The notes under the pieces were generated by a model. That model did no database searches. It saw only the letters and a program-made list of their open reading frames with translations, and was not told the origin of the DNA. A stretch of DNA of 35,967 nucleotides from Flavobacteriales bacterium (GTDB lineage: Bacteria; Bacteroidota; Bacteroidia; Flavobacteriales_D; Parvicellaceae), in NCBI GenBank assembly GCA_016780365.1, contig JADHMB010000013.1, positions 1-35,967 on the forward strand, given 5' to 3'. The translations under genes were made by a program, and so were the position numbers. Of the stretch, positions 1-35,967 are shown piece by piece (the first letter of the stretch is position 1; each line of letters opens with the position of its first letter).

Positions 1-966
1 ATTGAAATTTCTCACAGAAGTGCTGATTTTGTAGCTGTAATGGAAGAAGCTAGACAACTAGTAAGAGAAGTTTTAAATGTTCCTGACACTTATGAAGTCT
101 TATTTTTACAGGGCGGAGCTAGCTTAGGATTTCTAACAGCAGCATATAACTTAATGGGCACTCACAAAACTGGAGGATATTTGGTTACTGGAGCATGGGC
201 CAAAAAAGCAGCAAAAGAAGCTTCTTTTATGGGCAGCTCAGTTACAATTGCTTCTTCTGAAGACAAAAATTTTAATTACATACCAAAAAATTATTCTCTA
301 GAAAATAATATTGATTATTTTCATGTAACCTCCAACAATACCATTTTCGGCACGCAGATTAAAAACTTTTATAATGGTGAAATTCCTCTTGCTTGTGATA
401 TGTCATCTGACATATTTTCAAGAAAAATAAATATTGAAGATTTTGACTTAATTTATGCTGGTGCTCAAAAAAATATGGGGCCTGCAGGAACTACTCTCTA
501 CATATGTAAAAAAGAAATATTAGGCAAAAGTAGTGTCCCCATTCCAACTATGTTAGATTTAAAAACACATAGCGACAAAGACTCCATGTTTAACACACCA
601 CCAGTGTTCCCTATTTATGCATCAATGCTTAATCTTAGGTGGTTAAAGAGAATTGGTGGATTATCTTACATTGAAGAACAAAATGAAAAAAAATCAGAAC
701 TTATCTACAATCAAATAGATAATAGTTCTTTATTCCTTGGAACAGCTAATAAAGAAGACAGAAGCTCGATGAATGTCACTTTCACACTTACCAACGATGC
801 ATTAAATGAAACATTTAATAAAATGTTAGTGGAAGCCAATATCAATGGTCTTAAAGGCCACAGATCTGTAGGTGGTTTTAGAGCATCCATGTACAATGCG
901 ATGCCTTTCGAAAGTGTAAGTATACTGGTAGATATTATGAAAGAATTAGAAAATAAAAAAGGATAA
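1..966 (+). CDS. serC: Phosphoserine aminotransferase SerC, 5' end outside window
   Basis: PLP-dependent class V aminotransferase converting 3-phosphohydroxypyruvate and glutamate to phosphoserine, second step of cytoplasmic serine synthesis. The frame is open from base 1, and the first residues (ISHRSADF) match the family's conserved N-terminal region, so the true start lies just upstream; the first internal ATG at 40 is not the start. About 321 residues are visible against roughly 355-360 for the family. The substrate/PLP loop FLQGGASLGF lies near 110-140, and the PLP lysine is in AGAQKNMGPAG, its codon at 469-471. HRSVGGFRASMYNA near the C terminus is the usual family ending. It is followed after 2 bases by serA, so the two are probably co-transcribed. 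The identification is very secure. Confidence 0.96.
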   Translation: MEISHRSADFVAVMEEARQLVREVLNVPDTYEVLFLQGGASLGFLTAAYNLMGTHKTGGYLVTGAWAKKAAKEASFMGSSVTIASSEDKNFNYIPKNYSLENNIDYFHVTSNNTIFGTQIKNFYNGEIPLACDMSSDIFSRKINIEDFDLIYAGAQKNMGPAGTTLYICKKEILGKSSVPIPTMLDLKTHSDKDSMFNTPPVFPIYASMLNLRWLKRIGGLSYIEEQNEKKSELIYNQIDNSSLFLGTANKEDRSSMNVTFTLTNDALNETFNKMLVEANINGLKGHRSVGGFRASMYNAMPFESVSILVDIMKELENKKG

Positions 967-968
967 TT

Positions 969-1925
969 ATGAAAATTTTAGCAAACGATGGTATTTCAAA
1001 ATCTGGAATTGACCAATTAGAAAATGCAGGTTTTAATGTTGAAACAAAACATGTAAATCAGTCTGATTTAGTGAATCACATTAATGAAAATAAAATTGAG
1101 GTAATTTTAGTTAGAAGTGCCACTGAAATTAGAAATGATATAATTGACCATTGTCCCTCTATTAAAATTATCGGAAGAGGTGGTGTTGGGATGGATAATA
1201 TTAATGTTGAATATGCCAAAGAGAAAGGGTTACTAGTAATAAATACCCCGGCTGCTTCCTCCCAGTCAGTAGCAGAATTGGTAATGGCTCACCTATTTAG
1301 TATTTCAAGATCTGTATTTGAATCCAATAGAAACATGCCAGAAAATGGAGAAAATGATTTTAAAGTTTTAAAAAAGAAATATGCCAAAGGGATTGAGTTA
1401 AGAGGAAAAACTCTAGGGATTATTGGCTTTGGAAGAATTGGTCAAAATACAGCTAAGTATGCTTTAGGTGCTGGGATGAATATTTTGGCTTATGATCCAT
1501 TTATGGAAAAAGCATCAATAGAAATGGATATTGCTGGGCAAAAAATGGAAGTTACTATAGATACTACATCCATGGAAGAGCTATTAAGCAATTCAGATTT
1601 TATTTCACTACATGTGCCAATGCCAAAGGATGGAAATGCAATTATTGGAAATAATGAATTTGAAAAAATGAAAGATGGAGTAAGAATAGTTAATGCAGCT
1701 AGAGGAGGTGTTATTGATGAAAAAGCATTAATTAATGCTCTACACTCTAATAAAGTTAGTTTCGCGGCTCTGGATGTTTTTGTTGGAGAACCAAAACCAT
1801 CTAAAGAACTTTTAAATAATGAAAAAATATCGCTTACACCACACATAGGAGCTGCTACTTTAGAGGCTCAAGACAGAATAGGAGAAGAATTGGCAGAAAA
1901 AATTATTAACTTTTACAAAAAATAA
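969..1925 (+). CDS. serA: D-3-phosphoglycerate dehydrogenase, short form
   Basis: NAD-dependent 2-hydroxyacid dehydrogenase oxidising 3-phosphoglycerate to 3-phosphohydroxypyruvate, first step of the phosphorylated serine pathway. 318 residues. The Rossmann loop GFGRIG is at about 153-158, preceded by GKTLGII. The catalytic set is visible: Arg245 in NAARGG, Glu274 in ALDVFVGEP and His292 in PHIGAAT. There is no C-terminal ACT domain, so the classical allosteric serine feedback of the long E. coli-type enzyme is not expected. The ATG lies 2 bases after the serC stop and the stop lies 1 base before the next gene, so this is the middle gene of a tight operon. Other 2-hydroxyacid dehydrogenases share the fold; the serC neighbour decides the call. 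Confidence 0.95.
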   Translation: MKILANDGISKSGIDQLENAGFNVETKHVNQSDLVNHINENKIEVILVRSATEIRNDIIDHCPSIKIIGRGGVGMDNINVEYAKEKGLLVINTPAASSQSVAELVMAHLFSISRSVFESNRNMPENGENDFKVLKKKYAKGIELRGKTLGIIGFGRIGQNTAKYALGAGMNILAYDPFMEKASIEMDIAGQKMEVTIDTTSMEELLSNSDFISLHVPMPKDGNAIIGNNEFEKMKDGVRIVNAARGGVIDEKALINALHSNKVSFAALDVFVGEPKPSKELLNNEKISLTPHIGAATLEAQDRIGEELAEKIINFYKK

Positions 1926-1926
1926 T

Positions 1927-3141
1927 TTGGCCAAAATCAACCCTTTTAAAGCTGTTAGACCAGTTAGAAATAAAGCCCACCTAATTTGCTCAAGACCATT
2001 TTACACCTATCAAAAAACACAACTTAAGTCAAAATTAGAGAGCAACCCATATTCATTTTTGCATGTAATAAATCCAGAATTTAACCAAAGCAATAGATGC
2101 AAACCAAATAGTACTGAAAGATTTGAACTGATCAAAAATAAGTACCAAGAATTCAAAAAAAATAAGTTTTTAGTAAAAGATAAAAAACCTATATTTTATT
2201 TATATAGACAAACTACCAACTATGGTATTTTTACTGGGATTATTGCGGGAGCTTGTGTAAAGGATTACCAAGAAAATAAAATTAAAAAACACGAAAACAT
2301 TATTGATAAAAGAAAAAAAGTATTCAAAAAATATCTTGATACTTGTAATTTTCATGCAGAGCCAGTTTTACTAGCTTACCAGCCTTCGAATAAAATCAAT
2401 GAAATCATTCTATCTGAGACTTCCAAAAGACCTGAGTATGAATTTACAACAACAGATAAAAAGAGCCATGAACTATGGCTAATTGATGGGGCTAAGAAAA
2501 TTAATGAAATTGTTAAGGAATTTGAACAACTTGATAATATATATATTGCTGATGGTCATCATAGGATAGCTTCCTGTTCATTATTTCAAAAATCAAATCC
2601 CAAGCACGAAAAAGGAAATTATTTTCTATCTCTTTTTATAAATCAAAATGATTTAAAAATATTTGAATTCAACAGAATAGTAAAAGATATTGGAACGCTT
2701 AGAAAAAATGATTTAATTAATAATTTGAAAAGTTATTTTAAAATTAAAAAATTAAAAAAGCATGAGTCTCCTTCGTCAAAAAGAGAAGTTTCCCTCTACA
2801 TAGAAAATGTCTGGTATTTACTTGAAGTAAAAACTAAGGCACTTAAAAAAGATTTAAAAAGTAACTTAAATAGCCAAATAGTATCTGATTTAATATTAAA
2901 AAGAATATTAAATATTAAAAACCTAAGTTCTAACACCAATATTGAATATATCAAAGGGAACCAACCAATCCATATATTATCCAAAAGAGTGGATCAAAAC
3001 AATAAAAGCATAGGAATTGAATTATTCCCTCATAAAATTGAAGAAATAACATCTATAGCAGACATTGGAGAGAATATGCCCCCTAAAAGTACCTGGATAG
3101 AACCAAAATTAAGGAGTGGTCTTACAATTTACGAATACTAG
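1927..3141 (+). CDS. DUF1015 family protein in the serine operon
   Basis: 404-residue cytoplasmic protein of the DUF1015 family, whose function I do not know with certainty. Family hallmarks are the N-terminal FKAVRP element (residues 7-12) and the central IADGHHRIAS motif near residue 207. The DGHHR core resembles the nucleotide-binding motif of the ParB/sulfiredoxin fold, which also includes serine kinases; that link is my inference. No signal peptide or membrane segment is seen. The start is TTG one base after the serA stop; no in-frame ATG lies near, and the FKAVRP element begins six codons in, so TTG is well supported. The position right behind serC-serA suggests a role in serine or phosphoserine metabolism. 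Its stop shares the tetranucleotide CTAG with the stop of convergent sucC. Confidence 0.85.
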   Translation: MAKINPFKAVRPVRNKAHLICSRPFYTYQKTQLKSKLESNPYSFLHVINPEFNQSNRCKPNSTERFELIKNKYQEFKKNKFLVKDKKPIFYLYRQTTNYGIFTGIIAGACVKDYQENKIKKHENIIDKRKKVFKKYLDTCNFHAEPVLLAYQPSNKINEIILSETSKRPEYEFTTTDKKSHELWLIDGAKKINEIVKEFEQLDNIYIADGHHRIASCSLFQKSNPKHEKGNYFLSLFINQNDLKIFEFNRIVKDIGTLRKNDLINNLKSYFKIKKLKKHESPSSKREVSLYIENVWYLLEVKTKALKKDLKSNLNSQIVSDLILKRILNIKNLSSNTNIEYIKGNQPIHILSKRVDQNNKSIGIELFPHKIEEITSIADIGENMPPKSTWIEPKLRSGLTIYEY

Positions 3142-4349
3142 CCTACTAAATCTTTTACTTTTTCAGCTGCCTCTTTAAGAGTTATCGCCGAGTGTACATT
3201 TAATCCAGAATTATCAATTATTTCTTTAGCTTCTACAGCATTTGTTCCTTGAAGTCTGACTATTATAGGAACAGGAATATTCCCAATACTTTTATAAGCC
3301 TGCACTACCCCATTTGCTACTCTATCGCATCTAACAATACCTCCAAATATATTTACCAATATTCCTTTTACTTTAGTATCCTTAAGAATAATATTAAATG
3401 CTTTTTCTACTCTATCAGCATCTGCAGTTCCCCCAACATCTAAAAAATTAGCAGGCTCTCCTCCACTTTGTTTTATAATATCCATAGTTGCCATTGCTAG
3501 ACCAGCTCCGTTTACCATACAGCCAATGTTTCCATCTAAATTTACAAAGTTTAATCCTGCCTTATCCGCCTCAACATCTGTTGGGTCCTCTTCTGATAAA
3601 TCTCTTAATTGAGCGTAGTCTTTATGTCTAAACAAAGAATTATCGTCTAAACTTACTTTGGCGTCAACTGCTAATATTCTATCGTCACAGGTTCTAAGAA
3701 CTGGATTAATTTCAAATAAAGAGGCATCACAACCTAAATAAGCTGAGTACAAAGAATGGACAAATTTCACCATTTCTTTTAATGATTTACCACTTAAACC
3801 AAGGTTAAAAGCAATTTTTCTACATTGAAAACCTGTAATACCTACTTTAGGATCAATTTCCTCTTTAAATATTAAATGAGGTGTTTTTTCAGCAACTTCT
3901 TCAATATTCATTCCCCCTTCGGTGGAATACATAATTATATTTCTACCAGTTTCTCTATTTAATAAAACAGACATGTAAAATTCTGAGGTTTTGTCAAAAT
4001 CTGGAGCATATGCATCTTCAGCAATAAGAACTTTATTTACTTTTTTTCCTTTATCAGATGTCTGAGCAGTAACCAAATGACCGCCCAAAATCCCATTCAC
4101 CTTGTCTTCAAGTTCATCCAAACCCTTAGCAATGACTACTCCATTTCTCCCAGTTTCAATCACCTTCCCCTTGCCTCTTCCTCCTGCATGAATTTGAGCT
4201 TTCACAACAAACCATTCGGTACCAGTTTCATTAGTTAATTCTTTAGCAGCATCCATTGCTTCACTTACGCTGTGGGCAACTTTACCTTCTTGAATAGAGA
4301 CTCCAAAACTTTTTAAAATATTTTTACCCTGATATTCATGTAAATTCAT
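3138..4349 (-). CDS. sucC: Succinyl-CoA ligase (ADP-forming), beta subunit
   Basis: Beta subunit of succinyl-CoA synthetase, which carries out the substrate-level phosphorylation step of the TCA cycle together with SucD. 403 residues, slightly longer than the E. coli protein (388). It starts with the diagnostic MNLHEYQGKNILK, followed by an ATP-grasp domain (VKAQIHAGGRGKGKVI near 50-65; FEINPV near 218-223) and a C-terminal CoA-ligase flavodoxin-like domain (NIFGGIVRCD, residues about 338-347; RLQGTNA). The alpha subunit is not adjacent; sucD lies about 18.6 kb away on the same strand. Upstream, a 123-base divergent intergenic region separates it from the LolD-like gene; I see no exact -7 box for sucC there. 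Confidence 0.97.
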   Translation of the reverse strand: MNLHEYQGKNILKSFGVSIQEGKVAHSVSEAMDAAKELTNETGTEWFVVKAQIHAGGRGKGKVIETGRNGVVIAKGLDELEDKVNGILGGHLVTAQTSDKGKKVNKVLIAEDAYAPDFDKTSEFYMSVLLNRETGRNIIMYSTEGGMNIEEVAEKTPHLIFKEEIDPKVGITGFQCRKIAFNLGLSGKSLKEMVKFVHSLYSAYLGCDASLFEINPVLRTCDDRILAVDAKVSLDDNSLFRHKDYAQLRDLSEEDPTDVEADKAGLNFVNLDGNIGCMVNGAGLAMATMDIIKQSGGEPANFLDVGGTADADRVEKAFNIILKDTKVKGILVNIFGGIVRCDRVANGVVQAYKSIGNIPVPIIVRLQGTNAVEAKEIIDNSGLNVHSAITLKEAAEKVKDLVG

Positions 4350-4472
4350 AAGACTGTAGTTATTTTTAGTAAATGTAAAAATTTGTTGTAATGATTAGAT
4401 TCTAAAAAGAAAAATATTACAATGAAATGTGATTTTATTTAAATATAAGTTTAATCTCATTACTTTTATAGT

Positions 4473-5123
4473 ATGATAAAGGGGATAAAAATTCATAAAA
4501 GTATAAATGAAATAAATATTCTAAATGGAATTGACATATCCATTAATGAAGGGGAAATTGTTTCTGTTGTTGGTAAAAGTGGGGCAGGAAAAACAACACT
4601 TCTCCAAATTCTTGGAACCCTAGAAAAGCCAACAACTGGTAGAGTTTTATTTAACGACAAAGATGTATTTCAGTTAAATGAAAACGAGCTTGCAGCGTTT
4701 AGAAATAAAAACATAGGATTTGTTTTTCAATCTCATCATTTACTTCCAGAATTTACCGCTCTAGAAAATGTTTGTATACCTGCTTATATTGCTAAATCAA
4801 CCAAAAAGTCAGCAAATGAAAGAGCAAAACATTTAATAGATTTAATGGGGTTAAGTGATAGGTTTAACCACAAACCATCTGAACTTTCAGGAGGTGAACA
4901 ACAGAGAATTAGTGTAGCTAGAGCTCTTATGAATAACCCTCAGGTAGTTTTAGCAGATGAACCTAGTGGAAATTTAGATTCAAAAACTGCAGAAAGTTTA
5001 CACGAACTTTTTTTTAAACTTAGAGAAGTAAATCAACAGACATTCATAATTGTAACACACAATAACAAACTAGCAGATTTAGCAGATAAAAAGATAACCA
5101 TTAAAGATGGAAAGATGGATTAA
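4473..5123 (+). CDS. lolD: LolD-like ABC transporter ATP-binding protein
   Basis: 216-residue ABC ATPase of the LolD/MacB type, probably energising lipoprotein release from the inner membrane to the outer-membrane sorting pathway. All ATPase motifs are intact: Walker A GKSGAGKT (residues 34-41), Q-loop Gln86 in FVFQSHHLLPE, signature LSGGE (138-142), Walker B VVLADEP (158-164, Glu163) and switch His196 in IIVTHN. The SHHLLPEFTALENV stretch after the Q-loop is typical of LolD. No LolC/E permease is in the window, so assignment to lipoprotein export rather than a MacB-like efflux pump rests on family resemblance. The stop codon overlaps the stop of the convergent PorP/SprF gene in the tetranucleotide TTAA. 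Confidence 0.85.
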   Translation: MIKGIKIHKSINEINILNGIDISINEGEIVSVVGKSGAGKTTLLQILGTLEKPTTGRVLFNDKDVFQLNENELAAFRNKNIGFVFQSHHLLPEFTALENVCIPAYIAKSTKKSANERAKHLIDLMGLSDRFNHKPSELSGGEQQRISVARALMNNPQVVLADEPSGNLDSKTAESLHELFFKLREVNQQTFIIVTHNNKLADLADKKITIKDGKMD

Positions 5124-6139
5124 AATGCTGGACAGGACATTGTTCTAAACTTCTTTTTCTTAGGTGCACAATACAATTTTAAAGCCATGGATATCTCATG
5201 AGAACCTCCAGAATAAGCACCCAGTTGAGAAGTAGTCAAATCATAGCTGTATCCCATTCTTAATATTTTTGTGTCAATTCCTAGAGTTATAATAAAAGAA
5301 TCAACGTTTCTGTACCAAGCACCAATAACATAGTTTCCTTTCTTATAGTATAATCCAACATTTAATTGCTGGTAGTCACCTTGCTTGACAAATAATACAC
5401 TTGGGGAAAGTGTCTCATTTTCCTCTGTGTAAACAGATTTAGAACCCAAAGTAATTTCTGTTCCTAAATGAGCAGTATATCTTCTATTAAGAAAAGATTC
5501 CGAAGAAGAACCTGCCATAAGGGAAATTTTTGGTTCAGTTAAGTGGTGTGTAGCAAATCCTATATAAAACCTATCAGAATATCCTAAAATACCTGCAGAA
5601 AAATCAAATAAATTTACTGGCACAGCAGTTATAACATCTGCAGTAGAAAAGACAAATCCTCTTCTAGGGTGTATCATATCTCCAAAAGTTAAATTAGATT
5701 TATTTACAGATTTTTGGATGTAAGTTCCTTGAAGAGCAAAATTAAGGGTAAACTTTCTTGTAATATGCTGATGGTAAGAATAAGAAAAACTTGCTTCGTT
5801 AGAATTTAAAGTTTTTGCAATTTGATCACTCATAAGAATAATTCCAAATCCCCCTTTCAAAGCATCTACATATTGATCATAAGTAATAGAAGTTGTAATA
5901 AAATCTCCAGAAAAATTTGGCCACTGATTTCTATAATTAGAAACTATTCTTGGACAGTGGTGTGTACCTGAAAATGCAGGGTTTAAATATACTGGATTGG
6001 AATAAAACTGTGTAAAAATAGGGTCTTGCGCAAATAGAGCTATGCTGCATATCATTGATAACAAGACAAACAATAAATGAAATTTTAGAAATTTATTTTT
6101 TATTGCAATAAGAATTGACATACATTTATTATACTCCAA
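5120..6139 (-). CDS. PorP/SprF family type IX secretion membrane protein
   Basis: 339-residue outer-membrane protein of the PorP/SprF family, Bacteroidota-specific beta barrels linked to type IX secretion and gliding. The diagnostic N-terminal block after the signal peptide is present: AQDPIFTQFYSNPVYLNPAF, then SGTHHCPRIVSNYRNQWP. A hydrophobic signal segment (about residues 20-37) ends in ALFAQ. Later residues alternate as expected for beta strands (GGFGIILMSDQ; MGYSYDL). Two starts are possible: the ATG at 6139, or Met7 at 6121, which gives a more usual signal peptide length. Flavobacterial genomes carry many paralogues, often paired with secreted repeat proteins; none is adjacent here, so it is a solitary member. 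The C terminus ends in CPAF, with a lysine-rich stretch before it. Confidence 0.9.
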   Translation of the reverse strand: MEYNKCMSILIAIKNKFLKFHLLFVLLSMICSIALFAQDPIFTQFYSNPVYLNPAFSGTHHCPRIVSNYRNQWPNFSGDFITTSITYDQYVDALKGGFGIILMSDQIAKTLNSNEASFSYSYHQHITRKFTLNFALQGTYIQKSVNKSNLTFGDMIHPRRGFVFSTADVITAVPVNLFDFSAGILGYSDRFYIGFATHHLTEPKISLMAGSSSESFLNRRYTAHLGTEITLGSKSVYTEENETLSPSVLFVKQGDYQQLNVGLYYKKGNYVIGAWYRNVDSFIITLGIDTKILRMGYSYDLTTSQLGAYSGGSHEISMALKLYCAPKKKKFRTMSCPAF

Positions 6140-6229
6140 AAAAAAGATTAGGTTATAAAATATTGTGATAAAAATAACAACATTAGAAGAAAATACACTT
6201 AAAAAAAGTTTTTTTTATAAAAATAAAAA

Positions 6230-6260
6230 TTTGAAAATCAACTGATAACTACTATATTTA
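6230..6260 (+). promoter_or_regulatory. Probable promoter for fadD
   Basis: TTTG at 6230-6233, a 19-base spacer, and TATATTTA at 6253-6260, which matches seven of eight positions of the Bacteroidota -7 consensus TAnnTTTG. Spacing fits the usual TTG/-7 distance. It would give a leader of roughly 58 bases before the fadD ATG at 6324. This is a by-eye match in very AT-rich DNA. Confidence 0.45.
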
Positions 6261-6323
6261 TAAAAGTGTATTAATTACATTTTTATTAAAATCTATAAAT
6301 TATCAACTTAAAATTATATTAAA

Positions 6324-7976
6324 ATGAGCAAATTTCCATGGCTTGAAAGTTACCCAGATTTTGTTTCCCATTCTACAGAAATAAATTATGAAAATATAGT
6401 AGAAATATACGATCAATCTATTAGAAATTTTGGAGACAAAGTTGCTTATAAAAATATGGATGTTGAGCTAACTTATAATGAGCTTGACAATCACGTTAAT
6501 GCTTTAATACATTACTTTCAAAATAATACTAGTCTAAAAAAAGGAGATAAGATAGTCTTACAAATGCCCAATTTATTACAGTATCCAGTTGCAATTTTTG
6601 CTTGCTTAAAGGCAGGACTAGTTATTGTAAATACTAATCCATTATATACTGCGGATGAAATGTTACATCAATACAAGGATTCTGGTGCAAAAGCTGTGAT
6701 TATTGTGGAGAATTTTGCTCATAATTTGGAGAAAATTGTTTCAAAAACTGATATTGAAACTGTAATAATTACTACAATAGGCGATTTACTAGGTGGATTC
6801 AAAGGAGGACTAACAAACTTTGTAATTAGAAATGTTAAAAAAATGGTTCCTGCTTTTTCAATACCAGGAAGTCTCAATCTTAAAAAAATTCTTAAAGACA
6901 ATAGTGGCCAAAAGGGAAAGAATATTGAAATTAAAAATACCGATACAGCTTTCTTACAATATACTGGTGGTACTACAGGTCTTTCCAAAGGAGCCGAATT
7001 GACGCATAGAAATATTTGTGCAAATGTATCCCAAGTAGAAGCATGGATTGGAGAAAATGTTGATCATGGAGAGGAAGTTATAATTACTGCACTTCCACTC
7101 TATCACATTTTTGCTTTAACAGCTAATTGTCTTACTTTTTTCAGGTATGGATCAAAAAATATCCTAATAACAAATCCTAGAGATATGCCTAAGTTTTGTG
7201 CCGATTTAAAAAAGAACCCATTTACAGTTATTACAGGTGTTAATACTTTATTTATAGGTTTAATGAATCAAGATGTATTTAAGAATTTAAATTTTGACAA
7301 ACTTAAACTTGCTCTTGGTGGAGGTATGGCCGTTCAAGATATAGTAGCAGAACAATGGGAAAAACTAACTGGAACAGCACTTTTAGAAGCTTATGGATTG
7401 TCTGAGACAAGTCCAGCTGCAACAATTAACCCATGGAATGGCAAACATAAAACTGGGTCTATTGGACTACCACTTCCAAACACAGATGTTAAAATTTTAG
7501 ATGATGATTTTAAAGAAGTTAAAGTGGGAGAACCTGGTGAAATAGCAATAAAAGGACCTCAAGTCATGAAAGGTTATTGGAATAAGCCTGAAGAAACTGC
7601 AAAATGTATGCATGGAGAATATTTTCTAACTGGAGACGTAGGGACTATGGATGAAGAAGGTTACTTTAAAATTGTCGATAGAAAAAAGGAAATGATTCTT
7701 ATTTCGGGATTCAACGTATATCCAAACGATGTTGAAAAAGCAATCTCTGAAAACCCTAAAGTTCTTGAAGTAGGAGTTAGAGGTGAAAAGAACGAAGATG
7801 GTACTGAATTTGTTAGAGCATTTATTGTCAAAAAAGATCCTTCGCTAACCGAAGAAGAATTAATTGAGTTTTGCAGAACCAAATTAACCAATTACAAGGT
7901 TCCTAAAAGTATAAGTTTTAGAGATGAACTCCCAAAGTCTAACGTTGGTAAAATTTTAAGAAGACTGCTAGAGTAA
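6324..7976 (+). CDS. fadD: Long-chain fatty acid--CoA ligase (AMP-forming)
   Basis: 550-residue ANL-superfamily acyl-CoA synthetase that activates long-chain fatty acids with ATP and CoA. The P-loop YTGGTTGLSKGAELTHRN lies near residues 212-230, followed by ALPLYHIFALTAN and the adenylate motif EAYGLSETSP. The hinge region reads LTGDVGTMDEEGYFKIVDR, followed by KKEMILISGFNVYPNDVE, the FACS signature of long-chain enzymes. The C-terminal catalytic lysine lies in SNVGKILRRLL. Length and motifs fit FadD. It is monocistronic, and 10 bases separate its stop from the stop of the convergent carboxylase gene. The product probably feeds fatty acids into beta-oxidation or phospholipid synthesis; chain-length preference cannot be read from sequence. 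Confidence 0.93.
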   Translation: MSKFPWLESYPDFVSHSTEINYENIVEIYDQSIRNFGDKVAYKNMDVELTYNELDNHVNALIHYFQNNTSLKKGDKIVLQMPNLLQYPVAIFACLKAGLVIVNTNPLYTADEMLHQYKDSGAKAVIIVENFAHNLEKIVSKTDIETVIITTIGDLLGGFKGGLTNFVIRNVKKMVPAFSIPGSLNLKKILKDNSGQKGKNIEIKNTDTAFLQYTGGTTGLSKGAELTHRNICANVSQVEAWIGENVDHGEEVIITALPLYHIFALTANCLTFFRYGSKNILITNPRDMPKFCADLKKNPFTVITGVNTLFIGLMNQDVFKNLNFDKLKLALGGGMAVQDIVAEQWEKLTGTALLEAYGLSETSPAATINPWNGKHKTGSIGLPLPNTDVKILDDDFKEVKVGEPGEIAIKGPQVMKGYWNKPEETAKCMHGEYFLTGDVGTMDEEGYFKIVDRKKEMILISGFNVYPNDVEKAISENPKVLEVGVRGEKNEDGTEFVRAFIVKKDPSLTEEELIEFCRTKLTNYKVPKSISFRDELPKSNVGKILRRLLE

Positions 7977-7986
7977 TTTACTATAA

Positions 7987-9630
7987 TCAAGTCTGGAGAA
8001 CTCCTGTTTTATAATCTTCTATTATTGGATTATTATTAGCTGCCTCGATACCTAAAGATATCCATTTTCTGGTATCTTTTGGGTCAATGATAGCATCCAA
8101 CCAAAGTCTAGATGCAGCATAGTAAGGCTTGATTTGAGCATCATACTTCTTCTTAATTGCGCTAAATAATTCCTTTTCTTTTTCTTTAGATATTTTTTCA
8201 CCTTTTGATTTAAGAGAAGATAATTCTATTTGAAGTAAGACTTTTGCTGCTTGTTCCCCACCCATAACTGCAATTTCAGCAGTTGGCCAACCAACGATCA
8301 ATCTTGGGTCATATGCTTTTCCACACATAGCATAATTTCCAGCACCATAGGAATTACCCATAATAATTGTAAACTTTGGAACTACAGAATTGGCCATTGC
8401 ATTTACCATTTTTGCTCCATCTTTAATAATTCCTCCATGCTCAGACCTACTACCCACCATAAATCCACTAACGTCCTGAAAAAATACTAAGGGAATTTTC
8501 TTTTGATTACAATTCATAATAAATCTAGATGCTTTGCTAGCGCTGTCACTATAAATAACACCGCCAAATTGCATTTCTGAATTACTAGTTTTAACAACTT
8601 TTCTTTGGTTAGCAACAATTCCAACTGACCAACCATCAATTCTTGCATAACCACAGACAATAGTTTTTCCATAATTTGCCTTGTACTCAGTAAAATCTCC
8701 ATTATCAATAAAAAAATTAAGTATGTTTTTAACATTGTAATTTGAAGATCTCAAAAAAGGAAAAGTACCATAAAAATCTTCCATTTTTAATTTGGGTTTT
8801 TGAGAACTGGATCTATTGAGTTTTAATGTTTGTTTTTCAGAAATCTTATCTAATAAATCTCGAATAGTTTTTATGCACGTCTTATCATCAGGAGATTTAT
8901 AATCCACCACTCCACTAATTTCAGAATGGGTAGTTGCTCCTCCAAGAGTTTCGTTGTCTATTATTTCTCCAACTGCTGCTTTTACTAAATAAGAACCTGC
9001 TAAAAATATGGTCCCTGTTTTATCTACAATTAATGACTCATCGCTCATAATTGGCAGGTAAGCTCCACCCGCAACACAGCTGCCCATGACAGCAGCAATT
9101 TGAGTAACTCCCATAGCACTCATCTTTGCATTGTTTCTAAAAATTCTACCAAAATGTTCTTTATCCGGAAAAATCTCATCTTGAAGAGGCAAATAAACTC
9201 CTGCACTATCTACTAAATAGATTATTGGAATTCTGTTTTCCATTGCAATTTCTTGAGCTCTTAAATTCTTTTTTCCAGTAATTGGAAACCATGCACCAGC
9301 TTTAACTGTAGGGTCATTTGCAACTACTATACATAATTTTTGATGAACATATCCCATTACCACAATTACTCCACCAGCTGGACAGCCACCATGCTCATCG
9401 TACATTTTGTATCCGGCTAAAGCACCAATTTCAATATTTGGCGATTCTTTGTCCAGCAATAATTCTACACGTTCTCTAGCTCCAAGTTTACCTTTTAATT
9501 TTTGTTTGTTAATTCTCTCTTTACCACCACCTAAATAAATTTTATCCAACTTAAGGTTCAAGTTTGAAATCATCAATTTTATTTGATCTTCGTTCTTATT
9601 AAAGGACAAATCTTTTTCTAAATTGTTCAT
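7987..9630 (-). CDS. mccB: Acyl-CoA carboxylase beta subunit, methylcrotonyl-CoA type
   Basis: 547-residue carboxyltransferase subunit of a biotin-dependent acyl-CoA carboxylase. The order of motifs follows methylcrotonyl-CoA carboxylase beta: GARERVELLLD, CPAGGVIVV, VVANDPTVKAGAWFPIT, then KKNLRAQEIA, DKEHFGRIFRNNAKMSA, AAVMGSCVAGGAYLP and GTIFLAG. The ACP/CoA C-terminal domain has NSYGAGNYAMCGKAYDPR and AVMGGEQAA. These features separate it from AccA/AccD and from propionyl-CoA carboxylase beta, which lack the GAWFPITVKKHLRAQE-like element. It would act in leucine catabolism after isovaleryl-CoA dehydrogenase. The biotin carboxylase/biotin carrier partner is not in the window. A related geranyl-CoA carboxylase function cannot be excluded. 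Confidence 0.88.
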   Translation of the reverse strand: MNNLEKDLSFNKNEDQIKLMISNLNLKLDKIYLGGGKERINKQKLKGKLGARERVELLLDKESPNIEIGALAGYKMYDEHGGCPAGGVIVVMGYVHQKLCIVVANDPTVKAGAWFPITGKKNLRAQEIAMENRIPIIYLVDSAGVYLPLQDEIFPDKEHFGRIFRNNAKMSAMGVTQIAAVMGSCVAGGAYLPIMSDESLIVDKTGTIFLAGSYLVKAAVGEIIDNETLGGATTHSEISGVVDYKSPDDKTCIKTIRDLLDKISEKQTLKLNRSSSQKPKLKMEDFYGTFPFLRSSNYNVKNILNFFIDNGDFTEYKANYGKTIVCGYARIDGWSVGIVANQRKVVKTSNSEMQFGGVIYSDSASKASRFIMNCNQKKIPLVFFQDVSGFMVGSRSEHGGIIKDGAKMVNAMANSVVPKFTIIMGNSYGAGNYAMCGKAYDPRLIVGWPTAEIAVMGGEQAAKVLLQIELSSLKSKGEKISKEKEKELFSAIKKKYDAQIKPYYAASRLWLDAIIDPKDTRKWISLGIEAANNNPIIEDYKTGVLQT

Positions 9631-9699
9631 AGATTGTGATATTTCATCAATTTACAGCTAATATAAGTAAATCAAAATCTACTAATAAATCAATTAAGT

Positions 9700-9707
9700 T
9701 ATATTTG
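9700..9707 (+). promoter_or_regulatory. -7 box upstream of bshA
   Basis: TATATTTG is an exact match to the Bacteroidota -7 consensus TAnnTTTG, ending 16 bases before the bshA ATG. No TTG at the usual -33 distance is visible, so only half of the promoter is supported. The leader would be short, about ten bases. Confidence 0.4.
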
Positions 9708-9723
9708 GAACAAAATATAATAG

Positions 9724-10860
9724 ATGAGAATTGGGATTGTATTGTATCCTACTTTTGGAGGTAGTGGTATTGTTGCAACAGAACTTGGTAAAGCATTGTC
9801 TAAAAAAGGGCATGAAATACATTTTATTACCTACAGCGAGCCTGTAAGATTAGGAGAATTAAGAAAAAATATTTTTTACCATGAGGTTAGAACCTCAGAT
9901 TATCCTTTATTCAAATTCACTCCCTACGAACAAGTGCTAACTAGCAAACTTGTAGATGTTGTTAAATTTGAAAGATTAGACCTTCTTCATGTCCATTATG
10001 CAATTCCTCACGCTTCGGCAGCATATATGGCACAACAAATATTAAAAGATCAAGGAGTTGAAATTCCATTTGTTACTACTCTTCACGGAACTGATATAAC
10101 TTTGGTTGGTAAAGATCCTTCCTTTGAACCAGTAATTAATTTTTCTATTAATAAATCCAATAGAGTAACTGCTGTTTCTGAAAATCTCAAAAAAGAAACC
10201 TTTGAATTATTTGACATAAAAAATAATATTGAAGTTATACCCAATTTTATCTGCCTTAAAGAGTATAAACTGGACAACAACGATTACTACAAAAAACGAT
10301 TTGCTCCAAATAATGAAAAAGTAATTTGTCATGTATCTAATTTTAGAAAAGTTAAAAGAATTGAAGACGTATTAATAGCATTTGAAGGAATCTCTAAAGA
10401 AATGGATGTTAAATTACTTTTAGTAGGTGATGGGCCTGAAAGAGCAAGACTAGAACAAATATCTAGAAATTCTAAATTCAGTAAAAATATTTTCTTTTTG
10501 GGAAGTCTAAAGTCCACCAAAGAAGTTCTAAATATTTCTGATTTATTTATTTTACCATCCTCCAAAGAGAGTTTTGGTTTATCTGCTCTAGAAGCAATGG
10601 CTTGTGGGGTACCAGTTATTGCAAGTGATTCTGGTGGAATTCCAGAAGTTATATCCCATGGAGAAAGTGGATTGTTAAATTCTGTTGGGGACACCTATCA
10701 AATGACAAAAAATGCTCTAAAACTATTGTCTAATGGTTCTCTTTTAGAGAGGTTTAAAACCAATGCCTATCAACAAGCAATGAAATTTGATATAGAAGTG
10801 ATATTGCCTAAATATGAGAAATTATATAAACAGTGCGTAGATGATTATCTAACTAAATGA
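9724..10860 (+). CDS. bshA: N-acetyl-alpha-D-glucosaminyl L-malate synthase BshA
   Basis: 378-residue GT4 glycosyltransferase joining UDP-GlcNAc to L-malate, first step of bacillithiol synthesis. The BshA-specific N terminus is MRIGIVLYPTFGGSGIVATE, followed by GLY-rich acceptor loop residues, DLLHVHYAIPHASAAYMAQQ and VTTLHGTDITLVGKDPSF. The retaining GT-B motif E-x7-E lies in SKESFGLSALEAMACGVPV around residue 280, followed by SGGIPEV. Length matches the family. It is monocistronic, convergent with and overlapping by 16 bases the end of the T9SS cargo gene. Presence of bshA implies bacillithiol as a low-molecular-weight thiol, with deacetylase BshB and cysteine-adding BshC expected elsewhere on the chromosome. 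Confidence 0.95.
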   Translation: MRIGIVLYPTFGGSGIVATELGKALSKKGHEIHFITYSEPVRLGELRKNIFYHEVRTSDYPLFKFTPYEQVLTSKLVDVVKFERLDLLHVHYAIPHASAAYMAQQILKDQGVEIPFVTTLHGTDITLVGKDPSFEPVINFSINKSNRVTAVSENLKKETFELFDIKNNIEVIPNFICLKEYKLDNNDYYKKRFAPNNEKVICHVSNFRKVKRIEDVLIAFEGISKEMDVKLLLVGDGPERARLEQISRNSKFSKNIFFLGSLKSTKEVLNISDLFILPSSKESFGLSALEAMACGVPVIASDSGGIPEVISHGESGLLNSVGDTYQMTKNALKLLSNGSLLERFKTNAYQQAMKFDIEVILPKYEKLYKQCVDDYLTK

Positions 10861-12938
10861 ATCCAAAATTCATCCCTTACCGGATTAGAAGTTCGAACTC
10901 CGTCTGCATCGTAAGTACTACCAAAAGTTCCATCCATAATAACTAAATAAGCCCCTGGCTTACAAACTTTTCCGTTTTCTGTATTTCCATCCCACTCAAA
11001 ATTCGGATCTATGGAATTAAAAACTAGTTGTCCCCATCTGTTATAAATATTTATTTGCATCACATCATAACAAGGATCATTTTTTCCTGCCAATTTGTAG
11101 ATGTCATTTGTTCCATCTCCGTTAGGAGTAAATATATTTGGAATTTCTTTCACATCTCCGGTTGGAGGATCTACAGTAACATGGGAAGTAGCCATTACAG
11201 TATCTGATCCACATACAGTAGAAAAAGCTCGGTAGTTTAAATCAAATTCTTTTTGATATACATAATCACAGTCTGTTACCCAACAAAATCTTAATGCAAC
11301 ATTTTGTATAGCAGAAGAAATATTTCCTACATGAGAATATCCCAACATTGAAATTGTATTGCCAATGCTATCGTTAAAATCTTCGTAATAATATTGACCA
11401 GTAGAGTTGTTGTATTGTGGTGGTACAAATGTAGAATCAAAGCTAAAGTTTCCAGAATAGGGTTCTATGGCTAACGTGTCGTCAGAATTCAAGGTGTCTT
11501 GGGCAAATAAATCTATACAAATAGTATCGTCTAAAGTTATATTAATAGTGGAAGGAATATCTAAGAAAGTTGGTGCAGGAATTTTTTGGACATAAATACT
11601 GAGTTCTTTTTGTACGGGATTGAAACCACTACAATCTATCGAGTAAGAATCCATTGTAATATTAAAAGTAGAATCAATTCCCTCGCACGGTGCTTCCCAA
11701 CAATAACGCATATAAAGAACACCAGTATTTCCGATATATCCAGCACTATTTAAGTTAAATTGGTTGAAGAAAACAGTATCTCCTACAGTATTATCCCAGT
11801 CATAATAAGCTAGATTTGTTCCGCCTGAAATGTAATTACTTGGTGGGACATAAGAACCCAACAAATCAAAACTTGAAGAAGTTAGTTGTAGAAAAACAGA
11901 ATCTGAAGGGTCATTTACACCTACTTCTAAATCAAAACAAATGCTGTCATTTACATAAATATCTACTGAAAAAGTATCTACTGCTGGGCTTCCAACATCG
12001 TTGTTTAAAGTAATAACTGGTGGATTTGCCAAAACACAGGGCAAAGAGGCATATTGAGCATCTCTTCTAACTTCTCCAATTTTCACTCCATTTCTATATT
12101 CTTCAACTCTCACTGAAAATTGAAAATATCCAATAATGGCTGGAGATGCTGCTATTTCACCAGTTACTGGATTTATAGACATTTGAGGACTTCCGCCAAT
12201 TACGTTAAACTGATTGTATCCCGCTGCAAAATTACATGAAGGATAAAATGGATATGCTCCTGAACCCGGAGCAGAATTTCCATTATTTGGATTGGTTCCA
12301 TCGTCTAACGGAGCTACAAGTGAAAAAACCAAGGAGTCACCATCTGGATCAGTAACAGGCCAAGTGAAATATTTAATATTATTCACACAGAAATATGCAT
12401 CGTTAGGATAGTCTCCAAAATCAGGTGTTGAATTTTGACCAATAGATGGGTCTGGTATAATTGCAAAAATTGAAATTCCGTCACTAGTAGGCGTAGCCAA
12501 ATTATCAATTAAACCATTTCTACAACATGTTTCATAATGTAAATAATATCCCATAGAGAAATTGGGCAAACTAACAGAACCCAATCCACTGTAAACGCCT
12601 TCTTCAATCCTTACAATAGATGGATTAGGGGTGTAGCAAGGATCTCCAAGAGGAACTATGGAAGCTGAACCACCGTTTAAATAAAGTGTTTTTATTGTTT
12701 GTAGGTTGTTTGTTCCTACTTGATAAATTCCAATAGTTACTGAAGCGGGCATATTCACAGCTCCATTTACATCGTCACGATAAAGTCTAAGCTGAATGTC
12801 ATAAACACTTGAACTAACACCATTATTAGTCATGGTTACTTTAAAGTCACCACCAATAATATGAGTAGCATAAATACTTGTTGAAAAGATTGGTATTATA
12901 AGAAAAGAAAATAAAAATTTAAATAAAAACTTTTTCAT
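10845..12938 (-). CDS. Large secreted protein with type-B T9SS sorting domain
   Basis: About 697 residues, secreted through Sec and then type IX secretion. A signal peptide (KKFLFKFLFSFLIIPIFS, cut near YAT) precedes THIIGGDF, a start common to this class of large flavobacterial surface proteins. Two similar modules of about 125 residues follow, each with D[ST]IC[IF]DL, a Phe-Asp/VPP element and a Cys-Trp segment (YCWEAPC; FCWVTDC). The C-terminal gliding-motility type-B domain is clear: IPNIFTPNGDGTNDIY, INIYNRWGQLVF, WDG, CKPGAYLVIMDG. An ATG 12 bases further upstream (12950) is also in frame; I prefer Met at 12938 because a promoter at 12959-12987 would place the transcript start very close to the upstream ATG. 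Ligand or function is unknown; adhesion is likely. Confidence 0.88.
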   Translation of the reverse strand: MKKFLFKFLFSFLIIPIFSTSIYATHIIGGDFKVTMTNNGVSSSVYDIQLRLYRDDVNGAVNMPASVTIGIYQVGTNNLQTIKTLYLNGGSASIVPLGDPCYTPNPSIVRIEEGVYSGLGSVSLPNFSMGYYLHYETCCRNGLIDNLATPTSDGISIFAIIPDPSIGQNSTPDFGDYPNDAYFCVNNIKYFTWPVTDPDGDSLVFSLVAPLDDGTNPNNGNSAPGSGAYPFYPSCNFAAGYNQFNVIGGSPQMSINPVTGEIAASPAIIGYFQFSVRVEEYRNGVKIGEVRRDAQYASLPCVLANPPVITLNNDVGSPAVDTFSVDIYVNDSICFDLEVGVNDPSDSVFLQLTSSSFDLLGSYVPPSNYISGGTNLAYYDWDNTVGDTVFFNQFNLNSAGYIGNTGVLYMRYCWEAPCEGIDSTFNITMDSYSIDCSGFNPVQKELSIYVQKIPAPTFLDIPSTINITLDDTICIDLFAQDTLNSDDTLAIEPYSGNFSFDSTFVPPQYNNSTGQYYYEDFNDSIGNTISMLGYSHVGNISSAIQNVALRFCWVTDCDYVYQKEFDLNYRAFSTVCGSDTVMATSHVTVDPPTGDVKEIPNIFTPNGDGTNDIYKLAGKNDPCYDVMQINIYNRWGQLVFNSIDPNFEWDGNTENGKVCKPGAYLVIMDGTFGSTYDADGVRTSNPVRDEFWIHLVR
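11180..11975 (-). repeat. Two diverged tandem modules in the type-B T9SS protein
   Basis: Approximate extent. Module 1 (about 11975-11595) and module 2 (about 11555-11180) share the same order of landmarks: D[ST]IC[IF]DL, SFDLLGSYVPP versus SFDSTFVPP, Y-W/F-D-x-VGDTVF versus FNDSIGNTIS, GYIGN versus SHVGN, and a Cys-Trp-x3-Cys segment (RYCWEAPC; RFCWVTDC). This is an internal duplication at the protein level; DNA identity is low. Confidence 0.6.
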
Positions 12939-12958
12939 CAAATCAAACATATTTGTGA

Positions 12959-12987
12959 CAAAACTAATTAACTAAAATTAATTGCAA
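12959..12987 (-). promoter_or_regulatory. Promoter for the type-B T9SS protein
   Basis: On the minus strand TTG (12987-12985) is followed by 18 bases and TAGTTTTG (12966-12959), an exact TAnnTTTG. The predicted transcript start is near 12953, only a few bases from the first in-frame ATG at 12950 and about 15 bases from the ATG at 12938; this favours the downstream start codon. Confidence 0.6.
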
Positions 12988-13153
12988 GTTTTACAAATAT
13001 AAATAATAATAATACTTTACGAAAAAAATTCAATAAGTGAGGGGGATTAACTTAATAAGTTTCAAAAACAATTACTAATGAATATACCAGAGAAATGTAA
13101 AATATTGATAAATTTAAACTCTATTATTTAATTAAAGACTACTTTTATTTTAT

Positions 13154-15106
13154 ATGACAAACCCTGAAATAATCAATGCCTTAAAGGCTCTTTTACTTCC
13201 AAGATTGATAGAAGAAAAAATGCTAATTCTTCTAAGGCAGGGTAAGATTTCTAAGTGGTTTTCAGGAATTGGACAAGAAGCAATTTCAGTGGGATCTACT
13301 TTAGCAATGGATAAAGATGAATTTATTTTACCTATGCATAGAAATTTAGGAGTTTTTACTACAAGAGATGTTGATTTATTCCAACTCTTTTGTCAATTTC
13401 AAGGTAAAAAAGAGGGCTTTACTAAAGGAAGAGATAGATCATTTCATTTTGGAACTATGAAACATAAAGTTGTAGGAATGATATCGCATTTGGGACCTCA
13501 ACTAGGAATTGCATGCGGAGTAGCATTGGCAGAAAAAATAGAAAAAACCAATAGATCTGTTTTAGTATTTAGTGGAGATGGAGGAGCAAGTGAAGGAGAT
13601 TTTCATGAAGCTTTAAATGTTGCTTCGGTATGGCAATTGCCTGTAATATTTGTAATTGAAAATAACCAATGGGGTCTTTCTACTCCCTCCAAAGAACAGT
13701 TTAATTGTAAGCAATTTATCGATAAAGGAATTGGATACGGAATGAAAACTGAGCAGGTAGATGGCAATAATATTCTTGAAGTTTACGACTGTATAAAGAA
13801 AGTTAAATTGTCACAGTCAAAAAAACCTGAACCATTTCTGGTAGAAGCATTAACCTTTAGAATGAGAGGACACGAGGAAGCATCTGGAACAAAATACTAT
13901 CCCAAAGGACTGCAAGATAAATGGAAAACCAAGGACCCAATTTTAAAACTTGAAACAGAAATATTAAAAAATAATATTCTTACTGAAAATGAGATTCAAG
14001 AGAGTAAAAAAAATATAAAAGAAGCCATTAATATAGCTTGGTTAAAAGCTTTTGAAACACCAAAATTAAAGGCAGATTTAAATTCTGAATTAGGAGATAT
14101 TTATAAAAAACATTCCAATAACGAAACTTACTCTAAAGAAAACAAAAAAGAAATTAGGTTTATTGATGCTCTTTCTCAAGGACTTTTCCAAGGTATGGAG
14201 AGGTTTGAAAATTCTATAATTATGGGACAAGATATTGCTGAATATGGCGGTGTTTTTAAAATGACGGAAGGTTTTCTAGAGAAATTTGGCAAAGATAGAG
14301 TTAGAAATACTCCTCTTTGCGAATCTGCAATTGTAGGAGCTGCATTGGGACTTTCACTCAAAAACAAAAAAGCAATAATGGAAATGCAATTTGCAGATTT
14401 TGTAACTGTAGGGTTTAATCAAATTGTAAATAATTTGGCTAAGTTACATTACAGATGGGGGCAAAATGCAGATGTGGTAATTAGAATGCCTACTGGAGCT
14501 GGAGTAGGAGCTGGACCATTTCATTCGCAAAGTAATGAAGCTTGGTTTTCTCATACGCCTGGTCTGAAAGTTTTGTATCCATCTAACCCTGAAGATGCAA
14601 AAGGATTGATGCTGGCTGCAATTGAAGATCCGAATCCAGTAATGATTTTTGAGCACAAGGCTTTGTATAGAAGTCTAACTGGCATGGTTCCTGAAAACTA
14701 TTACCTTACTCCTATTGGAAAAGCAAAATTAGTTGAAGAAGGTAAAGAGTTAAGTATTATTACTTATGGAATGGGGGTTCACTGGGCTAAAAAAGCAATT
14801 AAAGAAAAAAATATTTCAGCTGATATATTAGATTTAAGGACACTTTTACCACTAGATAAAGAATCTATATTTGAAAGTGTTATAAAAACCAACAAAGTAC
14901 TAGTTCTACATGAAGATTGTTTAACAGGTGGCATTGGAGGAGAAATTTCTTCTTTAATTAATGAAAATTGTTTTGAATCTTTAGACGCTCCTGTAATAAG
15001 ATGTGCAAGTATGGACACACCTGTCCCTTTTGCAAGTGACTTAGAAGAACAGTTTTTAGCCAATAAAAATTTAAATGAAAAAATTGATTATTTAATAAAT
15101 TATTAA
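13154..15106 (+). CDS. 2-oxoacid dehydrogenase E1, fused alpha and beta subunits
   Basis: 650-residue single-chain thiamine-diphosphate E1, probably branched-chain 2-oxoacid dehydrogenase, which decarboxylates 2-oxo acids from Val, Leu and Ile and passes the acyl group to E2 lipoyl. The alpha half has the ThDP motif GDGGASEGDF (141 onward) ending in ENNQWG (NN at 170-171). The beta half starts near residue 334 (FIDALSQGLFQ) and contains IIMGQDIAEYGGVFKMTEG, PLCESAIVGAALG and the C-terminal HEDCLTGGIGGEI. The fusion is common in Bacteroidota, where the product can prime iso-branched fatty acids. E2 and E3 are not in the window. It is followed after 2 bases by an outer-membrane-type gene. Pyruvate as the substrate cannot be fully excluded. 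Confidence 0.92.
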   Translation: MTNPEIINALKALLLPRLIEEKMLILLRQGKISKWFSGIGQEAISVGSTLAMDKDEFILPMHRNLGVFTTRDVDLFQLFCQFQGKKEGFTKGRDRSFHFGTMKHKVVGMISHLGPQLGIACGVALAEKIEKTNRSVLVFSGDGGASEGDFHEALNVASVWQLPVIFVIENNQWGLSTPSKEQFNCKQFIDKGIGYGMKTEQVDGNNILEVYDCIKKVKLSQSKKPEPFLVEALTFRMRGHEEASGTKYYPKGLQDKWKTKDPILKLETEILKNNILTENEIQESKKNIKEAINIAWLKAFETPKLKADLNSELGDIYKKHSNNETYSKENKKEIRFIDALSQGLFQGMERFENSIIMGQDIAEYGGVFKMTEGFLEKFGKDRVRNTPLCESAIVGAALGLSLKNKKAIMEMQFADFVTVGFNQIVNNLAKLHYRWGQNADVVIRMPTGAGVGAGPFHSQSNEAWFSHTPGLKVLYPSNPEDAKGLMLAAIEDPNPVMIFEHKALYRSLTGMVPENYYLTPIGKAKLVEEGKELSIITYGMGVHWAKKAIKEKNISADILDLRTLLPLDKESIFESVIKTNKVLVLHEDCLTGGIGGEISSLINENCFESLDAPVIRCASMDTPVPFASDLEEQFLANKNLNEKIDYLINY

Positions 15107-15108
15107 CT

Positions 15109-15930
15109 GTGAAAAATATTTATTTTTTAATATTATTTATACCCATTTTTTCTCTTGGACAGCAAAAAAGTGAACTTGTTTTAGGAATTAATGCTGGTGG
15201 TTATTTTGCAAATAAAAATACTGCATTTATATATGGTGGTAATTATACTACTTACAATGTATTTAGCATTTTTAATAATAATATTAACAAACCTACTTTT
15301 GAACAATTTTTCCAATACCCCTACTCCATTTATGATCTACCCAACGATATTAAATATTCTATTGGAACTGAAATTGGATTTCACCTAGGAAAGCAAAAAA
15401 GAAAAACTAAATATTACATAGATTTTAATTTTGCAGAAATAAATGTTCAAGATTTTATAACCATTGCTATTGAAAATCAATCTGTAACTCAGTCTTTGGA
15501 ACCTGAATATTTTCCAGTTAGTATTAACGGAAAAGAAAAAAGAAACATGATAAATTTAGGAATTACCAAAACCATATATGAAGAGTCCAATCTTTCTATA
15601 TTAACTCCCTTCTTTATTCAACTTTTGGAAATGAGACTAAAAGAAAATTATATTGTGGTTAATAACCAACAGTACAATATAATTCATAATTCTGCTACAC
15701 AGACGAACCAAAGTGCCGTAAATAGTCCTGGAGGTTATGGCCTTGGATTTGGATCTGGACTTTTATTTAATTATTTTATAAATAAAGATTTGACTATTGA
15801 TTTTGGCTACCATATTCAATACTCTAAAACCAATTTTTCTGAGAATCTAAATCCATGGGGTATTCAACATTCTTTATTTGCTAGAATAATTGTGAACGGC
15901 TCCAAGTATTTATCCAAACTAAATAATTAG
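15109..15930 (+). CDS. Putative outer-membrane beta-barrel protein, unknown function
   Basis: 273 residues, not recognised as a named family. A signal peptide (KNIYFLILFIPIFSLGQQ) is cut after Gly or Gln. The mature part alternates polar and hydrophobic residues, is rich in aromatic and Asn residues, and contains glycine-aromatic strands (LVLGINAGGYF; YSIGTEIGFHLG; GGYGLGFGSGLLFNYFI; LTIDFGYHIQYSKTNF), as in an 8- to 12-strand barrel. The final strand reads SLFARIIVNGSKYL. The start is GTG, 2 bases after the E1 stop; no nearby ATG gives a signal peptide. Tight spacing suggests co-transcription with E1, although a functional link is not obvious. It is followed after 9 bases by the DUF2279 gene. 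Confidence 0.7.
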   Translation: MKNIYFLILFIPIFSLGQQKSELVLGINAGGYFANKNTAFIYGGNYTTYNVFSIFNNNINKPTFEQFFQYPYSIYDLPNDIKYSIGTEIGFHLGKQKRKTKYYIDFNFAEINVQDFITIAIENQSVTQSLEPEYFPVSINGKEKRNMINLGITKTIYEESNLSILTPFFIQLLEMRLKENYIVVNNQQYNIIHNSATQTNQSAVNSPGGYGLGFGSGLLFNYFINKDLTIDFGYHIQYSKTNFSENLNPWGIQHSLFARIIVNGSKYLSKLNN

Positions 15931-15939
15931 AATTATTTT

Positions 15940-16848
15940 ATGAAACTCTTTAGAGTAAGAAGTTTTAAATATTTGTTTTTAATATTTGCCACATTTATTC
16001 AGATTTGTTATTCAGCTCAAGAAAATAATAGTAGAGATTCCACCAGTAAAAAAAACATTATTCTAAATTCTACAGCATTAGGAGCAACCAGTTTATCTTA
16101 TTTTGGTCTTTATAACTTATGGTATAAAAAGTATCCACAAACTTCTTTTCATTTTTTCAATGATTTAGAAGAATGGAACTATATGGATAAAACAGGTCAT
16201 ATATTTTCGTCTTACCAAGTCGCTAGAAAAAGTCATTTGTTTTTAGAGAGAAAAAACATTGAAAATCCTATTGAAAAAAGTTGTTTCTATAGCTTGTTTT
16301 TCATGTTGGGGATTGAAGTTTTAGATGGATTTTCTACAGAATGGGGATTTTCAAATTATGATTTAATTTCTAATTTTATTGGAACAGGTCTTTTTTACAT
16401 TCAAGAAAAAAAATTTAACAATCAATTTCTAAAATTGAAATTCTCCTCTCATTTAAGCCCTTATGCTACTTATAGGCCCACTTTGTTAGGCAATAATTTT
16501 TCCGAAAGAATTTTTAAAGACTACAATGGACAGACCTATTGGATTACAATAGATTTAAATACTAAAATTCAAGAAAAATTTAAACTTTTCAAGTATATCA
16601 ACCTCGCCTTAGGATACTCCATAGATGGATTTACAGGTGCAAGAAATAATCCAAATTTAAATTGTATAGAATGTAATAATTTAATAAGGCAGTCTCAATA
16701 TCTACTAAGTTTTGATTTAGATTTAACAGAAATAGAAACAAAAAATAAATTTTTAAAATTATTCTTTAAAACTTTCTCCATAATTAAATTCCCAGCTCCA
16801 GCAGTATTAATTCAGAATAAAAGTCAATTTAAATGGATCTATTTTTAG
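15940..16848 (+). CDS. DUF2279 family protein
   Basis: 302 residues. A basic, hydrophobic N terminus (residues about 8-25, ending CYSAQ) looks like a signal peptide. The DUF2279 pattern is clear: GLYNLWYKKYPQTSFHFFND, then EEWNYMDKTGHIFSSYQVAR (Trp/Asp-Lys-x-Gly-His-x5-Tyr) and a later GIEVLDGFSTEWGFSNYD segment with a conserved acidic cluster, typical of Bacteroidota members. The second half (from about 190) has barrel-like strands with aromatics. Family function is unknown; members are predicted envelope proteins. It lies 9 bases behind the outer-membrane-type gene, so the pair may act together in the envelope. An AT-rich hairpin overlapping its stop may end the transcript. Confidence 0.75.
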   Translation: MKLFRVRSFKYLFLIFATFIQICYSAQENNSRDSTSKKNIILNSTALGATSLSYFGLYNLWYKKYPQTSFHFFNDLEEWNYMDKTGHIFSSYQVARKSHLFLERKNIENPIEKSCFYSLFFMLGIEVLDGFSTEWGFSNYDLISNFIGTGLFYIQEKKFNNQFLKLKFSSHLSPYATYRPTLLGNNFSERIFKDYNGQTYWITIDLNTKIQEKFKLFKYINLALGYSIDGFTGARNNPNLNCIECNNLIRQSQYLLSFDLDLTEIETKNKFLKLFFKTFSIIKFPAPAVLIQNKSQFKWIYF

Positions 16849-16881
16849 ATTTTTAAACCAATTATTTAAAAAAATCTTTTT
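16847..16881 (+). terminator. Weak AT-rich terminator-like hairpin after DUF2279
   Basis: AGATTTTTAAA (16847-16857) can pair with TTTAAAAAAATCT (16865-16877), with two bulged A residues and a 7-base loop, followed by a T run to 16881. The stem is almost all A/T, so it is a weak candidate. It begins inside the DUF2279 stop codon. Confidence 0.35.
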
Positions 16882-16922
16882 ACACTATTCTAAATTATTA
16901 GATTTTCACTTTCTTTGATGGT

Positions 16923-17684
16923 ATGGAAATAGTTGGAATTATTGGCACTCTAGTTATGCTAATTGCATTGCAGGTTGTTTTAGGATTTGACAATCTTTTA
17001 TATATAGCATTAGAGTCTAAAAAAGCCCCAATTGAAAAACAAGAGTTTGTTAGGAAAATTGGTATTACAATTGCAATAGTTCTAAGACTTGCTTTACTAT
17101 TTATCCTAGTTAATTTGGTTGAAAAGTTTAAGAATCCATTTTTAATTAGTGAATCCGAAATTATTTCCTTTGAAATGAATCTACATAGCCTAATCATTTT
17201 ATTTGGTGGTGGATTTATTCTTTACACTTCTGTTAAAGAAATTTGGCACATGATTATTTTTAATGAACATCAAGAACAGAAAACCAAAGCTTCTACCAAA
17301 AGAGTAATTTTCATGATTGTTTTAATGAATCTTGTCTTCTCGTTTGATTCAATTCTTAGTGCAATGGCACTAACGGATAATTTTGTGATAATGGCAATAT
17401 CAATTGTTGTTGGAGGTGTTTTAATGATTTTAGCTGCAAATAAAGTATCTGAATTTTTACAAAAGAATAGAAAATATGAGGTTTTAGGGCTTTTTATATT
17501 ATTTGTTGTTGGGGTAATGCTATTAACCGAAGGAGGTGAAAAAGCTGATCTAAAAATATTGGGCAATTCAATTCATGCTATGAATAAAGCGACATTTTAT
17601 TTTATCATATCTATTCTAGCATTTGTAGATATTGTTCAAAGTAAATACCAAAAAAACTTAATGAAGAAAAATAAATTACAATAA
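16923..17684 (+). CDS. TerC-family integral membrane protein
   Basis: 253-residue polytopic inner-membrane protein of the TerC family. Seven hydrophobic segments can be traced (residues about 3-25, 45-65, 80-105, 128-148, 155-172, 183-203 and 222-240). Two short acidic motifs mark the family: VLGFDN (residues about 19-24) in helix 1 and FSFDS after MNLV in the fourth segment, where the aspartates sit within membrane. TerC relatives take part in tellurite resistance in some bacteria and in manganese export or metalation of exported proteins in others. I infer a metal-ion role here, but no tellurite genes and no yybP-ykoY-like leader are visible upstream. It is probably transcribed alone: 74 bases upstream contain the weak terminator and 69 bases separate it from the next gene. 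Confidence 0.85.
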   Translation: MEIVGIIGTLVMLIALQVVLGFDNLLYIALESKKAPIEKQEFVRKIGITIAIVLRLALLFILVNLVEKFKNPFLISESEIISFEMNLHSLIILFGGGFILYTSVKEIWHMIIFNEHQEQKTKASTKRVIFMIVLMNLVFSFDSILSAMALTDNFVIMAISIVVGGVLMILAANKVSEFLQKNRKYEVLGLFILFVVGVMLLTEGGEKADLKILGNSIHAMNKATFYFIISILAFVDIVQSKYQKNLMKKNKLQ

Positions 17685-17753
17685 TTTATCCGAAACAATT
17701 AAACAAAATAGTAAACGCTAATATTTGTATATATTTTAGTAAAAAAAGTAGAT

Positions 17754-18479
17754 ATGTTTGACAGTATTGATATAAAAAAAGAGCTTATTAAAGTAAGAAG
17801 TAATTCAGAAAATGATGTTCTAAACTCTGTAAATCAATTATTAGATAACGATGTTGTTAAAGAAACTCAGATAGAGAACAACATTATAAAATCCAGTTCT
17901 AAAAATTATTTTGCTGAAATTATTACTAATTCTAATGAAGACATTTTCAATATTGAATCCATTAAAAAAATAGCTATTCAACATCGTCTTAGATTTTTAC
18001 CTACTAAGTATTTCAAAAACGAAATACCAAAAGAAGCTATTTTCAAAATTAAAGAAATTGAAAAAGCAAACAACTTATCTGTTGAACATTTCTTCATCTT
18101 AGCGCCATCTCAAGCTTTTGATTTAGAGGATTGCAATAAAGATCCCTTGTTATTCATTCCTCTTAAAAATAAAAATTATTTGTTGGTTCACCAATGGGGA
18201 GATGATTTAGGATGGATAAAAAAAGCATTGGCTTTGCCGCTTAAGACTATAGAGTCTATGTTTATAACAGTAGGAATTGCTGCATTTTTAATTGCCGCTT
18301 TTACACCAACATGGTTAATTTTGAATGGGGCAGAAGTTGATATGGGTTATTTTGGCTACCATAGAATAGCATGGTTTTTATATGCCTTTATTATGTTATG
18401 TTCTCTCTCTACTTTTATTTGTTTTTCTCAAAATGTTTACCCGAGTGAATACCAGTGGAATAAAAAGACATACAACTAA
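17754..18479 (+). CDS. Unrecognised protein with two C-terminal membrane helices
   Basis: 241 residues, not recognised. The first about 160 residues are soluble, charged and without a signal peptide, with two short alpha/beta-looking blocks (AIQHRLRFLPTKYFKNEIP; FFILAPSQAFDLEDCNKDP) and a conserved-looking LLVHQWGDDLGWIKK that leads into the membrane part. Two hydrophobic helices follow (about 173-192 and 207-227), joined by TPTWLILNGAEVDMGYFGYH, giving a cytoplasmic N-terminal domain and a short cytoplasmic tail. It is a single gene between terC and a convergent GH3 gene, and its TAA overlaps the GH3 stop. Codon use and AT content match its neighbours, so it is likely a lineage-conserved flavobacterial protein, not an import. 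Confidence 0.7.
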   Translation: MFDSIDIKKELIKVRSNSENDVLNSVNQLLDNDVVKETQIENNIIKSSSKNYFAEIITNSNEDIFNIESIKKIAIQHRLRFLPTKYFKNEIPKEAIFKIKEIEKANNLSVEHFFILAPSQAFDLEDCNKDPLLFIPLKNKNYLLVHQWGDDLGWIKKALALPLKTIESMFITVGIAAFLIAAFTPTWLILNGAEVDMGYFGYHRIAWFLYAFIMLCSLSTFICFSQNVYPSEYQWNKKTYN

Positions 18480-19561
18480 ATTAATTTCCCAAGGCAAATC
18501 TTGAGTCTTATTATTTTCTTTATTGAATCATAAATTTCTTTTCTAAAGATCTGGTCTTTTTCAATTAAACCTAGAATATTTAACAATACTTTTTCTTCAT
18601 CTATTGGCATGAGTAATTGATCACATCCTGCTTGAGCAGCCTTTAATCCGTTGTTTTCTAAATTAGCTACACCACCCATATTAAGAGCATCTGTAACAAT
18701 TAACCCTTCAAACCCTAAAGAGTCTTTCAAAAGATTGGTTACAATATTTCTTGAACAAGTAGAAGGCAAACCAAAGGTATTGTACTCTTCATTATTCTTT
18801 ACTGCAAGATGGGCTACCATTATTGAAATCACACCACTTTGAATTAAAGGAATATAATTTTCAACTTCTTTCATTTCTCCATCTATAAAGATCAATTCCT
18901 TATGGGTGTCTCCTTTAACATAACCATGTCCTGGAAAATGTTTTGCGGTAGCAATAATATTTCGTTTCTGAGTAGTATTAATGAATTTATTAGAAAAGGA
19001 AATAACCGTATCCATATTTAAACCAAAACTTCTATTACTAACTACCTTATTTGGCGAAGCATCAATAACTGGAGCATAATTCTGATTAATTCCAATTTTG
19101 TTAAGGTCCTCTGAAATTATACTGGCAATAATTTCTACACTATCCATACTGTGAATGGTATTTGTGTAAGGTACTTTTTGAGACCCTATGATCTTTCTAT
19201 TGACTAATGTGGGTTCTGCATCGGCACTGAAAATTAAAGGAAGATGTCCTTTGGCAATCATTGTACTGTCGTAGTTTTTTACATCTTTAGAGAATTCTTC
19301 AAAAGTACCATTCAATAATAGTATCCCCCCAATCCATCCTTTTTGTGCCAATGCCAAAACGTGATCTCTAGATTTCCCCAATCTACCAATAGCAGGAACA
19401 ATCATTTGTCCAACTCTAGAAGTATCATTTAAAAGATTAAAAATAGAATCTATCTTATTATCTAAAACAGTATCGGATTTATAAAAGTCTTTTAAAGAAT
19501 AGGTTTGAGAAAAACCTAAAAAGAAAATGAAAGAGAAAAAAAGAGAGATTAGTAATTTCAT
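18476..19561 (-). CDS. Single-domain GH3 beta-N-acetylhexosaminidase, NagZ type
   Basis: 361-residue glycoside hydrolase family 3 N-terminal TIM barrel. A signal peptide (KLLISLFFSFIFFLGFSQ) directs it to the periplasm. The NagZ-type hallmarks are KHFPGHG (207-213), the Asp-Thr-His catalytic dyad loop (Asp218, His220) and the nucleophile Asp291 in GLIVTDALNMGG. It should remove GlcNAc from muropeptides or chitin-like glycans, as in peptidoglycan recycling. Many Bacteroidota homologues carry an extra GH3 C-terminal and a beta-lactamase domain; this one stops after the barrel, about the length of E. coli NagZ (341), and looks complete. E. coli NagZ is cytoplasmic, so the signal peptide here implies turnover outside the cytoplasm. 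A -7 box (TATTTTTG) lies at 19582-19575. Confidence 0.9.
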   Translation of the reverse strand: MKLLISLFFSFIFFLGFSQTYSLKDFYKSDTVLDNKIDSIFNLLNDTSRVGQMIVPAIGRLGKSRDHVLALAQKGWIGGILLLNGTFEEFSKDVKNYDSTMIAKGHLPLIFSADAEPTLVNRKIIGSQKVPYTNTIHSMDSVEIIASIISEDLNKIGINQNYAPVIDASPNKVVSNRSFGLNMDTVISFSNKFINTTQKRNIIATAKHFPGHGYVKGDTHKELIFIDGEMKEVENYIPLIQSGVISIMVAHLAVKNNEEYNTFGLPSTCSRNIVTNLLKDSLGFEGLIVTDALNMGGVANLENNGLKAAQAGCDQLLMPIDEEKVLLNILGLIEKDQIFRKEIYDSIKKIIRLKICLGKLI

Positions 19562-19574
19562 GAATTGAATTTAT

Positions 19575-19582
19575 CAAAAATA
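19575..19582 (-). promoter_or_regulatory. -7 box upstream of the GH3 gene
   Basis: On the minus strand TATTTTTG (19582-19575) matches TAnnTTTG exactly and ends 13 bases before the start codon. No TTG occurs at the usual -33 distance. Confidence 0.35.
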
Positions 19583-19652
19583 ATACCAGCATTTTTTAAT
19601 AAACTAATAGATTAGATATATTGTCCATGTTCTAATGTTGATAGGAAATAAT

Positions 19653-19660
19653 TACATTTG
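19653..19660 (+). promoter_or_regulatory. -7 box upstream of the type-A T9SS protein
   Basis: TACATTTG matches the Bacteroidota -7 consensus exactly and lies 26 bases before the ATG at 19687. The nearest TTG (19638-19640) is too close for a normal -33 element. Confidence 0.35.
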
Positions 19661-19686
19661 CCATTATTACCGACAAAAAAGAAGTA

Positions 19687-20484
19687 ATGCGCAATATATT
19701 TTTATTTTTATTTTTATTTTCTTTTGGATTATCCTTAGCACAAACTGAGTTATTAAATCAAAATTTTAACAATGGGAATTTGACTTCATGGACTTTTATA
19801 GATGGAGATATGGCAGCCCCTTACAACGACCCTATGGTTTCTAATCTAATTAGCTCCTTTCACCTAGTGGAAGATTATGACTCTTTAAACGTTGGAGACT
19901 CTATAATGGCTGCTAATTCTTGGTTTAATGATACTATTGCAGCAAATAATTTTATTATAACTCCAGCATTAACCTTTACCAATAATGGAAATTATTTAAA
20001 TTTTCAAGCCAAGTCCTTGGACGGGTCTTACCCGGAAGCTCTTCAGGTTTTTTGTTCTCAATATTTAGAAAAAGATAGTATTTTAAATAGCATGTTGTTT
20101 TTTGATACGATTGCTCTTCCAAATCTTTGGACAAATTTTCAGGTAAAATTAGAAGGTATCCCTTTAAATACCCCATTATATATCGCTTTTAGACATTACT
20201 CTAACAATAGGTATATAATAGCACTGGATAATGTAAATGTGGTCACCAATAACTTAACCAATAAAGAAAAATTAAATTCTAATAGTTTTTCAGTTTATCC
20301 AAATCCCTCCAACGGCTACATTAATATTGAGAGTAGTGTAAATGATGAAATCGTCAATATATATAACACAATGGGAAAAACAGTTTGGTCTGGGATAATA
20401 GATCATAAAGTTCTAATCTACCTAGCAAAAGGAATTTATTTTTTAGAAAACCAAGAAGAAACTTTCAAAATAATTATTCAGTAG
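19687..20484 (+). CDS. Secreted protein with type-A T9SS sorting domain
   Basis: 265 residues. A signal peptide (NIFLFLFLFSFGLSLAQ) precedes a cleaved-adhesin/choice-of-anchor-J-like jelly-roll domain, recognisable from LLNQNFNNGNLTSWTFIDGD at its start, the central NFIITPALTF and the late ALDNVNV element. The C-terminal type-A sorting domain (from about residue 198) has the usual SVYPNPSNGYINIES, followed by IYNTMGK and the closing LAKGIYFLE. The protein should be moved to the surface through the type IX system. No catalytic domain accompanies the adhesin-like module, so adhesion or glycan binding is the most one can infer. About 180 bases of structured AT-rich DNA and a strong terminator follow the stop. 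Confidence 0.85.
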   Translation: MRNIFLFLFLFSFGLSLAQTELLNQNFNNGNLTSWTFIDGDMAAPYNDPMVSNLISSFHLVEDYDSLNVGDSIMAANSWFNDTIAANNFIITPALTFTNNGNYLNFQAKSLDGSYPEALQVFCSQYLEKDSILNSMLFFDTIALPNLWTNFQVKLEGIPLNTPLYIAFRHYSNNRYIIALDNVNVVTNNLTNKEKLNSNSFSVYPNPSNGYINIESSVNDEIVNIYNTMGKTVWSGIIDHKVLIYLAKGIYFLENQEETFKIIIQ

Positions 20485-20526
20485 TCTTGTATAGTTTTCC
20501 TTTCGAAAAATTTTTATTTACCCCCC

Positions 20527-20690
20527 ATTTAAATAGTATTCAACGTAATAGATATGTGTTTTAAATGATAAAATTGACCTGTTTTGATTAATAATTGATT
20601 TAAAACGTGTATTATTTAAATACTTTATTGTTTACAATTACTTATAATTTATAGTTAGTATTAAAGCGGAATATTTTCCGCTTTTTTTTA
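20527..20690 (+). ncRNA. Candidate structured RNA or long 3' UTR
   Basis: The gap between the type-A T9SS gene and the TlpA-like gene holds paired elements ending in an intrinsic terminator. GTTTTAAAT (20558-20566) pairs perfectly with ATTTAAAAC (20598-20606), and the stem can extend outward to 20551/20613 using G-U pairs that only work in a plus-strand transcript. An alternative outer stem joins ATTTAAATAGTA (20527-20538) with TATTATTTAAAT (20610-20621), competing with that extension. The terminator at 20663-20690 closes the unit. There is no coding frame of note and no clear promoter, so a long 3' UTR of the upstream gene is equally possible. Base composition makes chance pairing a real concern. 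Confidence 0.35.
20663..20690 (+). terminator. Intrinsic terminator
   Basis: AAAGCGGAA (20663-20671), a 4-base loop TATT, then TTCCGCTTT (20676-20684), followed by more T to 20689. It is a perfect nine-pair stem with a GC-rich centre in otherwise AT-rich DNA. It lies 179 bases after the nearest upstream stop codon, an unusual distance in this compact region. Confidence 0.85.
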
Positions 20691-20772
20691 TTATGCCCAT
20701 CGATATAAGTCATATTTGCTTAAAAAATGTTAAATTTCAAAACCTACTTTACATTATAGTTATTTTAGATAT

Positions 20773-22266
20773 ATGTTATTTATTAAAAGAACTTTTATAA
20801 TCCCTTTTATTTTTATTACAGCCAACGTGTTTGGACAACAAAATTTAAATTTTAAAATAAGTGGTTTAAAAGATACAACTGTATTTTTAGCAAGATATTT
20901 TGGGGAGAAACTTTATTATGCTGATACCGCATATTCTAAAAATGAAACAGTCATTTTTAATAAAAAAAAGCTTACAGGAGGTATTTATGCAGTGGTCTGT
21001 CCAAACTCTAAATACTTTGAATTTATTGTTGCAGAAGAAGATGTAATAATGGAAACTGACATCAATGATTTTAATGGTAAAATGAAAGTTGTAAAATCTA
21101 AGAATAATAAGATTTTCTACGAATACATTACGTTTTTGGGTTCCATGAAAAATAAAGCAATGTCTCTTAATGGAGAAAACAACGAAAAAAAGAGAAATGC
21201 CCTAGATTTAGAAGTTAAGAGTTACCAAAGAAATAACATCACCAATAATAAAAACCTACTTGCTGCAAAAGTGCTTGCAATGTCTATTGATCCTGAAATA
21301 CCAGAAGAAATAAAAGAAAACGATTCTCTTAAATATCGATATTATCTAGACCATTACTGGGACAATATTGATGTCACAGACAATAGGATTGTTCATACTC
21401 CTGTTTACCATAAGAAATTGGATTTTTTCTTCAAGAACATGATTCCACAAATTCCAGATACAATATGCCATTATGCACATAAAGTAATAGACAAAATGGA
21501 TCCGAAAAGTGAACTTTTTAAATATACTGTTCACCACCTAACCTATAAATATGAAACATCAAATATTATGGGTATGGATGCTGTATTTGTTTGTATGGCA
21601 AAAAAATATTATTGTCCAGTTGAGAACTCTAAAGCGTATTGGATTGACTCTACAAAACTAGTGGACTTATGTGAAAAAGCCGATAAAACAGAACCACTTT
21701 TAATTGGAAAAAAAGCACCAAGATTAATATTAGCAGACACCTCTGAATCCAATTGGATTGACTTTTACAAGTTACCTAATAAATATAATCTTTTAATATT
21801 TTGGGACCCTGATTGTGGACATTGCAAAAAAGAGATTCCTAAAATGATTGAGCTTTATAAAGAGCTAAAAGAAAAGAATATTGATATTGAGTTTATTGCA
21901 ATTGGCACCAATCTTGAAAATAAAAAATGGATAGAATATGTTAAAGAAAATAAACTACAATGGATAAATATATCTGATTTTCCTGATGCCAATGAAAATG
22001 CAAAATTTTATATCTATGAAAAAAGAGTTACTACGCTTGGAAGTTTAAATTTTAGGTTAAGCTATGATATATTCAGTACTCCACAAGTTTATCTATTGGA
22101 TGACGAAAAAAGAATAATTGGAAAGAAATTAAATGCACTTTCTCTTACGAAAATGCTAGAACATCTAGAAGATATTGACATCGAATACTTAGAAATTCTT
22201 GAAAAAGAAAGTGAAAAAGAGAAAGAAAGAATAGAAAATTCTAAAAAAAAGAACAATAAAGATTAA
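20773..22266 (+). CDS. TlpA-like thioredoxin-fold protein with long N-terminal region
   Basis: 497 residues. A signal peptide (hydrophobic 8-18, ending NVFGQQ) points to the periplasm. The N-terminal part (LNFKISGLKDTTVFLARYFG, then KLYYADTA) is the DUF4369-like domain typical of Bacteroidota TlpA proteins, the middle resembles DUF5106, and a thioredoxin domain follows from about residue 315 (LIGKKAPRLILADTSESNWI). The redox site is Cys348-Gly-His-Cys351 in FWDPDCGHCKKEIPKM. The conserved cis-proline element is STPQVYLLD. It ends in a charged helix (residues about 475-497, Lys/Glu repeats) that is longer than usual. Role: thiol-disulfide reduction of envelope proteins, possibly cytochrome maturation. 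It is followed by DUF1573 after 74 bases. Confidence 0.85.
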   Translation: MLFIKRTFIIPFIFITANVFGQQNLNFKISGLKDTTVFLARYFGEKLYYADTAYSKNETVIFNKKKLTGGIYAVVCPNSKYFEFIVAEEDVIMETDINDFNGKMKVVKSKNNKIFYEYITFLGSMKNKAMSLNGENNEKKRNALDLEVKSYQRNNITNNKNLLAAKVLAMSIDPEIPEEIKENDSLKYRYYLDHYWDNIDVTDNRIVHTPVYHKKLDFFFKNMIPQIPDTICHYAHKVIDKMDPKSELFKYTVHHLTYKYETSNIMGMDAVFVCMAKKYYCPVENSKAYWIDSTKLVDLCEKADKTEPLLIGKKAPRLILADTSESNWIDFYKLPNKYNLLIFWDPDCGHCKKEIPKMIELYKELKEKNIDIEFIAIGTNLENKKWIEYVKENKLQWINISDFPDANENAKFYIYEKRVTTLGSLNFRLSYDIFSTPQVYLLDDEKRIIGKKLNALSLTKMLEHLEDIDIEYLEILEKESEKEKERIENSKKKNNKD

Positions 22267-22307
22267 AATGGTCTGGTTTTTGAGTCTTTATATTAAAACA
22301 CATTTTA

Positions 22308-22315
22308 TATATTTG
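22308..22315 (+). promoter_or_regulatory. -7 box upstream of the DUF1573 gene
   Basis: TATATTTG is an exact TAnnTTTG and lies 25 bases before the ATG. A TTTTTG at 22277-22282 sits 25 bases upstream, longer than the usual spacer, so the -33 part is doubtful. It suggests that the gene can be transcribed separately from the TlpA-like gene. Confidence 0.4.
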
Positions 22316-22340
22316 AAATAACTAAGAATAAATTAACACA

Positions 22341-22862
22341 ATGAAAAAATCAATTTTACAATTAAGCTTTTTAATAGCAACGTTTTTAACAATAAATTCT
22401 TTTGTAGCCCAACAAGCTATTGCACTAACCCAGGGTGCTGAAATATCTTTTGACAAGTCAACTCATGACTATGGCCAAATTGAAAAAAGTGCTAATGGAG
22501 AATGTGTATTTGTTTTTACCAACACTGGTAATCAACCATTGAATATAACTAATGCAAAGGGTTCTTGTGGCTGTACTGTCCCATCATGGAGGAAAAAAGA
22601 TGGTTCATCAACATGGGCTCCAGGGGAGTCTGGTGAAATAAGAGTTAGATACGATACTAAAAGAGTTGGTGTTATTAACAAATCTGTAACTATTCAATCT
22701 AATGCAATGAATTCTGACAACATTACAAGAGCAAAAAAAGACAGTGAGGGTAAAGTGATTGGTGGAACTTCCACAATTAGAATTAAAGGCGAGGTAAAGG
22801 CACCAAAAACAAATGCTACACCTATGAAACCAGCACAAGGTCCAGTTAATTCTTCTGAATAA
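22341..22862 (+). CDS. DUF1573 family secreted protein
   Basis: 173 residues. A signal peptide (KKSILQLSFLIATFLTINSF, cut near VAQQ) precedes one DUF1573 domain, an Ig-like all-beta fold related to ASPM/SPD2/Hydin domains. The family signature is visible: ISFDKSTHDYGQIEK, VFVFTNTGNQPLNI, KGSCGCTVPSW and a Pro-Gly turn APGESGEIRVRYDTKRVG. The CGC pair next to the domain centre is conserved in these proteins. The C terminus (KAPKTNATPMKPAQGP) is a short low-complexity tail. Family function is not established; periplasmic or surface binding is plausible. The transcript ends at a strong bidirectional terminator shared with sucD. Confidence 0.9.
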   Translation: MKKSILQLSFLIATFLTINSFVAQQAIALTQGAEISFDKSTHDYGQIEKSANGECVFVFTNTGNQPLNITNAKGSCGCTVPSWRKKDGSSTWAPGESGEIRVRYDTKRVGVINKSVTIQSNAMNSDNITRAKKDSEGKVIGGTSTIRIKGEVKAPKTNATPMKPAQGPVNSSE

Positions 22863-22882
22863 ATTTATAAAACAAATTGATT

Positions 22883-22913
22883 ATAAAAAGCAACCTTGGG
22901 TTGCTTTTTATAT
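22883..22913. terminator. Bidirectional terminator between DUF1573 and sucD
   Basis: AAAAAGCAACC (22886-22896), loop TTG, then GGTTGCTTTTT (22900-22910); three further A/T pairs extend the stem to 22883/22913. It is symmetrical with A/T runs on both sides, so it can terminate both convergent genes (stops at 22862 and 22929). Confidence 0.9.
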
Positions 22914-22928
22914 TTAATATTTAAAGAA

Positions 22929-23801
22929 TTATTTAGATAATAATTCAAACATTTTAGTTCCTAAGTCTGCTGGTGAGTCTACAACATGAACACCACATTG
23001 TTTAAGAATAGCTTTTTTGGCTGAAGCAGTATCACTATCACCACCAACAATAGCACCAGCATGTCCCATAGTTCTTCCTTTAGGAGCAGTATCTCCAGCG
23101 ATAAATGCAACTACAGGCTTTGTTCCGTTTTCTTTGATCCATTTTCCAGCTTCGGCTTCTAAATTTCCACCAATTTCACCAATCATGATAATTCCATGAG
23201 TTTCATCATCATTCATTAGTAATTCAACAGCATCTTTAATTGTTGTGCCAATAATCGGATCACCTCCAACACCTATTGCAGTAGTTTGACCTAATCCAAC
23301 TTTAGTGACCTGATCTACCGCTTCATAGGTTAAAGTACCAGATTTGCTCACAATTCCTACATTTCCTTTTTTGAATATGAATCCAGGCATAATACCAACT
23401 TTAGCTTCGTCAGCTGAAATAACTCCAGGACAATTTGGACCAACCATTGTGCAGTCCTTATCGCTTAAGTACTCTTTTACTTTAATCATGTCTGAAACAG
23501 GAATACCTTCAGTTATGCAAATAACAACTTTAATGCCAGCTTGAGCTGCTTCCATAACTGCATCAGCGGCAAATGCTGGAGGAACAAAAATTATAGAAAC
23601 ATTGGCTTGGGTTTTAACTACTGCATCTTCAACAGTATTAAAAACAGGTTTTCCTAAATGTTCTTGACCACCTTTTCCAGGAGTTACTCCACCTACAACA
23701 TTGGTCCCATAAGCAAGCATTTGCTCTGAATGAAAAGTTCCTTCACCACCTGTAAAACCTTGTACGATTACTTTTGAATTTTTATCTACTAATACACTCA
23801 T
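22929..23801 (-). CDS. sucD: Succinyl-CoA ligase (ADP-forming), alpha subunit
   Basis: 290 residues, alpha subunit of succinyl-CoA synthetase, carrying the CoA site and the phosphorylated histidine. It starts SVLVDKNSKVIVQGFTGGEG, with the CoA-binding element GVTPGKGG and INTF-like region NTVEDA, then GPNCPGVISADEAKVGIMPG. The phosphohistidine is His247 in GRTMGHAGAIVGG. Length equals the family norm (289 in E. coli). It is transcribed alone here, downstream of rpsA but separated from it by an intrinsic terminator, and far from sucC. The distance means that stoichiometric expression of the two subunits cannot depend on a shared transcript. Confidence 0.97.
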   Translation of the reverse strand: MSVLVDKNSKVIVQGFTGGEGTFHSEQMLAYGTNVVGGVTPGKGGQEHLGKPVFNTVEDAVVKTQANVSIIFVPPAFAADAVMEAAQAGIKVVICITEGIPVSDMIKVKEYLSDKDCTMVGPNCPGVISADEAKVGIMPGFIFKKGNVGIVSKSGTLTYEAVDQVTKVGLGQTTAIGVGGDPIIGTTIKDAVELLMNDDETHGIIMIGEIGGNLEAEAGKWIKENGTKPVVAFIAGDTAPKGRTMGHAGAIVGGDSDTASAKKAILKQCGVHVVDSPADLGTKMFELLSK

Positions 23802-23856
23802 TGTCTAAATTAATTTTATTGTTTAAATCAATAATATGGGCTAAATGTAAGCAAAA

Positions 23857-23881
23857 AAAAACCGCTCATTGAGCGGTTTTT
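23857..23881 (-). terminator. Intrinsic terminator of rpsA
   Basis: AAAAACCGCTC (23857-23867), loop ATT, GAGCGGTTTTT (23871-23881). On the minus strand the stem is followed by a T run covering 23861-23853, so it terminates transcription from rpsA, 19 bases past its stop, before sucD. Confidence 0.9.
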
Positions 23882-23900
23882 AAAATATAATTGTAAAAAA

Positions 23901-25949
23901 TTATTTTCCTTTATCCATTTTGTCTTTTAGAGCAGATAATGCTTCTAAATCTCCAAGAGTAGTTTTTTCTCTAGAATCATTTATTGATCTTACAGCTCTA
24001 CTTGTTTTGGAAGCGTTTGATTTAGCTTTTTTAGCTTCAACCTCTCCCCAAACTTTCGTATGAGAAACCAATATTTTCTTAGATTCTTTATTGAACTCTA
24101 AAACTACAAATTGCGTTTTTTCTTCTTCAGCAACATAGGAACCATCTTCTTTTTTCATATGCTTTGCAGGACAATAGGCCTCTATACCATATTCCATAGA
24201 TACGATTCCAGCTTTGTCTTTCAGTTTTATTACTGTTCCTTCATGACTAGAGTTCATAGTAAAAACTGTTTCGTAAACATCCCAATGATTTTCTTGAAGT
24301 TGTTTGTGCCCAAGGCTTAGTCTTCTGTTTTCAGCATCTAATTCTAAAACAACTACCTCTAATTCGTCTCCTACATTACAAAACTCAGAGGGATGTTTAA
24401 ATTTCTTATCCCAAGAAAGGTCAGAAATATGAATTAAACCATCAATTCCTTCTTCTAATTCAACAAATACTCCAAAGTTGGTAAAGTTTCTAACTTTTGA
24501 GATATGCTTAGATTCTATTGGGTATTTCTTGTCAATATTTTCCCAAGGATCTGGTATTAATTGCTTTATTCCTAAAGACATCTTTCTTTCTTCTTTGTCA
24601 AGAGTCAAAACAACTGCTTCAACCTCATCACTAACTTTTAAGAAATCATTTGCAGTTCTTAAGTGCTGACTCCAGCTCATTTCTGAAACGTGAACCAATC
24701 CTTCAACTCCAGGTGCAATTTCTATAAAAGCACCGTAGTCTGCTATTACTACCACATTGCCCTTAACTTTGTCGCCAATTTTCAAATCTTTATTTAACGA
24801 ATCCCAAGGATGTTCAGATAATTGTTTTAGACCCAATGCAATTCTTTTCTTATTGTCATCAAAATCTAAAATAACTACTTTTATTTTCTCGTCAAGAGTA
24901 ACTAATTCTTCTGGATGATTGACTCTTCCCCAAGAAAGATCTGTAATATGAATTAATCCATCCACACCACCTAAATCAATAAATACTCCATAAGAAGTAA
25001 TGTTTTTAACAATACCTTCTAATACCTGACCTTTTTCAAGACCAGACATAATTTGTTTTTTCTGTTCTTCGATCTCAGCTTCAATAAGCGCTTTATGAGA
25101 TACTACAACATTTTTAAATTCTTTGTTGATTTTAACAACTTTAAATTCCATATTTTTTCCAACAAACTGATCGTAATCTCTAATTGGCTTAACATCGATT
25201 TGTGAACCAGGTAAAAATGCTTCAATTCCAAAAACATCAACAATTAATCCACCTTTGGTTCTACACTTAACATATCCAGTAATAATTTCTCCACTTCCTA
25301 GTACTTCATTAACTCTTATCCAAGCCAAATGTGTTCGTGCAGTTTTATGAGAAACTACTAATTGGCCTGTTTTATCTTCCATATTTTCTATGTATAGATC
25401 AACAGAATCACCAATAGCTAAGTCCGGATTGTATCTAAATTCATTTTTAGGAACTACGCCCTCGCTCTTGTAATTGATATTAATTACCACTTCTTTCTTT
25501 GTGATTGCAATTACCAAACCTTGAATTAATGATTTCTCCTCAATTTGAGTAAGAGTACCATCATACATATCATTTAGTCTAGTTCTTTCAGCAGCTGAAT
25601 AAGAATCGGTTTCCTCGGCTTCAAAAGCATCCCAATCAAAAACAGTTGGTACTTTTTTCTCTACTTTTGGAGCAACAGTTTTCGTTTCCACAACATCTTC
25701 AATAGATTTTGAAGTAGCTTTTTCTGTAATAGATATCTCTTTCTTTGCAGTAGTCTTTTTAGTAGTAGGTGCTTTCTTTGCAACTGTCTCCTTCTTTGCA
25801 GTAGTCTTTTTAGCAGCAGGTGCTTTCTTTGCAACTGTCTCCTTCTTTGCAGTAGTCTTTTTAGCAGCAGGTGCTTTCTTTGCAGTAGTCTTTTTGGTAG
25901 TTGCTGCAGTTTTTTTGGCAGCTTTTGGTTCTTTTTTATCTTCGGCCAT
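23901..25949 (-). CDS. rpsA: 30S ribosomal protein S1 with lysine/alanine-rich N-terminal extension
   Basis: 682 residues from the ATG at 25949. S1 binds mRNA on the 30S subunit and helps start translation, which matters in a lineage with few Shine-Dalgarno sites. Six S1 (OB-fold) repeats run from about residue 125 to 630; clear copies read GIVKNITSYGVFIDLGGVDG, GNVVVIADYGAFIEIAPGVE and ISKVRNFTNFGVFVELEEGI. The first about 75 residues are an Ala/Lys/Thr/Pro-rich, histone H1-like extension (KKAPAAKKTTAKKETVA repeats) absent from E. coli S1 (557 residues). The open frame reaches back to an ATG at 25988, giving MDRPLSEIQKKRH; I chose 25949 because MAEDKKEPKAAKK fits the family start and the upstream codons lie in the leader. 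Own promoter and terminator. Confidence 0.95.
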   Translation of the reverse strand: MAEDKKEPKAAKKTAATTKKTTAKKAPAAKKTTAKKETVAKKAPAAKKTTAKKETVAKKAPTTKKTTAKKEISITEKATSKSIEDVVETKTVAPKVEKKVPTVFDWDAFEAEETDSYSAAERTRLNDMYDGTLTQIEEKSLIQGLVIAITKKEVVININYKSEGVVPKNEFRYNPDLAIGDSVDLYIENMEDKTGQLVVSHKTARTHLAWIRVNEVLGSGEIITGYVKCRTKGGLIVDVFGIEAFLPGSQIDVKPIRDYDQFVGKNMEFKVVKINKEFKNVVVSHKALIEAEIEEQKKQIMSGLEKGQVLEGIVKNITSYGVFIDLGGVDGLIHITDLSWGRVNHPEELVTLDEKIKVVILDFDDNKKRIALGLKQLSEHPWDSLNKDLKIGDKVKGNVVVIADYGAFIEIAPGVEGLVHVSEMSWSQHLRTANDFLKVSDEVEAVVLTLDKEERKMSLGIKQLIPDPWENIDKKYPIESKHISKVRNFTNFGVFVELEEGIDGLIHISDLSWDKKFKHPSEFCNVGDELEVVVLELDAENRRLSLGHKQLQENHWDVYETVFTMNSSHEGTVIKLKDKAGIVSMEYGIEAYCPAKHMKKEDGSYVAEEEKTQFVVLEFNKESKKILVSHTKVWGEVEAKKAKSNASKTSRAVRSINDSREKTTLGDLEALSALKDKMDKGK
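25769..25900 (-). repeat. rpsA: 51-bp exact tandem repeat in the rpsA N-terminal extension
   Basis: Two identical 51-base copies lie at 25769-25819 and 25820-25870, followed by a partial third copy from 25871 that lacks an internal segment, and a diverged partial copy just below 25769. Each unit encodes 17 residues of the KKAPAAKKTTAKKETVA type, so changes in copy number keep the reading frame. Confidence 0.92.
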
Positions 25950-25974
25950 GTGGCGTTTTTTTTGTATCTCTGAT

Positions 25975-26014
25975 AATGGTCTATCCAAAGAGAGGTTAAT
26001 TTACTTGGACCATC
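25975..26014 (-). promoter_or_regulatory. Hairpin in the rpsA leader
   Basis: ATGGTC (25976-25981) pairs with GACCAT (26008-26013), and TCCAA (25984-25988) can alternatively pair with TTGGA (26005-26009). The two options share the same loop and cannot both form fully. The element falls between the predicted transcript start and the start codon. Autogenous control by S1 is known in E. coli; whether this hairpin serves that role is inference. Confidence 0.35.
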
Positions 26015-26030
26015 AAGTATTTACGGGCGA

Positions 26031-26060
26031 CAAAAATAGTGAATTATATGTTTTATCCAA
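26031..26060 (-). promoter_or_regulatory. Promoter of rpsA
   Basis: On the minus strand TTG (26060-26058), 19 bases, then TATTTTTG (26038-26031), an exact TAnnTTTG with ideal spacing. This gives a leader of about 75 bases before the rpsA ATG at 25949. Confidence 0.65.
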
Positions 26061-26125
26061 GAACAAATAATAATAATTAACGCTTCTATGAATTTACCGT
26101 AATAAATATATATATTTTTATAATC

Positions 26126-27163
26126 TTGAAACAAGACAATACATACATGGCAAGATGCCTAGAATTGGCAAGAAAAGGAGCAGGATTTGTTTCACCAAAC
26201 CCCATGGTAGGTTGTGTAATTGTCTACAAAAATAGAATTATAGGAGAAGGATATCATCAAAAATATGGTGAAAACCATGCTGAAGTAAATGCCATTAATA
26301 TGGTGAAAAACAAAAGAGAGCTAGAGGGAGCAACTTTGTACGTAAATCTTGAGCCTTGTTGTCATTTTGGAAAAACCCCACCTTGTTGTCATTTAATAGT
26401 TAAAGTAGGAATTTCTAGTGTTGTAATTGGCAGCAAAGACAATTCGAAGAAAGTAAATGGATTGGGAATAAAATATCTGCAAGAAAACAATGTGAAAGTC
26501 AAAGTTGATTTGCTAAAAAAGGAATGTCTAGAAGTTAATAAACGGTTTTTTACCTATCACCAAAAAAATAGGCCTTACATAATTCTGAAATGGGCGGAAA
26601 CCAAAGATGGTTTTATGGATATTTTTCGAAAGGGAAAAAAGAAAGAAATTAATTGGATCAGTAGTGAAAATTCCAAAACCTTAGTTCACCAGTGGAGAGC
26701 ACATGAGGATGCAATTTTAGTTGGAAGAACTACTGTAGAAAATGACAATCCAAAACTTACCGTAAGAGAGGTCAAAGGAATAAACCCTGTGAGAGTAATC
26801 TTAGATCCAAATCTTAAATTGGGTTCTGACTATAATATTTTTGATAATAGCTCCAAAACAATAATTGCAAATTTAATTGTGGAAGAAAAAAAAGATAATA
26901 TATTCTACTTGAAATTTAAGGAGAAAGATATGATTCTTAATCTGTTAAACTATTTATACCAAATGGAAATTTCCTCCATAATTATTGAAGGAGGATTCAA
27001 AACAATAACAAGTTTTATAAACAACAATTACTGGGATGAAGCAAGAGTAATTGTTGGAGATAAATTATTTAAAAATGGATTAAAATCCCCTGTATTAAAT
27101 AAAAAATGGATATCAAAGGATGAAATAGGTCAGGATACACTTCTTAAATACTTGAATGATTGA
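26126..27163 (+). CDS. ribD: Bifunctional riboflavin deaminase/reductase RibD
   Basis: 345 residues. The N-terminal zinc deaminase converts diaminohydroxyphosphoribosylaminopyrimidine and the C-terminal reductase reduces the ribosyl group, two early steps of riboflavin synthesis. Zinc ligands and the catalytic residue are visible: His51 and Glu53 in HAEVNAI, Cys78 and Cys87 in PCCHFGKTPPCC; PNPMVGCVIV marks the family. The reductase half has WISSENSKTLVHQWRAHEDA, then ILVGRTTVENDNPKLTVR and IIIEGGFKT. The start is TTG at 26126: the ATG at 26147 would cut off part of the helix before YMARCLELA, which family members have. The 8-base overlap with the next gene suggests translational coupling. 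Confidence 0.94.
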   Translation: MKQDNTYMARCLELARKGAGFVSPNPMVGCVIVYKNRIIGEGYHQKYGENHAEVNAINMVKNKRELEGATLYVNLEPCCHFGKTPPCCHLIVKVGISSVVIGSKDNSKKVNGLGIKYLQENNVKVKVDLLKKECLEVNKRFFTYHQKNRPYIILKWAETKDGFMDIFRKGKKKEINWISSENSKTLVHQWRAHEDAILVGRTTVENDNPKLTVREVKGINPVRVILDPNLKLGSDYNIFDNSSKTIIANLIVEEKKDNIFYLKFKEKDMILNLLNYLYQMEISSIIIEGGFKTITSFINNNYWDEARVIVGDKLFKNGLKSPVLNKKWISKDEIGQDTLLKYLND

Positions 27164-28028
27164 TTTAGCCATAACAATTACCACATTTTCCGTGATGGTT
27201 ATGTTGTTTAAATATTTTGATAAAATAAGGGTAAATAATCTAATAGCCATTACTTTCAACTATTTTACTGCAGGAACATTAGCATTATCGAGTTATTTAC
27301 TAGAAAACAGTTTTATTGAACTTAAAACTAATACCAATTTAATTCTTGTAATTATAGCCTTAATTATAGGATCTCTATTTGTAATAACATTTAATTTATA
27401 TGCCTATTCAGCACAGAAAATAGGAATTACTTTAAGTACAATATCCAATAAGATGTCTATGGTTATTCCAATATTAATAGGAATAATTTTATTTAAAGAG
27501 GAAGTTACTTTTTTTAAAATTATAGGAGTTTTTCTTGCACTCGGAGCTATTGTATTTTCTTCTAAAGAAGACAAGAAAAGTAAAAAACTAAGTCAACTAA
27601 ATATAATCATCCTCTTCTTACTTTTTATAGGTCAAGGTTTAGCAGATGGTCTTCTAAATTGGGGACAAAGAAATATTTTAAATAGTCAAAATATGAATCT
27701 TTTTTTCACATTGACCTTTCTTTTTGCTGGATTTACAGGTGGGTTATATAGTTTTATTAAAATAAAAACATCCAATCTAAAGATGGATAAAAAAAGTATT
27801 TTTTGGGGAATTATTCTAGGAATCCCTAACTATTTAACCCTGCTTTATTTTATAAAATCTTTAAAAAGTGAACTATTTACTACTTACCAAGTCTTTCCAA
27901 TAGTAAATATTGGTGTTATCGTAATGTGTACTATATTATCAGTAATCTTATTTCAAGAAAAGGTATCTATTTTTAAATGGGTTGGAGTTGGATTTGGAAT
28001 ACTAGCTATTTCGTTAATCCTACTTTAA
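27156..28028 (+). CDS. EamA/DMT-superfamily transporter
   Basis: 290-residue inner-membrane protein with about ten hydrophobic helices in two five-helix halves, the drug/metabolite transporter (EamA) layout. The first half ends with GITLSTISNKMSMVIPILIG followed by a glutamate-containing FKEEVTFFKIIGVFLALGAI; the second half mirrors this with YQVFPIVNIGVIVMCTI and LFQEKVSIFKWVGVGFGILA. This repeated E-K/V-x-K-x-x-G pattern at the end of each half is typical. Substrate cannot be told. Its ATG lies inside the end of ribD (8-base overlap), so a link with riboflavin or a related metabolite is possible but unproven. One base separates its stop from the stop of convergent dapA. Confidence 0.85.
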   Translation: MIDLAITITTFSVMVMLFKYFDKIRVNNLIAITFNYFTAGTLALSSYLLENSFIELKTNTNLILVIIALIIGSLFVITFNLYAYSAQKIGITLSTISNKMSMVIPILIGIILFKEEVTFFKIIGVFLALGAIVFSSKEDKKSKKLSQLNIIILFLLFIGQGLADGLLNWGQRNILNSQNMNLFFTLTFLFAGFTGGLYSFIKIKTSNLKMDKKSIFWGIILGIPNYLTLLYFIKSLKSELFTTYQVFPIVNIGVIVMCTILSVILFQEKVSIFKWVGVGFGILAISLILL

Positions 28029-28029
28029 A

Positions 28030-28920
28030 TTAAACCAAAGTATCATCTATTGACGCTGTAAGAGAATATAGTTTTTTAGATGTTTCTTCTGTAATACCAA
28101 CAAGCGGCAACCTAACAAAATCAGAGCATATGTTAATTAATTTTAGCAAGTACTTAATTCCTGCGGGATTTCCATCCACAAATAAATAATGAATGATCTC
28201 GAAGAGTTCGTAATGCTTTTCTTTTGCTAAATCTAAATTTTTATTCAAAGCTGCATCTACCATAGTTGAAAATCTTTTGGGGAATGCATTAGCTATTACA
28301 GAAATAACACCGTCTCCTCCTACTAAAATATGTCCAAGAGTTAAAGCATCGTCCCCAGAAATCACCAAAAAATTATCTGGTTTTTTTAAAATGATAGTCA
28401 TTATTTGTTCTAAGTTTCCAGATGCTTCTTTAACTCCTACTATATTTTTAAAATCTTTTGCCAGTTTAACCGTTGTATCAGCAGTTATATTGGAACTTGT
28501 TCTTCCTGGCACATTGTAAATTATAATAGGAAGATTAGTTGCATTAGATATGGATTTAAAATGCTCGTAAATACCTTGTTGTGATGGTTTGTTATAATAT
28601 GGACTTACAGAGAGAAATCCATCTATCTTATGGTCTGAAAAAAACTTTATTTTTTCACAAACATCGGATGTGCTGTTTCCACCAACTCCTAATAAAATAG
28701 GAAGTTTACCAGCATTAATTTCAATAATATAATCTAGTACTGCTATTTTCTCTTCTTTATTAAGAGTGACAGACTCTCCAGTAGTGCCCTGTACTACTAG
28801 ATAGTTGGTTCCATTATTAATCTGAAACTCAACTAGTTTCTGTAAACCATTGTAATCTACTTTTCCATTTTCATTGAATGGAGTTACTAGTGCGACGCCT
28901 GTACCTTTAAATTTATCCAT
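28030..28920 (-). CDS. dapA: 4-hydroxy-tetrahydrodipicolinate synthase
   Basis: 296-residue aldolase-type TIM barrel condensing pyruvate with aspartate semialdehyde, the branch step to diaminopimelate and lysine. Catalytic residues are in place: Schiff-base Lys164 in VGVKEASGN, Tyr135 in IIIYNVPGRTS with Arg140, the GTTGE loop (45-49), and SPYYNKPSQQG with the tyrosine pair near 108-109. Length and the start MDKFKGTGVALVTPF match the DapA family, which distinguishes it from N-acetylneuraminate lyase. It is the last gene of the bamD-rpoZ-coaBC-DUF4835 run, 8 bases downstream of DUF4835, so it should be co-transcribed. No terminator is visible before the convergent DMT gene. Confidence 0.96.
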   Translation of the reverse strand: MDKFKGTGVALVTPFNENGKVDYNGLQKLVEFQINNGTNYLVVQGTTGESVTLNKEEKIAVLDYIIEINAGKLPILLGVGGNSTSDVCEKIKFFSDHKIDGFLSVSPYYNKPSQQGIYEHFKSISNATNLPIIIYNVPGRTSSNITADTTVKLAKDFKNIVGVKEASGNLEQIMTIILKKPDNFLVISGDDALTLGHILVGGDGVISVIANAFPKRFSTMVDAALNKNLDLAKEKHYELFEIIHYLFVDGNPAGIKYLLKLINICSDFVRLPLVGITEETSKKLYSLTASIDDTLV

Positions 28921-28928
28921 GACTAAAT

Positions 28929-29837
28929 TTACTTCAATTTATTATATGCTTTTATTCTAGATGGGTCTAATTGAGAAACCAGATTATAAATTTTGTTTCT
29001 TTCAGATGGTGAAGTAGGTAAATAAATTTTAATTAACTCTTCATATTTGGCATTAAAAAACAATTGCATATTTAAAGAAGAAGGTCTACTCTTATGAATC
29101 TCCAATAAATCATTTACAGAGCTAGTTATTTCTTTAATACAGGTATCTCTATTGATATAACACTGGTCTAAACCACTAATATGGTAATTGTAAAAAGTCT
29201 TCCTAAGAGATGTGAATTGAGGTTGTAAAGCATTTTGTATTAACCAAAAGCGATTGTTACTTCCATCACCATCGGGAGCTTTCCAACCTGGTTCTGATGC
29301 ACTTTGACAAATACTTAAAATTTGATCTGCTTTATTAAAATAAGGTGTCCCACCTTCCATAGAAAAAGAGTCGTAATCGTAACCTAGAATCATATAAATA
29401 TAATAAGCTAAGATATCGGCTAAATTATCTACGTGCTGCCCTTCAAAATATTGTATAGGTGAGTTTCTAATATATTTAAAAGTGACATTTTTATCAATAT
29501 AACTCATTAAAAGCGATTTGTAATCAGAATTAAAAACTGGTCTTTGGGAAGTAATTTGCAATTTTCCCGAAAAATCATTCCCAGACTTAGAATTTAGTGT
29601 CAATAAAAAAGAAACATCAATTTGTTCGTGCTGTTCAAACTTGTCGTTGGTCCAATTGTAGCCAAAATTGATATATTCAATCATGGCGTTTTTTAAGGAA
29701 GAAAAAATCTCTTCATTTGCAGGATTATTTTGAAGAGTAGGTGCTATAACTTGAACTTCACAATTGAATATCTGAGAAATAGATAATTTAGAAAAACCCA
29801 AAGTAACAATAAATAGTATTTTAATTCTTAAATACAT
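28929..29837 (-). CDS. DUF4835 family protein (PorD-type, T9SS-associated)
   Basis: 302 residues. A signal peptide (RIKILFIVTLGFSKLSIS, then QIF) leads to the envelope. The family pattern is clear: FNCEVQVIAP, a long N-terminal domain with QRPVFNSDY, FKYIRNSPIQYFEG, and the DNLADILAYYIYMILGYDYD segment, then ILSICQSASEPGWKAPDGDG and NRFWLIQNAL. These are hallmarks of DUF4835, which I recall being annotated as PorD, a type IX secretion protein; that name rests on memory and should be checked. Its start overlaps coaBC by 10 bases and dapA follows after 8 bases. The coaBC-DUF4835 pairing is usual in Bacteroidota, and the gene after it is often recN, which is absent here. Confidence 0.85.
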   Translation of the reverse strand: MYLRIKILFIVTLGFSKLSISQIFNCEVQVIAPTLQNNPANEEIFSSLKNAMIEYINFGYNWTNDKFEQHEQIDVSFLLTLNSKSGNDFSGKLQITSQRPVFNSDYKSLLMSYIDKNVTFKYIRNSPIQYFEGQHVDNLADILAYYIYMILGYDYDSFSMEGGTPYFNKADQILSICQSASEPGWKAPDGDGSNNRFWLIQNALQPQFTSLRKTFYNYHISGLDQCYINRDTCIKEITSSVNDLLEIHKSRPSSLNMQLFFNAKYEELIKIYLPTSPSERNKIYNLVSQLDPSRIKAYNKLK

Positions 29838-31018
29838 TCTTCTACAAAGTTTAGAATATCTATTGCTACTAGATCTTTGGTTTTTAACTCGAACTCCCTC
29901 TCTTCGGAAGGAGTTATTAAGGTGATTTTATTGGTATCATGACCAAAACCAGCTCCAGTATCTCTCAGAGAATTTAAAATAATTGCATCTAGATTTTTTC
30001 TTTTCATTTTTTGATAGGCATTTTCAATACCATTCTCTGTTTCTAGAGCAAAACCAATAACGAGTTGCTTCTTTTTACTTTTTGATAAATCTTTTAAAAT
30101 ATCTGGTGTTTTTTTCAATTGAATGCTTATTTCTTGGTCTTGCTTTTTAATTTTATTTGAAGCAATATTTTTTGGCTCATAATCTGCTACAGCAGCACTC
30201 ATTATTAAAACGTCTATTTTATCAAATCTTTTAGTAATTTCTTTTTTCATTTCCTGAGTTGACATAACATCTATTCTTTGGACATTTTCAGGTGTTTTCA
30301 ATGTTACAGGTCCTGAAACCAATTGAACATTTGCACCTCTTTTTTGCGCTTCGTTAGCCAAAGCATATCCCATTTTTCCAGTTGAATGATTGCTTATAAA
30401 ACGAACAGGGTCTATGGATTCGTATGTAGGTCCAGCAGAAATTAAAATATTTAAGTTTTTTAGAGTAGCTTTTTCAAGAAAATAATTGTTTATGTAAGTC
30501 ACTATTTCTTCTGGTTCTTCCATTCTACCCTTCCCTTCTAATCCACTAGCTAATTCTCCTTCTTTTGGCTCTATTACATTTACCGATCTTTTTGTTAATA
30601 ATTGAATATTTGACTGAGTAGATTTATTTTTAAACATATCTAAATCCATTGCTGGGGCAACAAAAACTGGGGCATTGCATGAAAGAAATGTAGATAAGAA
30701 AAAACTATCTGCTTTTCCAGAAACTAAATTAGATATTGTGTTGGCAGTAGCTGGAGCAATAACCATTAAGTCGGCCCAAGAACCAAGATCAACGTGGTTG
30801 TTCCATTCGCCAGTATTTTCGTCTTTGATAAAGTCTTTATAGACTGGATTTTTTGATAAAGTAGATAGGGTAACGGTAGTAACAAATTGAAGAGCAGCTT
30901 CTGTAACTATAACTTTTACAAATGCTCCAGATTTGATAAATTCTCTAATTAAAAAGGCTGATTTGTATGCAGCTATACTTCCAGTGACAGCTAGTAATAC
31001 ATTTTTGCCACTTAGCAT
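29828..31018 (-). CDS. coaBC: Bifunctional phosphopantothenoylcysteine decarboxylase/synthase
   Basis: 396 residues, also called Dfp, carrying out two consecutive steps of coenzyme A synthesis. The flavoprotein CoaC half has GSIAAYKSAFLIRE at the N terminus, a catalytic His in NNHVDLGSWADLMVIAPATA, and the substrate-clamp element written APAMDLDM, where many bacteria have Asn instead of Asp. The CoaB half starts near residue 190 with LISAGPTYESIDPVRFISNH and GKMG, and contains KKTPDIL and VGFALET. The end of the gene overlaps the DUF4835 start by 10 bases and rpoZ precedes it by 8 bases. The Asp variant in the PAM motif is common in Bacteroidota to my knowledge, so the enzyme should be active. 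Confidence 0.95.
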   Translation of the reverse strand: MLSGKNVLLAVTGSIAAYKSAFLIREFIKSGAFVKVIVTEAALQFVTTVTLSTLSKNPVYKDFIKDENTGEWNNHVDLGSWADLMVIAPATANTISNLVSGKADSFFLSTFLSCNAPVFVAPAMDLDMFKNKSTQSNIQLLTKRSVNVIEPKEGELASGLEGKGRMEEPEEIVTYINNYFLEKATLKNLNILISAGPTYESIDPVRFISNHSTGKMGYALANEAQKRGANVQLVSGPVTLKTPENVQRIDVMSTQEMKKEITKRFDKIDVLIMSAAVADYEPKNIASNKIKKQDQEISIQLKKTPDILKDLSKSKKKQLVIGFALETENGIENAYQKMKRKNLDAIILNSLRDTGAGFGHDTNKITLITPSEEREFELKTKDLVAIDILNFVEECI

Positions 31019-31026
31019 GAAAAATA

Positions 31027-31359
31027 TTATTCGTTGGAATCTTCGTTTTCAGGAGATTTCCAAAATATTTTGTCGTTTTCTAATTCCTGAATAGCAATAG
31101 CTCCAGATTTAGGCAATCTTTCGTAATATTTTGAAACTTCAATTTGCTCTCTGTTTTCAAAAATTTCCTCTAGATTATCAGTTGAAGTAGCAAACTCATC
31201 TAATTTTTGATTAAGCTCTTCTTTCATTTCAACATTAATCTGGTTAGATCTCTTTGATAAAACAGTGATTATTTCGTAGATATTACTGGTTTCAGACTCT
31301 AATTCTCTAAGACTTCTTGTAATTGTTGTTCTCTCTGCTGTGCTATCTTTATATGCCAT
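31027..31359 (-). CDS. rpoZ: RNA polymerase omega subunit family protein, Bacteroidota type
   Basis: 110-residue protein of the Bacteroidota RpoZ-like family. Recognisable elements are the N-terminal TTITRSLRELES with SNIYEIITVLSKRSNQIN, the central KEELNQKLDEFATSTDNLEE and the ENREQIEVSKYYERLPK segment. Omega helps the assembly and stability of the beta-prime subunit and, in other bacteria, contributes to ppGpp sensing. Sequence resemblance to E. coli omega is low, and the family assignment rests on lineage-specific conservation and position. It lies 3 bases after bamD and 8 before coaBC, an order widely kept in Bacteroidota, so it is co-expressed with outer-membrane assembly. Confidence 0.88.
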   Translation of the reverse strand: MAYKDSTAERTTITRSLRELESETSNIYEIITVLSKRSNQINVEMKEELNQKLDEFATSTDNLEEIFENREQIEVSKYYERLPKSGAIAIQELENDKIFWKSPENEDSNE

Positions 31360-31362
31360 TGG

Positions 31363-32226
31363 TTAAATTTTGAGTTTTTCTAGTTCTTTCAAGCTCGATA
31401 AGTAAAAGCTTTCCGATTCTCGTGCAAACTTACTGCTTTTATAAGAATCCACAAAAGTATAATAAGATTTAATAGTTTCTTCAAATCTTTCTATTTTTTT
31501 TGAGTCGATACTATTTGAAGCATACAAATAGTTAGATTTTAATATCAGAAAGAGTATTTCTTCCTTAAAATTGGTGTTTGGAAATTCAGAAATTGTAGTA
31601 TTTAAAGCAATGGTAGCAGACCTGTATTTTTCCATTTTATAATAAAGTTTTCCCTTTTCAAAACTTTTTAATTCTAGTCTGTTTCTTAAATCACTAACCA
31701 TTTTATTACAACTATCTAATAGATAGCTATTGGGGTATTTGCTCATAAATAGTTGAAATTCATCGATTGCTTTATAACTTTCTGATTGGTCTAAATAATA
31801 ATCTGGAGAGTTCTTCATAAGACAAATAGCAGAATTAAAAGCACATTCTTCCACTCTTGAACTTTGAGGAAAGTTTTTTACAAATCTTTTAAAATAATAC
31901 CCAGCAAGATAGTAATCCCCCATGCAATATTGATTTTTTGCATAGTAATAATATACATCTTCCCCTTTACTAGTCATTCTAAAATAAGACATTAATTCTT
32001 CTAGAAGTGGCAAGGATTTGTAACACTGGTTATTTTCATAGTACTCCAGAGCTTTTTCATACTTTAAATTATAGTCTGTTCCTTTCAAAATTTTGTTGTA
32101 ATCAGAACAAGACAACATTGTTAAAAAAACAAAGGTTGTAATAAAAGCAAGTAGAGGAATACCATTATTTAACTTGGATAAAAGCTTAAGTGAACGTTCA
32201 AAATATTTTTCTCTTTGGTGACTCAA
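31363..32226 (-). CDS. bamD: Outer-membrane assembly lipoprotein BamD
   Basis: 287 residues, TPR lipoprotein of the BAM complex, which folds beta barrels into the outer membrane. The lipobox is LTMLSC with Cys40 the lipidation site, followed by SDYNKILKGTDYNLKYEKA. About five TPR units follow (YYENNQCYKSLPLLEELMSY; YYLAGYYFKRFVKNFPQSSR; AIDEFQLFMSKYPNSYLLD; KYRSATIALNTTISEFPNTN), typical of BamD. The start is TTG: no ATG lies between it and the lipobox, except one too close to the Cys, so the leader is unusually long (39 residues). A -7 box ends 13 bases upstream of the TTG, in agreement with this start. It is the first gene of the bamD-rpoZ-coaBC-DUF4835-dapA run. Confidence 0.9.
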   Translation of the reverse strand: MSHQREKYFERSLKLLSKLNNGIPLLAFITTFVFLTMLSCSDYNKILKGTDYNLKYEKALEYYENNQCYKSLPLLEELMSYFRMTSKGEDVYYYYAKNQYCMGDYYLAGYYFKRFVKNFPQSSRVEECAFNSAICLMKNSPDYYLDQSESYKAIDEFQLFMSKYPNSYLLDSCNKMVSDLRNRLELKSFEKGKLYYKMEKYRSATIALNTTISEFPNTNFKEEILFLILKSNYLYASNSIDSKKIERFEETIKSYYTFVDSYKSSKFARESESFYLSSLKELEKLKI

Positions 32227-32239
32227 ATTAAATTTTTTT

Positions 32240-32247
32240 CAAATATA
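32240..32247 (-). promoter_or_regulatory. -7 box upstream of bamD
   Basis: TATATTTG on the minus strand (32247-32240) matches TAnnTTTG exactly; no TTG is seen at the -33 distance. It would serve the whole bamD-to-dapA run. Confidence 0.4.
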
Positions 32248-32288
32248 GGTTTCTTTGTTATAATTGGAAGGAAATAATTGTTGGAATA

Positions 32289-33524
32289 CTAAGTATAAAA
32301 TATATAAGCTAAGAAAATGGAGGAAACAATCCCCACAAAATCAGCAATTAACCCTACGGAAGCAGCGTAGCGAATTTTTTTAATTTTTACAGAACCAAAA
32401 TAAACTGCTAAAATATAAAAGGTTGTATCAGAGCAACCTTGAAAAGTTGAAGCAAGTCTTCCAACAAAAGACTCTACACCATTGGTTTGGAAAATTTCTA
32501 GCATCAGTGCTCTTGCTGCAGGTCCGCTAAAAGGTTTCATAAAAGCAACAGGGAGAGAATCTATAAACTCTAAAGAATTTACTCCAACAAATACCAGAAC
32601 ATACTCAATTCCACTAAATAGAGATTGCATTGCACCTGAAGTTCTAAAAAGAGAAACAGCCGCAAGAATAGCAATAACATAAGGCAGAATACTAAGTGCA
32701 ATATCAAATCCACTTTTTGCCCCTTCTACAAAGCTTTCATAAACATTGATTTTTTTCACAAAACCATAAATCACAAAACCAGTAATGGTGATAAGTAATA
32801 TAAAATTTCCCACAAATGAGGATATGAAATTAACAGAATCTGGAGAGTAGATACACCAAGCAAGTAAGCCAAAAATAAGAAAACTTAATCCTCCGATGTA
32901 GGCGAAAATAACTCTATCAAAAAGATTTATTTTTTGTTTGATTGCAACAAGAATCAAGCCTGTTAAAGTAGCAAAAAAAGTAGCAAATAAAATTGGTAAA
33001 AAAACTATAGTTGGGTCAGTTGCTCCGTCTGCCATTGCTCGATAGCCAATAATACTTACAGGAATTATGGTTAAACCAGATGTATTTAAAACTAAAAACA
33101 TAATTTGAGCATTGCTAGCGGTATCTTTAGATGGGTTTAAATCTTGTAAAAGTTTTATAGCTTTTAGACCTATGGGAGTTGCAGCATTGTCTAAACCTAA
33201 CATATTGGCACTATAATTCAGCATTATAGCACCTGAAGCTGGATGTCCCTTTGGAATTTCAGGAAATAATCTAGAAAAAAGAGGAGAAACAAACCAAGAT
33301 AGAGAAGAAACAATTCCTGCTTGTTCTCCGATGTTCATCACCCCCATCCAAAGGCAAAGAGCACCAGTGAGGTAAATAACCATTTCAAAACCATTTTTTA
33401 CACTTTCAAAAAGATTTTCCACCAAGAGTTTAAAAATGTCAAAATCATGAAAAATAAATGCTTTTCCACAGGCCATAATCATAGCTATGGCAATTAAAGC
33501 CACCCAAATTCTATTCAGTAACAT
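32289..33524 (-). CDS. SpmA-SpmB fusion, nucleoside-recognition (Gate) membrane protein
   Basis: 411-residue polytopic membrane protein in which spore-maturation-type SpmA and SpmB halves are fused. The SpmA half carries NYSANMLGLDNAATPIGLKA (near 102-121) preceded by FPEIPKGHPASGAI; the SpmB half (from about residue 215) carries LPVAFMKPFSGPAARALMLE and the closing TFQGCSDTTFYILAVYFG. About ten hydrophobic helices are visible. In Bacillus, SpmA and SpmB act with a D,D-carboxypeptidase in spore core dehydration; in non-sporulating Bacteroidota the role is unknown. The start overlaps by 14 bases the end of the M15 carboxypeptidase gene, so the two are translationally coupled. The alternative name, nucleoside recognition domain protein, describes the same fold. 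Confidence 0.9.
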   Translation of the reverse strand: MLLNRIWVALIAIAMIMACGKAFIFHDFDIFKLLVENLFESVKNGFEMVIYLTGALCLWMGVMNIGEQAGIVSSLSWFVSPLFSRLFPEIPKGHPASGAIMLNYSANMLGLDNAATPIGLKAIKLLQDLNPSKDTASNAQIMFLVLNTSGLTIIPVSIIGYRAMADGATDPTIVFLPILFATFFATLTGLILVAIKQKINLFDRVIFAYIGGLSFLIFGLLAWCIYSPDSVNFISSFVGNFILLITITGFVIYGFVKKINVYESFVEGAKSGFDIALSILPYVIAILAAVSLFRTSGAMQSLFSGIEYVLVFVGVNSLEFIDSLPVAFMKPFSGPAARALMLEIFQTNGVESFVGRLASTFQGCSDTTFYILAVYFGSVKIKKIRYAASVGLIADFVGIVSSIFLAYIFYT

Positions 33525-34365
33525 TTATTATTTTTTTAAAATCAGTATTTATTCCGTTAACAAAGTTTTTAATTACATCTACCTTTGGATGACAAGCAAA
33601 CTTAGATCCTTTGAAAGAGGAAATATTCTCACAATTAATATATTCATTGAATTGAATTAAAAATTGCTCGGATATTGGCATATAAGACCAATGCCATTTT
33701 TCCATTTTATATCCAGTTCTTTTGGTCTCTTCTTGGTTATCGTAAGTCATGTGAAAACCATATTTAGAAGCATTTTCAACCAACCAATCGAATATTTTTT
33801 TACCCTCACCTATTTCGAAATAACTGTTTTCTAAATTGTTTAAATCTATATCCGTTCCCCAGTGGTGTCTAGAGGTTGAAGGCATGGAGCTGTATTTCAT
33901 AATCTCTTTTACTGCGGAAATACTATCCATTTTTAGGATGTTTTTAGCCCATTTTCTATCCCAAATATATTTTTGATGGTTGAAACTTCTTGTTCCGGAA
34001 ATTATTACAAGTTTTATACCATCTTTAAGGGCAGCATTGTACATTTGATCAAACTTTAGCAATACTTCATTTCTAAGGTAAATTGTTTTTGAAGAGTATT
34101 TAGAACTTACAATACTAAAATTACTGTCTTTTTTATAATCGAATTTTCCAAGTAAAATATTTTTTTCAATTTTTTCAAAATTTTTCGGTTTTACAGTTTT
34201 TTTGGTACTAGAATTCCCAAATGATGCGGTTTGTAGTAAAATATCTTTGTTTTCAAGAGTTTTTAATTCTGAACTTTGAACGACTTTTGCTAAACTTTTA
34301 GACTCGTTTTCGTTGTTGCAGGACAACAAAAAAACAGAAAGAAAACAGGCAATTAATTTACTCAT
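33511..34365 (-). CDS. Lipoprotein M15-family D,D-carboxypeptidase (VanY type)
   Basis: 284 residues. A lipoprotein signal (KLIACFLSVFLLSC, Cys16) anchors it in the envelope. The peptidase domain (from about residue 70) has the M15 signature SxHxxGxxxD as Ser165-Arg-His167-His-Trp-Gly170-x3-Asp174, and the closing E-x-W-H as Glu222-Lys-Trp-His225. His167, Asp174 and His225 should bind zinc, and Glu222 act in catalysis. SGTRSFNHQ near 123-131 is the usual substrate-site block. The enzyme should trim terminal D-alanine from peptidoglycan stems. A long disordered linker (residues 17-70, Ser/Lys/Glu) joins anchor and domain. The 14-base overlap with the SpmAB fusion ties the two. D,L- versus D,D-specificity is not readable from sequence. 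Confidence 0.92.
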   Translation of the reverse strand: MSKLIACFLSVFLLSCNNENESKSLAKVVQSSELKTLENKDILLQTASFGNSSTKKTVKPKNFEKIEKNILLGKFDYKKDSNFSIVSSKYSSKTIYLRNEVLLKFDQMYNAALKDGIKLVIISGTRSFNHQKYIWDRKWAKNILKMDSISAVKEIMKYSSMPSTSRHHWGTDIDLNNLENSYFEIGEGKKIFDWLVENASKYGFHMTYDNQEETKRTGYKMEKWHWSYMPISEQFLIQFNEYINCENISSFKGSKFACHPKVDVIKNFVNGINTDFKKIINVTE

Positions 34366-34439
34366 TTAACAAGTTATTGTTTTAAGATAAGTACAAGATA
34401 TTTTAATTCTGTAAAAGATTTATACAATTTGAAAAGTCA

Positions 34440-34454
34440 ATTCTAATATAGAAT
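34440..34454. promoter_or_regulatory. Palindrome 1 upstream of the alpha-oxoamine synthase gene
   Basis: ATTCTA (34440-34445), spacer ATA, TAGAAT (34449-34454): perfect six-base arms. The same arms recur at 34563-34575, so it may be half of an operator pair. Confidence 0.35.
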
Positions 34455-34549
34455 TATATTCCTAATAATATTTAAGATAATTGATAAAGTATGTGAATAG
34501 ATATGTTAATAAAACTAAAACAAAAGTTCTAAAAGCGATTAAAGTGTTA

Positions 34550-34557
34550 TAATTTTG
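34550..34557 (+). promoter_or_regulatory. -7 box upstream of the alpha-oxoamine synthase gene
   Basis: TAATTTTG matches TAnnTTTG exactly, 25 bases before the ATG at 34583. No -33 TTG is visible at normal spacing. The predicted transcript start falls at about 34564, inside palindrome 2. Confidence 0.4.
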
Positions 34558-34562
34558 GCAAA

Positions 34563-34575
34563 ATTCTATTAGAAT
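34563..34575. promoter_or_regulatory. Palindrome 2 at the predicted transcript start
   Basis: ATTCTA (34563-34568), one T, TAGAAT (34570-34575), the same arms as at 34440-34454. It lies between the -7 box and the ATG, a place where a bound repressor would block transcription. This is by-eye evidence only. Confidence 0.4.
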
Positions 34576-34582
34576 AAGTATT

Positions 34583-35836
34583 ATGAAGGATATTTTTGAC
34601 AAAATAAAAAACAACAGAGGTCCCTTGGGACAACATGCTAAAGAATCTCATGGATACTTTACATTCCCAAAGTTAGAAGGAGATATTGCTCCGAGAATGT
34701 TTTTTAAAGGAAAAGAAGTACTTACATGGAGTATTAATAATTATCTAGGTTTGTCCAACCACCCAGAAGTAAGAGAAGCAGATGCTGAAGCTTCCAAAAA
34801 ATGGGGACTTGGTTACCCAATGGGTGCTAGAATGATGTCTGGTCAAACTAGCGAACATGAAAAGTTAGAAAGAGAACTTGCTGACTTTATGGACATGGAC
34901 GCGTGTTACTTATTGAATTTTGGTTATCAAGGTTGTATGTCTACTATAGAAGCATTGGTAGATAGAAACGATGTTATAGTTTACGATAGTGAATCTCATG
35001 CTTGTATGGTAGATGGTGTTAGACTTCACCAGGGAAAAAGAAAAGTATTTCTTCACAACGACATGGAAAGTTTTGAAAAACAAATGACTGTTGCCACTAA
35101 AATAGCAACCCAGACTGGAGGTGGAATATTAGTAGTAACAGAAGGTGTTTTTGGAATGAGTGGTGACCAGGGAAAACTTAAAGAAATAATAGAGTATAGA
35201 AAATCTGGAAAGTTCAACTTCCGAATTTTTGTAGACGATGCGCATGGGTTTGGAACTCTTGGTGAAAAAGGACAAGGTGCAGGCGAAGAGCAAGGTATTC
35301 AAGATGAAATAGATGTTTTATTTGGAACATTTGCAAAATCTATGGCAAGCGTAGGAGCTTTTGTTTGTAGCACAGATGATGTTATTAATTATTTAGCATA
35401 CAATATGAGGTCTCAAATATTTGCTAAATCACTTCCTATGCCACTAGTGGTTGGTGGATTGAAAAGATTAGAATTACTAAAAGCCAAAGAACAAAAAGAC
35501 AAACTTTGGGAAATTGCCAATGCCTTACAATCGGGACTTAAAAGTTCTGGTTTTAATTTAGGCAACACCAATTCGTGTGTAACTCCTGTTATGCTTAGTG
35601 GAACTTTGGGAGAGGCTACTAAATTAACATTTGATTTGAGAGAAAATTATGGACTTTTCTGTTCCATTGTTGTTTATCCTGTGGTTCCTAAAGACGTTAT
35701 TTTATTAAGATTAATTCCAACTGCTTCTCACTCTTTGGAAGATGTTGAATATACCATTAGTACATTTAATAAAATCAAAACCAAATTAGATGCTGGTGAA
35801 TACCATTCCGATAAGGTATTAGACACCAATGCTTAA
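34583..35836 (+). CDS. Alpha-oxoamine synthase, serine palmitoyltransferase or cysteate acyltransferase type
   Basis: 417-residue PLP-dependent fold-type I enzyme condensing an amino acid with an acyl-CoA or acyl-ACP. The PLP lysine is Lys252 in FGTFAKSMASVGAFV, which has the TF[SA]KS form of serine palmitoyltransferase, not the TLGKALGG form of glycine C-acetyltransferase. The cofactor Asp-Asp-Ala-His block is VDDAHGFGTLGEKGQGAGEE (217 onward, Asp218/Asp219, His221), and WSINNYLGLSNHPEV plus GARMMSGQTSEHEKLE are family anchors. Length is close to the roughly 400-420 of bacterial SPT. Product: a sphingoid base (from serine) or the capnine base of sulfonolipids (from cysteate), both known in Bacteroidota. 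Motifs by eye do not separate the two. It is monocistronic. Confidence 0.85.
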   Translation: MKDIFDKIKNNRGPLGQHAKESHGYFTFPKLEGDIAPRMFFKGKEVLTWSINNYLGLSNHPEVREADAEASKKWGLGYPMGARMMSGQTSEHEKLERELADFMDMDACYLLNFGYQGCMSTIEALVDRNDVIVYDSESHACMVDGVRLHQGKRKVFLHNDMESFEKQMTVATKIATQTGGGILVVTEGVFGMSGDQGKLKEIIEYRKSGKFNFRIFVDDAHGFGTLGEKGQGAGEEQGIQDEIDVLFGTFAKSMASVGAFVCSTDDVINYLAYNMRSQIFAKSLPMPLVVGGLKRLELLKAKEQKDKLWEIANALQSGLKSSGFNLGNTNSCVTPVMLSGTLGEATKLTFDLRENYGLFCSIVVYPVVPKDVILLRLIPTASHSLEDVEYTISTFNKIKTKLDAGEYHSDKVLDTNA

Positions 35837-35967
35837 GATTAATTAGTTAAACTTAGAGGCAAACGTTCAGCTATTAGTATTAGCAAACGGAAAGATGCTA
35901 TTGTTTACAGGTTTTGTTGTAATTAGTTTTTAATAAATTTTGAATAAAGATATTGATCTCCTGATTT

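Follow-up and report, generated by a model that had tools for sequence, protein, structure and literature searches.

Why a bacterium with no sign of sporulation should carry spore maturation proteins next to a cell wall carboxypeptidase is the question raised by this locus. SpmA and SpmB are required for dehydration of the spore core and are present in nearly all spore formers, with no biochemical activity assigned (PMC3533761). In Bacillus and in some Clostridia-type Bacillota their genes follow directly a carboxypeptidase gene in a single operon, dacB-spmA-spmB. The window (the whole stretch of DNA that was analysed, 35,967 nucleotides of a Flavobacteriales contig) holds a comparable arrangement, in which a fused SpmA-SpmB protein (SpmAB) follows a carboxypeptidase of family M15. 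The first-pass annotation took this likeness as a hint of a general link between SpmAB and the trimming of peptidoglycan stem peptides. A literature search on SpmAB in Bacteroidota found no report.

The two genes and their predicted products

The features on which the analysis rests are the following.

33511..34365, minus strand: zinc carboxypeptidase of family M15 (VanY/LdcB-type), predicted lipoprotein of 284 aa (Pfam VanY, solved relatives)
34318..34365, minus strand: lipoprotein signal peptide with lipobox-like VFLLSC and predicted lipidated Cys16 (translation read directly)
33676..34083, minus strand: catalytic domain of the M15 enzyme, holding S123/R126, catalytic E222 and the zinc ligands H167, D174 and H225 (VanY match position, alignment)
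33511..33524, minus strand: 14 bp shared by the end of the M15 gene and the beginning of the SpmAB gene (ORF coordinates)
32289..33524, minus strand: SpmA-SpmB fusion of 411 aa, predicted inner-membrane elevator-type transporter (Gate domains, homology, AF2 model)
33045..33371, minus strand: SpmA half, Gate domain (Pfam residues 52-160) with the SANMLGLDNAATPIG motif (Pfam)
32382..32696, minus strand: second Gate-like domain, in the SpmB half, bearing the motifs KPFSG and QGCSDTTFYILAVYFG (Gate score below cut-off)
32227..34450, no strand assigned: accessory segment between a serine-palmitoyltransferase-like gene and bamD (congener comparison; boundaries approximate)

Both genes lie on the minus strand with M15 upstream, and the overlap of 14 bases described by the first-pass annotation was confirmed on the two open reading frames. 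The same 14-bp overlap is found in L086 and L087, while a 4-bp gap separates the genes in L085. Translation of the two genes may be coupled across the overlap.

The M15 product matches Pfam VanY (PF02557) with an E-value of 1.7e-33 and 115.6 bits against a cut-off of 25, and combines this domain with the H-x(6)-D ... E-x-x-H residues of the VanY/LdcB family. Residue roles were assigned through alignment to YodJ/LdcB: S123, R126, H167, D174, E222 and H225 match the catalytic and zinc-binding residues of LdcB (PMC4087270), and all six are invariant in an alignment of 11 relatives, so that the full set of zinc and catalytic residues claimed earlier is indeed in place. With LdcB/YodJ and VanY-type enzymes the protein also shares a Gln and a Ser implicated in recognition of the terminal D-Ala; it differs from them in being a Bacteroidota lipoprotein, in having its own C-terminal extension and in standing in an operon with SpmAB. 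A lipoprotein signal can be read from the translated N-terminus, MSKLIACFLSVFLLSC, and a Cys similarly follows an N-terminal hydrophobic stretch in the M15 proteins of L086, L087 and one L085 copy. The closest solved structures are B. subtilis YodJ (4ox3), an L,D-carboxypeptidase (PMC4087270), and VanY-type D,D enzymes, at similar E-values; the protein would remove a terminal D-Ala, acting as either a D,D or an L,D enzyme. The nearest named NCBIfam families are those of VanY and VanXY, with scores (56.4 bits against 400 for vanY_BG, 52 against 250 for vanXY) that do not make it a named VanY determinant. Its AF2 model, built from only 7 sequences, has a pLDDT of 59.

The two halves of the downstream protein match Bacillota SpmA and SpmB with E-values of about 1e-26 to 1e-31. 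The Gate domain (PF07670) scores 46.5 bits in the SpmA half, above the cut-off of 29.6, and 22.9 bits in the SpmB half, which despite this low score matches Bacillota SpmB at about 1e-29. By homology, the 411-aa protein is a true SpmA-SpmB fusion. Across 38 homologues N107, L109, L111-N113, A115-P117 and G119 are invariant in the SpmA half, as are S333, G334, A337, R338, Q362, G363, T367 and T368 in the SpmB half. It shares both halves and the Gate domains with the SpmA and SpmB of spore formers, from which it differs in being a single fused chain in a non-spore-former, a fusion that is usual in this order. Longer fusions occur at L067:5185-6810, L047:5000-6613 and L029:5684-7102, where an additional segment of about 55 to 120 residues, probably periplasmic, separates the first helix from the first Gate domain.

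No solved homologue of SpmAB was detected by sequence search at E up to 1. The AF2 model, based on 38 sequences (pLDDT 83.8, pTM 0.81), matches almost exclusively transporters of the CNT, DASS, NaS1, ArsB and TRAP-M types. Nearly all of the 50 VIA-align matches listed are CNT/DASS/TRAP-like, with Z of 7.6-12.8, a range to be read knowing that helical proteins give middling Z; the best among them is 12.8 to CNT over 262 residues. Foldseek matches to elevator-type folds are modest (E about 2e-3 at best). The apparent likeness to CNT, DASS and TRAP-M lies in the overall predicted fold, with up to 340 residues aligned to DASS at an identity of about 12%, and such a likeness does not give the cargo. 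A sequence-level repeat search between the SpmA and SpmB halves returned only a 23-column match. From the model, it is likely that SpmAB is a secondary transporter of which SpmA and SpmB form the two halves. Of the two roles suggested earlier, transport of a released product fits this fold better than a direct role in turgor.

Genomic setting, origin and selection

The host genome, a MAG from the Flavobacteriales, spans 1.97 Mb at 86% completeness; its close relatives bear the labels Crocinitomicaceae SP19, Bacteroidetes bacterium MED-G20 and uncultured Flavobacteriales bacterium. Spo0A_C, the single sporulation marker searched, was not found in this 86% complete genome or in its relatives and was detected in a clostridial control genome, in agreement with the earlier remark that the organism gives no sign of sporulation. 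The window's M15 is the only VanY-family gene in the genome, which also has one S13 (PBP4-like) carboxypeptidase gene and no S11 gene over the cut-off (again in a MAG 86% complete). A second SpmAB fusion, 50% identical to the window's, is encoded at G000:C49:23507-24748 (L005), and it is the copy common to nearly all members of the genus. Since a resident SpmAB and an S13 enzyme are already there, the pair would supplement wall trimming and not create it.

The pair occupies an accessory segment. In 7 congeners the serine-palmitoyltransferase-like gene and bamD are directly adjacent, and the intergenic alignment with these empty sites ends near 34450 and then diverges. Judged by resident SpmAB, two of the empty-site genomes (G401 and G362) belong to the nearest relatives, so presence of the pair varies even at short distance. 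The listed bamD ORF opens with TTG; its initial 14 to 30 residues (positions 32150-32226) do not align with insert-free congeners, and the true bamD start may lie downstream of the listed TTG.

Regarding its origin, all six SpmAB proteins linked to M15 make up a single clade (100/100 support). In the tree this clade sits inside the Crocinitomicaceae proteins, a long way from the SpmAB that is resident in the window's family. This placement indicates that the family gained the pair horizontally. The pair is intact in three genomic settings: the site in the window's genus, G343, and Lishizhenia-labelled MAGs, where SpmAB comes after a gene for an SH3-domain protein and two M15 genes in tandem. 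In L085 an SH3_3-domain protein (L085:8879-9487) lies directly 5' of the two tandem M15 genes, with SpmAB next; in L089 an SH3_3-domain protein (L089:4990-5616) likewise precedes two tandem M15 genes, with no SpmAB after them. G348 has SH3-M15-M15 genes with SpmAB not adjoining.

From the window to L088, L087 and L086, dN/dS values are 0.004/0.263, 0.014/0.556 and 0.026/1.173 for SpmAB, and 0.035/0.266, 0.101/0.481 and 0.191/1.397 for M15. The ratio is therefore about 0.02 for SpmAB up to dS 1.2 and about 0.13-0.21 for M15; judged by these substitutions purifying selection acts on both genes, with particular strength on SpmAB, and their shared dS scale is as expected for co-inheritance. A SpmAB identity of 95-99% had hinted that the cassette moved between members of the window's family very recently; this was rejected, as dS reaches 1.2 and falls just somewhat short of the values for flanking or resident genes. 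In the family sample of 39 genomes, counted by hand, the same 4 have both the M15 gene and a second SpmAB, and the other 35 have neither. The pairing kept in three settings, together with purifying selection, makes a functional coupling of M15 and SpmAB likely. A few marine Flavobacteriales carry M15-SpmAB as an extra, accessory two-gene operon.

Neighbours of SpmAB in Bacteroidota and in spore formers

SpmAB was present in 131 of 296 genomes sampled from the phylum and in 85 of 150 from the order, and the neighbours of 147 Bacteroidota loci were surveyed. Five of them, namely L085, L086, L087, L088 and the window, have M15 as a neighbour of SpmAB and all belong to one clade, and 142 have no M15 neighbour; a GTDB scan added one further genome with the pair, L168. 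Confinement of the adjacency to one clade points to a single evolutionary event. No surveyed locus has an S11 or S13 gene sharing an operon with SpmAB, and one S13 gene, in L061, is convergent to spmB. The expectation that carboxypeptidases would accompany SpmAB across the phylum was not borne out, and a general Bacteroidota link between SpmAB and M15 is rejected. Most M15 homologues in the order stand apart from SpmAB, and an entire family within it carries M15 but lacks SpmAB.

The commonest genes upstream of SpmAB in Bacteroidota encode a class-I glutamine amidotransferase and a Sua5/YrdC-like protein (28 and 9 of 82 operon-like upstream neighbours, respectively), the same 82 including five VanY, three Amidase_3 and one AmiA-like gene. 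The order's resident SpmAB often lies 3' of an amidotransferase gene of this class (~190 aa; for instance L109:6773-7345) and a Sua5/YrdC-like gene; the nearest models to this amidotransferase are GMP-synthase amidotransferases, below cut-off. Amidase_3 genes directly precede SpmAB at L046:4230-5336, L047:3918-5000 (overlapping by one base) and L050:4123-5193, the closest named family being CwlD, below cut-off. An AmiA-like amidase gene stands immediately 5' at L057:7016-7891, in a further lineage. In every surveyed locus that has an Amidase_3 or AmiA-like gene, this gene is immediately upstream of SpmAB. Downstream, about nine genomes (L045, L049, L051, L052, L054-L056, L058, L067) keep a run of SpmAB, a 2-hydroxyacid dehydrogenase, an alanine-dehydrogenase-like protein (382.7 bits against a cut-off of 391.85) and a CoA-transferase-like protein. 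The alanine-dehydrogenase-like gene, two or three genes 3' of SpmAB in these Bacteroidota loci, is a weak independent pointer to alanine.

Among spore formers, we sampled 37 genomes of Clostridia-type Bacillota, 30 of them with SpmB. In 12 of these 30, an S11 carboxypeptidase gene lies within 4 kb upstream of spmAB on the same strand, where chance would give about 0.1 (some three S11 genes per 2.5 Mb). Most of the 43 loci from Oscillospirales-type spore formers lack a neighbouring S11 gene, and immediate adjacency was seen in 0 of 43. Furthermore, dacB is in the spmAB operon in B. subtilis and monocistronic in C. perfringens (PMC8745062), and clostridial spmAB is often unlinked to dacB. The dacB-spmA-spmB model invoked by the first-pass annotation therefore stands for part of the Bacillota and is not universal even among spore formers. 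As in that operon, the window has a wall carboxypeptidase, by family, immediately upstream and co-directional; the enzyme is M15 and not S11 DacB. The window's operon further departs from it in having a zinc lipoprotein without homology to DacB and a single chain for SpmA and SpmB, and in that the pair is an accessory second copy, horizontally acquired, in a genome without detected Spo0A. With S11, M15 and CwlD-like or AmiA-like amidases all beside SpmAB, a link to wall hydrolases recurs with unrelated enzymes, in a patchy manner. In this sense the general link to stem trimming survives in part, with unrelated trimming enzymes in separate lineages, and does not hold as a rule in Bacteroidota.

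A possible trim-and-retrieve role

We tentatively propose, at somewhat less than even confidence, that this horizontally acquired accessory operon is a trim-and-retrieve module. The lipid-anchored M15 enzyme would remove the terminal D-alanine from stem peptides in the periplasm, as its family suggests, and the SpmA-SpmB fusion would act in the inner membrane as an elevator-type secondary transporter, as its predicted fold suggests; their conserved pairing suggests that the two would be made together and serve the same pathway. In its simplest form, SpmAB would take up the released amino acid, with D-Ala as first candidate. In B. subtilis, D-Ala set free by LdcB-type M15 enzymes is put to use again when D-Ala runs short (PMC4087270). 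That the cargo is D-Ala or another trimming product is possible, with no great confidence. Against the module stand the restriction of M15 adjacency to one clade, the M15 homologues that occur without SpmAB, the modest fold scores, and the spm mutants of spore formers, which lose core dehydration (PMC8745062), a phenotype for which D-Ala uptake offers no obvious explanation. Extended to SpmAB in general, uptake of a stem-peptide trimming product such as D-Ala seems doubtful.

A coupled pair with another cargo is a rather less probable alternative. SpmAB would then move an ion, an organic anion or some other solute and M15 would adjust the wall accordingly, by analogy with cortex formation and an effect of SpmAB on core hydration. 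This would suit the anion and nucleoside transporters among the fold matches (DASS, NaS1, CNT, ArsB), the wetter cores of spmA and spmB mutants (PMC8745062, PMC13188902) and the frequent separation of clostridial spmAB from dacB. Against it, the recurrence beside SpmAB of several unrelated wall hydrolases and, in one lineage, of an alanine-dehydrogenase-like gene favours a wall-derived or alanine-related cargo.

It is unlikely that M15 and SpmAB are independent genes that came together by chance and were transferred and inherited en bloc. The single clade (100/100) that holds every M15-SpmAB locus, the SH3-M15-M15 genes of G348 and the many M15 homologues without SpmAB would agree with this; it accounts poorly for an overlap or near-overlap kept at saturated synonymous divergence at three genomic sites, and for a sampled family in which neither M15 nor the second SpmAB occurs alone. 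A VanY-like defence against wall-targeting antimicrobials, with SpmAB exporting or importing the agent, is very improbable, since the kinship to VanY/VanXY and the patchy, transferred distribution are outweighed by an M15 score far under the VanY cut-off (56 against 400 bits), by the lack of vanH, vanA or vanX adjoining M15, and by the Gram-negative outer membrane, which glycopeptides normally fail to cross.

M15-SpmAB is a further form of the carboxypeptidase-spmAB arrangement, echoing dacB-spmA-spmB of spore formers. A non-sporulating lineage in which fused SpmAB stands with a trimming enzyme of a different family provides an independent natural pairing, and with it a transporter hypothesis drawn from the fold and a simple system of two genes for experiments. 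If uptake were general, dacB-spmAB, M15-SpmAB and amidase-SpmAB would be independent assemblies of one principle, spanning spore formers and non-spore-formers. Should a trimming product prove to be the cargo, SpmA and SpmB would gain an explanation after decades without one.
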